A stretch of 64,000 nucleotides of DNA from Alphaproteobacteria bacterium (lineage in GTDB: Bacteria > Pseudomonadota > Alphaproteobacteria > Caulobacterales > Maricaulaceae). Position numbers and translations under genes: made by a program. Of the stretch, positions 1 to 64,000 are shown piece after piece. The stretch lies in NCBI GenBank assembly GCA_018222865.1, contig JAAEZM010000005.1, positions 93,524-157,523 on the forward strand. Direction: 5' to 3'. The notes under the pieces were generated by a model. It worked only from the letters and a program-made list of their open reading frames with translations. It was not told the DNA's origin and made no database searches. Numbering within the stretch: position 1 is the first letter of the stretch; every line of letters begins with the position of its first letter.

Positions 1-2
1 AC

Positions 3-1013
3 AATATGGATGTCACCGGCCTGGCGCGGGTCTTTACCGGCCTCGGGCTTGATGGTCCGAATTTCTGGTGGCCAGAGGATTTTGATCCAGCCAGTTATTC
101 GCGTTTGATCACGTTCGATCAACAACATTCGCCAAGCGAGAAACGCTTCTTGAACACGGTCATCCCGGCAGGCACAGGCGCAGAGGCCAGTATTGATGCT
201 GCCCTCGACACCATATTCGCCCATCCCAATCTCGGACCATTCGTGGGCCGCCAACTGATCCAGCGTTTCACCACCAGCCATCCAAGTCCGGCGTATATCA
301 ACCGCGTCTCGAACGTGTTTGACACCGGGCGCTACGTCCTGCCGGACGGTGAAGCTGTGGGGACCGGTCAGCGCGGGGATCTGGCAGCAACACTCGCAGC
401 GATCTTGTTTGATCCCGAGGCCAGACGCCCTGCCGGCGAGACCGGCAATAGCTATGGCAAGGTTCGCGAGCCGGTACTGCGCTTCACCCACTGGGCACGG
501 GCTTTCAACATCGACGGCACGCAGGCTTGGCGAGAGGATTTCCTCTGGGACACAAGCAGCTCGGGCTCACTTTCCCAGCACCCTTTCCGCTCACGCTCTG
601 TCTTCAACTTCTATCGCCCTGGCTATGTCGCACCTGGGACAGCGACAGGCGCTGCCGGGCTGACCGCACCGGAGTTGCAAATCGTCAATGAGGCCAGCGT
701 TATCGGCTTCACCAACTTCCTGAGCGCTTTTGTCACCGATTCAACCTGGGGCGAGAACCGTACGGAAACCCTCGGCTTCCATGCGGATTATTCCGCCGCC
801 ATGCCCATTGCAGATGATGTTGATGCGCTCATCGACCGACTGGACCTGATCTTCACCTTCGGTGGGCTCACCGAGACCACCCGCGACCGAATGCGCCAAT
901 TGCTGGAGGCGATCGAAATCACCCCGGATGAGGAAGAGGAACGCCGTCGAGGCCGCGTACAGGCTGGCGTGCTGATGATCATGACCTCTCCCGAATACAC
1001 CGTGCTGCGATAG
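3..1013 (+). CDS. DUF1800 family protein, 3' part (5' end outside window)
   Basis: The reading frame is open from the left edge, so the true start lies upstream. The visible 335 or so residues resemble the C-terminal part of DUF1800 proteins: an early DVTGLARVFTG stretch, then GPFVGRQLIQRF and a long helical tail. DUF1800 proteins are usually exported and occur beside DUF1501 proteins, as here, where the next gene starts 11 bases downstream after an AGGAG site. The biochemical function of the family is not established. The context suggests a secreted or periplasmic pair made from one transcript. The family call is fairly sure; any role is not. Confidence 0.8.
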   Translation, partial: NMDVTGLARVFTGLGLDGPNFWWPEDFDPASYSRLITFDQQHSPSEKRFLNTVIPAGTGAEASIDAALDTIFAHPNLGPFVGRQLIQRFTTSHPSPAYINRVSNVFDTGRYVLPDGEAVGTGQRGDLAATLAAILFDPEARRPAGETGNSYGKVREPVLRFTHWARAFNIDGTQAWREDFLWDTSSSGSLSQHPFRSRSVFNFYRPGYVAPGTATGAAGLTAPELQIVNEASVIGFTNFLSAFVTDSTWGENRTETLGFHADYSAAMPIADDVDALIDRLDLIFTFGGLTETTRDRMRQLLEAIEITPDEEEERRRGRVQAGVLMIMTSPEYTVLR

Positions 1014-1024
1014 GAGACGGAAGA

Positions 1025-2425
1025 ATGAAACTTTCTCGTAGAAATTTTCTCCATCGCGCAGGTGCGCTGGGCATGACCTCCACCGGCATTCTAAGCGCCG
1101 GCCTTTCTGCTATGCCGGCCCTCGCCGCTGACACAACGGGTTATAAGGCGCTGGTATGCGTTTTCCTGTTTGGCGGCATGGATGCCTACGACACCATCCT
1201 GCCCTATGATCAGGCTTCTTATGATGATTTCGCCGGTATTCGCGCCAGTCTGATGACGCAATATGCCAATGCCGGCAATCCAAGAACCCCTGAAACGCTA
1301 TTACGGCTAAACCCGTCCAACGCAGCCGCTCTGGGCGGGCGACAGTTTGGCTTGCCAAGTGAAATGGCGGGTCTGCATGCCGCCTTCGAGGCGGGTGATG
1401 CCGCGATTGTCGCCAATGTTGGCCCCTTGGTTGAGCAAACCAATCGCGCTGCGATTGAGGCGGGCACGGCCCGCCTGCCCCGCCAGCTCTTCTCCCATAA
1501 TGACCAGCAATCAACCTGGATGTCTTCTCAGCCTGAGGGCGCCTTATATGGTTGGGGCGGTCGCTTTGCCGATGCTGCAATCGCGTCCAACGCCAATACG
1601 ACACCCATCTTCACCGCCATGAGTGCCTCAGGGAATTCGGTTTGGTTATCCGGTGATGATGCCCGGCAATACCAGCTTTCACTGGATGGGCCGCCCACCC
1701 TCACCGCGCTCCAGTATCCACCTTATCTGGGCGTGCCGGATATGGGCCTTTCGGGCCTGTTGGAAGAGCATTTTCGCAATCAAGGTGTCACAGCGGCCAA
1801 TTTGTTTGAACGTGATGTCACCGATGCTATGCGGCGCGCCCTCGATGCCAATGCTCAATACGGCACCGCACTGGAAGAGGTCGGCGAGTTGCAGACCAGC
1901 TTCCCGCCTGGCTTTTTCTCGTCGCAATTGCGGGCTGTGGCCCAGGCCATATCGTTGCGCAACATCCTGAACGCACGACGTCAGGTCTTCTTCGTGGGGA
2001 TTGGTGGCCTCGATACCCATTCCGCGCAGGCGACAGACCTGCCTGACATTCAGCGCGAGCTGGATACAGGATTGACCGCCTTCATGAATGCCATGGGTGA
2101 GATCGGCGCTCGCAGCGATGTCACGGTGTTTACAGCCTCGGACTTCGGCCGGGCCCTGGCGATCAATGGAGACGGCACGGATCACGGCTGGGGTGGCCAT
2201 CAATTCGTTATTGGCGGTGCCGTCAATGGCAGACAGATCTATGGTGAGATGCCGCCCTATGGTTTCGATCATGACCAGGATAGCGGGAATGGACGTCTCA
2301 TCCCAACCACATCTGTGGAACAATTCGCGGCCCCTCTTGGGCGCTGGTTCGGCCTTAGCGAAACAGAGCTCAATATCGCCCTGCCGGGATTGCGCAATTT
2401 CACAGGGGAGCCGGGCTTCGTCTAA
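1025..2425 (+). CDS. DUF1501 family protein with Tat signal
   Basis: A 466-residue protein. The N-terminus has a twin-arginine motif (SRRNFLHRAG, residues 4-13), a hydrophobic stretch and an Ala-X-Ala-like cleavage region near residue 35, so it is probably exported folded by the Tat system. The mature part has the DUF1501 pattern: VFLFGGMDAYD near the N-terminus, FFVGIGGLDTHSAQ in the middle, and FTASDFGRALAINGDGTDHGWGG towards the end. This layout recalls the sulfatase/alkaline-phosphatase fold, and the His and Asp residues could bind metal. It forms a two-gene unit with the upstream DUF1800 gene. Substrate unknown. The start is supported by AGGAG about 9 bases upstream. Confidence 0.88.
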   Translation: MKLSRRNFLHRAGALGMTSTGILSAGLSAMPALAADTTGYKALVCVFLFGGMDAYDTILPYDQASYDDFAGIRASLMTQYANAGNPRTPETLLRLNPSNAAALGGRQFGLPSEMAGLHAAFEAGDAAIVANVGPLVEQTNRAAIEAGTARLPRQLFSHNDQQSTWMSSQPEGALYGWGGRFADAAIASNANTTPIFTAMSASGNSVWLSGDDARQYQLSLDGPPTLTALQYPPYLGVPDMGLSGLLEEHFRNQGVTAANLFERDVTDAMRRALDANAQYGTALEEVGELQTSFPPGFFSSQLRAVAQAISLRNILNARRQVFFVGIGGLDTHSAQATDLPDIQRELDTGLTAFMNAMGEIGARSDVTVFTASDFGRALAINGDGTDHGWGGHQFVIGGAVNGRQIYGEMPPYGFDHDQDSGNGRLIPTTSVEQFAAPLGRWFGLSETELNIALPGLRNFTGEPGFV

Positions 2426-2445
2426 TCCTTCAGGCATGAAAAGGA

Positions 2446-2521
2446 TGGTGGGCGGTGAGGGGCTCGAACCCCCGACCCTCTCGGTGTAAACGAGATGCTC
2501 TCCCAACTGAGCTAACCGCCC
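2446..2521 (-). tRNA. tRNA-Val (anticodon UAC)
   Basis: Read on the minus strand this folds as a full cloverleaf. The acceptor stem GGGCGGT pairs with ACCGCCC, the anticodon stem TCTCG/CGAGA encloses a 7-base loop with TAC at positions 34-36, and the T arm contains GGTTCGAGCC. The discriminator is A, and CCA is encoded in the DNA (2446-2448). It reads GUA and related valine codons. It stands alone between convergent DUF1501 and TetR genes. Confidence 0.96.
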
Positions 2522-2593
2522 ATCCGAAGCCGGACGCGCGTTCTAGTCCACTCTGCTGGCAAAAGGCAAGAGGCTAACGCCGTGAAATTGCGC

Positions 2594-3211
2594 CTAGCTG
2601 TAATCGCGCACCACAGCACCGACGATCATTTCGATCTGGAACAAGGTATCCTCGACCGGATCGGCGTGTGTGGAGTTGGGCAAGGTCTGCAACACAATGC
2701 CATGCACACTGGCCCATAAAGCACGCGCCAGTGGTGCATAATGCGCCTGTTCAAGCCGCGGCAGGCTGGCCAGTTCATGCTCGATGATTCCAAACAGGAC
2801 GTCCTCGGCCTGAACAAACATCTCACCTCGTCCGGTTTGACCGCGATTATAATCGAGCAATACCGACCATAATTGCCCATGAGAACTGACAAATCCCAGA
2901 TAGGCACGCGCCAGCGTCATAAGGCGGTCTAGCTGCCCGGGCTGGCTGCATGCATCCATAGCCTGAAGCAAATGCGCGGTGAGATCGCGGTAAGTGTCAA
3001 GATTGACCGCACCGATGATCGCATCCATGTCCGGATAGAATTTGTAAAGCGAACCCGTCGCGACACCGGCCCGCTCCGCCAGGCGCCTGGCCCTCAGTCC
3101 ATCAACTCCCGCCTCAGACAAGATCGCCCGCGCTGCAGTTTGTATCGCCTGTTGATTCTCTTCGGTTAAACCGGGACGGCCGCGCTTTTTCGGGATGGAT
3201 GTTTCCGCCAT
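2594..3211 (-). CDS. TetR/AcrR family transcriptional regulator
   Basis: A roughly 205-residue one-domain-plus-ligand-pocket regulator. The N-terminal helix-turn-helix is clear (ARRLAERAGVATGSLYKFYPD). The C-terminal half contains WSVLLDYNRG and ALWASVHGIVLQTLP, typical of the WHG-type TetR ligand domain. An ATG exists at 3229, but the ATG at 3211 is preceded by GGAAAG at a sensible distance, while the upstream one has no ribosome-binding site and abuts an operator-like palindrome, so 3211 is preferred. The gene is divergent from a PspA-like/YiaA-like pair. Two palindromes TGAAC-N3-GTTCA in the shared promoter region are its probable binding sites, which suggests autorepression and control of the pair. 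The ligand is unknown. Confidence 0.9.
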   Translation of the reverse strand: MAETSIPKKRGRPGLTEENQQAIQTAARAILSEAGVDGLRARRLAERAGVATGSLYKFYPDMDAIIGAVNLDTYRDLTAHLLQAMDACSQPGQLDRLMTLARAYLGFVSSHGQLWSVLLDYNRGQTGRGEMFVQAEDVLFGIIEHELASLPRLEQAHYAPLARALWASVHGIVLQTLPNSTHADPVEDTLFQIEMIVGAVVRDYS

Positions 3212-3232
3212 ATCGTCACTTTCCACCATTTA

Positions 3233-3247
3233 ATGAACGGCGTTCAT
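3233..3247. promoter_or_regulatory. TetR-type operator, copy 1
   Basis: Perfect 7-base inverted repeat ATGAACG-G-CGTTCAT, just upstream of the tetR start. It shares the core TGAAC-N3-GTTCA with a second copy at 3288-3300. The symmetry, the duplicated core and the position between divergent genes support an operator. That the neighbouring TetR protein binds it is inferred. Confidence 0.72.
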
Positions 3248-3287
3248 ATTATTGTTGCGTGAATAGAATTCTCGCCCATGGTTATCT

Positions 3288-3300
3288 TGAACATTGTTCA
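3288..3300. promoter_or_regulatory. TetR-type operator, copy 2
   Basis: Inverted repeat TGAACA-T-TGTTCA lying 4 bases before the Shine-Dalgarno AGGAG of the PspA-like gene. It has the same TGAAC-N3-GTTCA core as copy 1; the two centres are 54 bases apart. Binding here would be expected to block transcription of the pspA-like/yiaA-like pair. Confidence 0.72.
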
Positions 3301-3315
3301 TAAAAGGAGAAAGCG

Positions 3316-4005
3316 ATGTTCTCAACACTGATGACCATTGTTCGCGGGGAAACCCTTCGAACTCAAGAACGTCTGGAAAACCGGAATGCGTCGGTGATCC
3401 TGGAACAGAAAATTCGTGACGCTGAAACCAGCCATGAGCGCGCAAAACGCACTCTCGCGACACTCATCCTGAAGGAACGCAATGAGGAGAGCCAAATAAA
3501 CGCCCTCACCGCCCGCCAGGAGGACCTGGAGGAACGGATCAAAAAAGCCCTCAAAGCCGGACTTGAGGAGCTCGCAGGTGAAGCCGCCCAGCATCTTGCC
3601 CGGATGGAGACTGAGCAAGCTGCCCGGAAAATCGCTCGGGAACGCACACAGCTCTCCATTCAACGTTTGCGGCATATGATTGATACCGGCCAGGCTCGGC
3701 TCATCGACTTGAAGCAAGGCTTGATCACGGTCAAATCTATCACCGCCGAGCGCGAGAGCCACTCCTCCATCAATGGCGATCTTGGTGCTATGGCATCTTT
3801 GACGGAGGCGGAGGCAGTTCTGGCTCGTTTCCTCGATCAGCCGGATCCGCTCGAAGAAAGCGCGATCCTCGACGATCTCAACGCAGACCTGAATGGCGAC
3901 GATATTATCACACGCCTCGCCGACGCCGGATGCGGCGCCGCTCCAGCCACGCGGGCTGAAGATGTGCTCTCCCGCATTCGGGACCGGATGAGCAAGGAGG
4001 ACTAA
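3316..4005 (+). CDS. PspA/IM30 family-like coiled-coil protein
   Basis: A 229-residue, almost wholly helical and highly charged protein. It starts MFSTLMTIVRGETLRTQERLENRNAS, and long heptad-rich helices run to about residue 150, the pattern of PspA/Vipp1 (ESCRT-III-like) proteins that coat and protect the inner membrane. The C-terminal 70 residues are acidic and variable. Three bases after its stop comes a small two-helix membrane protein, and the divergent upstream gene is a TetR regulator with operators in the shared promoter. Together this looks like a small envelope-stress module under TetR rather than PspF control. The PspA assignment is from overall pattern, so fairly but not fully sure. 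The start follows AAGGAGA. Confidence 0.75.
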   Translation: MFSTLMTIVRGETLRTQERLENRNASVILEQKIRDAETSHERAKRTLATLILKERNEESQINALTARQEDLEERIKKALKAGLEELAGEAAQHLARMETEQAARKIARERTQLSIQRLRHMIDTGQARLIDLKQGLITVKSITAERESHSSINGDLGAMASLTEAEAVLARFLDQPDPLEESAILDDLNADLNGDDIITRLADAGCGAAPATRAEDVLSRIRDRMSKED

Positions 4006-4007
4006 TC

Positions 4008-4271
4008 ATGCTTGGACAGTCAAAACTCTGGATCGGCTTCAACTATGCCTGCGTCGCCATAGCGTTGGGAATGCTGTCGCTCTCGCTTCTACTCATGCCC
4101 GTCGACCTCTCAACAAAAGGGTATTTGGGCATGGGGATACTCTTCCTGTCAGGCTCGCTCATCACCTTGGTAAAAACGCTTCAGGAGGTCCGCATCAACG
4201 AACAATTCTCCTCCAAGGTCGAACGTGCCAAGCATGAAAAGCTCCTGTCGGAGTATGTCGCACAAGACTAA
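4008..4271 (+). CDS. YiaA/YiaB-like two-helix inner-membrane protein
   Basis: An 87-residue protein with two clear membrane segments (about residues 8-30 and 38-57), joined by a short polar turn containing STKGYLGMG, then a charged helical tail. The arrangement matches YiaA/YiaB-type inner-membrane proteins, whose function is poorly known. It follows the PspA-like gene by 2 bases, with AGGAGG inside the end of that gene, so the two are translationally linked. A role as a membrane partner of the PspA-like protein is inferred from the linkage. Confidence 0.7.
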   Translation: MLGQSKLWIGFNYACVAIALGMLSLSLLLMPVDLSTKGYLGMGILFLSGSLITLVKTLQEVRINEQFSSKVERAKHEKLLSEYVAQD

Positions 4272-4285
4272 TCGCCCTCGCCTTC

Positions 4286-4314
4286 ATCGCCGCCGGACAA
4301 TGACCGGCGGCGAT
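4286..4314. terminator. Strong GC hairpin between convergent genes
   Basis: An 11-base perfect stem (ATCGCCGCCGG with CCGGCGGCGAT) and a 7-base loop, between the yiaA-like stop and the pheA stop. No T tract follows on either strand, so it is a weak candidate for intrinsic termination and may instead stabilise the 3' ends. Confidence 0.4.
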
Positions 4315-4350
4315 ACTGGCTGGGCGTTTCGCCCGTCATGGCTTTCCGAT

Positions 4351-5505
4351 TTATTCGGCAACGCTCACATTGTCGATCGCGTCGGAGGCATAGCATCCAA
4401 GGTGTTTGATCTCGCGGGTATGTTCTTCAAGCACCGTCATGGCGTCGATGATGATTTTGTCGTCGATATGCCCCTCCACATCCATGATGAACATCTCTTC
4501 CCATGGGTTTCCAGGGATGGGGCGGCTTTCGAGTTTTACGAGGTTGATGCCGCCATCGCGGAATCCCATCAGCGCATCAACAAGAGCGCCCGGCGTGTCG
4601 CGCGTGGTGAACATCATTGAAGTTTTGCACTCCACCTCGCGGGTCGGCTTTTTGAGCTCGCGCGCGATGACGATGAAACGCGTGATATTCTGCTCGTGAT
4701 CACCTACGCCGTGCTCCAGCACATCAAAGCCGAAAAGGCGCGCGGCATCCGCGCCGGCAATAACCCCGGCCGTGTCATCATCCTCCAGCAAGCGCTCAAG
4801 CGCACGGGTGGAACTGGAGGCCATATGCGATTCGATCTCCGGATGGCCGGCCAGCCAGCGCCGCGACTGGGCCAGAGCTTGCGGATGGCCGTAGACGCGT
4901 GTGACCCGGCCGAGGCCGCTTGACCGGCCAATGAGGCAATGATCCACGCGCAGGAGGAATTCTCCTGCAATCTTGGCACGCCCGGCCAGGAGGAGGTCAT
5001 AGACCTCATTGATCGATCCCGTGGTCGTGTTTTCGATCGGTATCACACCGTAATCCACCTCACCGCTTTCCACGGCTCGAAAGATCCCGATGAAATCACG
5101 CTTGGGTGCCGGCACTACACTGGCATTGCGACGTTCGAAAATGCGCTGGGCCGCTATATGGCTGTAACTGCCAGGCCCACCAAGATAGGCCACAGTCGCC
5201 TCGTTCAAATCTTCATCGCGCATACCGTCGAAACGGGTACGCTGGCGCTGGATCGACGCTTCAAAAAGACCGTGAAACAGCGCTTCAATCAATTCAGGCG
5301 GCACACCTTGAGATTTGCCCCGCTCAATAGCGCCTTTGAGCACGGATTGTTCCCGCTCGCGATCGCGAACCGGAAGGCCGGACTCAGCCTTGGCTTCAAG
5401 GATCTCTTCAACCAGATCACCGCGCTTGGCGATCAGGTCCACCAATTCCCGGTCGAGATCAGTGATCGCGGCCCGGATATCGTCTCTGTTTTTCGTGTCA
5501 CTCAT
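4351..5505 (-). CDS. pheA: Prephenate dehydratase with chorismate mutase domain (P-protein)
   Basis: Converts prephenate to phenylpyruvate in phenylalanine synthesis. The N-terminal 85 or so residues have the AroQ chorismate mutase helix pattern (DLDRELVDLIAKRGDL and a downstream RDREREQSV), suggesting the bifunctional form. The prephenate dehydratase domain follows (VAYLGGPGSYSHIAA; later IPIENTTTGSINEVYDLL). A C-terminal ACT domain contains LESRPIPGNPWEEMF, the allosteric phenylalanine-binding motif. The start at 5505 has GGACGAG upstream; an in-frame start 27 bases earlier lacks one. The 160 bases upstream contain an aromatic-rich short ORF, a possible antiterminator and a terminator whose T tract ends 25 bases before the start, so attenuation by phenylalanine supply is likely, in addition to feedback through the ACT domain. 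Confidence 0.94.
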   Translation of the reverse strand: MSDTKNRDDIRAAITDLDRELVDLIAKRGDLVEEILEAKAESGLPVRDREREQSVLKGAIERGKSQGVPPELIEALFHGLFEASIQRQRTRFDGMRDEDLNEATVAYLGGPGSYSHIAAQRIFERRNASVVPAPKRDFIGIFRAVESGEVDYGVIPIENTTTGSINEVYDLLLAGRAKIAGEFLLRVDHCLIGRSSGLGRVTRVYGHPQALAQSRRWLAGHPEIESHMASSSTRALERLLEDDDTAGVIAGADAARLFGFDVLEHGVGDHEQNITRFIVIARELKKPTREVECKTSMMFTTRDTPGALVDALMGFRDGGINLVKLESRPIPGNPWEEMFIMDVEGHIDDKIIIDAMTVLEEHTREIKHLGCYASDAIDNVSVAE

Positions 5506-5529
5506 CGATCTCGTCCAATTCCTGTCGCC

Positions 5530-5565
5530 CAAAACAAAAAGGACCTCCCGGAGGGGGAGGTCCTT
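5530..5565 (-). terminator. Intrinsic terminator in the pheA leader (attenuator)
   Basis: On the minus strand an 11-base perfect stem (AAGGACCTCCC on the + strand pairing with GGGAGGTCCTT, 5539-5549 with 5555-5565) and a 5-base loop is followed by TTTTTGTTTTG. It sits between the leader ORF and the pheA start, with no complete longer gene upstream that would need terminating. The 5' arm can alternatively pair with leader bases 5601-5610 (9 of 10 complementary), giving a mutually exclusive antiterminator. Confidence 0.85.
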
Positions 5566-5590
5566 GGAAACTTGCTGCTGCTCGCGCGCG

Positions 5591-5662
5591 TTACCTGGCC
5601 ACCGCCCCCTTTCGGGATGCGTCGGTAAAATAAAAGCCGAAGTAATAGGTCGCGGTCATCAT
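5591..5662 (-). CDS. Putative pheA leader peptide (23 aa)
   Basis: A 23-codon ORF starting with two ATGs whose residues 6-12 read YYFGFYF (5627-5647): six aromatic codons, three of them Phe. The stop lies 25 bases before the attenuator hairpin. The antiterminator strand AGGGGGCGGT (5601-5610) overlaps the last codons. A ribosome stalled in the aromatic run would leave it free, and one reaching the stop would cover it, which is the expected logic of ribosome-mediated attenuation. No Shine-Dalgarno site is visible. A TTGACG box at 5693-5698 is spaced so that transcription could begin at the ATG itself, giving a leaderless message. The frame is open further upstream and hydrophobic (without a good start codon), so a small membrane protein is the alternative reading. 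Confidence 0.6.
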   Translation of the reverse strand: MMTATYYFGFYFTDASRKGAVAR

Positions 5663-5669
5663 GCCGATG

Positions 5670-5698
5670 ACAGTGGCGATGGCGAACGCGCCCGTCAA
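5670..5698 (-). promoter_or_regulatory. Candidate promoter for the pheA leader
   Basis: TTGACG at 5693-5698 (minus strand) is a good alphaproteobacterial -35. After 17 bases comes CACTGT (5670-5675), a poor -10, then 7 bases to the leader-peptide ATG at 5662. The spacing fits a transcript beginning at or near that ATG. The weak -10 keeps this tentative. Confidence 0.35.
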
Positions 5699-5804
5699 TC
5701 CCCACAAGGTTAACAGGGCTGTGAATTGTGCAAATTTCTTTCTCTAGGACAGTGGGGTTGGAAGTTTGCCGCACATATTCGTTTCATTTGTAACGGGTTT
5801 GGGA

Positions 5805-6608
5805 TCATTTTCGTTGACGCCACTCCCGGCGATAAAGCGAAGGTTCGTGATGCTTGCGATAGGTCGCTTCGCCTTGCTCATGGAGCTCGCTTGATGAGGA
5901 TGCCCGCACCTCATGGCGCGGCAGCATTGCTTCGCGCGCAATTGGGATGACTTGCGCCAAAGGCGTTCCGGCAGGCAGACTATACTGGCCCGGCGGCCCG
6001 GTAAGCGCGAACGGCAGATTCACCTTGGCTGCAAACCGATCACAATCAACAAGCCCGGTAAAACAGGTGAAGGGCAATTCGAAGTGATTGAAGGGCGGCG
6101 TAAACAACACCGAATATCCTTCGGGCACGCGTATCCGCCAGGGGTTGATAAACTTGAGCGGCATCGTGCGTTCAAACGGAGGCGACGGGGCGCCAATTTG
6201 TCCGGGGTGGTGCTGCTCGACCAATTTGAACGGAGCCTCGGGTGCCCATCCAATCTGAATGTTCACACCATCCTCAGGGATGATCACCCTCACTTCAAAA
6301 GCAAGCGGGATTATCCAGCCGAGGGTGAAGGCATCGGTGACCGGCAGACAGGCTTTGACCGTAAGGCTCGCCAGCCCATGAGCATCTGGAACTCCCATAT
6401 TGCGGTCGAGATTACGGAACCATTCGGGAATGAAACGGGCTGCGGGCTCTGGCTTGGGCAAGAGATCGACGAGGTCCGGTTCGCACAAGAATGAGATGAG
6501 GTCATCGGGCTGCGGATCGACCGCCAAAGAAACGGGCGGCGAGCTCAGCTCACCGCCCTCTTCTTCATTTTCGCGCATCAGATGCTGCGGTGTCGTTTCA
6601 TCACTCAT
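5805..6608 (-). CDS. Protein of unknown function (possibly DUF6065-like)
   Basis: A 267-residue soluble protein with no signal peptide or membrane segment. The first 35 residues are acidic and low in structure. Then follow FLCEPDLVDLLPKPEPAA, a tract rich in Pro, Trp and aromatic residues (IPEWFRNLD, IGWAPEAPF), and a well-spaced series of short strands ending near TPLAQVIPI. The last 40 residues are charged. The pattern reminds me of the DUF6065 family, but I cannot confirm that. The start at 6608 is chosen because GGAG lies 8 bases before it. It sits between lon and the pheA leader, with 36 bases to lon, so co-transcription from lon is possible. Function not assigned. Confidence 0.65.
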   Translation of the reverse strand: MSDETTPQHLMRENEEEGGELSSPPVSLAVDPQPDDLISFLCEPDLVDLLPKPEPAARFIPEWFRNLDRNMGVPDAHGLASLTVKACLPVTDAFTLGWIIPLAFEVRVIIPEDGVNIQIGWAPEAPFKLVEQHHPGQIGAPSPPFERTMPLKFINPWRIRVPEGYSVLFTPPFNHFELPFTCFTGLVDCDRFAAKVNLPFALTGPPGQYSLPAGTPLAQVIPIAREAMLPRHEVRASSSSELHEQGEATYRKHHEPSLYRREWRQRK

Positions 6609-6644
6609 AGGCCGCTCCATGACGAGCGACCGATGAGAGAGCGC

Positions 6645-9047
6645 TTAATGCGCGATCTGCGAGCCGCCGCTTTCCGGGGTTGGATTGGCCAACGCTGCGA
6701 GCGCAGCCTCATCCGCTTCCGTCCATTCAACAGGTTCAACCGGCTCGATCAAGGCGCGTGTAAGCACTTCATCCGCAGTTTCAACGGGAATAATCTCCAG
6801 ACCTTCTTTGACATTGTCCGGGATTTCCTCGAGATCCTTCTCATTCTCCTTTGGAATGAGAACGGTCTTCACACCGCCACGAAGCGCAGCAAGCAGCTTC
6901 TCCTTGAGCCCACCGATCGGCAGGACACGGCCACGCAGCGTGATCTCACCCGTCATCGCAATATCCTTGCGGACAGGAACGCCGGTCAGTACCGACACAA
7001 TCGCCGTCATCATCCCGGTCCCTGCGGACGGACCATCCTTCGGCGTTGCCCCTTCAGGCACGTGAACATGGATATCCGTGGCGCGGAAAACGGTTGGTTT
7101 CACGCCCAGCGATGGCGCGCGGGACTGTACAAAGGAGTTCGCCGCCGAGATCGATTCCTTCATCACATCGCGCAGATTACCGGTGACCTTCATCTGGCCC
7201 TTACCCGGCATGCGAACCGCCTCGATGGTCAAAAGGTCACCACCGACCTCTGTCCAGGCGAGACCCGTTACGACACCAATTTGGTCATTCGTGTCTGTCT
7301 CACCGAAACGGAACTTCCGAATGCCAGCGAATTCCTTGAGATTCTCAGGCGTAATCTCGATCGTTTCGGCCTTGCCGCTCTCGATCTTGCGAACGGATTT
7401 GCGGGCCAGATTAGCGATTTCGCGCTCCAGGCTTCGCACGCCCGCTTCTCGCGTATAGTAGCGAATAAGGTCGCGCAGAGCGCCCTCGGCAACACTCCAC
7501 TCGGTCTCTTTCAAAGAGTGGTTCTTGAGCTGCTTTGGCAGAATGTGTCGCTGAGCAATCTCGACCTTCTCATCTTCCGTGTAGCCCGCGATACGGATGA
7601 TCTCCATCCGGTCCAACAAAGGCTGTGGCAGGTTGAGCGTGTTCGCCGTTGTCACAAACATGATGTCGGACAGATCGTAATCAACTTCCAGATAATGGTC
7701 GTTGAAGGTCGCGTTCTGCTCCGGATCGAGGACTTCCAGCAGGGCCGAAGCCGGATCGCCGCGATAATCAGCGCCAAGCTTGTCGATTTCGTCGAGCAAG
7801 AAGAGCGGGTTCGCTGAATTCGTCTTTTTCATCGATTGAATGATGCGGCCCGGCATGGAGCCGATATAGGTTCGGCGGTGACCGCGAATCTCGGCCTCAT
7901 CACGCACGCCACCCAGCGACATCCGAACGAAATCACGCCCCGTTGCCTTGGCGATCGAACGTCCAAGTGAGGTCTTACCGACACCTGGAGGGCCAACAAG
8001 GCACAAGATCGGACCTTTGAGCTTGCGCGTGCGTGCCTGGACCGCCAGATGCTCGAGAATGCGTTCCTTGACCTTTTCGAGCCCATAGTGATCCGAATCC
8101 AGAACCTCTTCAGCCCGACCCAAATCATTCTTGAGACGCTTGCGCTTGCCCCAGGGCAAGGCGAGGATCCAGTCGAGATAATTGCGAACGACGGTCGCTT
8201 CCGCCGACATCGGGCTCATCTGACGCAGTTTCTTGAACTCTGCATCCGCCTTGGTCCGCGCTTCCTTTGAAAGCTTGGCATTAGCCAGACGTTCTTCGAG
8301 CTCTGCAAGCTCTTCACGGCCGTCATCGCCCTCGCCCAGCTCACGCTGGATCGCCTTCATCTGCTCATTCAAATAGTATTCGCGCTGGGTCTTTTCCATC
8401 TGGCGCTTAACGCGGGAGCGGATCTTCTTTTCTACCTGAAGAACGCCGATCTCGCCTTCCATAAGACCCAGAATGCGCTCAAGCCGCTTTGCAGCGTCAG
8501 CTTCTTCCAGCAGGGACTGCTTTTCTTCGATTTTCACAGCCAGGTGCGCGGCAATTGTATCGGCCAGCTTGCCCGGCTCGGTGATCTGCGCCAGCGAAGC
8601 CAAGGCTTCCGGCGGGACCTTCTTGTTCAGCTTTACATAATCGTCGAACTTGGCCGAGACAGAGCGCATCAGCGCTTCATATTCAGCATCATCTCCCTCG
8701 TCTTCCGCAATCGGATCGCAGACCGCGAGATAATAATCGTCCTTCTCAAGGTATTCGCTGATCTCAACGCGCGTACCGCCTTCAACCAGAACCTTTACGG
8801 TGCCGTCGGGAAGCTTCAGCAATTGCAGAACGGAAGCGATGACGCCCGTGGTGTGAATGGCATCAGGCGTCGGCTCATCATCGGACGCGCTGCGCTGCGT
8901 AGCCAGAAGGATCTGCTTGTCGGCGCGCATCACTTCCTCGAGCGCGCGTACCGACTTTTCACGCCCCACAAACAACGGAACGATCATGTGCGGAAACACG
9001 ACAATGTCGCGCAGCGGCAAGAGCGGGAGTGTTTTGGTCATGGACAT
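6645..9047 (-). CDS. lon: ATP-dependent Lon protease (LonA)
   Basis: An AAA+ serine protease that degrades misfolded and regulatory proteins in the cytoplasm. About 800 residues, the usual LonA length. It has the N-terminal substrate-binding LON domain ([15 protein letters not shown]), a long helical region, the Walker A motif [12 protein letters not shown] and Walker [10 protein letters not shown], and a C-terminal protease domain with the catalytic Ser in [10 protein letters not shown] and the catalytic Lys in [10 protein letters not shown]. An in-frame TTG exists 21 bases upstream, but the ATG at 9047 has GGAGA at the right distance. It is downstream of clpX, as in many alphaproteobacteria, after a 138-base gap with no obvious terminator, so its own promoter is likely. 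Confidence 0.98.
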
Positions 9048-9185
9048 GTCTTCTCCATTCGCGCCCAACCGAGATTAACCGGCTCGCGTCAGTAATGACT
9101 CGATTCGAGAACTGGGCTGCGTGTGTCTTTCGTGACAGGCGGGACCTGTCTTCACGCTAACAGGTGGATACGCGAAGCCTCCGCG

Positions 9186-10457
9186 TCAAGCACCCTCAGC
9201 CTGATCATCTTTGCGATCTGCATAGATGAAGAGCGGTTTTGCATTGCCTTCAACGACTTCCACGTTAACGACAATCTCCTCCACACCGTCCAGGCTTGGC
9301 AGTTCGAACATCGTCTCAAGGAGGATACCCTCCATGATCGACCGCAGTCCCCGAGCACCAGTTTTGCGCTCGATTGCCCGTCCGGCAACCGCTTTCAGCG
9401 CATCTTCGGTGAAGGTGAGACCAACGCCTTCCATCTCGAACAGACGCTGGTACTGCTTGACCAGAGCGTTCTTCGGCTCCGTAAGGATCTGAACGAGCGC
9501 GTCTTCATCAAGGTCTTCCAGCGTTGCAATAACCGGCAGACGACCAATGAATTCCGGAATCAGACCGAAGCGGTTGAGGTCATCGGGCTCGACATCGCGC
9601 AGGATTTCACCCTGACGACGGGCATCCGGCTCCTGAACATCAGCTCCAAAGCCGATCGCAGCACCTTTACCGCGCTTGGCAATCACCTTGTCGAGGCCTG
9701 CAAAGGCGCCGCCCACGACGAAGAGGATATTTGTGGTGTCCACCTGCAGGAATTCCTGCTGCGGATGCTTGCGGCCACCCTGGGGCGGCACGGAAGCCAC
9801 CGTGCCTTCCATGATCTTCAAAAGCGCCTGCTGAACACCCTCGCCGGATACATCCCGGGTAATGGATGGGTTGTCAGACTTGCGGGAAATCTTGTCGATC
9901 TCATCGATATAAACGATGCCGCGCTGAGCGCGTTCGACGTTGTAATCAGCGGCCTGCAGCAGTTTCAGAACGATGTTCTCGACATCCTCACCCACATAAC
10001 CGGCTTCGGTCAGGGTGGTGGCGTCGGCCATGGTGAAGGGGACATCAAGAATGCGCGCAAGCGTCTGCGCCAGCAGCGTCTTACCGCAACCGGTCGGGCC
10101 GATGAGAAGAATGTTGGACTTCGCCAGTTCAACATCGGAATTCTGGGACGCGTGGTTGAGGCGCTTATAGTGGTTATGGACCGCAACCGCGAGCACGCGC
10201 TTGGCATGCGACTGGCCGATCACATAATCATTGAGGATATCGTAGATTTCCTGTGGCGCCGGAACCGCACCCTTGGACTTCACCAGGGAGGTTTTGCTCT
10301 CCTCGCGAATAATGTCCATGCAAAGCTCGACGCATTCATCACAGATGAAAACCGTCGGGCCAGCAATCAGCTTGCGGACCTCATGCTGGCTCTTGCCGCA
10401 GAAAGAACAGTACAGGGTGTTCTTGGACTCGCTGTCGCCGCCTGCCGTCTTACTCAT
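9186..10457 (-). CDS. clpX: ATP-dependent Clp protease ATP-binding subunit ClpX
   Basis: The unfoldase that feeds substrates to ClpP. A 423-residue protein of normal length. The N-terminal zinc-binding domain has Cys17, Cys20, Cys39 and Cys42 (CSFC...CDEC). The AAA+ module has Walker A GPTGCGKT (about residue 119), Walker B YIDEIDK, and the ClpP-docking region in IGFGADV. GGAGCGG lies before the ATG. It follows clpP after a 159-base gap, in the standard tig-clpP-clpX-lon order. In alphaproteobacteria ClpXP also drives cell-cycle proteolysis. Confidence 0.98.
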
Positions 10458-10616
10458 GTCCGCTCCAATTCAACCTCAGACCAATATAGGCCTGATTGCG
10501 TTACCGTTTCGTGCAAGATCACAGCCGATCTTTAGCGAAAGGTTTCTAGCCACCGCTATTCGACCATAGTGTTGCAGTCCGGATCAAGCACGTTCCGCGC
10601 CAAAACCTGCCAGGAT

Positions 10617-11243
10617 CTACTCCTCAGCGTCAGGCTTGCGATGTTTCTCAATCACTTCGTCGATCAGTCCAAATTCTTGCGACTGCGCCGAAGACATGAA
10701 GTTGTCGCGGTCCAGCGCATTTTCAATCTCTTCATATGAGCGACCCGTATGGTGCACATAAACCTCATTCAAACGGCGCTTCGTCTCGATGATATCCTTG
10801 GCATGCCGCTCGATATCAGAGGCCTGGCCGCGGAAGCCGCCTGACGGCTGGTGCACCATGATACGTGCATTCGGGGTCGCAAAGCGCATTCCCTTTTCGC
10901 CCGCGGTAAGAAGCAGTGAGCCCATGGACGCGGCCATACCGACACAGATCGTCGAAACCGGGCAGCGAATATATTGCATGGTGTCATAGATCGCCATGCC
11001 TGAGGTCACGACGCCACCCGGAGAATTGATATAGAGGAAGATCTCTTTTTTCGGATTTTCTGCTTCAAGGAAAAGCAGTTGCGCGACCAGCGAGCGGGCC
11101 ATGTAATCCTCGACCGGACCAGTGAGGAAGATGATGCGCTCGGTCAGCAGGCGCGAATAGATATCAGCGGCCCGTTCACCGCGTCCGGTCTGTTCAATAA
11201 CGACCGGGACGAGTTCCATCGCCGTTTCGATCGGATCTTTCAT
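10617..11243 (-). CDS. clpP: ATP-dependent Clp protease proteolytic subunit ClpP
   Basis: The serine peptidase that forms the double-ring chamber working with ClpX and ClpA. A 208-residue protein with catalytic Ser106 in GMAASMGS, His131 in MVHQPSGG, and an Asp in ALDRDNFMS about 50 residues later. [11 protein letters not shown], the oxyanion-loop region, is intact. The start at 11243 is preceded by AAGGAG at 7 bases; the frame is open further upstream without a comparable site. It lies between trigger factor and clpX; a terminator after trigger factor implies that clpP has its own promoter in the 130 bases before it. Confidence 0.98.
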
Positions 11244-11371
11244 AGCGCGCTCCTTGAGGTGCCGGTGCCCGGACGGGCCCGATTCAGTGGTGACTTCACA
11301 TGTGACTATTGCGGCGCTCGCCCACAAGGGCAAGGCGCTGTCTACAGCTCATACACCTACATATTCGCCCC

Positions 11372-11406
11372 AAGAAAAACGCCGGGCCTTGGGAAAGGCA
11401 CCGGCG
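11372..11406 (-). terminator. Intrinsic terminator after trigger factor
   Basis: On the minus strand a stem CGCCGG/CCGGCG, continued by GCCTT/AAGGC after one bulged base, with a 4-base loop, is followed by TTTTTCTTG. It lies 28 bases after the trigger factor stop and separates tig from clpP. Confidence 0.85.
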
Positions 11407-11434
11407 CTTCTTGTTTCGCATTGAGACGAAAGAC

Positions 11435-12958
11435 TTAGTCTTCGCTCTTCGCGGCCTTCTTCTTGGCCGGTGCTTTTTTCTTGGCAGGCGCCTTTGCTTT
11501 GGCGGCAGGCTTTTCCTCACCGTCAGCGGCCTTTTCGGCATTCTTGGCCGGAGCCTTTTTAGCCGGAGCCTTCTTCTTGGCAGGCGCTTTCTTCTTTGCA
11601 GCCTTCTTCGGCGCTTCTTCAGCGTCGTCATCGGCAAACAGAGCTTCACGCGTGACTTCAACTTCGGTCACATCAGCCAGCTCGAGGATGTAGTCGACGA
11701 CCTTCTCCTCATAGATCGGCGCGCGAAGCTGAGCGATCGCGCCCGGGTTCTTCTGATAGAACTCGACGACCTGCTGTTCCTGCCCCGGATACTTCATCGC
11801 TTCCTGGTTGATGGCGCGAGACAGCTCTTCCTGGGTCACATCGACATTGTTGGAGCGACCAATTTCAGCGAGGACGAGGCCGAGGCGCACACGGCGCTCC
11901 GCGATTTCGCGGTACTCACCCTTGAGCTCGTCTTCCGGCTTGTCCTTGTCCTCATCGTCAAGCTGACCCTGCTCGATAGCTTGAGAAACCTCACGCCAGA
12001 TGTTTTCGAACTCGGCGTCCACCATTTTCGGCGGCAGGTCAAAGCTGTGGAGCTTGTCCAGCTCGTCAAGCACAGCGCGCTTCACCTTCATGCGGGACTG
12101 CTGGGCCTGCTCGCTCTCGACATTCTTGGTCAGAACATCCTTGAGTGCATCCAGGCTTTCCATGCCGAAACGCTTGGCGAGTTCATCATCAACGACCGGG
12201 TCCTGCGCTTCTTCAACCGCTTTGACGGTCACTTCGAAGATCGCATCCTTACCGGCGAGATGTGCAGCCTGGTAGTCTTCCGGGAAGGTGACGGTGAGCT
12301 CGCGCTCTTCTTCCGGCTTGGCACCGACCAGCTGCTCTTCAAAGCCCGGGATGAATGCCCCGTCGCCGATTGCGACGCGCGCGTCTTCAGCGCTACCGCC
12401 CTCAAACGCTTCGCCGTCGATCTTACCGACGAAATCAATGACAACGACATCGCCGTTTTCCGCCTTGGCTTTCTTGCCGCCTTTCTTAGCCGCAAAAGCA
12501 CGGTTTTGTTCGGCAAGCTTGTTGAGGTTCTCTTCAACCTGCTCATCGCCAACCGGCGCAACCGGGCGCTCGACCTTGATACCCGCCGGATCAGCCGGCT
12601 CAAACTCAGGCATGATTTCCAGAGAGATTTCGAAAGCGAAATCACCACCGTCTGCGACAGCCTTGGCATCAGACTTCACATCGATTTCCGGCTGAGAGGC
12701 CGGGCGGATGGACCGCTCGTCAAGCGCCTGCTGAGTGGATTGCGGCACCAGCTCATTAAGAAGGTCGCCCATAATGCTCTCACCGAACATGCGGCGGATG
12801 TGGCTGGACGGGACCTTGCCCGGACGGAAGCCTTTGAGGCGAACTTCCGGACGGATCTCTTCGATCTTCGCATCCAGGCGAGCTTGCAGATCGTCGGCTG
12901 CGAAGACGACCTCAAAAGTGCGGCTCAAGCCTTCGGATGCTTTCTCGATGACGTTCAT
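11435..12958 (-). CDS. tig: Trigger factor with long Lys/Ala/Pro-rich tail
   Basis: A ribosome-bound chaperone and prolyl isomerase. The N-terminal ribosome-binding domain carries the signature GFRPGKVP (about residues 43-50). The FKBP domain spans about 150-250 (GDVVVIDFVGKIDG...IPGFEEQLVGA), followed by the helical C-terminal arms. At 507 residues it is longer than the usual 430-450. The extra part is residues 443-507, a tract of repeated PAKKK/KKAPA units resembling histone H1 or AlgP tails, which could bind RNA, DNA or the ribosome. The tract is in frame and ends in an ordinary stop before a good terminator. First gene of the tig-clpP-clpX-lon block. Confidence 0.97.
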   Translation of the reverse strand: MNVIEKASEGLSRTFEVVFAADDLQARLDAKIEEIRPEVRLKGFRPGKVPSSHIRRMFGESIMGDLLNELVPQSTQQALDERSIRPASQPEIDVKSDAKAVADGGDFAFEISLEIMPEFEPADPAGIKVERPVAPVGDEQVEENLNKLAEQNRAFAAKKGGKKAKAENGDVVVIDFVGKIDGEAFEGGSAEDARVAIGDGAFIPGFEEQLVGAKPEEERELTVTFPEDYQAAHLAGKDAIFEVTVKAVEEAQDPVVDDELAKRFGMESLDALKDVLTKNVESEQAQQSRMKVKRAVLDELDKLHSFDLPPKMVDAEFENIWREVSQAIEQGQLDDEDKDKPEDELKGEYREIAERRVRLGLVLAEIGRSNNVDVTQEELSRAINQEAMKYPGQEQQVVEFYQKNPGAIAQLRAPIYEEKVVDYILELADVTEVEVTREALFADDDAEEAPKKAAKKKAPAKKKAPAKKAPAKNAEKAADGEEKPAAKAKAPAKKKAPAKKKAAKSED

Positions 12959-13192
12959 GGGTTGACCTTGGTATTCTGGCTGGTGCGGAAATCCGCGTTA
13001 AAAATCGAGCGCGCGTTATGTCACGCCGATTCTCGATACGCAACGTTGCGACGCCGTTGGGAGTGCATGAGGGACAGAAGATCGGTCTTCCATCTCAAGC
13101 TTTGTGGGCTGCAGGAGCGGATTCACCGCACAATGAAAATCTGGTGCTGGGCGGAATCAGGGGGAGCGATACGACGCTGAAAAAGCCAATCA

Positions 13193-13277
13193 TGGTGCGG
13201 ATGAGAGGACTCGAACCTCCACGCCTCGCGGCACCAGAACCTAAATCTGGCGCGTCTACCAGTTTCGCCACATCCGC
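13193..13277 (-). tRNA. tRNA-Leu (anticodon UAG)
   Basis: On the minus strand the acceptor stem GCGGATG pairs with CATCCGC. The anticodon stem CCAGA/TCTGG holds loop TTTAGGT with anticodon TAG, a long variable arm (TGCCGCGAGGCG) marks a class II tRNA, and the T arm contains GGTTCGAGTCC. The discriminator is A, and CCA is encoded (13193-13195). It reads CUA and related leucine codons. Confidence 0.96.
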
Positions 13278-13417
13278 ACAGACCCGGCATTCGGGTCGCG
13301 GGTGATCGCATGAGGCGCGGCTCAAAGCAAGCCCATCGGGGGCTACATTACAGTCTAAACGGGGAATTAAGCATCCCATGCGCATAGTCTTATTCAAGGC
13401 ATGTGGGGCAAGGACAT

Positions 13418-14632
13418 ATGAGCGTCGATCTCAAGACATTTATCAAGCAGGCGCTCGCAGAAAAGCGCAATGTCGAAATCGGCAAGTTCAATCTGCTCAA
13501 CCTTGATGAAATCCGCGAAAGCGCCGGCGACGCCTGGCCAAACCTGAAGAAGCGGATCTTCGAAGCCGGAGCTCATTTCATTGAAAAACGCGTCGGTGCA
13601 AATGACGCGGTGATTACGTGCAATGAGGGCTTCCTCATCCTCTTCGCCAATCCGGAAATCGATATTGCGATCGAGGTGGAGGCGATCTTCGAGGGGATGA
13701 AACTCTTCTTCCTCGGCCAGCCCGAGCTTAAGGGCCTCAAACTCGGCGTTGAAACCCTTTCCGCGGACGCGCGCGGTGTAACCGCACTGGTCGCGCCGCC
13801 AGCGCAACCGGTACCTGCCTCCGCCCCCGCCGAAAAGCCTTCCAGGGTACCGCCGGCATCGGCGACCACCCAAGCTCGGACGAATGCGAATTTCAAGGCC
13901 TTCTTCCGCCCCATCTGGGATGCCGAACGCCAAGCCTTTGCAGCCAATATCTGTTACGCCAAGGTCGCCATTGAAGATCGCTGGATGGAGTATCGACGGG
14001 CTCGGCACTTGCGTATGACGGCCCTGCCGGAAGAGGACGCGGACAATGCTGCACTCGAAGCGGCAATTCAGGCCTTGCGCACAAGTTTGCAGAAAAAGCA
14101 GAAACAGACCCTCTTGATCGGCGTACATGCGTCCACCCTTGAAAACCGGGACAGTCTGAAAGCCTGGTCTGATCTGTTCACCCCCCTGCCCGAGCCCTTG
14201 CGTCGACGCTTCTGGGTAAAAATCGGCGATTTGCCAGAAGCTCCACAGGACGCCCTGAAGCTGCTCGATATCGTCCGCGCGCTAGGGGTCACGGTGATCG
14301 CAGAACGCCCCTTCGGCGAATGCGAACTGGAGCATTTTGAAGCCGAGAGCGCAGAGCTTTTCGCCATGACCACACGCCCGCCTTCAAATGCGGAGAGCGA
14401 GGGCCTGCTCGATCACGAACTCAAGGCCTTAAACCGGTTTGCTGGCGAGGCCCGCCGGCTGCAAGCCGCTGCATTTCTGGACGATATTCGCGAGCCGCGA
14501 ACGTTTAAAGATGTGATGGCAACCGGAGTGCGTTTCCTCGCCGGCAAGATGGTCCTTCGCGAGTCAGCCAGCCCTTCCCCTCTTCGGCCCTTCTCAGTTG
14601 TCGATCTGGCCCGGCTGGCAAATGCCGCCTAA
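13418..14632 (+). CDS. Unknown two-domain protein, possibly with a degenerate EAL-like domain
   Basis: A soluble protein of 404 residues without signal peptide or membrane segments. The N-terminal domain (about 1-125) is alpha/beta. Residues 126-155 form a Pro/Ala-rich linker (PAQPVPASAPAEKPS), and the C-terminal domain (about 155-404) begins NFKAFFRPIWDAERQAF and ends with GVRFLAGKMVLR. That layout recalls the start (FQPIVD-like) and end (G-x-FLSGP-like) of EAL domains, but the EAL triad and the catalytic DDFGTG-type motif are missing, so any such domain would be catalytically dead. The start is chosen at the ATG after AAGGA; another ATG lies 15 bases upstream. It is the first gene of a rightward pair with a TPMT-like methyltransferase. 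Function unknown. Confidence 0.6.
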   Translation: MSVDLKTFIKQALAEKRNVEIGKFNLLNLDEIRESAGDAWPNLKKRIFEAGAHFIEKRVGANDAVITCNEGFLILFANPEIDIAIEVEAIFEGMKLFFLGQPELKGLKLGVETLSADARGVTALVAPPAQPVPASAPAEKPSRVPPASATTQARTNANFKAFFRPIWDAERQAFAANICYAKVAIEDRWMEYRRARHLRMTALPEEDADNAALEAAIQALRTSLQKKQKQTLLIGVHASTLENRDSLKAWSDLFTPLPEPLRRRFWVKIGDLPEAPQDALKLLDIVRALGVTVIAERPFGECELEHFEAESAELFAMTTRPPSNAESEGLLDHELKALNRFAGEARRLQAAAFLDDIREPRTFKDVMATGVRFLAGKMVLRESASPSPLRPFSVVDLARLANAA

Positions 14633-14663
14633 GCTCACCTCCTGAATGGCCAGGAGGTAAGTC

Positions 14664-15245
14664 ATGGATTGGGAAACCCGCTTTCAGACCGATGACACGC
14701 CATGGGAGCGGCCAGGCCTGCATCCCGCACTCGATCATTGGGCCGACCTTGGCCTGCTGGAAGATGGCCAGAGCATCATTATTCCGGGCTGCGGCCGGGC
14801 GCGAGAACCGCTGGAGCTTGCTCGTGCCGGACAAGATGTAACCGTAGCGGATTTGTCGGAAACCGCCCTGGCTTGGCAAAAAGAGGCCTTCGAGGTTGAA
14901 GGCCTTCCCGCGCATTTCGAATATGGCAATGCGCTAAACTTCCGACCGCCAGCCCTGTTCGATCTGATCTGGGAGCAAACATTCTTGTGTGCGATCTCTC
15001 CCAAGGACCGTGAAGCCTATGAGCAAACGGCCCATGCATGGCTCAAGCCCGGCGGCCATTTGCTCGCTTTATTCATGCAGAAGGATGAAAGAGGCGGCCC
15101 GCCCTATGGCTGCTCAATAGACGCGATGCGTACACTCTTTCCTGAAACGCGCTGGGAATGGCCTCAGGAAAGCGCCTTTCGGCCCTTTCCTCACCCCTCC
15201 CTCAACGGCAAACCGGAAATCGCCGCGCCCCTGAAACGCCTTTAA
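14664..15245 (+). CDS. TPMT-family SAM-dependent methyltransferase
   Basis: A 193-residue single-domain methyltransferase. It starts WETRFQTDDTPWERPGLHPAL, typical of the thiopurine methyltransferase family, followed by the SAM-binding IIIPGCGRARE (about residues 38-48), an acidic ADLSETAL and FDLIWEQTFLCAI. In bacteria the family acts on thiopurines, tellurite/selenite or thiol toxicants; the substrate here cannot be told. AGGAGG precedes the ATG. Its stop codon overlaps the stop of the convergent MATE gene (shared TTTAA), with no room for a terminator between them. Confidence 0.87.
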   Translation: MDWETRFQTDDTPWERPGLHPALDHWADLGLLEDGQSIIIPGCGRAREPLELARAGQDVTVADLSETALAWQKEAFEVEGLPAHFEYGNALNFRPPALFDLIWEQTFLCAISPKDREAYEQTAHAWLKPGGHLLALFMQKDERGGPPYGCSIDAMRTLFPETRWEWPQESAFRPFPHPSLNGKPEIAAPLKRL

Positions 15246-16657
15246 GCCTTGGCGGCGGCGCCCTCTGATGGATTTTTGCGCGTACTGGTATGCTTGGCTG
15301 TCATCGGCGCTCGGAGGAGCACAAATGCCGCGGTGAGAATACCCGCGAGCAGGTTGGCTGCGGCGACACCGTAGATCACGCCGACGGGCTGGTTGAACCA
15401 TTGTGCACCAATAATCACGAACGGAACCATCAGACCGATGGCGCGGCCGGACGTAATGACGATGCCATGGCCCGGACGCCCCAGCCCGTTAAACCCGGCG
15501 CTGGCGGCGATGGTGATGCCATAGCCGGCGACTGTCAGCGGAACGATATGCCAATATGCGATCGCAACCGCGCGCCCGTCCTCAGACGGCAAAAAGGCGG
15601 CAGCGATGGCATCGGCGAAGAGCCATAGAAGAACGGCCATCGCCACACTCCACCCGATGCAGAAGACGAAACTGGAGCGGAAAGCCTCTCGCACCCGATC
15701 CAGGCGCTCAGCGCCGCCATTCTGCCCCGTGACAGCGCCAATGGAGGCTGACAGGGCAAAGAGTGGAACGATGGCGAAAGCCTCTACACGTCCCGCGACC
15801 CCCAGCCCGCCGACGGCAGCATCACCGAAACGCGCCATACCCAGGCCTGACATGGCGATCGTCAGGGCGAACGGATTAAAGACATTGGCAAAACACGCCG
15901 GAATCCCCACCCGCGCAATATCGCGCCAATGGTGCCAGACTTCAGCAAAATTCGGGATGGACCAGTCGATCAGCTTCTCTTTGACAGTCAGATAGACCAT
16001 CACCATGACAAAGGTGACTGCATTCGCCACTACAGTCGCAAGGGCGGCGCCGGAAACACCCCACCCCAGCCCGGGAAACCAACCGAACACGTCATCGAGA
16101 ATGAAAATCGGATCGAGGATGAGATTGACGAAGGCGGCGGCGATCATCATGAGGCTTGGCACAACAGCATTGCCGAGCGCGCGCAGGATATTGCTGGCCA
16201 CCATAGGCCCGACAATCAGAACAATCCCGCCAAACCAGACAGTCATGTACTCAACCACATAGGGGAGCATGCTCTCGCTGGCCCCCAATGCTCTGAACAT
16301 CGGTTCAACGAAGATGATACCGAGGATGGAGACCAGGCCAACGGAGATGAAGGACAGCGTCAGCGCATCCGTTGCCATCCGCGGAATAGAGGTTCCGTCC
16401 TTGCGACCTGCGGCGCGTGAGACGGCCGAAACAGCGCCTGCCCCCAGACCGATCGAAACACTCATCACCAGCATTGTGACCGGGAAGCTCATCTGCACAG
16501 CCGCCTGCTGCGCCGTGCCGAGCGTTCCGACCCAATACGTATCGATAATGCCGACCAGCATCATCGCCAAAATGCCGAAACTCATCGGCAATAACATACG
16601 GAAAATGTGACCGAAAACGGGTCCCTCGGTCAAATCCCGCGTGGCGCGTCCTGCCAT
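15242..16657 (-). CDS. MATE family multidrug efflux transporter
   Basis: An integral inner-membrane protein of about 471 residues with roughly twelve hydrophobic segments in two homologous halves, as in MATE (NorM/DinF) cation-coupled exporters. Signature patches include PMSFGILAMMLVGIIDTYWVGTLG-like helix 1 text, QQAAVQMSFP in helix 2, and the second-half repeat from GVSGAALATVVANA onward. It probably exports organic cations or dyes; the substrate is unknown. The start at 16657 is supported by AAGGAGG at 8 bases, better than the ATG 30 bases upstream. Confidence 0.92.
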   Translation of the reverse strand: MAGRATRDLTEGPVFGHIFRMLLPMSFGILAMMLVGIIDTYWVGTLGTAQQAAVQMSFPVTMLVMSVSIGLGAGAVSAVSRAAGRKDGTSIPRMATDALTLSFISVGLVSILGIIFVEPMFRALGASESMLPYVVEYMTVWFGGIVLIVGPMVASNILRALGNAVVPSLMMIAAAFVNLILDPIFILDDVFGWFPGLGWGVSGAALATVVANAVTFVMVMVYLTVKEKLIDWSIPNFAEVWHHWRDIARVGIPACFANVFNPFALTIAMSGLGMARFGDAAVGGLGVAGRVEAFAIVPLFALSASIGAVTGQNGGAERLDRVREAFRSSFVFCIGWSVAMAVLLWLFADAIAAAFLPSEDGRAVAIAYWHIVPLTVAGYGITIAASAGFNGLGRPGHGIVITSGRAIGLMVPFVIIGAQWFNQPVGVIYGVAAANLLAGILTAAFVLLRAPMTAKHTSTRKNPSEGAAAKA

Positions 16658-16758
16658 GGTGCCCGCCTCCTTACTCGCAGGGGACATTAGATAGGGTCAT
16701 ACCGGCCTGTCTGCACCCTCATGCGCTCACATAGACGTGATCAAACGCAGCCGGAAGC

Positions 16759-19074
16759 CTAGCTGTCCTCTTTATTGAGATCGTAGGCAGCAATGCTCGC
16801 AAGATTGACGATATCGGTCACATTGGCCCCCAGCCGCGCAATCTGCACCGGCTTCTCTAGCCCCACCAGCATCGGACCAATCACCGTGGCCCCTCCAGCT
16901 GCCTTGAGTAAGCGCAGAGCAATCGAAGCCGAATGGACAGCTGGCATGATGAGAACATTTGCGGGCTCGGAAAGACGCGAGAACGGGTACAGCTCATGAT
17001 GATTGAGATCGAGCGCGACGTCCGCCGCCATTTCGCCCTCATATTCGAAGTCCACGCCCATCGAATCGAGGATGCGGACCGCCTCCTGGATTTTTTCCGT
17101 CCGTTCTCCCGGTGGATTGCCGAAACTCGAATAGGACAGGAAGGCGAGGTGCGGCTCTACTTTGAAGCGGCGCGTAGCCTTGGCGGTGGCGATCGCGATT
17201 TCAGCTAGGCCTTCTGCATCGGGGAATTCGGTAACGCTGACATCCCCCATGAGGAAGGTGCGGCCATTGGCGATCGCTGCGGCAACGCCAACCGCTCGTC
17301 CGCCCTCCAAAGGGTCGAGGACCAGCCGGACATCGCGCATCACAACATTGGAGTGACGCGTTACCCCGGTGACCATCCCATCGGCATGCCCCATTTTCAG
17401 CATGCAGGCGGAAAAGATATTGCGGTCATTATTCACACGCCGTTGAACATCGCGGCGCAGGAACCCCTGTCGCTGCAGCTTGGAATAAAGGAAGTCCGCA
17501 TAATCCGCATTGTGTTCTGACAAGCGCGCATTGCAGATCTCAAGGGCATCATCCGGCAGGCCCAGCTCGCGCATATTGGCGCGAGCGACATCCTCGCGGG
17601 CGACCAGAATGGCCTTTCCCAGCCCTTGGCTTTCAAAAGCGTATGCTGCGCGAATAACCGCCGGTTCCTCGCCTTCAGCGAACACGATCCGACGCGGCGC
17701 TTTGCGGATTGCTGTCGTGACACGCTGCTGCATCGAAGCAGAGGGATCGAGGCGCCGTGCGAGACGATGCCGGTAAGCCTCGACGTCATCGATCGGACGC
17801 CGCGCGACACCGCTTTTCACCGCCGCTTCAGCGACAAAAGGCGGGATCCAGTGGATCAGGCGCGGGTCGAACGGTGTCGGGATGATATAATTCCGCCCAT
17901 ATTGCAGACGATCACCGCCATACGCCTCTGATACTTCGTCAGGCACGTCTTCCCGCGCCAGCGCAGCCAGGGCGCGGGCGGCTGCGACCTTCATGTCCTC
18001 ATTTATCGTCCGCGCCCGCACATCCAGTGCCCCTCGAAAGATGTAAGGGAAGCCGAGGACATTATTGACCTGATTGGGATAGTCCGAGCGACCGGTCGCC
18101 ATGATCGCATCATCGCGCACGTGCTTGACTTCTTCAGGCGTAATCTCAGGCGTTGGATTGGCCATAGCAAAGATGATCGGGTCTTTGGCGAGGCTCGCCA
18201 CAATCTCTTTGGTGAACACGCCAGCGGCAGACAGGCCCAAAAGGCAATCCGCGCCCTCGCACGCTTCAATCAGCGTGCGTTTATCCGTTTCCACCGCATG
18301 GCGTGCGAGGCGTTCATGAAGACCAGGCCGTCCCGAATAGACGACGCCGTCAATATCAACCACCGTGGTGTTTTCATCCCGCACGCCGATTGATTTGATC
18401 AATTCAAGCACCGACAAGCCGGCAGCGCCCGCACCACACAGAACGACCTTCAGGTCTTCCAGCTTTCGGCCTGTAATATCACAGGCATTGATCAGACCGG
18501 CCGCGGCGATGATCGCAGTGCCATGCTGGTCATCATGAAAGACCGGGATATCCAGTTCATCGCGCAGCCGGCGCTCAATCTCGAAACATTCCGGAGCTTT
18601 GATATCCTCCAGATTGATGCCGCCGAAACTATTCCCGAAACCGCGGACGCATTCGATGAATTGGTCAGGGTCGGTATATTCGACTTCAACATCAAACGCG
18701 TCGATGTCGGCGAAGCGCTTGAACAGAACCGCCTTGCCCTCCATCACCGGCTTGGAGGCAGCAGGCCCTAGATCACCCAACCCCAATATCGCCGTGCCAT
18801 TGGAGACGACCGCAACCATATTGCCCTTGGACGTGTAGTCGTAGACCGAATCCGGATCTTCAGCGATGGCCCGGACCGGCGCCGCCACACCCGGAGAATA
18901 GGCAAGCGCGAGATCGCGCTGAGTCGCCATCGGCTTGGTGGGCGCAAGCGCGAGCTTGCCGGGTTGTGGGCGCATATGAAAGCGCAGGGCCTCGACATCG
19001 AAGGCGCCGAGAGATTTGTCTTTAGGGTCGAGAGGCATACCGGTATCTCGATAATAGGAGGGAATGGCGAGCAT
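16759..19074 (-). CDS. maeB: NADP-dependent malic enzyme with phosphotransacetylase-like C-terminus
   Basis: Oxidatively decarboxylates malate to pyruvate, giving NADPH and linking the TCA cycle to gluconeogenesis. The malic N-terminal domain contains [12 protein letters not shown] and [14 protein letters not shown], followed by [17 protein letters not shown] and a Rossmann fold with [14 protein letters not shown]. From about residue 440 the protein continues into a PTA/PTB-like domain ([16 protein letters not shown] to the C-terminus), the usual regulatory, catalytically inactive extension of MaeB. The start is uncertain: ATGs at 19074 and 19038 are both possible, neither with a strong ribosome-binding site. 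It lies 42 bases after nnr, probably in one transcript. Confidence 0.93.
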
Positions 19075-19116
19075 GGACTGCGCCGCCGCCTGTTCCAAGA
19101 AGAGAGTTGTGCGCTC

Positions 19117-20631
19117 TCACGACAGCAGAAGTTTTTCAAGCGCGCTCTGCCGCTCCTCCGCGCGCAATCGGGCAGCAATAACGGGGCGAATCTGGTCGCA
19201 CAGGGCCTCAGCCCCTAATGCCGGGCCCAATTGCCGCGCTGCCTCACCATGCAGCCAGCAGCCCATTTGCGCAGCGAGATAGCCCGGCACACCCTGCGCC
19301 ATCAGGCCCGCAATCAGGCCGGCGAGAACATCCCCGCTTCCAGCAGTGGCCAGCCAGGCTGTCGCATGCCGGTTGACGACCGGAAGCTGATCTGGGGCCG
19401 CAATGACCGTATCAGGACCTTTCAGCAAAACGGTACAGCCCGCTATCTGGCTTGCCTGCAAGACAGCCTCAATCTTGTTTGCGGCTTTCTCAATGATCCC
19501 GGGAAAGATCCGTCTGAATTCTCCAAGATGCGGTGTCAGCACATCGCCGGGGCGCAAATGCTCGAACAGCTGACGGGCATGGCCTTCAAAACTGGACAGC
19601 GCATCGGCATCCAGGACACAGGCCGCCCGTGATGTCAGTACCGTCTCCACCGCTTGCCGGGTCTTTGCGCCCAGGCCCGCGGCTGGCCCGATGACACAGG
19701 CATCTGCCTGGATCTGGTCGATAATCTGTTCAGCCTCATAGGGTGCGGTCCAGGCCCGAAGCATCACAGCGGTCAGGTGGGCGGCGTTCTCCGCTAGAGC
19801 GTCCGGCGGACTGGCCAGGGTTACCAGCCCCGCCCCAGCACTCAGCCCCGCTTCCGCGGCAAGGCGGGCGGCCCCGGTCGATGCAGCCCCCCCTGAGAAT
19901 GCAATCATCCGCCCGCGTGCATGCTTGTGTGCGCCAGATGCAGGCTGCGGCAAGCCACGCCCCCAGATATCGGGATGATTGAGGCGGGACACCGGCTTGA
20001 TCTCATCCGACCAGCCAGAGGGGATACCGATATCAACGAGCTCGACCTCGCCGCATTGGCTGGCGCCAGGCTCAAGCAGATGTGCCGGTTTGTAAGTGTG
20101 AAAACTCACTGTGAGCGAAGCCAGATAAGGCGCTTGCAAACCGGCAATCCCGTCTCCTGACAGGCCTGAGGGCAAATCAACCGCGACGACAGCTGAGGCG
20201 GCCTCCGCAAGGGCTCTCAATTGCCCAGCGAGGCTCTCATCAAGAGGTCGTGCCAATCCAGCACCAAAGAGCGCATCAATCACCAGCGCGCCGTCAACGG
20301 GTTCGAGCGCAATAAAAGCGCGTATGTCTCCATCCCAGCGCCTCGCCATTTCTTCCGCATCTCCGCTGAGCGATAATGCGTCCCCGTGGAGACCGACTGA
20401 AACAGGCCAACCGGCTTCCTGCAGCAAACGAGCGCAGACAAAGCCATCGCCACCATTATTGCCCGGCCCGCAGGCGATCAGAACCGGCCGCGGTGCCCAA
20501 CGGCGGATGATGGCCGCCACGATACCGCGTCCAGCGGCCTCCATGAGCGTCAAACCATCAATTCCGCGCTTTTCAGCGTATCGGTCGCAAAGAAGAGTAT
20601 CCGAAGTGGTCAAGATCTCGTATGAAGTCAT
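19117..20631 (-). CDS. nnr: Bifunctional NAD(P)H-hydrate epimerase/dehydratase
   Basis: Repairs damaged NADHX/NADPHX. The N-terminal YjeF domain (about residues 1-215) is the epimerase, with CGPGNNGGDGFVCARLL. The C-terminal ribokinase-like domain (about 225-500) is the ADP/ATP-dependent dehydratase, with the catalytic patch TAGSGDVLAGLIAGL. Length is normal for the fused bacterial form. The start at 20631 has GATGAGG upstream; an in-frame ATG 18 bases earlier lacks one. It is divergent from glnB, with 128 bases between, and upstream of maeB, which supplies NADPH, a loosely fitting metabolic neighbour. Confidence 0.95.
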   Translation of the reverse strand: MTSYEILTTSDTLLCDRYAEKRGIDGLTLMEAAGRGIVAAIIRRWAPRPVLIACGPGNNGGDGFVCARLLQEAGWPVSVGLHGDALSLSGDAEEMARRWDGDIRAFIALEPVDGALVIDALFGAGLARPLDESLAGQLRALAEAASAVVAVDLPSGLSGDGIAGLQAPYLASLTVSFHTYKPAHLLEPGASQCGEVELVDIGIPSGWSDEIKPVSRLNHPDIWGRGLPQPASGAHKHARGRMIAFSGGAASTGAARLAAEAGLSAGAGLVTLASPPDALAENAAHLTAVMLRAWTAPYEAEQIIDQIQADACVIGPAAGLGAKTRQAVETVLTSRAACVLDADALSSFEGHARQLFEHLRPGDVLTPHLGEFRRIFPGIIEKAANKIEAVLQASQIAGCTVLLKGPDTVIAAPDQLPVVNRHATAWLATAGSGDVLAGLIAGLMAQGVPGYLAAQMGCWLHGEAARQLGPALGAEALCDQIRPVIAARLRAEERQSALEKLLLS

Positions 20632-20750
20632 TGCCTCATCTTTCAGCACAGCTGCCGCATTTTAGAGCGACGCCTCATCTCGTACAGCCCCGTGAACTTC
20701 AGGACGCTTGCCTCGCGAAGCCAGCCTAATACCGTCCGCTTCAGACTTAG

Positions 20751-21098
<348 letters not shown>

Positions 21099-21144
21099 AA
21101 TACACGCCTGCCCATAGACCTTCCAATTAACCGGAGCACACATC

Positions 21145-22548
21145 ATGTCAGACGACATTCTCAAGAAGATGAAAGATGAGGAGATCAAATACGTTGATCT
21201 TCGCTTCACCGACCCGCGCGGCAAGCTGCAGCACGTCACCTTCGACCACTCCCAGGTCGATGAGGACTTCTTCGAGGATGGGGTCATGTTTGATGGCTCC
21301 TCCATTGCTGGCTGGAAGGCCATCAATGAGTCCGACATGATCCTCAAGCCGGAAACGAAGCAGCATTTCGTCGACCCGTTCTACCAGCAGAAAACCCTGG
21401 TGCTCTTCTGCGACATTCTCGAACCTGGCACGGGCGAGAGCTATAATCGCGACCCTCGCACCACAGCGAAAAAGGCAGAGGCCTTTTTGCAATCCTCGGG
21501 CATCGGTGACACGGCCTATTTTGGTCCCGAGGCTGAATTCTTCGTCTTTGACGATGTGCGTTGGTCGACCGAGCAGAATGATACGAGCTACACGCTGGAT
21601 AGCGAAGAAGGTCCGTATAATTCGAACTCGATCTATGAGAGCGGCAATATGGGCCACCGTCCGGGGCCGAAGGGCGGCTACTTCCCTGTCAATCCGGTTG
21701 ATAGCGGCCAGGATATGCGGACCGAAATGCTCTCCGTGATGGAAGAATTGGGCCTCCAGCCGGAGAAGCACCACCACGAGGTGGCGCCTGCTCAGCACGA
21801 GCTCGGCATGAAATTTTCCACGCTGACGACCATGGCTGACCGGATGCAGCTGTATAAATACACCGTGCAGATGGTAGCGCATGCCTATGGCAAGTCCGCG
21901 ACATTCATGCCCAAGCCTGTCTGGAACGATAACGGCACCGGCATGCACGTTCACCAGTCGATCTGGAAAGGCGGAAAGCCGATGTTCGCTGGCGATCGCT
22001 ATGCGGATCTGTCTGATACCTGCCTTTACTATATCGGCGGCGTCATCAAACACGCGCGTGCGATCAATGCCTTCGCCAATGCCTCAACCAACTCCTACAA
22101 GCGTCTGGTTCCGGGCTTCGAGGCACCAGTCCTCCTTGCATACTCTGCCCGCAACCGTTCGGCCTCCATCCGCATCCCGTGGGTCAACTCGCCGAATGCG
22201 AAGCGCCTAGAGACGCGCTTCCCGGACCCGGCAGGCAATCCCTACCTCACCTTCACCGCACTTATGATGGCGGGTCTCGATGGTATCGAAAACCGCATCG
22301 ATCCGGGCGATCCGATGGATAAAGATCTTTATGACCTGCCGCCGGAAGAGCTCCGTGACGTCCCAACCGTCTGCTTCTCGCTGCGTCAGGCTCTTGAGGA
22401 GCTCGATGCCGACCGCGACTTCCTGAAGAAGGGCGGCGTTATGGATGACGACCAGATTGACGCCTATATCGATCTGAAGATGGAAGAGGTCGAGCGTTTC
22501 GAAAGCCACCCGCACCCGGTGGAGTTCGCGATGTACTATTCCTGCTAA
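21145..22548 (+). CDS. glnA: Glutamine synthetase, type I
   Basis: Joins ammonia and glutamate to make glutamine, as a dodecamer in the cytoplasm. 467 residues. The beta-grasp start has [18 protein letters not shown] and [12 protein letters not shown] and metal ligands are in [13 protein letters not shown] and [12 protein letters not shown]. Tyr396 in [10 protein letters not shown] is the adenylylation site of GSI-beta enzymes, so activity should be tuned through GlnE and the P-II protein encoded just upstream. GGAG precedes the ATG. A strong terminator follows. Confidence 0.99.
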
Positions 22549-22582
22549 GGTCTCATCGGGACACTCAGAATAGAATTGCATG

Positions 22583-22608
22583 CGGCCGGGGCTCTCTCCG
22601 GCCGTTTT
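22583..22608 (+). terminator. Intrinsic terminator after glnA
   Basis: Stem CGGCCGG/CCGGCCG (7 GC pairs), 8-base loop, then TTTT, 34 bases after the glnA stop. It ends the glnB-glnA operon. Confidence 0.88.
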
Positions 22609-22711
22609 GCTGTGTTCCTTTCACAATGGCGGTCGACGTAGCTCTTTCCATTGGCTACAAATCCGGGGAAGTTTACCAAACCCTATACCGGGGTAGTTCG
22701 CAGGAGTCGGT

Positions 22712-25700
22712 ATGCGTCGCCGTTATTTGTTTGCCAGCGCCCTTGTCTCGCTGACCGTTGCAGCACCCGCTGCCTGGGCTGATCGCACCGTTGATTCCGA
22801 GATCACCTCGCCTCTAGCCACATCTACGGCGGGCGATGGTGGCGTCGCTGACAACATCATTATTACCTCCGACGGTCGCGTCACGCTCACATCAGCGGTC
22901 ACGGCTATCACCCTCGATAGCGATAATGATGTGACGATCGAAGGCGATGTCACGGTCACCTCTGATGATGGCGGTGTGGGTGTCAATGTTCGCGGCGGCA
23001 ATACAGGCACGCTGAGAATCAGTGGCGACGTTATCGTTTCCAGCGAAACGCTTCCCTCCGATGACGGCGAAGATGAAGGAACGGGCTTCTCCGATCTTGA
23101 CGGTGAATCCGCAATCGGCGGAAATCGTGTCGGGGTCTTGATCGACGGGACCGGCGCTTTCGTTGGCGATGTCATCGTCGACCCGGTGGGCACCATCATT
23201 GTTCGCGGGAATGATTCCCAGGCCATCAGTCTCTTGACCGAGCTTGACGGCAATATGCAGCTCGACGGCATAATCAGCGTCACTGGTGATCGTTCGACAA
23301 CGATCAATATTGCCGGTCCTGTCACGGGCAATGTCGATCTTCTCGGCTCCATTAACAGCCAGGGCGAGGATAGCTCTGCTGTCATCATTGATGGTGACAT
23401 TGGCGGCCAGTTGTATTTTTCCGGCCGGATCACCTCCACAGGCTATCGCTTCAATGGCCGCCCGATTTTCCAGGACTTCATCGACACCCTCGATGATGAC
23501 GATAAATTCCAGACCGGAACCGGTATTCGCCTGAGCGGTTCAATTGCCGGCGGCATTCTGCTTGACGGGCTTTCGGACAATTCGAATCTTGGCCGTCAGA
23601 CCATCATTACACTCCGCGGCTCTGCTCCGGTCATGGAAATCCGTGCGGTTGACCGCGATATCAGCTTCGGCGCGGTGACCCAGCCAGGTGTCGACGATGA
23701 TCCTGACACCACCGATACGGACGAAACTGTGGATCCGCTGGCTCTCGGCTTCTCTTTCGTCAACCGCGCGACCATGACTGGCAATGGCGAGCTTAATGAC
23801 ATTTCCGCCAACGGTCTTGTCATTGGCGGCACCGATAATGGCGCTGGCGGGTTTTTCACCGCAACCCTTACCGACGGCTTCTTGAATGAAGGTACGATCG
23901 GCGCAAGCGCGTTCCTTGAAAATGACGCAAGTGTCTCGGCGCACGCCATTCGTCTCGATGGCGGTGCAGTGGTTCCCGTCTTCCACAATGATGGTTCGAT
24001 ATCGGCTTCTGCATCGACTGTTGCGGGAGGCACCGGATACGGGAACGCCTATGCGATCTTGATTGATAGCGAAGCTGTGATGAATTCGCTGATCAATGAT
24101 GGTTCCATCCTGGCGACGGCGGTTGGTGGCAGTGCCTTTGCCATTGTGGACACATCCGGCCTGGTGGACACTGTTACCAATACTGGCAGCATTAATTCAA
24201 TCCGATCTGCGCCCGCGGCCTTTGTGGATGATGACGGCAATACGGTTACTCCAGACGATGTTCCGCATGAGGTTGTCGCGCTTGACCTCTCCGCTAACAC
24301 GAGCGGTGTTGACTTCCGACAGTACTGGGTTCGCGACATTGTTGCCGATGATCCAGATACGGATGAAGACGAATCTCTTGACGCCATCCTGGTGACCGAC
24401 GAAGTCATCTTCACAAGGGGTGATGTTCTCCTCGGTTCTGGCGACGACACGGTGCAGCTGGAAGCCGGTTCGATCCAGGGAGCCCTGGCTTTTGGCGACG
24501 GATCCGATCTCTTCATTCTCGACGGTACCGACGTCCAAAATGAGATTGATGCGCTGCTCGCAGCCGGTCGCATTGAGGAGCTGACCAGCGAGGAATTACG
24601 CGCTGAGCTGCCGACTTATGTAGGCGCGATTACCGATTCTGACGGCGATCTTAGAATCGAGGTGGATTACGCCACGCTCGAATTGACCGATGGCGGTGTT
24701 CTGCAAATCAGCGAAGCCCGCTTTGGTGATGGCTCGAATCTCGTCTTCGAAGTTGATGCCGGGTCAAACCAGCCGCGTTCCATCACCGCCAGCGGTGCTG
24801 TGACCTTTGAATCTGGATCGCGTTTGACGGTCAGCCTGTCCAATGTGATTGGCGAGACTGGGACCTACACGATCCTATCGTCCTCTGATTTGAGCATTGC
24901 GGATGGCATTACCAGCCTCACCGATGAGCCGACGCCCTACCTCTATGACGCCCTGCTGGACTTCATCGAGGGTCAAGGCACAGATGATGATGTTATCACC
25001 CTGTCGTTGAGCCGGCGCTCTGCAGAAGTGTTGGGCATGAACGCCAACCAGGCGGCCGCCTATGATTCTGCGTTTGCGGCCTGGGGCGGCAATTCCGCGC
25101 TGGGTGAAGCAATGGCGTCGCTGGTGACGCAAACCGAATTCTTCAACGCCTATAACCAGCTATTGCCCGAGTATTCTGCGAGCGCCATTCAGTTTGCTCG
25201 CGCAAACAACGATATCATGGCCGGCGCCCTCGCCTCTCGACTGGCAGCCGTGCGCCGGAGCCCGGACGATATGGGCGGTCTCTGGCTGCAGGAAGTTGGG
25301 TATTATGCAGATCGCGAAGGCAATAGCTTTGGCACCGGATATCGCGGCCAGGGCCTGGGTATTGCCGCGGGCTTCGACATGCCTGTTGGACCGTTCTACG
25401 TCGTCGGCCTGAATGTCATGGGCTCAGCCAGTGAGATTACGCAGGTTGAAGGCGTCGAGAACCCGATGTCTGCCCTGAGTGGCCAGATCGGCGCTTATGC
25501 GGGTGCGGAACTCTCCGGTGTTACTCTGGACGTCTATGCGGGCGTTGGTTTCGACAGTTATGAGTATAACCGAGAAGTTCGCATCGGCAGTTTCACCGCC
25601 AATCCGCTCGCCGAATGGGACGGACATCATGTCAGCGCATCAGCGCGTCTGGGTCGTGATTTCGAGTTCGGTCGCTATTTCCTTCGCCCGGCCGTCGGGG

Positions 25701-26101
25701 TCAATTACCTGAGCCTGACCGAGTCCGAGTATGAAGAGACAGAAGGCGGTGACGGTATCAACCTCGCAGTTGATGAGCGCGAGACGACATCTCTTTCTGC
25801 AAGCGGCACGCTGACCTTTGGTGCCCGCTTCGGTTCGGATATCAGCTGGTGGGCGCCGGAAGTCCGCTTGGGATATCGCGAAGAGCTGGAGAATGATTTC
25901 GCTGAGACGACGGCGCGTTTCGTCGGCTACACAGACACCTTTACCCTCCGGTCGCAACAAATGCCGGCTGACGGCCTGCTCTTCGGCTTCGGGGTATCCG
26001 GCGGTTCGAACTATTCGACTTTCTCGCTGGCCTATGATGGCGATATCCGCGACGGCTATATCCGCCATACAGCCCGACTGGTTCTGCGCCTGGTCTTCTA
26101 A
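22712..26101 (+). CDS. Large autotransporter (beta-helix passenger, C-terminal beta-barrel)
   Basis: An exported protein of 1129 residues. A Sec signal peptide covers residues 1-23 (cut after AAWA). The passenger (about 25-780) is made of short, repeated, Gly/Asn/Asp-rich strands typical of a right-handed beta-helix, with an acidic insert DDDPDTTDTDETVDP near residue 330. The C-terminal 280 or so residues are an autotransporter barrel: GGLWLQEVGYYADREG, alternating amphipathic strands, and a terminal aromatic residue (LRLVF), the outer-membrane targeting signal. No protease or lipase motif is seen in the passenger, so an adhesin-like or structural surface role is the best guess. It is a single-gene unit between two terminators. 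Confidence 0.88.
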   Translation: MRRRYLFASALVSLTVAAPAAWADRTVDSEITSPLATSTAGDGGVADNIIITSDGRVTLTSAVTAITLDSDNDVTIEGDVTVTSDDGGVGVNVRGGNTGTLRISGDVIVSSETLPSDDGEDEGTGFSDLDGESAIGGNRVGVLIDGTGAFVGDVIVDPVGTIIVRGNDSQAISLLTELDGNMQLDGIISVTGDRSTTINIAGPVTGNVDLLGSINSQGEDSSAVIIDGDIGGQLYFSGRITSTGYRFNGRPIFQDFIDTLDDDDKFQTGTGIRLSGSIAGGILLDGLSDNSNLGRQTIITLRGSAPVMEIRAVDRDISFGAVTQPGVDDDPDTTDTDETVDPLALGFSFVNRATMTGNGELNDISANGLVIGGTDNGAGGFFTATLTDGFLNEGTIGASAFLENDASVSAHAIRLDGGAVVPVFHNDGSISASASTVAGGTGYGNAYAILIDSEAVMNSLINDGSILATAVGGSAFAIVDTSGLVDTVTNTGSINSIRSAPAAFVDDDGNTVTPDDVPHEVVALDLSANTSGVDFRQYWVRDIVADDPDTDEDESLDAILVTDEVIFTRGDVLLGSGDDTVQLEAGSIQGALAFGDGSDLFILDGTDVQNEIDALLAAGRIEELTSEELRAELPTYVGAITDSDGDLRIEVDYATLELTDGGVLQISEARFGDGSNLVFEVDAGSNQPRSITASGAVTFESGSRLTVSLSNVIGETGTYTILSSSDLSIADGITSLTDEPTPYLYDALLDFIEGQGTDDDVITLSLSRRSAEVLGMNANQAAAYDSAFAAWGGNSALGEAMASLVTQTEFFNAYNQLLPEYSASAIQFARANNDIMAGALASRLAAVRRSPDDMGGLWLQEVGYYADREGNSFGTGYRGQGLGIAAGFDMPVGPFYVVGLNVMGSASEITQVEGVENPMSALSGQIGAYAGAELSGVTLDVYAGVGFDSYEYNREVRIGSFTANPLAEWDGHHVSASARLGRDFEFGRYFLRPAVGVNYLSLTESEYEETEGGDGINLAVDERETTSLSASGTLTFGARFGSDISWWAPEVRLGYREELENDFAETTARFVGYTDTFTLRSQQMPADGLLFGFGVSGGSNYSTFSLAYDGDIRDGYIRHTARLVLRLVF

Positions 26102-26126
26102 CAACAGACTGGGAATAAGACCTCAT

Positions 26127-26162
26127 CAGACCCGCATCGAAAAATGCGGGTCTGTTTCGTTT
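26127..26162 (+). terminator. Intrinsic terminator after the autotransporter
   Basis: Perfect 11-base stem CAGACCCGCAT/ATGCGGGTCTG with loop CGAAAA, then TTTCGTTT, 26 bases after the stop codon. Confidence 0.85.
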
Positions 26163-26245
26163 GCGCTCAATCTTCCTGCGGAAATCTTCCGCGTCGGGCT
26201 GTTATGAATTTCCCGAATCGTCGGCGACTCGTGCAAACTACACGC

Positions 26246-28261
26246 ATGTCCAGTCAGTCTTCCGAAACCGATCTGTTCGGCGGTGCGCCAGCACCGCAGC
26301 CATCCGACGCGCCGGCGCCGGGTTATTCCGCTGCGCATATTGAAGTCCTCGAAGGCTTGGAAGCGGTCCGCCGCCGTCCAGGCATGTATATCGGCGGCAC
26401 CGATGAACGCGCCTATCACCACCTCTTCGCCGAGATCCTTGATAATTCCATGGATGAGGCCGTGGCAGGCTGGGCGGACCGGATTGAAGTTTCCGTCGAC
26501 AGCGATGGCTATATCACCGTCATTGATAATGGTCGGGGCATCCCCGTCGACCCCCACCCCAAATATCCCGGCAAATCGGCCCTTGAAGTCGTCCTGACAG
26601 TGCTACATGCCGGCGGCAAGTTCTCAGACAAGGCCTATCAGACCTCTGGCGGGCTGCATGGCGTCGGCATCTCTGTTGTGAATGCGCTTTCAGAACGGGT
26701 GGAGATTGAAGTCGCTCGGGAAAAAACGCTTTGGCGCCAGAATTATTCCCGCGGCTTGCCGCTTGCCCCACTGGAAAAGGTCGGAAGCGTTTCCAATCGA
26801 CGTGGCACCAAGATCCGTTTCCTTCCTGACACGGAAATCTTTGGCACAAAGCAAAAAGTGAAGCCGTCCCGGATCTATGCGATGGCGCGGGCGAAAGCCT
26901 ATTTGCGTCGCGGCGTTAAGATCCAGTGGCGCTGTGCGCCTGAGCTTGTCGAAGGAAGCGATACCCCCGCCGAAGCCCTGCTCTGCTTCCCGGGAGGCCT
27001 GGCAGACCGGTTGGCGGAAATCACGCAAGGCCGCGCTCTGGTGACCGAGGAGAGTTTTACCGGGAAGGTAGACCGCGAAGGCGGAGCCGGTGGCGTTGAA
27101 TGGGCCGTTGCCTGGTCGAATAACGGCTTTGGCAGCGAAGCCGATGGCTTCTGCCATTCCTATTGTAACACAGTCCCGACGCCACAGGGCGGCACCCATG
27201 AAGCCGGTCTTCGTGCGGCCCTGACCAAGGGATTACGCGCCCATGCAGAACACACGAATGCCAAGAAGGCCTCGCTGATAACACCCGATGATGTTTTAGG
27301 CGGTGCGGGCGCCCTTGTTTCCGTCTTCATCGGCGATCCAGAATTCCAGGGACAAACCAAGGAACGCCTCGCAACACCGGAAGCTGCGAAACTGGTGGAA
27401 ACCGCCGTGCGTGATCAGTTTGATCACTGGCTGGCCGGTGCGCCGAAAGAGGCGACGAAGCTCGTAGAGTGGGCGATTGAGCGCGCGGAAGACCGGCTGC
27501 GCCGCCGTAAGGAAAAAGCCGTCAAACGTCAAAGCGCGACCCGCCGTCTGCGCCTTCCCGGCAAGCTGGCGGACTGTTCGAGAAATGATGCAGACGGCAC
27601 GGAGCTCTTCATCGTCGAGGGCGACTCCGCTGGCGGCTCCGCCAAACAGGCCCGTAATCGCGAGACCCAGGCCATCTTGCCTCTGCGCGGGAAAATCCTG
27701 AATGTCGCATCGGCTGCAGCCGACAAAATCGCTGCAAATCAGGAGATTAACGATCTCCAACAAGCGCTGGGATGTCAGACTGGATCGCGCTTCAATCTCG
27801 ATGATCTGCGCTATGAGCGTATCGTCATCATGACCGATGCTGACGTTGATGGCGCGCATATCGCCGCCCTGCTGATCACCTTCTTCTATCGCGCCATGCC
27901 CGACCTGATCCATTCAGGCCGACTATATCTGGCCCAGCCGCCGCTCTATCGTTTGACGCAGGGTTCAACAACCTATTATGCGCGCGACGATGCGCATCGT
28001 GATCAGATCCTTGCTGACCAGTTTAATGGCAAGAGCAATGTCGATATCGGGCGCTTCAAGGGTCTTGGCGAGATGACCCCGTCTCAACTCAAGCAGACCA
28101 CGATGGATCCGAATGTGCGTACGCTCGCACGGGTGAAGATAGATCCGGAGAATGTACCGTCGCTTGAGGCCCTCGTGGAGACGCTGATGGGCAAGAAACC
28201 GGAATTGCGCTTTGCTTATATCCAGGAACACGCGCCCGAAATCAGTGGTCTCGACATCTAG
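26246..28261 (+). CDS. parE: DNA topoisomerase IV subunit B
   Basis: The ATPase subunit that, with ParC, unlinks daughter chromosomes. About 671 residues. The GHKL ATPase domain has EVLEGLEAVRRRPGMYIGG, EILDNSMDEAVAG and DNGRGIPVD, with GGLHGVGISVVNALS. The TOPRIM domain has ELFIVEGDSAGGSAKQ and VIMTDADVDGAHI. The shape without the long GyrB insert and the LRFAYIQEHA ending favour ParE over GyrB. The start is set at MSSQSSETD; ATGs at 26204 and 26144 are in frame, but neither has a good ribosome-binding site and the first overlaps the upstream terminator. It sits between two autotransporter genes without obvious functional link. Confidence 0.96.
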   Translation: MSSQSSETDLFGGAPAPQPSDAPAPGYSAAHIEVLEGLEAVRRRPGMYIGGTDERAYHHLFAEILDNSMDEAVAGWADRIEVSVDSDGYITVIDNGRGIPVDPHPKYPGKSALEVVLTVLHAGGKFSDKAYQTSGGLHGVGISVVNALSERVEIEVAREKTLWRQNYSRGLPLAPLEKVGSVSNRRGTKIRFLPDTEIFGTKQKVKPSRIYAMARAKAYLRRGVKIQWRCAPELVEGSDTPAEALLCFPGGLADRLAEITQGRALVTEESFTGKVDREGGAGGVEWAVAWSNNGFGSEADGFCHSYCNTVPTPQGGTHEAGLRAALTKGLRAHAEHTNAKKASLITPDDVLGGAGALVSVFIGDPEFQGQTKERLATPEAAKLVETAVRDQFDHWLAGAPKEATKLVEWAIERAEDRLRRRKEKAVKRQSATRRLRLPGKLADCSRNDADGTELFIVEGDSAGGSAKQARNRETQAILPLRGKILNVASAAADKIAANQEINDLQQALGCQTGSRFNLDDLRYERIVIMTDADVDGAHIAALLITFFYRAMPDLIHSGRLYLAQPPLYRLTQGSTTYYARDDAHRDQILADQFNGKSNVDIGRFKGLGEMTPSQLKQTTMDPNVRTLARVKIDPENVPSLEALVETLMGKKPELRFAYIQEHAPEISGLDI

Positions 28262-28421
28262 GCCTTATATAGCTGGCCCTTGATTCAAGTTTGCGCAAAT
28301 GATCAGATGAATTGTTAACCCTGCGGTGAATTCAGCATTTGTAAACTATATTTCTTAAGCCGTTTCTTCCCTGTATTGTCTTAAAACTGTTCTGACCGAA
28401 GAAATCGGGAGGGACACTATT

Positions 28422-31322
28422 ATGACAAAAAGAGTTCAGTTTCGGCTTTTGAGCGCGACGATCTTGGCTGGCGGCTTGCTGGCCACACCGGCCGTGGCAC
28501 AGACAAACTCTGAAACCTCCGCAAGCGATGATTTTCTGCATCCCTATACCGGCGATATCAATCCGTTCACGGGGGACATTAATCCGTTTACAGGTGATAT
28601 CAGTCCGTTCTCGGGCGATATCAATCCCTTCCGAGGCGACATCAATCCCTTCTACGGTGACATCAACCCGTTTTGGGGCGATATCAGCCCGTTCTGGGGT
28701 GACATCAATCCGTTCACCGGGGACATCAATCCCTTTACCGGCGACATCAACCCGTTCTGGGGCGATATCAGCCCGTTCACTGGGGACATCAATCCCTTTA
28801 CCGGGGATATCAGCCCGTTCTGGGAGACGGCGGGACCGGCCTGGGGTGATATCAATGCCGACTGGAACGCCCTGCAGACCGGTTCCGGCGATGTCACGTA
28901 TGCAGACGTTTCTGCCGAGCTGGCGAGCCTGTTCAATGCAGCAGAGAGCGTTTTTGGCGATGCGATAGAGAATGCTGGCGGATCCAGCTTCGAAGAAGCG
29001 ATCCTGTCGCCCTTGCTGGACAAATACGGCCTTGACCTCGATGACGCTGACAGTCTCGCCAGCTTCGGCGCAATCGAGCGCTCCTTCTTCTTCCTGGACT
29101 TCTACGACAGCCTGATGAGCTATAGTGGCCTAGACCGCGTTGACCACTGGATGCCATCAGTCAACTGGTCCCCCGCCCTGGCGCTTGAGTATAATGCGGG
29201 CAGGAATGTTGTCGTCGGGCTGGTCGATTTCAGCCTTGGCGATGCCGCCATGGCCAATCTCCGGGTTCAGCAGGGAGATCGGGACTATCTCGACTTCAAT
29301 CACGGCGCTGCCGTCGCATCCCTCATCGCTGCTCCGATCGACGGAAGTGGTATTATGGGCGTCGCACCTGATGCCGTGATCGTGGCGCATAACCCGTTCG
29401 ATGAAAGCCTGACTGCAGGCTGGAGCGATGTCGCCGGCAGTGTCCAGCAGCTCTCGAGAATGCAGGCAGACATTATCAATATGTCATTGGGTGTTCCGGG
29501 ATGGACCTTCCATCAGGATTGGGCGGATGTATTCACCTCGCGCGCCGTCGCGCGGCAATATGACCCGTCTCTATTCGTTGTCGCGGCAGGGAATGATGGC
29601 AGCCCGCAAAGCCTTGATGTAGACTGGAGCAGTGTCGGCCGCGTCAACAACATCCTGATTGTCGGCTCTGTCGGTCCCACCGGCCAGATCTCCAACTTCT
29701 CCAACCGCCCTGGCAATGCCTGCTTCCTCACCGGCAATGGCTGCCAGCCCGGCTATCGTTTGATGGACCGCTTCCTCGTTGCGCCGGGCGAGCTTGTTTT
29801 AGTTGATGATGGCGAAGGGGGTGTAACCCGCCAGTCGGGCACATCCTTTGCTGCACCGCTCGTGTCTGGCGCCGCAGCCCTGGTGGAAGGCCAATGGCCT
29901 TGGCTGTCCGCTGGTCAGGTGGCCAATGTGCTACTGGACAGTGCCCGCGACCTTGGCGACCCGGGCGTCGATGCCATCTATGGTGCAGGTCTCCTCGACA
30001 TTGAAGCCGCCCTTAACCCGATCGACTGGGATAGTGTTGTCATGATTGATTGGCGGGGACGCCGCCATTCGGTCAGCGATCTATATTACGGCTCCGGCAG
30101 GCTTCGCTTCCGCTCGCCCTATCGTAATGCCGTCCCGGTCTTCGAGCTCGATCAAGGCATGGTCCGCGACTACAAGATACCGCTCGAGGATCTGCGCCGG
30201 GTCTATAACTCCTCTGATTCCTGGAGCGAGGCAGACGCCTATGATTATTTCGCCGACCGGCTGGGCGCGGCCTATTCCCGCTATGGCTTCAACGAGCAAT
30301 CGCGAGCGACGCGCCTCATGGGGCAATCTGGCGATACGCGTCTAACAGCTTTTGCGAGCACTGCAGACCGTCAGAGCCTGGGCTTTACCCGGTCGGTCGG
30401 CTTCCAGACCGGCTTGAGCTTCGAAAACACTGCGACCGGCCAGTCTGCCGAGTTGGGTATCGGCGAAGGCGCCCTCGCTCTCTCTGCACAAACAGGCTTC
30501 GGCCTATTCTCCGACCACCGCCCGGCAAGCGGCGGCGTCAATCCAGTCCTCGGCTTCGCGTCAGGCGGTGCCTATGCTGCCACGCGGTGGCAAGCAGGCC
30601 CACTGACCACTATGCGTGCGGGCATAACGTCCACCCACGAGGAACTCGAATACGTCATGCCGGGTACTGGTGAGGTCACACCGCTGGTTGACGGGCTTGA
30701 GGCGTATGAGGCCATGGCTCTGAATTTCGGCCTGACCCGTGCACTCACACCGGACCTTACACTGGATGTGGACTTCACCCATCTCTATGAGGCGACCGGC
30801 CTGCTCGGCGCCCAGGCCTCGGGTCCGCTTAGCTTCAGCGGCGGTTCCGACACCAGCTCTGTGAGTATTGGCGTTGGTCAAGACCTCAGCCACCGCCTGC
30901 GGTTCAATGCCAGCGCCACGCTGGCAACGACCAGTTTCGACACGCTTGGCGACGGTGCCTTCACGCTGGCCGAGAACATCGTTTCGACCGCTTACCAGTT
31001 CTCGCTGGAGTATGCGGGCCTACTCAATCGCCAAGATGTGGCGCGTGTCAGCCTCATTCAGCCGCTTCATACCGAGAACGGAGCCCTCCGCTTCAACACG
31101 ACCGATATCGTCGACCGGACGACTGGTGAACTCGGCCTGGTGTCGCAGGATTGGGAGATTGGCGGGGATCGAGCGATGATTTCAGAGGTGATTTATTCTG
31201 CGCCGCTTCCGGGGCGGAATATGAGCTTCACTGGCTTTGTCCGCGTAAACCTCAACGAGACGAGCACCTATACCCTGCACGGCGACTTTGGCGCAGGCGC
31301 CTCAATTCGTTGGGCTTTTTAA
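28422..31322 (+). CDS. Subtilisin-family (S8) autotransporter protease with GDINPF heptad repeats
   Basis: An exported serine protease of 966 residues. Signal peptide 1-26 (cut after AVA). Residues 43-133 are 13 tandem heptads of pattern x-GDI-(N/S)-PF, where x is mostly T or W, then a degenerate copy WGDINADW. The S8 catalytic domain spans about 245-545, with Asp269 (GLVDF), His294 (NHGAAVAS), oxyanion Asn391 (AAGND) and Ser475 (SGTSFAAP), so it should be active. The C-terminal region (about 650-966) is a beta-rich autotransporter barrel ending in IRWAF. GGGAGGG precedes the ATG. Likely a surface-displayed or self-releasing protease; the heptad tract could be a linker, adhesin or pro-region. 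Confidence 0.9.
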   Translation: MTKRVQFRLLSATILAGGLLATPAVAQTNSETSASDDFLHPYTGDINPFTGDINPFTGDISPFSGDINPFRGDINPFYGDINPFWGDISPFWGDINPFTGDINPFTGDINPFWGDISPFTGDINPFTGDISPFWETAGPAWGDINADWNALQTGSGDVTYADVSAELASLFNAAESVFGDAIENAGGSSFEEAILSPLLDKYGLDLDDADSLASFGAIERSFFFLDFYDSLMSYSGLDRVDHWMPSVNWSPALALEYNAGRNVVVGLVDFSLGDAAMANLRVQQGDRDYLDFNHGAAVASLIAAPIDGSGIMGVAPDAVIVAHNPFDESLTAGWSDVAGSVQQLSRMQADIINMSLGVPGWTFHQDWADVFTSRAVARQYDPSLFVVAAGNDGSPQSLDVDWSSVGRVNNILIVGSVGPTGQISNFSNRPGNACFLTGNGCQPGYRLMDRFLVAPGELVLVDDGEGGVTRQSGTSFAAPLVSGAAALVEGQWPWLSAGQVANVLLDSARDLGDPGVDAIYGAGLLDIEAALNPIDWDSVVMIDWRGRRHSVSDLYYGSGRLRFRSPYRNAVPVFELDQGMVRDYKIPLEDLRRVYNSSDSWSEADAYDYFADRLGAAYSRYGFNEQSRATRLMGQSGDTRLTAFASTADRQSLGFTRSVGFQTGLSFENTATGQSAELGIGEGALALSAQTGFGLFSDHRPASGGVNPVLGFASGGAYAATRWQAGPLTTMRAGITSTHEELEYVMPGTGEVTPLVDGLEAYEAMALNFGLTRALTPDLTLDVDFTHLYEATGLLGAQASGPLSFSGGSDTSSVSIGVGQDLSHRLRFNASATLATTSFDTLGDGAFTLAENIVSTAYQFSLEYAGLLNRQDVARVSLIQPLHTENGALRFNTTDIVDRTTGELGLVSQDWEIGGDRAMISEVIYSAPLPGRNMSFTGFVRVNLNETSTYTLHGDFGAGASIRWAF
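28548..28823 (+). repeat. 13 tandem 21-base repeats coding for GDI(N/S)PF heptads
   Basis: Bases code residues 43-133 of the S8 autotransporter. The repeat unit is 21 bases and stays in frame. Most substitutions are at third positions (gat/gac, ttc/ttt, ccg/ccc), so the peptide is conserved better than the DNA, which indicates selection on the protein sequence rather than very recent duplication. Confidence 0.92.
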
Positions 31323-31331
31323 ACTCAGCAA

Positions 31332-31378
31332 GGGCGGCCTCGGCCGCCCATCCATTCAGTTTCCTTTTTTAACTGAAT
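31332..31378 (+). terminator. Probable terminator after the S8 autotransporter
   Basis: A perfect GGGCGGC-CTCG-GCCGCCC hairpin (31332-31349) is followed by a second hairpin ATTCAGTT/AACTGAAT whose loop holds TTTTTT (31365-31370). The T run is 15 bases past the GC stem, so efficiency is uncertain. Confidence 0.55.
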
Positions 31379-31449
31379 ATACAGGGCCCAGTTTTATTCT
31401 ATGACCTAAGAGCTTCGTTGAATTCATTTTCCAACCAAACAGAGACAAC

Positions 31450-34032
31450 GTGTCTAGCTTCTTCGCATCGGTCAGATTTCTGCTTTTAGCGTTTCTTGCG
31501 GCGACTGTGCCCTGCGGAACTGTGGCAGGCGCTCAACAAGCCGACGCTCATAATCTGCGTATTGAAGAGCAACTTGAGTTAGCGCGTAGCACAATGATGA
31601 GCGATACCGAGGCAACACTGCAGGCGGTAGAAACAGCGCAAGCTCTCTACACCTCGGCGAGCTCTACCAGAGCGAATAATGAGCTTCAGGCAGAGATCTG
31701 GTGGCTTGAATCGGAAGCTCTAACTCGTCTAGGCCGCGCTGAAGATGCACATCCGGTCAGCCTTCGTGCCCTCTCTGCACTTGGTGAGGCGCCGGAAAAC
31801 AGCAAGCTCCTTGCAGACATCTATACCTCGATCGCCCGCTCAAGCCGCGTCCTGGGCGAACACGGCGAAGCACTCGCCTATTTCCAAGAAGCCTATCAAA
31901 TTTATCGAGACATCGGTGAGACCCGGAGCGAATCCATTGCCTTGCAGTCCATGGCGTCGATCTACTCGGCAGCCGAGCAATATGATCGTGCTATCGATTA
32001 CTTCGAACGCGCACTCGAACGCTACCGCGACCCAAATCTCGACCTCGCCGCTTTCAACAATCTTGCAAATGCGCTGACCAAGCTCGGGCGCTTTGAAGAG
32101 GCCGAAGCCGCATTTGAAGACGCGCTTAGCATTGCTGTGGAAATGGATAGCGCGACGCTACGCGCGCGTATCCTGAATAATATCGCGAACATGCGCATAC
32201 GTGCGGGCGAACTGGATGCGGCCGACGCCGCGATCAATTCCGCTTTTGACCTCGTCGGTCGGGATACCGATGTGGAATGGGCGCGCTTCTTCTACGGAGT
32301 TTACGCAGAAACCGCGTTTCGCCGTGGCGACACCGATCTCGCTATCGACCAGATCGCTCGTGTCTTCGAGGGGCTTGATATCGCTTCGACAAGCCAAAAT
32401 TATCTTGAAGTTCACGGAGTAGCCGCGGACATCTATGCCGGGGCTGGCCTATGGCGAAACGCCCTCGCCCATCACCGCGCCTTCAAGCGCCTGGGGGATG
32501 AGCGGGCACGTTTCGTCAGCTCAGCGAATTCGGCCCTGATGAATGCACAGTTCGATTTTACCGAACAGTCCTTGCAGATCGAACGCCTGCGCAATGATAC
32601 AATTGAACAGCAATACGCGTTGGAAAGTGCCCGCGCCTCTCAGCGCCTGATGATCGTTTTGGGCGGACTGGCCCTGCTCGTTCTCACGGCGATTATTCTC
32701 TTCTTGAACTTTCGGGCAACCCGCGCCCGGGCGCGTCATCTCGCCGGTCAACTCTATGAAGACAACGCCACCGGCCTTCCCACACGCGCGGCGATGCACA
32801 CATTCGCCACGCAGAATTCGGACTGTGATTACACGGTAATCGCGGTGAAGCTGAACAAGCACACCGAACATGTTGAGTTGCTAGGGTCACAATTGGCAGC
32901 CCAGCTCGTCCGTCAAGCGGCCAAGCGGATAAGCCAGATCAGCTCAGTCCGCAGCATCTTCCTGCTGGAACAAAGCGTCATCGGTTTGGTCCTGACCAAC
33001 GCAGCCGATCGTATTGCGGCGGTCACGAGCGCACTGCAGAAGAATTCGCCTATCGATGTCACCGTTCACGAGCTGACGTATCACCTACCCATCGATCTGG
33101 GAATTGGCTGTGCACGCGATATTGATGAAGCCACGGCGGCTTCGCTGCAAATCGTCAGCCGGGCCAGCCTTGCCATGCATGGTATTGAAGCGCCCGAAAC
33201 CGACAGCCTTCCGATCAACTCGGCCCAGCTGATGAGCCGGCTAGTCGAGGCCGTTAATAGCGATGCGCTCGAATTACACTACCAGCCGAAACTCAATCTT
33301 CGCTCTGGCGAATGCGATACGGTGGAAGCACTGTGCCGGTGGAAAGATCGTGATTACGGCTTTGTTAGCCCCGCTCATTTCATTCCGGTTGCCGAACGCC
33401 TCGGCCAAATCCGATTAGTCACCGAGTGGACGATCCGACGCGCCTGCGAGGATGTTGACGCCCTCGCACGGTCCGGCGACGCCGTGGCTATCGCTGTGAA
33501 CCTCTCTGGCTCCCTGCTCGCCGACAATACCTTCGTCCGCTCAATACTGGAAATGCTGGCAGGTTATGAAAGCTGGGTGTCTTTCGAGATCACCGAAACG
33601 GCTGTGATTGAGCACAAGGACCGGGCATTTGCCAATCTCGACCGGCTCTCGCTAGCGGGGATAAAACTCTCCATCGACGATTACGGCACTGGCCTGTCTT
33701 CGCTCACCTATCTCAAGCAGTTGCCGGTTCAGGAACTCAAGCTAGATCGCTCCCTGGTGGACGGTATTGCTCGCTCGCAACGCGATCGCCTACTCGTCCG
33801 TTCGACCATCGATCTGGCGCATAATCTCGGCCTGACACTAGTGGCTGAAGGCATCGAGGATATGGAAAGCCTTTCCGTGCTGCAGTTGATGGGATGTGAC
33901 GCCGCGCAAGGGTACGGCATCGCCAAACCATTACCGATCGCCGATCTTAAACAATACTTACGACGGCATCGCCAGGAACTGCTTGATAACGGGGCGAACG
34001 GACTTAAAAACTTCGGAAACTCTGGCCTTTAG
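31450..34032 (+). CDS. TPR sensor with degenerate GGDEF and active-looking EAL domain
   Basis: Predicted membrane c-di-GMP phosphodiesterase of 860 residues. Signal sequence near 1-28, periplasmic TPR-like helices about 35-370, a membrane helix about 399-420 (LMIVLGGLALLVL), then a cytoplasmic GGDEF-like domain (about 435-590) without the GGDEF signature, and a C-terminal EAL domain (about 600-850). In EAL the key residues are present: EALCRW near 626, VSFEITETAV, SIDDYGTGLSSL near 743, KLDRSLV, and AEGIED. It should therefore hydrolyse c-di-GMP, the GGDEF part serving at most as a regulatory GTP-binding or dimer unit. The start is GTG with a weak ribosome-binding site. It follows the secreted protease gene after 127 bases; control of surface behaviour is a guess. 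Confidence 0.88.
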   Translation: MSSFFASVRFLLLAFLAATVPCGTVAGAQQADAHNLRIEEQLELARSTMMSDTEATLQAVETAQALYTSASSTRANNELQAEIWWLESEALTRLGRAEDAHPVSLRALSALGEAPENSKLLADIYTSIARSSRVLGEHGEALAYFQEAYQIYRDIGETRSESIALQSMASIYSAAEQYDRAIDYFERALERYRDPNLDLAAFNNLANALTKLGRFEEAEAAFEDALSIAVEMDSATLRARILNNIANMRIRAGELDAADAAINSAFDLVGRDTDVEWARFFYGVYAETAFRRGDTDLAIDQIARVFEGLDIASTSQNYLEVHGVAADIYAGAGLWRNALAHHRAFKRLGDERARFVSSANSALMNAQFDFTEQSLQIERLRNDTIEQQYALESARASQRLMIVLGGLALLVLTAIILFLNFRATRARARHLAGQLYEDNATGLPTRAAMHTFATQNSDCDYTVIAVKLNKHTEHVELLGSQLAAQLVRQAAKRISQISSVRSIFLLEQSVIGLVLTNAADRIAAVTSALQKNSPIDVTVHELTYHLPIDLGIGCARDIDEATAASLQIVSRASLAMHGIEAPETDSLPINSAQLMSRLVEAVNSDALELHYQPKLNLRSGECDTVEALCRWKDRDYGFVSPAHFIPVAERLGQIRLVTEWTIRRACEDVDALARSGDAVAIAVNLSGSLLADNTFVRSILEMLAGYESWVSFEITETAVIEHKDRAFANLDRLSLAGIKLSIDDYGTGLSSLTYLKQLPVQELKLDRSLVDGIARSQRDRLLVRSTIDLAHNLGLTLVAEGIEDMESLSVLQLMGCDAAQGYGIAKPLPIADLKQYLRRHRQELLDNGANGLKNFGNSGL

Positions 34033-34114
34033 TCTCGGCGAATTTGACCTCCGGCCCTATCGCGCGTTGAATAAGCTCCATTCGCGACTCAGGGACCAAA
34101 AGGGGCCGCAAGCC

Positions 34115-35554
34115 ATGAAATCAAATACTTGGAATGCTTCGGCATTGCTCGCCGGCGCATTGATTCTATCCGCGTGTGGCGGCACGCCGACAGGTGATGA
34201 TGAGGGATCGAATGCCGGAAGCTCAACTGATACGAGCGACATTGTCCGCCATGACACCAATCCATATCCATCCACCTATGAAGCACGGCCAAGCGGCACG
34301 ACACTGATCCGCGGCGCCAATATTTTTGATGGCCTAGGAAATCTCATCGAAAACGGCGATGTGCTCGTCGAAAACGGGCTGATCAGCGCCGTTGGCGAAG
34401 GCCTTGACGCGCCTGAGGGCGCGACAATTGTCGATGCCGCCGGACGCTATGTCACGCCGGGCATTATTGATGTCCACTCGCATCTTGGCGTCTACCCCTC
34501 GCCCGGCGTCAGCTCGCACAGCGACGGTAATGAGGCGACCCAGCCGGTAACGGCAGAGGTCTGGGCTGAGCATTCGGTCTGGCCGCAGGATCCCGGTTTC
34601 GAAGCTGCACTGGCCGGGGGTGTGACAACCCTGCACATCCTTCCAGGCTCAGCCAATCTCTTCGGTGGACGCGGCATTACCCTGCGCAATGTGCCGGCGC
34701 GCACAGTTCAGGAAATGAAATTCCCGGATGCACCCTACACGCTGAAGATGGCGTGTGGAGAGAATCCGGCCCGTGTTTATGGCAATCGCGGTCGCTCTCC
34801 CGCGACCGATATGGGCAATATGGCCGGCTATCGGGCCTCCTGGCAGCAAGCCAGCGACTATCGCGATCGTTGGAATGAGTACTGGGAAGCTGCCGAAGCG
34901 GGCGAAGACGCAACGCCGCCCACACGCGATCTGGAACTGGACACGCTCATGGGTGTGCTTGAGGGTGATATCCTCGTCCACATGCATTGCTATCGTTCTG
35001 ATCAAATGGCGCAAATCCTCGATATGGCCGAGGAGTTCGACTACCAGGTTTCCACCTTCCATCACGCCGTGGAGTCCTATCAGATCCCGGACCTCCTCGC
35101 TGAAGCGGGAGCCTGCTCAGCGGTCTGGGCTGACTGGGGCGGTTTCAAAATGGAAGCCTATGACAGTGTCCGAGAAAACCTGCCCATGCTGCATGCCAAT
35201 GGCGCGTGTGCGATGATCCACTCGGATGACGATCTCAACATCCAGCGCCTCAATCAGGAAATCGCCAAAGCCTTGGGTGATGGACGCCGTGCAGGTCTGG
35301 AGATTTCCGAGGCGGAAGCCTGGACATGGGTATCTTCCAACCCGGCGCGCTCGCTGGGTATTGACGATCAGACGGGCTCTTTGCAGGCAGGCCTTCGTGC
35401 CGACATCGTCCTGTGGTCCGGCAACCCCTATTCCACCTACACCCGCGCAGACAATGTCTGGATCGATGGCGCCCTCGCCTATGATCGGGAAGATGAGAGC
35501 CTGCAGCCTATTCGTGACTTCATGCTCGGTCAGCCGGGCGAAGGAGCTCAGTAA
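34115..35554 (+). CDS. Amidohydrolase lipoprotein (metal motif intact)
   Basis: A 479-residue protein with a lipoprotein signal peptide: the lipobox LSAC places the lipidated Cys at 21, then a Gly/Asp/Ser linker. The amidohydrolase TIM barrel begins IRGANIFDGLGN and carries the HxH metal motif (IDVHSHLG), later His residues in HMHCYRSDQ and STFHHAVES, and the Asp patch IHSDDD, so it should be catalytically competent, probably on a peptide- or imide-like substrate. It is joined to the next amidohydrolase by a TAATG stop/start overlap. The start is the ATG before the signal peptide; the open frame continues into the preceding gene without meaning. Confidence 0.88.
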   Translation: MKSNTWNASALLAGALILSACGGTPTGDDEGSNAGSSTDTSDIVRHDTNPYPSTYEARPSGTTLIRGANIFDGLGNLIENGDVLVENGLISAVGEGLDAPEGATIVDAAGRYVTPGIIDVHSHLGVYPSPGVSSHSDGNEATQPVTAEVWAEHSVWPQDPGFEAALAGGVTTLHILPGSANLFGGRGITLRNVPARTVQEMKFPDAPYTLKMACGENPARVYGNRGRSPATDMGNMAGYRASWQQASDYRDRWNEYWEAAEAGEDATPPTRDLELDTLMGVLEGDILVHMHCYRSDQMAQILDMAEEFDYQVSTFHHAVESYQIPDLLAEAGACSAVWADWGGFKMEAYDSVRENLPMLHANGACAMIHSDDDLNIQRLNQEIAKALGDGRRAGLEISEAEAWTWVSSNPARSLGIDDQTGSLQAGLRADIVLWSGNPYSTYTRADNVWIDGALAYDREDESLQPIRDFMLGQPGEGAQ

Positions 35555-36825
35555 TGAAACTGATGATTTCTGCTCTTACGCTGAGCCTCGCCCTGGCTGC
35601 GCCGGTGCTGGCTCAGTCCTATGCATTTACCAATGGCCGGGTTGTGACCAATACGGCCGCCGGTATTATCGATAACGGAACCGTCGTCGTGCGCGATGGC
35701 TCAATCGTTGATGTCGGCGCCAACGCGGTCATTCCGGACGGCGCTGAAGTGATTGATGCGCAAGGTGGCTGGATTACCCCTGGCGTTTTCGCACCGGTGA
35801 CCCAGCTGGGTCTGATCGAAGTCGCCCTTGAAGCATCAACCAATGATTCTGGCGCTGATGAGTCTGAATACTCGGTCGCTCTCAATGTCGCCGACAGTTT
35901 CAACCCGAATGGCACACATATCGATGCCACGCGGATTGAAGGCATAACGCGAGCCGCCCTCTTCCCGTCGACAGGCGCCAATATATTCGCGGGTCAGGGC
36001 GCTCTGATTTCCACGAGCGGTGAATTTGATAGCCTGTTCGAGGAAAGCCATTTCATCGTCGCAGACCTGACGCAAAGCGGAGCCAGCACGGCAGGCGGGT
36101 CGCGAGCGGCAGCCTGGGCCTTTCTCGAAGCCGCTGTCATGGATGCCCGCTGGTATCCTGGCCGCTATGCCGCGACACATCACGGTGACGCGCTTGGTCG
36201 GTATGACGCGGGCGCTTTCGTCCCAGCAGTTCGTGGCGAAATCCCGCTGATCATCAGCGTAGACCGCGCTGCGGATATCCGGCGAGCCTTACGCTTCCAA
36301 CGGGAAAGCGCGCCCATCCGTATCATCTTGCACGGCGCAGCCGAGGCTTGGATGGTCGCGGATGAAATCGCGGCAGCGGGCGTGCCAGTGCTCTTTGATC
36401 CCATCCGCAATCTGCCGGGCTCGTTCGACCGCATTGGTTCAACGCTGGAGGCCGCAGCACATCTGCACGAAGCCGGCGTCACCGTTGCCTACACAACCCA
36501 GTCTGCAGACGGCTACTTCAATGTTCGCTTGCTCACACAGCATGCAGGCAATGCCGTCGCGCATGGGGTTCCCTGGGATGCAGCCTTTCGGGCTATCACT
36601 CTGACCCCTGCGGAAATCTATGGAGTGGATGCACGATATGGCACGCTTTCCCCGGGCTACGCCGCCGATATTGTGGTCTGGGATGGTGATCCGCTCGAAG
36701 TAATGAGCGGTGCGACCTTTGTGATGATCGATGGCGAACCCGCTGATATGACCAGCCGTCAAACCCAACTGCGAGACCGTTACATCAATATCACGCAGGA
36801 AGAGGCATATGGCTATAGAGACTAG
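35554..36825 (+). CDS. Amidohydrolase-like protein lacking the HxH metal motif
   Basis: A 423-residue exported protein with signal peptide 1-20 (cut near VLAQS). It has the composite-domain frame of amidohydrolases: YAFTNGRVVTNTAAGII with DGSIVDVG at the start, and LSPGYAADIVVWDGDPLE at the end. Where the HxH motif should follow GGWITPG the sequence reads VFAPVTQLG, so the binuclear metal site is missing and no substitute is obvious. It starts inside the stop codon of the active-looking partner gene (TAATG), implying coupled translation and probably a heteromeric complex in which this is a non-catalytic or differently catalytic subunit. Confidence 0.82.
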   Translation: MKLMISALTLSLALAAPVLAQSYAFTNGRVVTNTAAGIIDNGTVVVRDGSIVDVGANAVIPDGAEVIDAQGGWITPGVFAPVTQLGLIEVALEASTNDSGADESEYSVALNVADSFNPNGTHIDATRIEGITRAALFPSTGANIFAGQGALISTSGEFDSLFEESHFIVADLTQSGASTAGGSRAAAWAFLEAAVMDARWYPGRYAATHHGDALGRYDAGAFVPAVRGEIPLIISVDRAADIRRALRFQRESAPIRIILHGAAEAWMVADEIAAAGVPVLFDPIRNLPGSFDRIGSTLEAAAHLHEAGVTVAYTTQSADGYFNVRLLTQHAGNAVAHGVPWDAAFRAITLTPAEIYGVDARYGTLSPGYAADIVVWDGDPLEVMSGATFVMIDGEPADMTSRQTQLRDRYINITQEEAYGYRD

Positions 36826-36883
36826 GCGAGAAGCCAAGCTACGTTGACTTAACTCAGTTCGTCCGTATTTTGCCGATCACTTT

Positions 36884-36926
36884 GCGGCCGCGCCTTAAGG
36901 TGCGGCCGCGTTTGTATTATTGTTTC
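36884..36926 (+). terminator. Probable terminator after the amidohydrolase pair
   Basis: An 11-base stem GCGGCCGCGCC/GGTGCGGCCGC (one G-T wobble) with loop TTAA, followed by GTTTGTATTATTGTTT. The T-rich tail is interrupted but the stem is very strong. Confidence 0.65.
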
Positions 36927-36968
36927 CCGGTGCGACAAATGCACCTTGGGCAAGGTGACAAGGACGAC

Positions 36969-38309
36969 ATGACGTTCGAGGAACTCGGGCTAAGCCCGAA
37001 ACTCTTGGAGGCGATTACCGCCGCCGGTTATAGTGAACCCACCCCGATCCAGGCCGGTGCCATCCCGCCTGCGGTTCAGGGACGCGATGTGCTTGGCATT
37101 GCGCAGACGGGGACCGGCAAGACCGCTTCTTTCACTCTGCCCCTGATCGAAAAACTCTCTCGTGGCCGCGCCAAAGCGCGTATGCCCCGGTCCTTGATCA
37201 TCGCCCCCACGCGAGAACTGGCCGCCCAGGTCGCCGAGAATTTCGAGACCTATGCACAAGGCCAGAAGCTGACGATGGCACTGCTTATTGGCGGCGTCGC
37301 ATTCCAGCCTCAAGTCGATATTCTCAATAAGGGCGCCGATGTCCTCATCGCGACCCCAGGACGTTTGCTCGACCATTTTGAACGCGGTGGCCTGCTTCTC
37401 ACGGGCGTGCAGATGCTGATTGTTGATGAGGCGGACCGCATGCTCGATATGGGCTTCATCCCCGATCTCGAGCGGATCTTCTCCTTAACGCCACCGCGCA
37501 AACAGACACTTTTCTTCTCGGCCACCATGCCGAAAGAGATTCAAAGCCTCGTTGATCGCTTTCTGACCACGCCGGAACGCGTTGAAGTCGCGCGCCCGGC
37601 GACAACCAGCGCGAATATCCAGCAATACCTTGTGCGGATCGACACCGCGACGCCGAAGGCGAAACGGACAGCTCTGCGTTTGGCCATGAGCCGCGATGAC
37701 GTGAAGAACGGCATCATTTTCTCCAATCGCAAACGCGATGTCGATATTGTTGCTCGGTCGTTGAAGAAGCATGGCTTCTCAGCGGCTCCGATCCATGGCG
37801 ACCTTGATCAATCCGCTCGCACGGCAACGCTTGCCGACTTCAAGTCCGGTGATCTGAAATTCCTGATCGCAAGTGATGTTGCCGCTCGCGGCCTTGATAT
37901 TCCGGACGTCAGCCACGTGTTTAACTATGATCTTCCGCATCATGCGGATGATTATGTCCACCGCATCGGCCGAACCGGTCGCGCGGGACGCTCTGGCGAA
38001 TCCGTGTCGATTGTGACGCCAGCTGACGAAAAATCACTCACCGCGATTGAGAAACTCATCACCCAGTCGATTGAAAACCTGGTGCTTGAGGGTTTGGAGG
38101 ACGCACTGGCTGATGTTGCTGCCCCGACCCGATCTCGCGGTCGAAAAAGCAGTGCGAAATCGTCTGACAGCAAGCCTGAGCCGAAAGAAGCGCCGACCAA
38201 AGAGCCAAGGGTAAAGAAAAAGCCTCGCTCTAATCGTCATGCGGCCGACCGCGACCATACACCGGTAATTGGCTTCGGGGATCACCTCCCCGATTTCATG
38301 AAGGCCTGA
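36969..38309 (+). CDS. DEAD-box RNA helicase (RhlE-like)
   Basis: An ATP-dependent RNA helicase of 446 residues. The Q motif lies in YSEPTPIQAGAIP; motif I is AQTGTGKT, Ia PTRELAAQ, II DEADRMLDMGF, III SATMP, V ARGLDIPDV and VI HRIGRTGRAGR. The C-terminal 60 or so residues are Lys/Arg/Pro-rich and likely RNA-binding. This is the RhlE-type layout, common in alphaproteobacteria for ribosome biogenesis and RNA decay at low temperature; the subfamily call is by pattern. The start at 36969 has AAGGA 4-5 bases upstream. It has its own promoter region after a terminator hairpin. Confidence 0.93.
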   Translation: MTFEELGLSPKLLEAITAAGYSEPTPIQAGAIPPAVQGRDVLGIAQTGTGKTASFTLPLIEKLSRGRAKARMPRSLIIAPTRELAAQVAENFETYAQGQKLTMALLIGGVAFQPQVDILNKGADVLIATPGRLLDHFERGGLLLTGVQMLIVDEADRMLDMGFIPDLERIFSLTPPRKQTLFFSATMPKEIQSLVDRFLTTPERVEVARPATTSANIQQYLVRIDTATPKAKRTALRLAMSRDDVKNGIIFSNRKRDVDIVARSLKKHGFSAAPIHGDLDQSARTATLADFKSGDLKFLIASDVAARGLDIPDVSHVFNYDLPHHADDYVHRIGRTGRAGRSGESVSIVTPADEKSLTAIEKLITQSIENLVLEGLEDALADVAAPTRSRGRKSSAKSSDSKPEPKEAPTKEPRVKKKPRSNRHAADRDHTPVIGFGDHLPDFMKA

Positions 38310-38313
38310 CACC

Positions 38314-38366
38314 GCCAGCACGCCTAAATTGTGTTAGTTCAACACAAAACACGCGCTGGCTGTTTT
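38314..38366 (+). terminator. Structured terminator after the helicase gene
   Basis: An outer stem GCCAGC/GCTGGC encloses a second hairpin TTGTGTT-AGTTC-AACACAA; TGTTTT follows. It lies just after the helicase stop. The two-level structure and short T tract make the call moderate. Confidence 0.5.
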
Positions 38367-38457
38367 GAATGCATACGCTATGAGCTATTTTTACGACTTC
38401 TTTTCCTTTCCCGAATAAAGTTCGCTTTAACGGGCCACGCGATTGCAGGCTCGGCAT

Positions 38458-39522
38458 ATGGAAGGAAGTCTCGTGAACGGTCGTCTGTTAGGCAAGGAAA
38501 GTCGGGAGCTAGCGCTTAAAGCGTTGGACTTTATGGAACAATTCGACGTTCCTCCGACCCCGGAGAACTATGCTGTCTGGATCTGTTTTGCGACGGACAG
38601 CAATCCTGAGCTCTGCGGCTCCGTTAAGGAGCAGATCGAATCGAACGAGCCCTTCACCGAACAAATTAACTCAGACCTCTTTGAGCAATACTTCCAGTGG
38701 AAAGCCATTCAGGACGCTATCCTGGAAGGCGGCGGCGCGATGACCCGCGAGCTTGGCGCGGTCAAGGAAAGCCTGGAAGCCTTCGGCCGCGACACGGCGG
38801 CCTATGGCGAAGCTCTTGAAGGTGCGTCCGACAAGCTGGAAAAAGCAAAAGATCAGAGCAGCATAAAAGTACTGGTCGAGAGCCTCGTTTCTGCCACGGC
38901 AAAGATGCAGCGCCGCAGCCAGCATCTGGAAGACCGGCTGCACGAGACCTCAAAGGAGGTCGATCAGCTTCGCAATAACCTGGAGAAGGTGCGCGAAGAA
39001 GCAATGACGGATGCCCTCACCGGCATCGCTAACCGCAAGCGCTTTGACGAATCCCTGCGTCGCGCGAAGCGCGACACCGATACGAATGGAACACCGCTCA
39101 GCCTGGTGCTCTGCGACATCGATTTCTTCAAGCGTTTCAATGACACCTGGGGTCATCAGACAGGTGATCAGATCATCCGCTTCGTTGCAGGATGCCTGAC
39201 GCGGCATTCAGAAGACGCGCATCTCGTGGCCCGTTATGGTGGCGAGGAATTCGCGATCGTCATGCCGCAGACCAGCCCAGTTGATGCCGCGCAGATCGCG
39301 GAGAAGATCCGACGAACTGTGGAATCGAAAAAGCTTCTGCGGAAGTCCACCAATGAGGATCTCGGCAATATCACCGTCTCTCTCGGCATCGCCAATTATA
39401 ACGGCAATGAATCGATTGAGGAGCTGATCGAGCGCGCGGACAATAACCTTTACCGGTCCAAGACCGAAGGCCGCAACCGTGCGACAGCCGATACGGCGAT
39501 CAAGGGCAAATCTGCCGCCTAG
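38458..39522 (+). CDS. Diguanylate cyclase (GGDEF) with conserved helical N-terminal domain
   Basis: Makes c-di-GMP from GTP. About 354 residues, no membrane segment. The N-terminal half (about 1-170) is helical; LDFMEQFDVPPTPENYAVW and the following coiled coil are typical of soluble cyclases of this type. The GGDEF domain starts DALTGIANRKRFDESL, has LCDIDFFKRFND, and the active site is RYGGEEF. The inhibitory RxxD site is absent: the residues in that position are EDAH, so product inhibition through the I site should be lost. The start is uncertain between ATG 38458 and GTG 38473; the latter has a good AAGGAAG upstream. A bidirectional terminator follows. Confidence 0.93.
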   Translation: MEGSLVNGRLLGKESRELALKALDFMEQFDVPPTPENYAVWICFATDSNPELCGSVKEQIESNEPFTEQINSDLFEQYFQWKAIQDAILEGGGAMTRELGAVKESLEAFGRDTAAYGEALEGASDKLEKAKDQSSIKVLVESLVSATAKMQRRSQHLEDRLHETSKEVDQLRNNLEKVREEAMTDALTGIANRKRFDESLRRAKRDTDTNGTPLSLVLCDIDFFKRFNDTWGHQTGDQIIRFVAGCLTRHSEDAHLVARYGGEEFAIVMPQTSPVDAAQIAEKIRRTVESKKLLRKSTNEDLGNITVSLGIANYNGNESIEELIERADNNLYRSKTEGRNRATADTAIKGKSAA

Positions 39523-39545
39523 AGATCCCACCAAAACGATTTTTC

Positions 39546-39587
39546 AAAACCGCCCGCGGATTATCCATCTGCGGGCGGTTTTGTCTT
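39546..39587. terminator. Bidirectional terminator between ggdef and gst genes
   Basis: A 12-base perfect stem AAAACCGCCCGC/GCGGGCGGTTTT with a 13-base loop. The + strand continues GTCTTTT, and the minus strand has T-rich arm bases. It serves the diguanylate cyclase gene and also overlaps the end of the convergent GST gene. Confidence 0.85.
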
Positions 39588-40151
39588 TTGGAAGCTTTCA
39601 CGTTCGTTCCAGCGCTCATGCAATGCTGTCAGTTTGGGATGGTCTGCGCGCCAATTGGATTCGCTATAGCGAAAGTCCAGATAATCAAGCGCGATAGCGG
39701 CCGTTAGACCCTCCACACTTCGCTCCCCGGAGAAAGCATCCGCCTGGCTTTCCATGACATCCAGCGTGCGGGCGATGCCGGCTTCACGCCGTTTGATCCA
39801 ATAATCCGAGTAAATCTGCTTGTCGCGAACCATCTCGACACGGCGGGCTACGGCGAGATCAATCAATCCGGTCGCAAGGGCCTCGAGCCGACGGGTCGTC
39901 CAGTCATGTGTCCACGGATCGTCAGCGGAAGCGATAAGAACCTCTGTGATAAACAGACTCTCTGTCATCGGCGCGCCATCCGCGCCAATCAGGCAGGGAA
40001 CGCGCCCGAGCGGATTTGCCGCGAGCAGGACATCACCATCATCAAACGGATGCGCCTCAATCTCTTCTACCGTGTCGGTAAGAGCCAACTCCTCAACCAG
40101 TATCCGGCATTTGCGCGCATAGGGTGAGGTGTAGGAGACGATCAGCTTCAT
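39561..40151 (-). CDS. Glutathione S-transferase family protein
   Basis: A 196-residue two-domain protein. The thioredoxin-like N-terminal part starts MKLIVSYTSPYARKCRILVEEL, has the cis-Pro region GRVPCLIG and the Glu/Ser pair MTESLFI that binds the glutathione gamma-glutamyl group. The rest is the helical GST domain. Ser9/Pro10 sit where a catalytic Ser or Cys is expected. Substrate unknown. It is 19 bases after sufA on the same strand and may be read through as the last gene of the suf operon; its stop lies within the terminator hairpin. Confidence 0.88.
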   Translation of the reverse strand: MKLIVSYTSPYARKCRILVEELALTDTVEEIEAHPFDDGDVLLAANPLGRVPCLIGADGAPMTESLFITEVLIASADDPWTHDWTTRRLEALATGLIDLAVARRVEMVRDKQIYSDYWIKRREAGIARTLDVMESQADAFSGERSVEGLTAAIALDYLDFRYSESNWRADHPKLTALHERWNERESFQKTKPPADG

Positions 40152-40170
40152 CGCGAAAGGACCTTGGAGT

Positions 40171-40530
40171 CTAAACTTCCTTCACCGGTATAATGGTGAC
40201 GCTTTCACCACAACCGCAAGCATCGGTCTGATTAGGGTTCTTGAAGACGAATTTGGAGTGCAGAGGCGTCACTTCATAATCGATCTGAGTGCCCAGCAGG
40301 AAGAGGAGAGCCTTGGATTCGAGCACGATTTCGACGCCCTGATCCTCGACCCGCTCATCCATAGAGTCCGGAGCTTCAACATAGTCCATCACGTATTCCA
40401 TGCCGGCACAGCCACCATTCTTCACCCCGACGCGAAGGTATCCCTTCTCTCGAGTCGACATGATGGATTTGACGCGTTCGGCCGCAGCCTCGGTCAAGGA
40501 AACCGCCTTGGGGCGTTCACGAAGAGCCAT
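40171..40530 (-). CDS. sufA: A-type Fe-S carrier protein (SufA-like)
   Basis: Carries assembled Fe-S clusters from the SufBCD scaffold to target enzymes. 119 residues with the three ligands of the family: Cys41 (NGGCAGMEY), Cys105 and Cys107 (DACGCGES), spaced as in IscA/SufA/ErpA. Location at the end of the suf operon favours SufA. It starts 11 bases after the sufT-like stop, with AAGGAGG nearby. Confidence 0.93.
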   Translation of the reverse strand: MALRERPKAVSLTEAAAERVKSIMSTREKGYLRVGVKNGGCAGMEYVMDYVEAPDSMDERVEDQGVEIVLESKALLFLLGTQIDYEVTPLHSKFVFKNPNQTDACGCGESVTIIPVKEV

Positions 40531-40541
40531 ATCAGGCCTCC

Positions 40542-40994
40542 TTAAAACATGTTCAGCGCCAAGCGCGCTTCATCGGACATACGATCAGGTGTCCAGGGCG
40601 GTTCGAAGGTAAGGTCCACCATCGCCTTGGTCACACCGTCAACCTGCTCGACCGCATCCTGGACCCAGCCCGGCATTTCGCCAGCCACCGGGCAGCCTGG
40701 AGCCGTCAAAGTCATCTCAACCTTCAAAGTACGGTCATCTTCCAGATCGACTTTGTAGATCAGGCCTAGCTCATAGATATCAACCGGAATTTCCGGGTCG
40801 AAAACAGTTTTCAGCTGGGTAATGACGTCATCCGTGATACGCGCCAGTTCGGCCTCGGGAATGGCGCTCGGCGCAGGAGACACAGAGGCGTCCCCTGTGC
40901 TTTTCGCCGCGACACCGGGCTCGCCTGACTCTGATGGGACCGGCGCATTTGAGCCGGACAGGTCGATAATATCTCGCGAAGTCGTCTCAGTCAT
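40542..40994 (-). CDS. sufT: SUF-associated DUF59/MIP18 family protein (SufT-like)
   Basis: A 150-residue protein. The first 45 residues are low-complexity Ser/Pro/Ala-rich and variable. The MIP18/DUF59 domain follows: VFDPEIPVDIYELGLIYKV, LTAPGCPVAGEMP with the conserved Cys, and FEPPWTPDRMS. This family helps Fe-S cluster maturation and is standard in alphaproteobacterial suf operons between sufS and sufA, as here. The spacing to sufS is 8 bases. Confidence 0.92.
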   Translation of the reverse strand: MTETTSRDIIDLSGSNAPVPSESGEPGVAAKSTGDASVSPAPSAIPEAELARITDDVITQLKTVFDPEIPVDIYELGLIYKVDLEDDRTLKVEMTLTAPGCPVAGEMPGWVQDAVEQVDGVTKAMVDLTFEPPWTPDRMSDEARLALNMF

Positions 40995-41002
40995 GACAGA
41001 TC

Positions 41003-42244
41003 CTAGATGAGAAAGGCCCGGGCCTTGTTCAAGGCCTCGACGAAGGCATCAGCCTCCTCAAGCGTGTTGTAAATCGCAAAACTGGCCCGGCCAGTAGCAT
41101 GCACACCCATGCGGCGCATCAAAGGCTGGGCGCAATGATGGCCGGCACGAATGGCGATACCGTATTTGTCGACAATCTGCGCCAGGTCATGCGCATGCGC
41201 GCCTTCAAGATCGAAGCTGATGATTGCGCCCTTGTCTTGGGCCGTGCCCAGAATGCGCAGACCATCCATATCCGCCAAACCTGCCATCGCGCGGTCGAGA
41301 AGCGCGCGCTCATGTTCGATAATGGCTTTACGATCAAACCGTTCGAGCCAGCGGATCGCAGCGCCGAGACCAATCGCATCGGCAATCGGGGGCGTTCCCG
41401 CTTCAAATTTGTGAGGCACATCCGCGAAAGTGACGCTGTCCTGATAGACGTCCGCGATCATCTCGCCTCCGCCCTGATAAGGTGGGAGACGCTCCAGCCA
41501 ATCGCCCTTGGCATACAGCGCACCAATGCCCGAGGGCCCATAGAGTTTGTGGCCGGTGAAGACGAAGAAATCGCAATCCAGCTCCTGAACATCCACCTCG
41601 AGATGAACAGCGGACTGCGACCCATCCAGCATGACAGGCACATCTGCGGCGCGCGCAATTTCGATCACGCGTTTTGCATCCGTAACGGTACCGAGCACGT
41701 TGGACATGTGAGTGACGGTGATGAGGGCGGTTTTCGGGCCAGCCAATTTCGCCAGGTGTTCATAATCGAGAACACCTTCATCAGTCACACGCACCCATTT
41801 CAGCTCAACGCCAATCCGGTCTGCCATCAGCCGCCAGGGCACGATATTGGAGTGGTGTTCAGCCTCGGACAGGATGATCTCATCGCCAGTTTTCAACAGC
41901 TGGCCGAAGCTGGCGGCCAACAAGTTGATCGCCTCGGTCGTGCCGCGCGTGAAAACAATCTGATCCTTCGAGGGAGCATTCAAGAAGCGCCGGACATCCT
42001 CGCGTGCGCCCTCGAATGCCTCGGTCGTCTCATTCGCCAGAGTGTGTAGGCCACGGTGCACATTCGCGTAGGACGCACGATATACCCCGGCAACACTCTC
42101 AATTACGAACTCCGGCTTTTGCGCCGAAGCTGCGCTATCGAGATAGACCAGAGGTTTGCCATTGATCTCGCGCTGCAGGATCGGGAATTCAGCCCGGATG
42201 GCATCGATATTCAATGGCGCGGTAATCGGTGCATGTATCGTCAT
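41003..42244 (-). CDS. sufS: Cysteine desulfurase SufS
   Basis: A PLP enzyme that takes sulfur from cysteine for Fe-S assembly. 413 residues, group II desulfurase. PLP Lys is in FTGHKLYGPSG, the His in SEAEHHSN stacks on the cofactor, and the sulfur-carrying Cys is in RAGHHCAQPLM. Its ATG overlaps the sufD stop by 4 bases (ATGA), showing translational coupling. A second, IscS/NifS-type desulfurase is encoded at the head of the same operon. Confidence 0.96.
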   Translation of the reverse strand: MTIHAPITAPLNIDAIRAEFPILQREINGKPLVYLDSAASAQKPEFVIESVAGVYRASYANVHRGLHTLANETTEAFEGAREDVRRFLNAPSKDQIVFTRGTTEAINLLAASFGQLLKTGDEIILSEAEHHSNIVPWRLMADRIGVELKWVRVTDEGVLDYEHLAKLAGPKTALITVTHMSNVLGTVTDAKRVIEIARAADVPVMLDGSQSAVHLEVDVQELDCDFFVFTGHKLYGPSGIGALYAKGDWLERLPPYQGGGEMIADVYQDSVTFADVPHKFEAGTPPIADAIGLGAAIRWLERFDRKAIIEHERALLDRAMAGLADMDGLRILGTAQDKGAIISFDLEGAHAHDLAQIVDKYGIAIRAGHHCAQPLMRRMGVHATGRASFAIYNTLEEADAFVEALNKARAFLI

Positions 42245-43278
42245 GCCATCTCTCCCAGACGCACGCGCAGAAGACCGGTCACGCGCTCGCGCAGCGTTTC
42301 ACTCTCGATCAGCATAAGCGGCTCAGTCAGAAAGCTCTCGATCAACATGGCACGCGCCTTGGCCTCGGAAAGACCTCGCTGGCGCATATAGAAGAGCGCG
42401 GTCTCATCGATCGCCCCGAGCGCATTGCCGTGGGCGCACTGAACGTCATCAGCGTAGATTTCAAGTTCCGGCTTGGCGTCGATCTCGGCTTTGTCGGACA
42501 GCATCAATGCACGATGGGTCATCTTGGCGTCGGTTTGCTGCGCGGCCTGTTCAACCTTGAACTTGCCCTGGAAGACGCCCTGGGCGTGGGCAGCAACGGC
42601 ACCTTTGACAAGCTGGCGCGTTACGCCGCCTGCGCCGGTGTGGGTGACGGTCGAGGTGAAGTCCGCATGACGGCCCTCCGCAAGCAGATAGACCGCCCCC
42701 AGATCGACCTCAGCCCCCTCACCGGCATGAGACACATGCGTTTCGTGGCGTGAAAGCTTGGAGCCGAAAGACACGGCAGACTGGCGATATTTCGCATGCT
42801 TTGCCACGACGACACGAGTGCGAAGCGCACCAACTGCATCTGCGTCGATCTCGGAGATGACCACCCGTTCCAGCGTAGCCGCCTCGCCCAGCGTGATCTC
42901 CAGACGGGCCGTTACGAAAGCGCCTGCGGCCAGATCATGGCGCTCAATAAGGCGCGCAGTTTGACCCGCTGGAACATGAATTTCCAGCGCCGCAATGCCG
43001 ACACCCGCTGTTGCGGTGAGATCGAGCATCATCTCCTCGCCTGCGCCCAGAGTTATTTGCGGACCAATGGCGGAACCATCCAGTCGATATCCCGCGACAC
43101 CGGCCGCTTCAATGCCCTGGGTTGCCCGGCGCAGATCCGACCATTTCCAGGCTTCTGCCCGCTTGGTCGGCAAGCCGAATTTGACCACCGCCTCACGCGC
43201 CGCGGCGCGCCAATCCTCGGCGCCATCAAGCAGATCGATCAGCGTTTGTTCTGCCGGCGTATGCGTGATCACGCCCAT
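42241..43278 (-). CDS. sufD: Fe-S assembly scaffold subunit SufD
   Basis: Part of the SufBC2D scaffold. 345 residues, short compared with the 400 or more of many SufD proteins, mainly through a reduced N-terminal region. The beta-helix core is present, and the C-terminal signature AHGNALGAIDETALFYMRQRG contains the His that helps cluster formation with SufB. It starts one base inside the sufC stop (TAATG) and overlaps sufS at its end. Confidence 0.93.
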   Translation of the reverse strand: MGVITHTPAEQTLIDLLDGAEDWRAAAREAVVKFGLPTKRAEAWKWSDLRRATQGIEAAGVAGYRLDGSAIGPQITLGAGEEMMLDLTATAGVGIAALEIHVPAGQTARLIERHDLAAGAFVTARLEITLGEAATLERVVISEIDADAVGALRTRVVVAKHAKYRQSAVSFGSKLSRHETHVSHAGEGAEVDLGAVYLLAEGRHADFTSTVTHTGAGGVTRQLVKGAVAAHAQGVFQGKFKVEQAAQQTDAKMTHRALMLSDKAEIDAKPELEIYADDVQCAHGNALGAIDETALFYMRQRGLSEAKARAMLIESFLTEPLMLIESETLRERVTGLLRVRLGEMA

Positions 43279-44042
43279 TAGGCCACCTCGGTCAGGTATT
43301 TGTCATAGCCTTCAGCCTCGAGCTCATGCGCGAGCTCGGGACCGCCGGACTTGATGATCCGGCCATCGGCCATGATGTGGACGACATCAGGTTTGATATA
43401 GTCGAGAAGGCGCTGATAGTGGGTGATTACCAGCATGCCGCGATCATCCGCCCGCAGCGTGTTGACGCCTTCAGCAACGGTTTTCAGCGCATCGATATCC
43501 AAACCTGAATCCGTCTCGTCCAGGATGAGGAATTTCGGTTCCAGGATCAGCGCTTGCAGGATTTCCATCCGCTTCTTCTCACCGCCAGAGAAGCCGACAT
43601 TGACCGGGCGTTTGAGCATGTCCATCGACACGCCGATCGCCTTGGCCTTTTCCCGCGCCAGCTTCAGGAAGTCCGGTGCTGACATTTCCTCCTCGCCGCG
43701 CGCAGTGCGCTGGGCGTTGAGGGCTTCTTTCAGGAAGGTCAGCGTCGGCACGCCCGGGATCTCAACAGGATATTGGAAGGACAGGTAGAGCCCCTTGGCG
43801 GCGCGCTCCTCCGGCTCCAGCTCGGCAAGATCCTCACCGGAAAAATCCATCTCGCCTTGAGTGACCTCATAGCCGTCACGGCCAGTCAGTACGTAGGACA
43901 GCGTCGACTTTCCAGAGCCGTTCGGCCCCATGATCGCATGCACCTCGCCTGCAGGAACTTCGAGCGAAAGACCTTTCAGGATCGGCTTTTCCTCACCGTC
44001 CTGAGCTTCGACCTTACAGTGCAGATTATTGATTTTGATCAT
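43278..44042 (-). CDS. sufC: Fe-S assembly ATPase SufC
   Basis: The ABC-type ATPase of the SufBCD complex. 254 residues. Walker A is GPNGSGKST (about residues 40-48), the ABC signature is GFSGGEKKRMEIL, Walker B with its catalytic acid is LILDETDSGLDID, and the switch His is in VITHYQRLL. It is separated from sufB by 108 bases, unusually far for this operon, with no terminator or ORF that I can see between them. Confidence 0.97.
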   Translation of the reverse strand: MIKINNLHCKVEAQDGEEKPILKGLSLEVPAGEVHAIMGPNGSGKSTLSYVLTGRDGYEVTQGEMDFSGEDLAELEPEERAAKGLYLSFQYPVEIPGVPTLTFLKEALNAQRTARGEEEMSAPDFLKLAREKAKAIGVSMDMLKRPVNVGFSGGEKKRMEILQALILEPKFLILDETDSGLDIDALKTVAEGVNTLRADDRGMLVITHYQRLLDYIKPDVVHIMADGRIIKSGGPELAHELEAEGYDKYLTEVA

Positions 44043-44150
44043 TTTCTATCTCGTTCGTCCTAGGTGTCTGGGGAGTTCGGTCGATTGCGTCATTCAGTGC
44101 CATACCGGTCCCGATGAAACGCTGGGATACAAGTAGGCAGAAGTAGTCAC

Positions 44151-45653
44151 TCACCCAACACTCCCCTCAAGGCTGACCTTCAAGAGTTGCTGGGCTTCAA
44201 CGGCGAATTCCATCGGTAATTCCTGCAGCACCTCTCGGACAAAGCCATTGACTAGAAGCGCCGTTGCCGCCTCTTCGTCCAGCCCGCGCTGGCGGGCATA
44301 GAAGAGCTGATCTTCCGACAGTTTGGTGGTTGTCGCCTCATGCTCGAGCACCGCCTTGGGTGTCTTGCATTCCACATAAGGCACGGTGTGGGCGCCGCAC
44401 TGATCACCGATCAGCAGGCTGTCACACTGGGTGAAATTGCGCGCGCCTTCCGCCTTCGCATGGACAGAAACCAGGCCGCGATAGGTCTGGTCGGACCGGC
44501 CCGCGGAAATGCCCTTGGAAATGATGCGGCTAGTCGAGCCCTTACCCAGATGGATCATCTTGGTGCCGGTATCGGCCTGCTGGCGTCCATTGGTGACGGC
44601 GATGGAATAGAACTCACCACGCGAGTTTTCCCCGCGCAGGACGCAGGAGGGATATTTCCAGGTGATGGCCGAGCCGGTTTCCACCTGGGTCCAGGAGATC
44701 TTGGAATTCTTGCCGCGGCAATCGCCGCGCTTGGTCACGAAGTTATACACCCCGCCCTTGCCGTTTTCATCGCCCGGCCACCAGTTCTGCACGGTAGAGT
44801 ATTTGATCTCCGCATCATCCAGCGCGATCAGTTCGACGACAGCCGCGTGCAGCTGGTTTTCGTCGCGCATCGGCGCCGTACAGCCTTCCAGATAGGACAC
44901 ATAGGCGCCCTTGTCGGCGATGATCAGCGTGCGTTCGAACTGGCCGGTGCCTTCCGCATTCATGCGGAAATAGGTGGAGAGCTCCATCGGGCAGCGAACG
45001 CCCGGCGGCACATAGACGAAGGAGCCATCGGAGAAGACAGCAGAATTGAGGGTGGCGTAGTAATTATCCGTCGTCGGCACGACCGAGCCGAGATACTGCT
45101 TCACCAGTTCCGGGTAATCGCGCATCGCCTCGGAAATCGAGCAAAAGATGACGCCAGCCTTGGCCAGTTCTTCCTTGAAGGTCGTGACGACCGAGACCGA
45201 GTCAAAGACAGCATCGACGGCGACTTTCGGTGTTTCGCGAGCTTCTGCAGCGCTAGCCGCAGCCCCTTTCACCCCAAGCAGGACTTCCTGCTCCTTAAGC
45301 GGAATACCCAGCTTTTCGAAGTCCTTGAGGATTTCTTCCGGCACATCGTCAATGGACTCATATTTGGCGCCAGCTTTCGGCGCTGCGAAATAGGAGATGT
45401 CTTGAAAATCAATCGGCGGATAATCGACCTTTGCCCATTTCGGCTCGGCCATTTCCTGAAAACGTTTCAGCGCGTCCAGGCGCCATTCGAGCATCCATTC
45501 CGGCTCGTCTTTTTTCGCCGAGATATAGCGGACGATCCCTTCATTGAGCCCTTTAGGCGCAACTTCCGTGTCAACGTCGGTCGTGAAGCCGTACTTATAC
45601 TTGTCGGCTTCGAGCTTTTTGACGTCTTCAATGGTTTCTTTAACTGCAGCCAT
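44151..45653 (-). CDS. sufB: Fe-S assembly scaffold protein SufB
   Basis: The main scaffold on which the nascent cluster is built. 500 residues, normal for the family. It starts with [19 protein letters not shown], has [18 protein letters not shown] in the middle, and the C-terminal signature [23 protein letters not shown]-type region carries the essential Cys. It follows the cysteine desulfurase gene by only 3 bases. Confidence 0.97.
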
Positions 45654-45656
45654 GGC

Positions 45657-46805
45657 TCAGGCCGTCTCCTTGATCGTCGGTTTCGCGCGTTCAAATGCCT
45701 GAACCCAGGCCTTAATCAGCGCATCCACATCATGCTGCGTTGTCGTCCAGCCAAGGCTGATCCGGGTCACCCCATCGGACAATGCATCTGGCAGGGCGAG
45801 TGCCGTGCCGAGTTTTGAAGCTTTCGCCTTGCCCGAGGAGCAAGCGGCGCCCGCAGAAATGGAAAATCCTGCGAGATCCATAGCCATCACCTGGGTCTCA
45901 CCGCGCCATCCCGCTATCGCAAGGCCGAGTGTGTTGGGCAGTCGCGGCGCTGCTTCGCCGAGCACCTGCGCATCGGGTGCGGCAGCGCGTATGCCTTTGA
46001 TGATCTGATCACGCAAGACCGCGAGTGAGGCAAAATCAGCCAGACCGGCAATGGCTTGTTCCAAGGCCAGGCCCATGCCGGCAATCCCGGCCACGTTCAG
46101 CGTGCCGGAGCGGCGGCCTTTTTCCTGCCCGCCGCCATGATTATGCCGCGACATGGGCGCGTCGCACGCCGCCAAAAGCGCGCCTACGCCCTGGGGGCCA
46201 CCGAATTTATGAGACGCGATCGCCATATAATCGGCGCCCAAGGCAGCAAAATCGACTGGGATCTTGCCAGCCGATTGCACCGCATCGACGATCACCAAAC
46301 CATTCTTGGCCTTGACGCGTTGTGTGGCTTCCGCAACCGGCTGGATGGTGCCCATCTCATTATTGGCCAGCATCAGCGCCAGGACTGGGCGCCCCTGCGC
46401 CTCATCCCAATTCGCCAGATGCCTATCAAGCCAGTCCAGATCTGCGATGCCATCAGCCGTCACCGGCATGACATCAACAGGCAGCCCCGATGCCTTGGCG
46501 GTTTCAGCGATCGCCTCATGCTCAATAGCCGACACGATCAGCCGCTGAGCAGCGCCCGCCTTGATGACACTATGAAGCGCGAGATTGAGCGCTTCCGTGC
46601 CACCTGCGGTGAAGATCACATCCTCGCCGCGCACGCACAACGCTTTGCCGATTTGTCGGCGTGCTTCATCCACTAGCCGGCGCGCCGCCTGACCGTGCGC
46701 ATGCACGGAGGACGGATTGCCGACCTCCGCCATGACCGCGCCCATGAGCGCAATCACGTCAGGCCGAACCTGCGTGGTGGCGTTGTGATCAAAATAGACC
46801 GGCAT
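45657..46805 (-). CDS. Cysteine desulfurase, IscS/NifS type
   Basis: A PLP-dependent desulfurase of 382 residues, group I. It starts VYFDHNATTQVRPDV; the PLP Lys lies in ASHKFGGPQGVGAL, and the mobile-loop Cys in SAGAACSSGKAKASK. The operon therefore encodes two desulfurases, this one and SufS. The start at 46805 is 4 bases after the iscR stop; an upstream extension of the frame has no function. It could supply sulfur for Fe-S clusters or for tRNA thiolation. Confidence 0.93.
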   Translation of the reverse strand: MPVYFDHNATTQVRPDVIALMGAVMAEVGNPSSVHAHGQAARRLVDEARRQIGKALCVRGEDVIFTAGGTEALNLALHSVIKAGAAQRLIVSAIEHEAIAETAKASGLPVDVMPVTADGIADLDWLDRHLANWDEAQGRPVLALMLANNEMGTIQPVAEATQRVKAKNGLVIVDAVQSAGKIPVDFAALGADYMAIASHKFGGPQGVGALLAACDAPMSRHNHGGGQEKGRRSGTLNVAGIAGMGLALEQAIAGLADFASLAVLRDQIIKGIRAAAPDAQVLGEAAPRLPNTLGLAIAGWRGETQVMAMDLAGFSISAGAACSSGKAKASKLGTALALPDALSDGVTRISLGWTTTQHDVDALIKAWVQAFERAKPTIKETA

Positions 46806-46809
46806 TGGC

Positions 46810-47283
46810 TTACTCGGCCGCCTCCGGACGTGCATTCTGTTCGCCGAGCAGGCCAATTGCGCCAACTGCAGACCCCATTACACGCTGTTCGAGAACGTCA
46901 GACAGGGTGATGGAGTTCAAGAACAGATAAATGTGGCGCGACAGCTCATCCCACAAATCATGAGTGATGCAGCGGCGGCCATCGGCCAGACACCCCTTGG
47001 CTTCCGAGCAGCGCGTCGCTCGCAGCGGCTCGTCGACGGCCAGAATGATATCGGACACGCGAATCTCATCAGCTTCACGGCCAAGTTTATAGCCACCGCC
47101 TGGCCCGCGAACACTCGCGACGATCTCGGCGCGGCGCAGTTTGGCGAAGAGCTGTTCGAGATAAGAAAGGGAAATCGACTGACGCGACGCGATATCGCTG
47201 AGCGTTACTGGACCTTCCTCACACGCATCGGCGAGATCGGCCATTGCCATCACCGCATAACGGCCTTTGGTGCTGAGCTTCAT
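46810..47283 (-). CDS. iscR: Rrf2 family Fe-S regulator IscR
   Basis: A 157-residue [2Fe-2S]-sensing repressor. The winged helix (residues 1-65) starts MKLSTKGRYAVMAMADLA and includes SLSYLEQLFAKLRRA and GPGGGYKL. Cluster ligands Cys92, Cys98 and Cys105 and the nearby His108 are all present, one residue wider than E. coli IscR. It is the first gene of the suf operon, and an IscR-type palindrome lies about 100 bases upstream of its start, consistent with autoregulation by Fe-S status. GGAGG precedes the ATG. Confidence 0.94.
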   Translation of the reverse strand: MKLSTKGRYAVMAMADLADACEEGPVTLSDIASRQSISLSYLEQLFAKLRRAEIVASVRGPGGGYKLGREADEIRVSDIILAVDEPLRATRCSEAKGCLADGRRCITHDLWDELSRHIYLFLNSITLSDVLEQRVMGSAVGAIGLLGEQNARPEAAE

Positions 47284-47383
47284 GCAACTACCTCCTTAAA
47301 TGCTCGCATCTTGACGCATGATCATGCTAAGACGCGCAGCTTCGGGGCGGATGCCATCCCGAGGAATTCAGGGGGAACACCCA

Positions 47384-47408
47384 ATACCCGACTGTCACGG
47401 TGGGGTAT
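47384..47408. promoter_or_regulatory. IscR-type operator upstream of iscR-suf
   Basis: A 25-base imperfect palindrome: ATACCCGACT, 5 bases, GGTGGGGTAT; 8 of 10 positions match symmetrically. The half-site ATA-CCCGACT matches the known type 1 IscR site. It lies in the divergent region between iscR and the alpha/beta hydrolase gene. A further ATACC half-site follows at 47418-47422. Confidence 0.75.
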
Positions 47409-47495
47409 ATGGTTTAATACCTGAGTCCTTCAAGGGGTGATTAACTGCAACGAATGAGAAATTACACACGCAGGAACCAAGAAGGCGACATTTGA

Positions 47496-48179
47496 ATGCC
47501 CGACGTGATCATTCCCGGCCCGGCCGGCCGGCTCGAAGGACGCTATAGCCCGAGCGAAGACGAAACCGCTCCCATCGCGCTGATCCTCCATGCCCACCCA
47601 CTTGGCGGCGGCTCCATGGAAAATCCCATTGTGGAAATGATGTATGACAATTTCCGCAAGCGCGACTTTGCGACCTTGCGCTTCAACTTCCGAGGCGTCG
47701 GCCGCTCCCAGGGCAGCTATGATCAGGGCCTGGGTGAATTATCAGATGCCGCAACAGTTCTTGACTGGGTCCAAGGGTATAATTCCGGCGCGCGCTTTTG
47801 CTGGGTTGCCGGCCATTCCTTCGGCGCCTGGATCGGTATGCAGCTTTTGATGCGCCGCCCGGAGATCGCGGGCTTCATCTCCATCGCTCCGCCGACAAAT
47901 ATGTATGACTTCACCTTCCTGGCGCCCTGCCCAGCCTCCGGAATCATCATCAATGGCGGCGCCGACAAGATCGTACCGCCGGATGATGTGGAACGCGTCA
48001 TGTCAAAGATCCGCGTCCAGAAGGGCATTGAGATCACCCGCGACATCATTCCCGACGCCAATCACCTCTTCACCGAGCACCAGGAAATCCTTGAGAAGAA
48101 GATTGAGGATTATCTCGATGAGCGCCTGCCCATCGTCGAGAAGGAGCGCTCGGAGCGCACGATTACTGGCAAGCGCTAA
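47496..48179 (+). CDS. Alpha/beta hydrolase
   Basis: A 227-residue serine hydrolase of the COG2945 type. It has HPLGGGSMEN (oxyanion region), RFNFRGVGRSQG, the nucleophile elbow GHSFGAW, Asp in NGGADKIVPPDD, and His in DANHLF, so the triad is complete. Substrate unknown. It is divergent from iscR with the IscR-type palindrome in between, so it may share regulation. A strong terminator follows. Confidence 0.9.
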   Translation: MPDVIIPGPAGRLEGRYSPSEDETAPIALILHAHPLGGGSMENPIVEMMYDNFRKRDFATLRFNFRGVGRSQGSYDQGLGELSDAATVLDWVQGYNSGARFCWVAGHSFGAWIGMQLLMRRPEIAGFISIAPPTNMYDFTFLAPCPASGIIINGGADKIVPPDDVERVMSKIRVQKGIEITRDIIPDANHLFTEHQEILEKKIEDYLDERLPIVEKERSERTITGKR

Positions 48180-48205
48180 TCAGTGCGTCAGTTTGGCTTC
48201 AAAGG

Positions 48206-48234
48206 GCCCCGGTGGAAACACCGGGGCTTTTTTT
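48206..48234 (+). terminator. Intrinsic terminator after the hydrolase gene
   Basis: A 9-base perfect stem GCCCCGGTG/CACCGGGGC with a GAAA tetraloop, then seven T. It is the best-formed terminator in the window. Confidence 0.95.
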
Positions 48235-48239
48235 GTGCT

Positions 48240-49343
48240 TTAAGGTTCAGCCCGCTTGCCGCCCGATACCGGGTGATCCGCGCCTGTGGTCGAGGGCAAT
48301 GATGTCGGCAGGCCGCGCTCAAAACGGGCAGCGAGCCAGGCGAAGGCCTCGGCCTCGATGAGATCGCCGCGCCAGCCGCAATCATCCACGGACGAGACCG
48401 ACACCAACGGCAATTCCTCAGTGATCATCCCCATCAGGGTTGGATTCTTGCGACCGCCACCGGTGACCAGGAGGCGTTTGGGCTGGCCTGTCATATTCAC
48501 AGCATCAGCAACAGTGCGGGCGGTAAAACGCGTCAGGGTCGCGGCACCGTCTTCCAGCGACAGGTCGCGCACCGGATCGAGAGTAAAGTCCCAGCGATCA
48601 AGGGATTTCGGCGCCTGTTTTGGAAAGAATTCATGACTTAGCAGACGGCTGAGCGCAGCAGCATTGACCTCACCTGCGCAGGCAAGTCGCCCGTCGACAT
48701 CATGGGTTTGCCCGGCCATGTCCTGGCACCAGGCATCAATGAGGCCATTGGCCGGCCCGGTATCAAAAGCAATCGGATCCTTGTCCTTTTCCAACCAGGT
48801 CACATTCGCCACCCCGCCCAGATTCAAGACGGCGATATCCTCAAAGCCTTCCCGGCGCGCCAGGGCCTGATGATAGAGCGGGGCGAGAGGCGCGCCCTGC
48901 CCGCCCGCTTCCATATCGGCACTCCGAAAATCATAGATCACCGGGATGTTCAGCGCTTGAGCCAGAGCCCTTCCATCGCCGATCTGCAGCGTGCGCCCCT
49001 TTTCGCCCCGCGCTGGCGCCTGGTGGATGACGGTCTGACCGTGAAAACCAACGAGATCAATATCCGCGGACTTATGCCCGCTCGCCGCAAGAAGCTGACC
49101 GACAGCTTGGGCATGCGAGCGGGTCAGAACCGCTTCCGCAGCGGCAAAATCAGGGGCCTCATCGTTAAAACCCCAGTCCAGGGCCCGGTCTACCGCATCG
49201 CGTAAAACCGCTCTTTCTTCAGCGCTATAACCATATTCCGCACCGGCACCGAAAGCAGCGATCACCTCGCCATCGGTTTCGATCATAGCGGCATCGACTC
49301 CGTCGAGTGATGTACCGCTCATCAAACCAATCACACGCTTCAT
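48240..49343 (-). CDS. anmK: Anhydro-N-acetylmuramic acid kinase
   Basis: Phosphorylates and hydrolyses anhydroMurNAc during peptidoglycan recycling. 367 residues, standard length. The N-terminal GLMSGTSLDGVDAAMIE binds ATP phosphates; FHGQTVIHQAP, NLGGVANVTWL and VTGGGRKNPTLMG are family signatures, with the catalytic Asp in DTGPANGLID. Divergent from tyrS with 62 bases between; pairing with tyrS is common in proteobacteria. Confidence 0.96.
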   Translation of the reverse strand: MKRVIGLMSGTSLDGVDAAMIETDGEVIAAFGAGAEYGYSAEERAVLRDAVDRALDWGFNDEAPDFAAAEAVLTRSHAQAVGQLLAASGHKSADIDLVGFHGQTVIHQAPARGEKGRTLQIGDGRALAQALNIPVIYDFRSADMEAGGQGAPLAPLYHQALARREGFEDIAVLNLGGVANVTWLEKDKDPIAFDTGPANGLIDAWCQDMAGQTHDVDGRLACAGEVNAAALSRLLSHEFFPKQAPKSLDRWDFTLDPVRDLSLEDGAATLTRFTARTVADAVNMTGQPKRLLVTGGGRKNPTLMGMITEELPLVSVSSVDDCGWRGDLIEAEAFAWLAARFERGLPTSLPSTTGADHPVSGGKRAEP

Positions 49344-49405
49344 GTTCTGGCCCTCTTTTCTCGCGGCGTATTGCGACCTAGAAGCGATGTAGTAGGAGAG
49401 GTTTC

Positions 49406-50653
49406 ATGAGCGAATACAAGTCCGAACTCCTGCGCACCCTTGTGGAGCGCGGTTATCACTTCCAGTCGACCGATCTCGATGCGCTGGACAAACGCGCGAA
49501 TGACGGCGTTGTGACGGGCTATATCGGCTTTGATGCAACCGCTTCGAGCCTGCATGTCGGCTCGCTGGTCCAGATAATGATGCTGCGCCGCATGCAGCAG
49601 GCGGGCCACAAGCCAATCATCCTCCTCGGCGGTGGCACGACCAAGATCGGCGACCCGTCCGGCAAGGACAAGTCCCGCTCCATGCTCAGCGAGGCGCAAA
49701 TCGAGGCGAATAAGCAAGGTATTCTCAAACCATTTGAGAAGCTTCTGAAAATTGGTGATGGCCCGACCGACGCCATCGTCGTCGACAATGATGAATGGTT
49801 ATCCGAGTTCGCCTATCTCGATTTCCTGCGGACTTTTGGCCCCCATTTCACCATCAATCGCATGATGACATTTGAATCGGTCAAGATGCGCTTGGAACGA
49901 GAACAGCCTCTCACCTTCCTTGAATTCAACTACATGCTACTCCAGGCGGTCGATTATCTTGAGCTCAACCGGCGCTATGATTGTGGCCTCCAGCTTGGCG
50001 GCGGCGATCAATGGGGCAACATCATCAATGGTGTCGAGCTTTGTCGCCGGATGGACCAGAAAGAGGTCCATGCCTTCACCACCCCGCTGATCACAACGGC
50101 CTCGGGCGCAAAAATGGGCAAGACGGCCGAGGGGGCAGTCTGGCTCAATGACGACATGCTCAGCCCTTACGAATACTGGCAATTCTGGCGCAATACAGAG
50201 GATGCGGACGTTGGTCGTTTCATGCGGCTGTTTACCGATCTCTCCATCGCTGAGATCTCAGAGCTGGAAGCTCTTGAGGGCGCCGCGATCAATGATGCCA
50301 AAGTGCGGTTGGCCAATGAAGCCACGACCATGCTCCATGGCGCCCAAGCAGCTCGTGACGCAGAAGATACGGCCCGTCAAACCTTCACACAGGGCGGCGC
50401 CGGCGGCGCTTTGCCCACTGTAGAGTTTGAAGGACTGAATGGCGGAGAAGTGACTCTGATCAGTCTTTTTGTCGAGGCAGGTCTGGCTGGTTCTAACGGC
50501 GAAGTCCGCCGGCATATGAAGTCTGGTGCTGCCAAGGTGAATGATGTGGCGCTGAGTGACCCCTATGCCAAGGCGACAGCGGAACTTGTTCAGGACGGTG
50601 CCATCAAACTGTCCATCGGCAAGAAACGACACGCGCTGGCCAAACCGGTCTAG
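49406..50653 (+). CDS. tyrS: Tyrosyl-tRNA synthetase
   Basis: Charges tRNA-Tyr. 415 residues. The class I catalytic domain has [14 protein letters not shown] in place of HIGH-bearing text and the KMSKS loop as [12 protein letters not shown], a form seen widely in bacterial TyrRS. The tyrosine-binding region [11 protein letters not shown] and LGGGDQWGN are intact. A C-terminal S4-like RNA-binding domain starts near residue 345 ([26 protein letters not shown]). AGGAGAGG precedes the ATG. It converges with the AsmA-like gene with only 8 bases between stops. Confidence 0.97.
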
Positions 50654-50661
50654 ATGAGGTG

Positions 50662-53600
50662 TTAGCGCCGCTCGCTATCGGGCGACGTTCCATCATCTTC
50701 CTGTTGGGGCTCCACTTCCGCTGGCTGCAATTGTTCAAGCACTTCCTGCGGCAAGATGCTGGGCGTTTCCGGCTCAGCGCCATCGGGATTCGCACGCTCA
50801 CGCTCGGCGCGGCTGGCGGCTGTTCCCTCAAACATGCGACGGAACACACCGGGCGCGAACACTGAGAGCGGGTTTGCGAAGACGGTCATCGACTCAAACG
50901 GTCCTTCGACCGAATAGGTAATGCCAATCAGCCCTTCGCCTGGACGCGATACCAGTAATTCACCGATCACCGGCAATTCGCCAAGGAAGGAATTAATGAC
51001 GTAGGACGGGGCGAGATTGCCATCTACCGCCACATAGCGCTCACCCAGATCGATGCTGCCGGACGCTGTCACCCCCAAAGAGCTGCCTGTTGCCTGCGCG
51101 TCCGCGAGCGTAATGACATCATCCTCGAGCAAGACATCTGTCGAGATGGTGTCAAAACGAATGCCTTCGCCATTGAGCAAATTCCCCAGTCCCTCAAATG
51201 AGCCGGCGGCCAGAATACGCGCCAGGACAGGAACGCGCACAAGCGTGATGTCACCCACTTCCACGCGGGCGGTCAGGGGGCCGTTTTCGCCTAATGGCGG
51301 TGCCTCCCCCAGAACCGACAGGCGACCGCCCTGGATATAGCCTTCAAAGCCCAGCAACGCCGAAAGCGCTTCAATAGACTGGGTCTCGGCTCGAAACTCC
51401 CGGATACCGCCCTCTTCCGGCGCGCCGAAATCAGCAAAGAAGGGGCCCTCCACTGAGCGCCCGGACATCGACATCGCCCGAACCCCTATCGCATCACTGC
51501 GCCAGATCAAGCTGAAGTCTTGAAGCACCGACTGGTCCGATACGACAAGGCGTCCCACATCAAACGTCACAGAGAGCGGCAGGCCCGCTTCAGCACCGCC
51601 AGATTGCATGTCATTGATATAAGGCAGGAGCTCGCGCGCATCGAGATAATCGCCAGTCAGTCGAACGGCAAAAGGAAAGCCCGGCTGCGAGGGAGCCGCA
51701 AGCCGACCGTTCAGACTAACAAATCCGTCGATCAGCAGGCGATCAATGATCGCTTCAACCAACCGTCCCTGTTCGGAAATAATGGCTGAGGCCGCGATAT
51801 CGACGCCCTCCGTCTGCGCCAGAATTTCTTCCAGGACATAAGTGTTGTCCTGCCCGCGCGAAAGCGTAAACCCTGCCATTCCCGGAACACCCTCGGGCTT
51901 GATCCAAACACCGCGAGGCGCCTCAAGAATGGCATTGGTAAAATCGGCATCGACATCGATTTCCTGAATATCGAGCCCGTTCGATATGGCATTGGCCTCA
52001 AGTGCGATTTCACCGCTTAGAAAGCGCCGCGCCGGAATGCCGAAATGATCGAGCGCGCGCGCGCCGACCTGCGCACTCAGCTCCATTCGTGTCGAAGCTT
52101 CACCTTCGCCAGCCAGGAAATTCTCAAACCAGTCTATGTTCACAGGCGTATCAATCAGCATGGCCTGCCCTTGCGCCCGCAGCCCATCCTGATTTGCTTC
52201 AAGCCTCACAATGCCTTCGCTCAAGGTCAATGGCGTGTTTGGCACATCCAGTGTGACGTCTTCAAACTCGCCACTGATCGTGAAGCCAATCTCTTCTGGC
52301 GGAACAAATGTCAGCATTGCGCGCTGGATTTCGAAGCTTGCCTCGCCGGAACCGCCGACGGATTGAGGATCAATGCCATAATCGGTCGGGAGATTGAGCG
52401 GCTCCTCATCAATCAGGGCCAGCATGGCCGCGGCGCTTCCTCGCCCACGACCTCCAAAACGCGCAATTGCACCTTTCGGGACGAGGCGCGGGATATCGAC
52501 ATAACCTTCAAGGATTTCGAGTTCGCCAACGCGGCCACTTTCCATCTCGACCTCAAAGGAATTGCCATACAGCGTCGCCCGTCCGCGTCCCTCGGTGATC
52601 GGCGTCATCGTTGAAATGTAGCGAACGGCAGCGTTCTCGAAATCAAAGCTGAGATTGAGCTGTTCATTGGCCAACGCACCCCGAGCGATGGCCTCAGCGT
52701 CCAGGTCGACATCAAAGCGGGCATTGTAAAAACGCCCGCCCATTATGCTTTCCTGAACCCAGTTACGCGCGCTCTCCTCGGACAGGATCGGCCAGTATGC
52801 AAGCACGGTTTCGGCAGTGACATCGCCAAGAACTGGTCCGGATAAACGCAGATTAGGTAACCAGCGCCCATCCTCGACTTCACTGAGCGAGGCTTCGCCG
52901 GAAAGCTCCGCGACAACATCATCCACCTGTGCCAGGAGCTGGTCTATTCCGACTGATCGGGTCGTCAGATCCAAGGATCCTTGGGCTTCAAGCGCCTGCC
53001 AGGCAGGCGGGCGTTCGAATATCGGCCCGAGATCTATGAACCCCTCCTCCAACTGAACCTGAAAATCGCCTCGCGTCGGAATGGCACCTGTATAGCCCGA
53101 CAGATTATCCAACCGGCCCGTGATCCGCCCTGAAGCGGCATCGGAATCAAGCTCACCGCGCGTCACTTCAAGTGCGCCCTGCATCGGATCGAAGCGAAGG
53201 CTTAGTCCGGCACCTCGAAACGCTCGTTCCTCGCCCTCCAGGAGCAAACGCCCTTCGCCGATATCAAGCTCAAGCGACGCAGTGCGGATACCGGTATCGC
53301 GCAGGGCATCCATAACCAGGTCAAAGCGCAATGGCGCATCCAGGGCGCGCAAACCGGAAAGCGGCCCCTGATCGGGTGCAACAGAAGCCAAAGTCAGATT
53401 ATCCACCTGCGCTTGGAGCAAAAGGGCATTGAGCTGCGCGCCGGCCTCTAATCGCAATTCCAGGTCGGCAAAACCGGAAACGGTGGCCAGGCGGCCATCG
53501 ATCTCCAGCAGGATACGCTCACTATCGCGATCCAACCCAACTCCAGCCTGGTCCACCAGCCAGGCAATGCCGGAAATCTCATCAACAATACGAACCGCGG

Positions 53601-54165
53601 CATTGCGAATCTCAATCCGAGATATCTCGCCAAGCACCGCATCAGAGCTCGCCGGTTCCTGCAAGAGAGCGAAGAGCGAGGCACTGTCATCGCCGCCGCG
53701 CTCCGGCAAGCGGGCCGCGGCCGAGATGCGTTCGACGCCTCCGAGCCCCGCGCCAACAGCTCCATCGGCTCGGCGCACGAAGGAAAGAGAGCCCCCATCA
53801 ATGACAAGGCTGGTGGGTTCAATCTGACCGAGGAGCAGACCCGATAAAGACACCCCCGCTTCGATCTGTGGCGCGCGCGTTATGACCTCCCCATTTGACT
53901 GGGCGACCGTGATATCGCGGGCAGTCACAACAATAGAGCGATCTTGGGGATCAAAACTGGCCTGTAACGTTCCCAAGGCGACAATTTCGCCTTCGAAGGC
54001 CTGCGCGATAAACGCCTGGGCATCGGCACGCAGAAAATCAAGATCAACCGGGCCGGAGGATAAACGCCAGAAGATTGCACCCACGCCAAAAATAGCGAGC
54101 GCCAGAAGGACGGCTATCGCCTCCAGGATATAGATCGCACTCCATTTCAGCGATCGCTTCAGCAT
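50662..54165 (-). CDS. Very large AsmA/YhdP-like protein
   Basis: A protein of about 1167 residues with one N-terminal membrane helix (YILEAIAVLLALAIFGVGAIFW) and a very long periplasmic part of repeated beta strands, the layout of AsmA-like/DUF3971 proteins (YhdP, TamB relatives). In E. coli the group is proposed to move phospholipids from the inner to the outer membrane through a lipid-lined groove. The C-terminal AsmA-like region (VDGNLAPSYVINSFLGELPVIG...GLIGITYSVEG) is conserved. The last 50 residues are Glu/Pro-rich. Start 54165 is preferred over GTG 54189. Divergent from bcp. The orthologue cannot be fixed from pattern alone. Confidence 0.86.
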   Translation of the reverse strand: MLKRSLKWSAIYILEAIAVLLALAIFGVGAIFWRLSSGPVDLDFLRADAQAFIAQAFEGEIVALGTLQASFDPQDRSIVVTARDITVAQSNGEVITRAPQIEAGVSLSGLLLGQIEPTSLVIDGGSLSFVRRADGAVGAGLGGVERISAAARLPERGGDDSASLFALLQEPASSDAVLGEISRIEIRNAAVRIVDEISGIAWLVDQAGVGLDRDSERILLEIDGRLATVSGFADLELRLEAGAQLNALLLQAQVDNLTLASVAPDQGPLSGLRALDAPLRFDLVMDALRDTGIRTASLELDIGEGRLLLEGEERAFRGAGLSLRFDPMQGALEVTRGELDSDAASGRITGRLDNLSGYTGAIPTRGDFQVQLEEGFIDLGPIFERPPAWQALEAQGSLDLTTRSVGIDQLLAQVDDVVAELSGEASLSEVEDGRWLPNLRLSGPVLGDVTAETVLAYWPILSEESARNWVQESIMGGRFYNARFDVDLDAEAIARGALANEQLNLSFDFENAAVRYISTMTPITEGRGRATLYGNSFEVEMESGRVGELEILEGYVDIPRLVPKGAIARFGGRGRGSAAAMLALIDEEPLNLPTDYGIDPQSVGGSGEASFEIQRAMLTFVPPEEIGFTISGEFEDVTLDVPNTPLTLSEGIVRLEANQDGLRAQGQAMLIDTPVNIDWFENFLAGEGEASTRMELSAQVGARALDHFGIPARRFLSGEIALEANAISNGLDIQEIDVDADFTNAILEAPRGVWIKPEGVPGMAGFTLSRGQDNTYVLEEILAQTEGVDIAASAIISEQGRLVEAIIDRLLIDGFVSLNGRLAAPSQPGFPFAVRLTGDYLDARELLPYINDMQSGGAEAGLPLSVTFDVGRLVVSDQSVLQDFSLIWRSDAIGVRAMSMSGRSVEGPFFADFGAPEEGGIREFRAETQSIEALSALLGFEGYIQGGRLSVLGEAPPLGENGPLTARVEVGDITLVRVPVLARILAAGSFEGLGNLLNGEGIRFDTISTDVLLEDDVITLADAQATGSSLGVTASGSIDLGERYVAVDGNLAPSYVINSFLGELPVIGELLVSRPGEGLIGITYSVEGPFESMTVFANPLSVFAPGVFRRMFEGTAASRAERERANPDGAEPETPSILPQEVLEQLQPAEVEPQQEDDGTSPDSERR

Positions 54166-54267
54166 TTCAACCACTCGATCTGAGCGCACACACTGGACGA
54201 ATGGCGCATGACGCGCAATTTACCCGTGGGACGATTGTCACGGCCCAATGCGGCGATGGAGATGAAA

Positions 54268-54744
54268 ATGACTGAACTCACTACGGGCGACCTAGCTCCA
54301 GACTTCGAACTTCCAACGGATGGCGAGGGAAATTTCCGGCTCTCCGACATGCGCGGCAAATCGGTCGTACTCTATTTCTATCCCAAGGACGATACGCCGG
54401 GCTGCACCACAGAGGCATTGGACTTCACGGCTGCACTGCCTGAATTCGAAGCTGCGGACACGGTTGTGATCGGCGTTTCGAAAGATACTGCTGCAAAGCA
54501 TGACAAATTCAAGGCAAAACATGAACTTGGCGTTATTCTTGGCGCCGACGTCGACGGTCAGGTTTGTGAAAGCTATGGCGTCTGGGTTTTGAAGAAAATG
54601 TATGGCCGCGAATATATGGGCATTGAACGCGCCACCTTCCTGATCGGCCCCGACGGGGTGATTCGCCAGATCTGGCGTAAAGTGAAGGTCAAAGGCCATA
54701 TCGCCGAAGTGCTCGAGGCCAGCCAGTCGCAGGCTGCTGTGTGA
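54268..54744 (+). CDS. bcp: Thioredoxin-dependent thiol peroxidase (Bcp/PrxQ)
   Basis: Reduces hydrogen peroxide and organic peroxides. About 158 residues. The peroxidatic Cys46 is in YPKDDTPGCTTEALDF. The usual resolving Cys five residues later is Leu, so the enzyme either uses the only other Cys, in GQVCESYGV, or relies on an external thiol. The rest of the fold is normal: GEGNFRLSDMRGK, VIGVSKDTAAKHDKF, RATFLIGPDGVIRQIW. The start is chosen at the ATG after GGAG; earlier in-frame ATGs exist. The next gene starts within its stop (GTGTGA). Confidence 0.93.
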   Translation: MTELTTGDLAPDFELPTDGEGNFRLSDMRGKSVVLYFYPKDDTPGCTTEALDFTAALPEFEAADTVVIGVSKDTAAKHDKFKAKHELGVILGADVDGQVCESYGVWVLKKMYGREYMGIERATFLIGPDGVIRQIWRKVKVKGHIAEVLEASQSQAAV

Positions 54745-55568
54745 CGGGCACGGATCGCGATATTGCCACCGCGGCGCGCAGCGTTCTCGACACAGGCGAG
54801 CCGCGCGCCAAGGCGGCGAAAGCGCGCGCGGTCGCAACGGACTGGCGCGAGGGCCTGATTCACCTGCCCTCAATCTGGCCAGCCGTCCCGGCTGATCATG
54901 CGCCTGCACGCCCCGCGCGCCCGGAACTGGTCCCGCCAGGGCAGGTGCCGCGACGGCGCTTAAACTCGGTTCATGGTCGGATCGCCCTGCTTCACGCCAT
55001 CGCACACATTGAGTTCAATGCCATTGATCTCGCTTTCGACCTGGTCATGCGGTTTGGCGGCGATGTTCGGGTTCCAAACACCCAACGCACTGCCTTTATC
55101 TCAGACTGGATCAGCGTTGGTGATGACGAGGCCCGCCATTTCATTTTGGTTGAAGACAGGCTGAACGCGCTCGGCGCTGGCTATGGCGATCATCCGGCTC
55201 ATAACGGGCTTTGGGACGCGGCGGTGAGTACAAAGAACGATCTCGCGGCACGCCTTGCCGTAGCCCCGCTCGTGCTTGAAGCCCGGGGGCTGGATGTGAC
55301 GCCCGGCATGATCGAGCGGCTAAATTCTGCCGCCGACCCAGAAAGTGCAGCGATCCTGCAAACGATATATGACGAAGAAATCGGCCATGTCGGCGCTGGT
55401 GCACACTGGTTTCTGACAATAGCCAAGGCCGTCGGAGAAGACGCCCAAGCCTACTATCACAGTCTAGTCCGACAGCATTTTCGCAGCCCGCTGAAACGCC
55501 CATTTAATTTTAAAGCACGTCAAAGTGCGGGATTTCCCGAAACTTTCTACGAGCCATTGGCAGATTAG
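54741..55568 (+). CDS. DUF455 family ferritin-like protein
   Basis: A 275-residue, mostly helical protein. Residues likely to form a di-iron site recur in the expected four-helix order: Glu in HAIAHIEFNAIDL, Glu/His in DDEARHF, and Glu/His in YDEEIGHVGAGAHWF, the pattern of DUF455 proteins, which resemble MiaE-type ferritin-like oxygenases. Function not established. The GTG start overlaps the bcp stop, so it is translated from the same message; an oxidative-stress link is inferred from that only. Confidence 0.88.
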   Translation: MTGTDRDIATAARSVLDTGEPRAKAAKARAVATDWREGLIHLPSIWPAVPADHAPARPARPELVPPGQVPRRRLNSVHGRIALLHAIAHIEFNAIDLAFDLVMRFGGDVRVPNTQRTAFISDWISVGDDEARHFILVEDRLNALGAGYGDHPAHNGLWDAAVSTKNDLAARLAVAPLVLEARGLDVTPGMIERLNSAADPESAAILQTIYDEEIGHVGAGAHWFLTIAKAVGEDAQAYYHSLVRQHFRSPLKRPFNFKARQSAGFPETFYEPLAD

Positions 55569-55638
55569 GCGCAGGTTTTGCATCCGTGCATGTTGATAAT
55601 AGGCCCAATATTGTGTCACATCCCTGCGGGGCCTTGGG

Positions 55639-56901
55639 GTGAGCGTAGTTGAGCGGTATGCGGTAATGTTCGCTAGCTTGAAAGAAGCAGTATGGGGGAC
55701 AGCACAACGCTGGTTTCCGGACCGTCAGATCTACCATCGTAGTGACGGACAGGTCCGCTATTTCGCTATTTCCACCGGATTGCAAATTTCTGTTCTGTTC
55801 AGCGCCGCCATTCTGGCTTGCTGGCTTTGTTTCACGACAGCCTCCGTTGCTTTCCACGGCCGTGCGCTTGCAGAAAAAGACCGGGAAATCTATTCCACCC
55901 GCGCCTCCGCTGACCGCATGATTGCCGAAGCACGTGCGAGCGAGGCGACAGCCCTGTCTTTCATGGAATCGCGCATGGAGGAGTTTGACCGCACGGCATA
56001 TGAATTCCAGATGCGCCACGAGACTTTGCGTCAGCTGGTCGCTTTTGCCGAACAATTGTCCGGTCAGGACATGGAGCCCTCTCCTGCCCTTGATGATGGC
56101 CGCGTCCTTATGGCTGCGACGCCCGCTGATCCGACGCCGCGCGAAGCCCGCGACTCACTGGTCAGCGTTGCGGCAATGACGGATGCGCCGGAGGATCAGA
56201 TCTCCTACCTCATGGGCGAGCAGGATAATGTTCTCGCTCAGGCGGAAGACGCCACAGAGGCTCGCCTGGAGAACCTGCGGGCCGTTTTGCGTCTGACCGG
56301 TTTGAATATTGAAGATGTAATCGCGGAAGGTCGCGAAACCGAGGAACAGGGCGGTCCGTTTGAACCGATCGCCTTTACCAGCGTCTATTCCGGCGGCATT
56401 GAACTCGATGCGCCTTTCTCCTCCCGCATCAACCGTATCGCATCGCGCATGCTGGAAGTTGGGGAGTTGGAAGCCTTCACAGCCAGCGGACCGTTCGGTG
56501 AACCAATTTCCGTTCCGCACCGCCGCACATCTCCCTTCGGCATTCGTTCTGATCCCTTCAACCACCGCCCGACCATGCACCGCGGATTGGATTTTGGCGC
56601 CTACCGCCGCGCGCCCATTATCGCCACCGGTCCAGGTGAGGTCATTTACGCCGGTTGGAGGAGCGGTTATGGTCGTACGGTCGAAATCGATCATGGCTAT
56701 GGTTTTGTTACGCGATACGCCCATTTGCACGAAATTGCCGTGCGCCGGGGTGATCGCGTAAACCGCGGTCAGCATATCGGGGGCATGGGGTCTACAGGAC
56801 GTAGTACGGCTACGCACCTGCACTATGAAATCTGGTACAATGGGTCGGCAATTGATCCAGAACGTCTACTGAGAGCGGGACAATATGTTCAACAAGGGTA
56901 A
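55639..56901 (+). CDS. lmdC: M23 (LytM) endopeptidase, LmdC-like bactofilin partner
   Basis: A membrane-anchored peptidoglycan endopeptidase of 420 residues. The cytoplasmic N-terminus includes RWFPDRQIYHRSDGQVRYF. A membrane helix covers about residues 46-72, then a periplasmic coiled coil (about 75-215) and a C-terminal M23 domain with zinc ligands His314 and Asp318 (HRGLDFGA) and catalytic/zinc His393 and His395 (THLHYEIW), so it should be active. The bactofilin gene starts inside its last 17 bases. In Hyphomonas neptunium the homologous pair LmdC/BacA shapes stalk and bud growth; the short cytoplasmic segment is the expected bactofilin-binding part. The GTG at 55639 or the ATG at 55666 may be the start. 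Confidence 0.9.
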   Translation: MSVVERYAVMFASLKEAVWGTAQRWFPDRQIYHRSDGQVRYFAISTGLQISVLFSAAILACWLCFTTASVAFHGRALAEKDREIYSTRASADRMIAEARASEATALSFMESRMEEFDRTAYEFQMRHETLRQLVAFAEQLSGQDMEPSPALDDGRVLMAATPADPTPREARDSLVSVAAMTDAPEDQISYLMGEQDNVLAQAEDATEARLENLRAVLRLTGLNIEDVIAEGRETEEQGGPFEPIAFTSVYSGGIELDAPFSSRINRIASRMLEVGELEAFTASGPFGEPISVPHRRTSPFGIRSDPFNHRPTMHRGLDFGAYRRAPIIATGPGEVIYAGWRSGYGRTVEIDHGYGFVTRYAHLHEIAVRRGDRVNRGQHIGGMGSTGRSTATHLHYEIWYNGSAIDPERLLRAGQYVQQG

Positions 56902-57418
56902 TAAAGACACCTCCACCCCTGAAGCGATGCCAACATCCAGCGCAACGGCGAAAAGGACCACCATGAAATCGAAAGCTCCTTCTATTCTCTCCGGGGACCT
57001 TGTCCTCACCGGCTCCATCGTTTCCGAGGGCGAAGTTCAGCTCGACGGCCAGGTTGATGGCGATATCCGCGCTGGCTCCCTGATCATCGGCGAAGAAGCT
57101 TCTGTGAATGGCGAGGTTTTCGCTGAAACCGTTATTGTTCGCGGCCGCGTCAATGGCAGCTTGCGCGCGCGTCAGGTTCAACTTGCCGCAACGGCTCGTA
57201 TCGAAGGCGATATCGTGCATGCCGCCCTGTCTGTCGAAAGCGGCGCATTCTTCGACGGCCATTGCCGCCACTCGTCTGATCCGCTCAGCGACAAGCCGGC
57301 GGCGAGCAAGGATGGTGGTTCGAAATCCGCAGGATCCCCGCCACCAGCGGCAAACAAGCCGTCATCCGTGACATCGATCGAGCCGCCGCTGGCTGCTTCG
57401 TCCAAGTCCTCCGCCTAA
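56885..57418 (+). CDS. bacA: Bactofilin
   Basis: A polymer-forming cytoskeletal protein of 177 residues. The central beta-helical bactofilin domain (about 33-125) shows its characteristic short repeats: ILSGDLVLTGSIVSEGEVQLDG-like turns, then DGDIRAGSLIIGE, VNGEVFAETVIVRG and RIEGDIVHAALSVESGAFFDG. Both ends are disordered; the C-terminal 50 residues are Ser/Pro/Ala/Lys-rich. It overlaps the M23 gene by 17 bases, implying coupled production and physical partnership. It likely forms filaments under the inner membrane that place the endopeptidase. A good terminator follows. Confidence 0.95.
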   Translation: MFNKGNKDTSTPEAMPTSSATAKRTTMKSKAPSILSGDLVLTGSIVSEGEVQLDGQVDGDIRAGSLIIGEEASVNGEVFAETVIVRGRVNGSLRARQVQLAATARIEGDIVHAALSVESGAFFDGHCRHSSDPLSDKPAASKDGGSKSAGSPPPAANKPSSVTSIEPPLAASSKSSA

Positions 57419-57444
57419 TCGGCGCGAAGACGACAGAGATCAAG

Positions 57445-57480
57445 AAAACGGCGGGGCCCTATAGCTCCGCCGTTTTTTTT
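57445..57480 (+). terminator. Intrinsic terminator after the bactofilin gene
   Basis: A 10-base stem AAAACGGCGG/CCGCCGTTTT with a 12-base loop and a run of eight T. It also lies at the end of the convergent methyltransferase gene. Confidence 0.9.
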
Positions 57481-57484
57481 GTCG

Positions 57485-58264
57485 CTAAACCGCCTCGGCC
57501 AACATTGCGAAACTCGGCTTCATAAAGCGGTTTAAAGGTGTCGCCTCATCGCTCCAACCATCCTCATAGAAGTCGCGCAGGATAAATCCACTCCTTAGAA
57601 GGTCGCCGATCAGGCTTCCAAGCGTGTGGGAGAACTCAATCCCTTCGCCGGCCTCAATCAAAGCTGTAATGCCGCTCGCATCTGTATGGTCGAGGGTTGA
57701 ATAAGGGAGTGGGAAACGCACCGTCGGCTCAGCCCCTGTCTCGATCGCGTCATGATCGAACAGATAGAAAGCCGGGTTCATAACCCCGGTCAGCAATCGA
57801 CCCCCGGGCCTCAGAACCCGACGAACGCTGGACCAGACCCTTGAGACATCAGGAACAAAAATTGTCGACACCGGATTGAAAACGAGATCGAAGCTTGATG
57901 GGTTGAAGCGCGACAAGTCCTGCATATCTCCGCGCTCCAGCGAGATTTCCAATCCCTCTCGTTCCGCGACGAATCGATCAAGTGCGAGTTGCTCATCGGC
58001 ATTGTCGTAACTCGTCAGATGTGCACCAGCGGCTGCAAGAAGCGGATTTTGCTGCCCGCCCGCGGACGCCAGGCCGAGCACATTCTGGCCTTTCAGCTCA
58101 CCCAGCCAATGCGCCGGGACAATCCGGTTAGGCGTGAGGATTACCTCGACCATTCCCTGTCGCGCCCGCTCCACCATTTCGCCAGAGACCGGCCGACTCC
58201 ACTCGCTTAGTCCGGATGTCGCTTGGTTATTCCAAGCCTGGCGGTTTTGTTGAGTGACGTCCAT
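57485..58264 (-). CDS. Class I SAM-dependent methyltransferase
   Basis: A 259-residue methyltransferase. SAM-binding motif I is VLGLASAGGQQNPLLAAAGA, with YDNADEQL as the acidic loop and VLRPGGRLLTGVM as the post-motif strand, the Methyltransf_11-like order. Substrate unknown. The start is set at MDVTQQNRQAWN, 22 bases after the prfB stop, so it is probably co-transcribed with prfB; the open frame continues into prfB without meaning. Whether it relates to translation (as PrmC does for RF2) is not supported by sequence; it is not PrmC, because the NPPY motif is absent. Confidence 0.87.
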   Translation of the reverse strand: MDVTQQNRQAWNNQATSGLSEWSRPVSGEMVERARQGMVEVILTPNRIVPAHWLGELKGQNVLGLASAGGQQNPLLAAAGAHLTSYDNADEQLALDRFVAEREGLEISLERGDMQDLSRFNPSSFDLVFNPVSTIFVPDVSRVWSSVRRVLRPGGRLLTGVMNPAFYLFDHDAIETGAEPTVRFPLPYSTLDHTDASGITALIEAGEGIEFSHTLGSLIGDLLRSGFILRDFYEDGWSDEATPLNRFMKPSFAMLAEAV

Positions 58265-58286
58265 CGTCTCTGTTGGGAGACGCCGA

Positions 58287-59424
58287 CTAAGGCGCCCCCT
58301 CATCCTCACCGCCGACACGCGCTGCAAGCGCAGCCGCCATGAAATCATCGAGATCACCGTCGAGTACACCGCCCGTATTGGAGGTTTCGACATTGGTCCG
58401 CAGATCCTTCACCATCTGATAGGGCTGGAGCACATAGGAACGGATCTGGTGCCCCCAGCCGATATCGGTCTTGCTATCCGCCTCCGCCTGGGCGGCGGCT
58501 TCGCGCATCTGCAGTTCAACCTCATAGACGCGAGCCCGAAGCATGTCCCAGGCCTGGGCCCGGTTCTTGTGCTGCGAGCGCTCGTTTTGACACTGCACCA
58601 CAATCGGTCGTTCCTGACCCGGCATGTCATAGGTTAGACGTACGGCACTATCCGTAGTGTTCACGTGCTGACCGCCCGCTCCCGAAGCGCGATAAGTGTC
58701 AACACGGACCTTGCTTTCCTCGATTTCGACCTCAATCCGGTCATCGATCAGCGGATAGACCCAGACACTGGCAAAACTGGTATGGCGGCGCGCACTTGAA
58801 TCATAGGGCGAGATACGAACCAGACGGTGGACGCCCGCCTCGGTTTTGAGCCAGCCATAGGCATTCTCGCCCTTGACCAGAAGCGTGGCGGATTTCAGCC
58901 CAGCTTCTTCGCCGGGCTGTTCTTCGATGACTTCGACCTTGTGTCCGTGGGCATTGGCCCAGCGGCTATACATGCGTGTCATCATAGAGGCCCAGTCCTG
59001 AGCCTCTGTCCCCCCGGCGCCTGGGTGGATCTCGACATAGGCATCATTGCCATCGGCTTCACCAGACAGCAGCGCTTCCAGCTCGGCGCGCTTCATCTTG
59101 CCCTGCAGAGCTCTCAGCCCCTCGACCGCATCCTCAATAATGGACTCATCACCCTCCAATTCCGCTAACTCAACCAGCTCAATCGTATCGGCTAATTCAG
59201 TTTCGGCTTCGGTGATGACTTCAATCGCCGCATCCAGACGATTGCGTTCACGCATCAGGGTTTGTGCCTTCTGCGGATCATTCCAAAAATCAGGGGCTTC
59301 CGATTGAGCGTTTAGCTCATCGAGTCTTTTCTGGGCAGTATCCCAGTCAAAGACGCCTCCTTAGCAAGCCAACTGCCTGCTGGATCTCGTCGGATAGGGT
59401 CTGGATGTCGGCGCGCATGCTCAT
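58287..59424 (-). CDS. prfB: Peptide chain release factor 2 with programmed +1 frameshift
   Basis: Ends translation at UGA and UAA. The first 25 codons (59424-59350) run to CTT followed by in-frame TGA (59347-59349); reading then continues one base on at GAC (59348-59346), giving a protein of about 378 residues. The internal Shine-Dalgarno AGGAGG (59356-59361), three bases before CTT-TGA-C, is the classic RF2 autoregulatory shift site. The catalytic GGQ is in [12 protein letters not shown]; the codon-recognition tripeptide reads SPY ([15 protein letters not shown]) rather than the E. coli SPF. Start ATG 59424 or 59418. Confidence 0.95.
59346..59361 (-). promoter_or_regulatory. prfB +1 programmed frameshift site
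   Basis: On the minus strand AGGAGG-CGT-CTT-TGA-C. Low RF2 slows termination at the TGA, and the Shine-Dalgarno-like AGGAGG helps push the ribosome +1 onto GAC. It matches the E. coli site in layout. Confidence 0.93.
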
Positions 59425-59484
59425 GCCCGTTAAATGCAGAAGGAATGACGTGGATAAAGAGGCTCGTCAGAGGAAACAAGGGCG

Positions 59485-61983
59485 CTAGTACAGCCCGCCT
59501 AGATCCTCTTCCTCCTCTTCTTCCTCCTCCAAGTCTCCATCGGAGAAGAGAAGGTCCATCGGGTCATCGCTGACAGAAGACCGCGCAAAGCTCAGACCGC
59601 TCTCTTCCTCTGGCGATTGACGCGATGGCTCAGTCCCGGGTCGGAAAGCCTCCAGGATCACACCGGGCTGGCCCAGAACGCCGGGCTCACCACTCAGGCG
59701 ATCAATCGGCACGAGGCGAACCCCCTCAGGAACCCGGAACGGTGCAACCGCATAATTGTCGAGGGCAACCTCGAAGAAATCGCGCGCGATCGGTGCAGCA
59801 ACCCGGCCACCGGCTTCTCCGGAACCCAGCTGATAAGGCGTGTCGAAGCCCACATAGACGCCGACGATCAGGTCCGGACTGAAACCAACAAACCAAGCGT
59901 CGCGGAAATCATTTGTCGTGCCTGTCTTACCGCCCATAGGACGGCCGAGCGAACGCAGCGCTGTACCCGTTCCGCGTTGAACAGCACCTTCAAGCATGTG
60001 GACGACCTGATAAGCGGTCACCGGATCGACGACTTCCTCACGCGTTTCGGGGAAGACGGGCTCAAACAAACCCTCTGTCCACTCCTCAACATCGCAGGTT
60101 TCACACTCGCGGGTTTCGTGCGCGTAGATCGTTGCCCCGGATCGGTCCTGAACCCGGTCGAGGATTGTCGGTTCAACACGGCGTCCGCCATTGACCAGAG
60201 AGGCATAGGCAGAGATGAGGCGGTACAGGGTCGTCTCACCCGCTCCCAAAGACATGGCAAGCACCGGAGAAAGCTCATCGTAGATGCCGAAGCGCACGCC
60301 ATAGTCAGAAATCGGCCGCATGCCCATTTCCTGCGCCAAACGTACGGTCATGACATTGCGTGACAGCTCCAGACCCAGGCGCAATGTCGACATGCCGTAA
60401 TAGCGCTGGGAATAATTGGACGGCATGTAGAAACGCTCATCCGGGCCACCGGTCGCTACAAACGGCGCGTCCAGGATCAGGCTGGCCGGCGTATATCCAT
60501 TGTCCAGCGCGGCTGCATAGGCGAACGGTTTGAAGGACGATCCCGGCTGACGCCGCGCCTGTGTCGCGCGATTGAATTGACTGTGCGCAAATGAATACCC
60601 CCCAACCATGGCAAGCACGCGCCCGGTATGCGGGTCCATCGCCATGATGCCGCCGTTGATCTCGGGAACTTGGCGCAAGCTGAACGCTTCAACCGGCGTC
60701 TCATCATCTATTGGAGGCCCCGCCAGGATGACATCGCCCTCTCCAAGGACTTCACCCGGATGGGAAATGGACGGCCCAACCTCTCCGTCTGGAAGGTTCT
60801 CGCGCGCCCAGCGCAGCTCGACCATCGGGATGGAGCCGGTGCTGCTATCTTCAAAGAGGACCTCCACGCCCTCGTCCGACACAGCGGTGACGATCGCAGG
60901 CTGCCAACCTTCGTCCAAATCACGCGGAATAGTGACCGCTTCGAAGCGCTCTTCCCAACCTTCGCCGAGCTCGATGCGTTCAATAGCACCGCGGTATCCA
61001 TGGCGGCGATCATAGGTCTCCAGGCCATCGCGCAGAGCCCGGCGCGCCGCCAATTGCATCCGCGTATCCAGCGTTGTCCGGATGGACAGGCCGCCATGAT
61101 AAAGCTCGTCCTCACCGAAGACTGAGAAGACTTCTCGGCGGACATTCTCGACAAAATACTCCGCTGCGAGATAGTCATCACCGCGCAGGCGATCTGCGAT
61201 CTGGAGCGGCTGCTGAGCCGCCTCGCGCGCATCCTCTTCCGAGATATAGCCATTGGCAGCCATGCGCGAGAGAACCCAGTTGCGCCGGTCAATCGTGCGC
61301 TCTGGGTGACGGATCGGGTGGAAGCGCGCCGGGCCGTTGACGACAGCTGCGAGCAAGGCCGCTTCGTCCAGCGTCAGCTCATCAAGCGATTTATCGAAGT
61401 AATTGAGCGCTGCCGCCGCGGCACCATACGCACGTTGACCGAAATAGATCTCGTTCAGATAAAGCTCGAGGATTTCGTCCTTGGTGAAAGCGCGCTCAAT
61501 CCGGCGGGCCAGCACCATCTCCTGCACCTTTCGCTCCATGCGTTGTGCAGAGGACAGGAGGAAGTTTTTCGCGACCTGCTGGGTGATTGTCGACGCGCCT
61601 TCGAGGCGCTCTCCGAGAATCACATGGCGGATATTGGCGAAGGCGGCGCGGATAATGCCGCGAAAATCCAACCCGCCATGATCGTAGAAATTCTTATCTT
61701 CGGCCGAGATGAAGGCATTGATGAGATTCTGCGGCATGTTTTCGATGGGGACGAAAACCCGATGTTCGCGCGCATACTCCGCAATCAACCGTCCATCACC
61801 GGCATGCACACGGCTCATAATCGCCGGCTCATACTCGGCAAGCTGCTGATAATCCGGCAGGTCTGCGGTTACGCGGACAACATAGACAGCCGCAAAAATA
61901 AAGGCTGCCACCGCCATGACGGCAGCCGCAGCACTCCCCCACATGAAGGTACGCATCACATTACGCAGAGTGAAAATCTTCAT
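59485..61983 (-). CDS. mrcA: Penicillin-binding protein 1A (bifunctional)
   Basis: Class A PBP of about 832 residues that polymerises and crosslinks peptidoglycan. A membrane anchor covers about residues 15-40. The transglycosylase domain has catalytic Glu in ISAEDKNFYDHGG and GASTITQQVAKNFLLS. An OB-like insert lies between domains. The transpeptidase has the Ser in GSSFKPF, the SxN-type ELSRNVMTV, and GGKTGTTNDFRDAWFVGF. The C-terminus is a run of Glu (residues about 820-827) in a very acidic tail. The start is ATG 61983, directly after GTG. It lies 90 bases downstream of the amidase gene, in the typical alphaproteobacterial amiC-pbp1A-prfB order. Confidence 0.97.
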   Translation of the reverse strand: MKIFTLRNVMRTFMWGSAAAAVMAVAAFIFAAVYVVRVTADLPDYQQLAEYEPAIMSRVHAGDGRLIAEYAREHRVFVPIENMPQNLINAFISAEDKNFYDHGGLDFRGIIRAAFANIRHVILGERLEGASTITQQVAKNFLLSSAQRMERKVQEMVLARRIERAFTKDEILELYLNEIYFGQRAYGAAAAALNYFDKSLDELTLDEAALLAAVVNGPARFHPIRHPERTIDRRNWVLSRMAANGYISEEDAREAAQQPLQIADRLRGDDYLAAEYFVENVRREVFSVFGEDELYHGGLSIRTTLDTRMQLAARRALRDGLETYDRRHGYRGAIERIELGEGWEERFEAVTIPRDLDEGWQPAIVTAVSDEGVEVLFEDSSTGSIPMVELRWARENLPDGEVGPSISHPGEVLGEGDVILAGPPIDDETPVEAFSLRQVPEINGGIMAMDPHTGRVLAMVGGYSFAHSQFNRATQARRQPGSSFKPFAYAAALDNGYTPASLILDAPFVATGGPDERFYMPSNYSQRYYGMSTLRLGLELSRNVMTVRLAQEMGMRPISDYGVRFGIYDELSPVLAMSLGAGETTLYRLISAYASLVNGGRRVEPTILDRVQDRSGATIYAHETRECETCDVEEWTEGLFEPVFPETREEVVDPVTAYQVVHMLEGAVQRGTGTALRSLGRPMGGKTGTTNDFRDAWFVGFSPDLIVGVYVGFDTPYQLGSGEAGGRVAAPIARDFFEVALDNYAVAPFRVPEGVRLVPIDRLSGEPGVLGQPGVILEAFRPGTEPSRQSPEEESGLSFARSSVSDDPMDLLFSDGDLEEEEEEEEDLGGLY

Positions 61984-62073
61984 CACGCTCTCTGGCCCCG
62001 CTCCCGGCCATTATGGGTTCACCATAACAACAGGGCCCTATTATGGCCGCTAGACGGATTGGATGGAAGCGTT

Positions 62074-63285
62074 TCAGCGCGCTCGAACTGAAGGGTTTGC
62101 ACTCGTGCCATCTTCATCACCATCGCCCCGCGACGAGAAGTAGGCATCAATACCGCTTACAACAGAGGCCATCTGATCCCGGCGGAAACGATCCGAGTTG
62201 AGATTGCGCTCATCCGTCGAGTTCGACAGGAAGCCCATCTCAAGCAGGATAGCTGGGACGCGCGGATCAAGCAGAACAAAGAAATTGGCCTCACGGTGCG
62301 GGTTCGTCAGCAACGGACCGGCATCATCAAGATGGTCGAGCATGACCTGGGCAAAGACGGAAGACTGATTGCGTTTCTCACGCAGCTCGAGCTCAACCAG
62401 GATATTATTCACATCAGGCTGATCGGAATGATCCGCCCCGGCACGAGCCCTGTTTCGCGCGCGCGCCTCGGCACGGTCGTTCAACGTGTAGATCGCCGCA
62501 CCCCGCACATCAGGATTGCGCGAACTGTCGGCGTGCAAGGAGATGAAGAGGTCTGCTCGCGCGTCGGCCATAACCCCAACCCGGTCTTCCCAAGACGGGT
62601 AGATGTCACGATCGCGGGTCATGCGCACTTCATAACGCCCCGTCGCTTCGAGCTGACGCCGCAGCTCGCGCGCAGCGGCCAGGGTGACATCGCTCTCATG
62701 CGTGCCACCGCGACCGATCGCGCCAGGATCATGGCCGCCATGCCCTGCATCCAGGACAATGACGCGGCGTTCACGCTGCGGCGGCAGATAAACCGCCTCT
62801 ACGCGAGCGGCAATCAGTCCATCAATACCCGACGACGTCGGCTGGAAACCGGAATGATAGGTCGCGTCCTCTTCAGAAGCGCGCTGGATATCGACAACAA
62901 TTCGATGGTTCTGGCTATCAGAGGCCGGGTCCAGCAAGAACTGGCTCGAGATAACAACCGGATGCTCCAACTCGAATACAATACGTGAGGAAGTCGCAGA
63001 GTTATTGAAAAAGCGGAAGCTGTCGACAAGACCGCGTCCAACCCCCTCACCCGTTTCAAGGCCTTCCACACTCCAGGCCGCCGTCGGCATGTCCACCACA
63101 AGTCGACTGGTCAACCCATCGAGGGTGAAGGCATGGAAGCTGGCTTCTTGAGACACTTCCAGAACAACACGGGTTCGGTTTGCGTCAGGACCGAAGCGCA
63201 CATTTCGCACTTCCTGATCCGCCAGCGCTGGTACGCTGGACAACAAACCTGCCGCCAATGCTCCAAGAATTGCTAGAACGCGCAT
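62074..63285 (-). CDS. amiC: N-acetylmuramoyl-L-alanine amidase (AmiC-like)
   Basis: A periplasmic zinc amidase that splits septal peptidoglycan. 403 residues: signal peptide 1-22 (cut after ALA), AMIN domain about 25-135 (peptidoglycan targeting), then Amidase_3 about 170-385 with zinc ligands in VLDAGHGGHDPG, THESDVTLA and ISLHADSS, and the catalytic Glu in LLEMGFLSN. The extended helix after the third zinc ligand suggests EnvC/NlpD-type activation. The upstream 480 bases separate it from the divergent rne gene. Confidence 0.95.
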   Translation of the reverse strand: MRVLAILGALAAGLLSSVPALADQEVRNVRFGPDANRTRVVLEVSQEASFHAFTLDGLTSRLVVDMPTAAWSVEGLETGEGVGRGLVDSFRFFNNSATSSRIVFELEHPVVISSQFLLDPASDSQNHRIVVDIQRASEEDATYHSGFQPTSSGIDGLIAARVEAVYLPPQRERRVIVLDAGHGGHDPGAIGRGGTHESDVTLAAARELRRQLEATGRYEVRMTRDRDIYPSWEDRVGVMADARADLFISLHADSSRNPDVRGAAIYTLNDRAEARARNRARAGADHSDQPDVNNILVELELREKRNQSSVFAQVMLDHLDDAGPLLTNPHREANFFVLLDPRVPAILLEMGFLSNSTDERNLNSDRFRRDQMASVVSGIDAYFSSRGDGDEDGTSANPSVRAR

Positions 63286-63765
63286 CTGACCACCATCTCA
63301 TCTGCCGTGATTCTTACTACGGCTTTTGACCTACGTTAACCGCGACTGCTTGACGTTTGGTTGATGGAATTCATCAAGTTCACAATTTTTTCCACCGCTT
63401 CGGAGACTTTTCTTTCGTGTCAGGATGTTGCAATCTGCGCATGCTGTTGTCTGACCGTCGCGATTCCGACTGGCGCGAGGCAGGTGCAGCGCGCACGGGT
63501 TTGGGGACTTCGCCTCAGACCAATCCGCTGAACATTGCTGATTGCACCCCGTTCCGGGACCCACGCAATCAGCCCCGACAACCGCGAGCCGCAGGCTTCT
63601 TGCCAAGCGGCTTCGCATGATGAATTCGAACGCGCGAGGCGCGCCTGATGCAAAACAAAATTTCGACAGGCTGCTCCCCGCTCTCTACCCCCCCGCCACA
63701 TGTATTCGCTGGCCGGCCGGTATACCGCCGCCCGTGTCTATCTGTGCGCGCAGGAGACCCTTTGA
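63286..63765. other. 480-base divergent intergenic region (amiC promoter and rne leader)
   Basis: I see no gene here. It should hold the amiC promoter and the promoter and long 5' leader of rne. TTGACG at 63350-63355 on the + strand is a possible -35, followed by the imperfect palindrome TTGATG-gAATT-CATCAA (63361-63377). The rest is GC-rich with many short complementary segments, consistent with a structured leader. RNase E genes elsewhere autoregulate through such leaders, but nothing here matches a leader that I know. Confidence 0.5.
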
Positions 63766-64000
63766 ATGTCAAAGAAAATGTTGATCGACGCCGGTCATCC
63801 CGAGGAGACCCGCGTCGTTGTCGTAGACGGAACGAAAGTCGAAGAATTTGATTTCGAGGCTGCGGCCAAGCGCCCCATCCGCGGAAACATCTACCTGGCA
63901 AAGGTAACACGCGTCGAACCGTCTCTCCAGGCGGCCTTCGTCGAGTATGGCGGCAATCGCCACGGCTTCCTCGCCTTCAACGAAATCCATCCGGATTACT
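63766..64000 (+). CDS. rne: Ribonuclease E, 5' part (continues past window)
   Basis: The endoribonuclease that leads mRNA decay and rRNA/tRNA processing. Only the first 78 residues are visible: MSKKMLIDAGHPEETRVVVVDG, then the S1-domain start KRPIRGNIYLAKVTRVEPS and VEYGGNRHGFLAFNEIHPDY. This is the standard alphaproteobacterial RNase E N-terminus. AGGAGA lies about 9 bases before the ATG. Confidence 0.96.
   Translation, partial: MSKKMLIDAGHPEETRVVVVDGTKVEEFDFEAAAKRPIRGNIYLAKVTRVEPSLQAAFVEYGGNRHGFLAFNEIHPDY

Follow-up and report, generated by a model that had tools for sequence, protein, structure and literature searches.

Attenuation is usually pictured with a leader RNA that carries a 5' untranslated region (UTR) and a Shine-Dalgarno site. 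The closest described relative of the leader presented here is the pheL-pheA system of E. coli and its relatives, held in Rfam as Phe_leader (RF01859). Attenuators in proteobacteria were reportedly surveyed by Vitreschak et al. in 2004, and that work may list some of the leaders discussed below. For the alphaproteobacterial attenuator trpL (rnTrpL) of S. meliloti, the available portions of the reports describe an RNA whose first nucleotides are the AUG of the leader ORF, and a released RNA and peptide that act in trans (PMC7298713, PMC10117765). An attenuator with a leader peptide was also predicted earlier upstream of pheA in the gammaproteobacterium Shewanella, where it is listed as a Trp_leader match; no discussion of the start of its transcript was found in the accessible text of that paper (PMC2659441). 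The accessible portions of PMC2965389, PMC1173090 and PMC2864571 yielded nothing on a pheA leader of the type considered here, and no report of a leaderless or a mixed Phe/Tyr pheL was found in the literature searched, subscription journals being mostly outside its reach.

The leader attenuator described here occupies positions 5662-5531 (minus strand) of the window, by which we mean the whole 64,000-nucleotide stretch of DNA that was analysed, and lies upstream of pheA in a genome of the marine bacterium Maricaulis (Maricaulaceae, Alphaproteobacteria in the NCBI taxonomy). We consider it very probably a ribosome-mediated attenuator of transcription, of the same kind as pheL-pheA, that would respond to amino acid supply. 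An attenuator before pheA had been proposed in an original prediction, and it is now supported by the anatomy of the locus, by conservation in 19 of 19 Maricaulis genomes, by association with fused pheA genes and by model folding. The proposed mechanism is the one known from the Phe leader of E. coli, with which the Maricaulis leader shares a fused chorismate mutase-prephenate dehydratase gene, a short aromatic-rich ORF, terminator/antiterminator logic and a similar length. It differs in its alphaproteobacterial host, in carrying Tyr besides Phe codons and in having no predicted 5' UTR with a Shine-Dalgarno site. By eye, the stretch complementary to the terminator arm falls within the ORF here but just past the stop codon in E. 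coli. The Rfam scores differ as well: RF01859 gives the best sub-threshold Rfam match in the window, which runs full length from the leader ATG and scores 24.5 bits against a gathering score of 55, at which no leader was found in the window. That score was reached by none of the 20 Maricaulaceae loci scanned and by 10 of 20 gammaproteobacterial loci, E. coli included. Like trpL as described in the S. meliloti reports, the Maricaulis leader is predicted, from its promoter geometry, to start at its AUG; unlike trpL, it has Phe/Tyr rather than Trp codons and precedes a different gene. Attenuation of pheL-pheA and a leaderless trpL are known, while the leaderless, mixed Phe/Tyr pheL predicted here is apparently new.

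The leader and its conservation in Maricaulis

The pheA gene (4351-5505, minus strand, as are all features below) encodes a 384-residue fused chorismate mutase-prephenate dehydratase with an ACT domain, according to Pfam matches to CM_2, PDT and ACT. In NCBIfam the best match, PRK10622.1 (bifunctional), falls below its cut-off, and PRK11898.1 (prephenate dehydratase) lies above it. Upstream, a pheL-like ORF of 23 codons plus TAA (5662-5591, stop at 5593-5591) encodes MMTATYYFGFYFTDASRKGAVAR, as read directly from the sequence, and opens with a doublet ATG (5662-5660 and 5659-5657); it is predicted to be leaderless, with its AUG at or near +1. Direct reading places the control codons TAT TAC TTC GGC TTT TAT TTT (YYFGFYF) at 5647-5627. 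With an aromatic content of 5.2%, as in six genes of the window, a run in which six of seven codons are aromatic has a chance of about 1.4e-7 per position. In the consensus fold of the 19 genomes, segment 2 (5609-5600) is paired with segment 1, a protector strand at 5624-5614 that adds to the elements recognised originally. The antiterminator strand of segment 2, AGGGGGCGGT (5610-5601), is complementary to the terminator 5' arm: against ACCTCCCCCT (5561-5552), nine of ten positions pair, with a single C-U mismatch. Between leader ORF and pheA lies the intrinsic terminator hairpin formed by segments 3 and 4 (5565-5539; 11 bp stem, loop of 5), followed by a T-rich tail (5538-5531) seen both by direct reading and by terminator prediction. 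The 23-codon ORF with its aromatic run, the terminator in this position, the complementarity at nine of ten bases and the identity of pheA had all formed part of the original prediction, and all are borne out. The fold of the whole window leader, taken alone, is not unusual (z -0.72).

Nineteen Maricaulis genomes, the window's own included, were compared, and pheA is present in all of them. The run of codons for the product amino acid stands in an ORF 5' of the gene in 19/19, with codons 11-12 always Tyr-Phe (alignment A1; codon 12 is invariant TTT). In the same alignment segment 2, GGG-GCGGTG, is invariant save for one column and the terminator stem is mostly invariant. The leader ORF extends through or into segment 2 in every case: 16 leaders have 23 codons and end past it, and three 20-codon leaders (L005, L006 and L009) stop within it. 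In the structure combining segments 1:2 and 3:4, 99.7% of cells in the 19 genomes are paired, compared with 47-69% for slid versions. The eight-pair 1:2 helix has 99.3% of cells paired, four of its pairs never varying, and the 3:4 terminator has 100%, with one pair changed on both sides, from G-C to A-U, in six genomes. Since 12 of the 18 pairs of the combined structure are invariant, these are uninformative either way. Conservation in relatives of the aromatic codons and the pairing had been put forward originally as a check on the reading, and it holds across Maricaulis as well as at 24 of the 28 other fused-pheA loci in Maricaulaceae.

The surroundings of the locus offer some minor observations. 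Between lon and pheA an ORF at 5805-6620 (minus strand) shows a marginal match to DUF6065, at 25.5 bits with a cut-off of 26.6; by eye, 16 of the 18 other genomes of the genus have an apparent end of lon directly upstream. The window also holds two tRNA genes, at 2449-2521 and 13196-13277 (minus strand).

Pairing alternatives in model folding

In the mechanism we propose, transcription would start at or within 1-2 nt of the leader AUG, so that the leader peptide would be translated from a leaderless mRNA. A shortage of charged Phe-tRNA, and probably of charged Tyr-tRNA, would stall the ribosome in the Tyr/Phe run, where it would cover segment 1 (5624-5614) and free segment 2 (5610-5601) for the terminator 5' arm; with these two paired, RNA polymerase would continue into pheA. 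With both amino acids plentiful, a ribosome at the stop codon would cover segment 2, the terminator would form, and termination would release a short RNA of about 130 nt, which, like the peptide, might act in trans, as first suggested.

This behaviour was modelled by folding the transcript up to the end of the terminator 5' arm; the ribosome was assumed to mask all RNA as far as 12 nt beyond the first nucleotide of the codon on which it stalls. For Maricaulis, mean sequestering of the terminator 5' arm is 0.72 for a stall at the first aromatic codon and 0.77 at the last, versus 0.04 with the ribosome at the stop codon, in agreement with the stalling geometry first envisaged. The window leader gives 0.64, 0.66 and 0.03, respectively; in one Maricaulis leader (L007) sequestering stays at 0.46 with the ribosome at the stop codon. 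The corresponding means are 0.80, 0.60 and 0.20 in other Maricaulaceae and 0.59, 0.38 and 0.09 in gammaproteobacterial leaders. In the model, segment 2 accordingly behaves as an antiterminator that excludes the terminator, and which a stalled ribosome leaves exposed and one at the stop codon covers. Free RNA sequesters the arm at 0.34 in Maricaulis, 0.73 in other Maricaulaceae and 0.23 in the gammaproteobacterial leaders, exceeding 0.7 in 6/19 Maricaulis and 10/19 other leaders, and since the arm is already sequestered in so many free RNAs, read-through without translation may be high.

The amplitude of the switch was compared with that obtained when the stretch between was shuffled in two-base blocks, using 60 shuffles per leader. 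Four leaders (L095, L103, L104 and L108), whose hairpins were missed by the terminator finder, were excluded from the folding and shuffle tests, for which 55 of 59 leaders were used. The amplitude, taken as stall minus stop, is 0.72 in Maricaulis (0.14 for the shuffles), 0.57 in other Maricaulaceae (0.14) and 0.57 in gammaproteobacteria (0.12), and each of the 55 leaders exceeds its own shuffled mean. The proportion of shuffles at or above the real amplitude is 7% for the window leader and 43% for L007, and no more than 5% in 15 of 19 Maricaulis leaders. For the 2:3 duplex of single leaders, 10 or fewer of 200 shuffles were as good in 2/19 Maricaulis and 4/19 other leaders; this per-sequence test is mostly non-significant in these GC-rich leaders. 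When terminator arms were swapped among eight genera, 738 of 40320 permutations gave a summed duplex energy as low as the real one. This provides moderate covariation support, none of which comes from Maricaulis, g10 or g14: Maricaulis shows no preference for its own arm, and the other two do slightly worse with theirs.

Occurrence in Maricaulaceae and Gammaproteobacteria

At a threshold of 1e-30, pheA matches are present in 89 of 99 genomes of the family, and E-value and query range divide these into 38 fused (10 Maricaulis and 28 other) and 51 single-domain genes. Upstream regions were read at all 28 further fused loci and at 32 of the 51 single-domain loci. The leader is present at 24 of the 28, complete in 23 and, in L076, where the contig ends 130 nt upstream, visible as the end of the leader ORF and the terminator. 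It was not found at the other four fused loci (L078, L080, L081 and L085), the first three of which make up one clade of the PheA tree, a subclade of g8. At the single-domain loci no leader was found in 32/32 read; an ORF of at most 80 residues with at least four Phe/Tyr in eight, the filter applied here, occurs once, at -560, and four terminator-like sites come without such an ORF. In Maricaulaceae, then, the leader goes with fused pheA (24/28 versus 0/32 of the single-domain loci read). Searching the 99 family genomes with R1, an RNA model built from the 19 Maricaulis leaders, gave 16 matches with E no higher than 5.6e-5, all directly 5' of fused pheA. Weaker R1 matches were considered as further copies of the leader and rejected, seven of the 33 having been inspected and found to have the look of gene-end terminators, with no aromatic leader ORF. 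As a separate observation, the family holds two types of pheA, fused (mostly with leader) and single-domain, and genus g8 has both.

Beyond the family, fused pheA of this kind (E <=1e-60) was found in none of 386 other genomes of the class, and within the order it occurs in the window's family only (24/200 genomes at 1e-50). Across the phylum 93 of 397 genomes, the window's own included, match at 1e-50, and from this list the best 29 loci besides the window were taken, together with 20 lower ones picked by hand. A tree of 92 PheA rows groups all 42 from Maricaulaceae in a single clade (98/93), whose sister group is 38 gammaproteobacterial rows, E. coli among them. The outgroup, 12 rows of another fused type, sits on a long branch, and the program warns of long branches. 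The tree suggests a transfer of pheL with pheA between the classes, giving neither donor nor direction. Transfer out of the enteric gammaproteobacterial crown was considered and rejected, as the Maricaulaceae clade is sister to those 38 rows and not nested in them.

The gammaproteobacterial leaders show two main geometries. In families f172, f205 and f215 the leader ATG lies 35-37 nt from TTGAC or TTGCA at 17 of 20 loci, with good -10 elements (TAAAGT, TAGTTT and similar); two of the others (L145 and L165) have no visible leader, and the third (L151), which has an ATG at 37 nt and a single Phe codon, was not counted. In f181, to which E. coli belongs, and f185, TTGAC lies 56-59 nt before the ATG in ten rows measured, one of which (L167) has a second TTGAC at 29 nt; E. 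coli, L193 and L196 were assigned to this class by eye. The E. coli pheL is preceded by AAGGAA. A leader of neither type, with TTGAC 22 nt before the ATG, is present in L191 (f204), which was excluded from the geometry count, as L192 was from the presence count. No leader was seen in three f173 rows or at the 12 outgroup loci. On the PheA tree the two geometries (54 leaderless and 13 UTR rows) need two changes, and leader presence or absence needs six.

Predicted transcript start, possible amino acid inputs and possible origin

A -35-like TTGACG lies in the window at 5698-5693, 36 nt 5' of the first leader ATG. It is followed after 17 nt by a -10-like CACTGT (5675-5670), absent from the original prediction, from which the ATG is 7 nt away. 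The distance from TTGAC to the leader ATG is 35 or 36 nt in all 19 Maricaulis genomes, a count for which the ATGs were chosen by that spacing itself. If the nearest in-frame ATG is chosen instead, 13/19 keep the same spacing, the exceptions being the doublet ATG of the window, two leaders with an extra ATG inside segment 2, and L005, L006 and L009, which are frame-shifted there. Among the 23 complete leaders from other Maricaulaceae the distance is 35 (nine), 36 (six) or 37 nt (eight); a spacing of 35-37 nt was required for this count, yet 20 of the 23 had first been found without it, and each has such an ATG, sometimes not the one nearest to the run. By comparison, TTGAC occurs 35-37 nt upstream of just 9 of the 2231 ATGs in the window. 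At the place of the -10 element, by eye and at one of two adjacent offsets, CANNNT is seen in 19/19 Maricaulis and 22/23 other Maricaulaceae. CACTGT agrees with TATAAT, the E. coli consensus, only at positions 2 and 6, and a scan with that consensus found no promoter there. Tetramers resembling a Shine-Dalgarno site occur between -16 and -4 in 3/19 Maricaulis, 0/23 other Maricaulaceae and 2/17 gammaproteobacterial leaders. A promoter spacing appropriate for +1 at the AUG, and the absence of a Shine-Dalgarno site, had both been pointed out for the window; the latter holds and the former is strengthened by its recurrence in 42 Maricaulaceae leaders. Together, and with a weak -10 element, they point to leaderless initiation, and this promoter geometry makes a +1 at, or within 1-2 nt of, the leader AUG most likely. 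A leaderless Trp leader of the same geometry was sought in the 19 Maricaulis genomes, where scattered matches in 15 included no recurring leader among the matches listed.

Two alternatives bear on what the locus is and where its transcript starts. The hairpin might be the ordinary terminator of an upstream transcription unit, preceded by an aromatic ORF that arose by chance, with pheA unregulated. The gene-end appearance of the seven weaker R1 matches inspected, of 33, fits such an origin, but ORF, control codons and segment 2 are conserved in 19/19 Maricaulis, and no leader was found at 32/32 single-domain loci read, and we regard this explanation as highly improbable. It is also conceivable that the locus is an attenuator that is not leaderless, transcription starting further upstream and translation beginning after a 5' UTR that lacks a Shine-Dalgarno site. 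A weak -10-like element with no promoter passing the E. coli consensus scan would be explained in this way, as would the three Maricaulis leaders with Shine-Dalgarno-like tetramers, and a type with TTGAC 56-59 nt from the ATG does exist, as the ten measured rows of the E. coli and f185-like leaders illustrate. This is difficult to reconcile with a distance held at 35-37 nt in 42 Maricaulaceae leaders in which the spacer sequence diverges, with the same geometry, accompanied by good -10 elements such as TAAAGT, at 17/20 loci of three gammaproteobacterial families, or with 23/23 other Maricaulaceae leaders lacking Shine-Dalgarno-like tetramers; we consider a start further upstream unlikely.

The third question concerns the amino acids sensed. 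Maricaulis leaders contain 62 Phe and 42 Tyr codons (Tyr 42/104 of the aromatic codons) and those of other Maricaulaceae 72 and 46 (46/118), whereas the leaderless gammaproteobacterial leaders contain 81 and 1 (1/82). A Tyr share of about 40%, against almost none, suggests that the Maricaulaceae leaders may sense Phe and Tyr jointly, and strengthens an earlier suggestion to this effect. The attenuator could alternatively sense Phe alone, the Tyr codons being neutral and tyrosine limitation without effect. The dehydratase activity of PheA serves the Phe branch, the last control codon is Phe in 19/19 Maricaulis, and the window's genome has a second, separate small chorismate mutase (L002, G000:C13:97549-97782), so that PheA need not be the sole source of prephenate. 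On the other hand, besides the codon counts, codon 11 is Tyr in 19/19 Maricaulis, and in the models for this genus a stall at a Tyr codon is as effective in freeing segment 2 as one at a Phe codon, and we find sensing of Phe alone possible but rather doubtful. If one run does read two charged tRNAs, the leader would act as a simple sensor with two inputs, close to the prephenate branch point that the pathways share.

Returning to the predicted leaderless attenuator, its spacing of 35-37 nt in Maricaulaceae and at 17/20 gammaproteobacterial loci, but not in the E. coli-like type, indicates that the leaderless form is widespread and may be the older. A joint reading, which we offer tentatively and hold at a little short of evenly balanced, is that this pheL-pheA form, shared by Maricaulaceae and several gammaproteobacterial families, preceded the E. 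coli form with its 5' UTR and ribosome-binding site; that fused pheA and leader entered Maricaulaceae as a portable unit by inter-class transfer; and that the run was retuned there from Phe to mixed Phe/Tyr codons, so that one attenuator would read the charging of two tRNAs. A leaderless form spanning two classes would imply that ribosomes entering at the very 5' terminus keep close enough time with RNA polymerase for attenuation to work, and leaderless and UTR-led leaders of the same gene would form a natural pair for testing that timing. A minor observation on the gene itself is that in eight of the gammaproteobacterial loci (L143-L146, L151, L158, L160 and L193) the pheA open frame is 643-677 residues long, compared with 384 for the PheA of the window.
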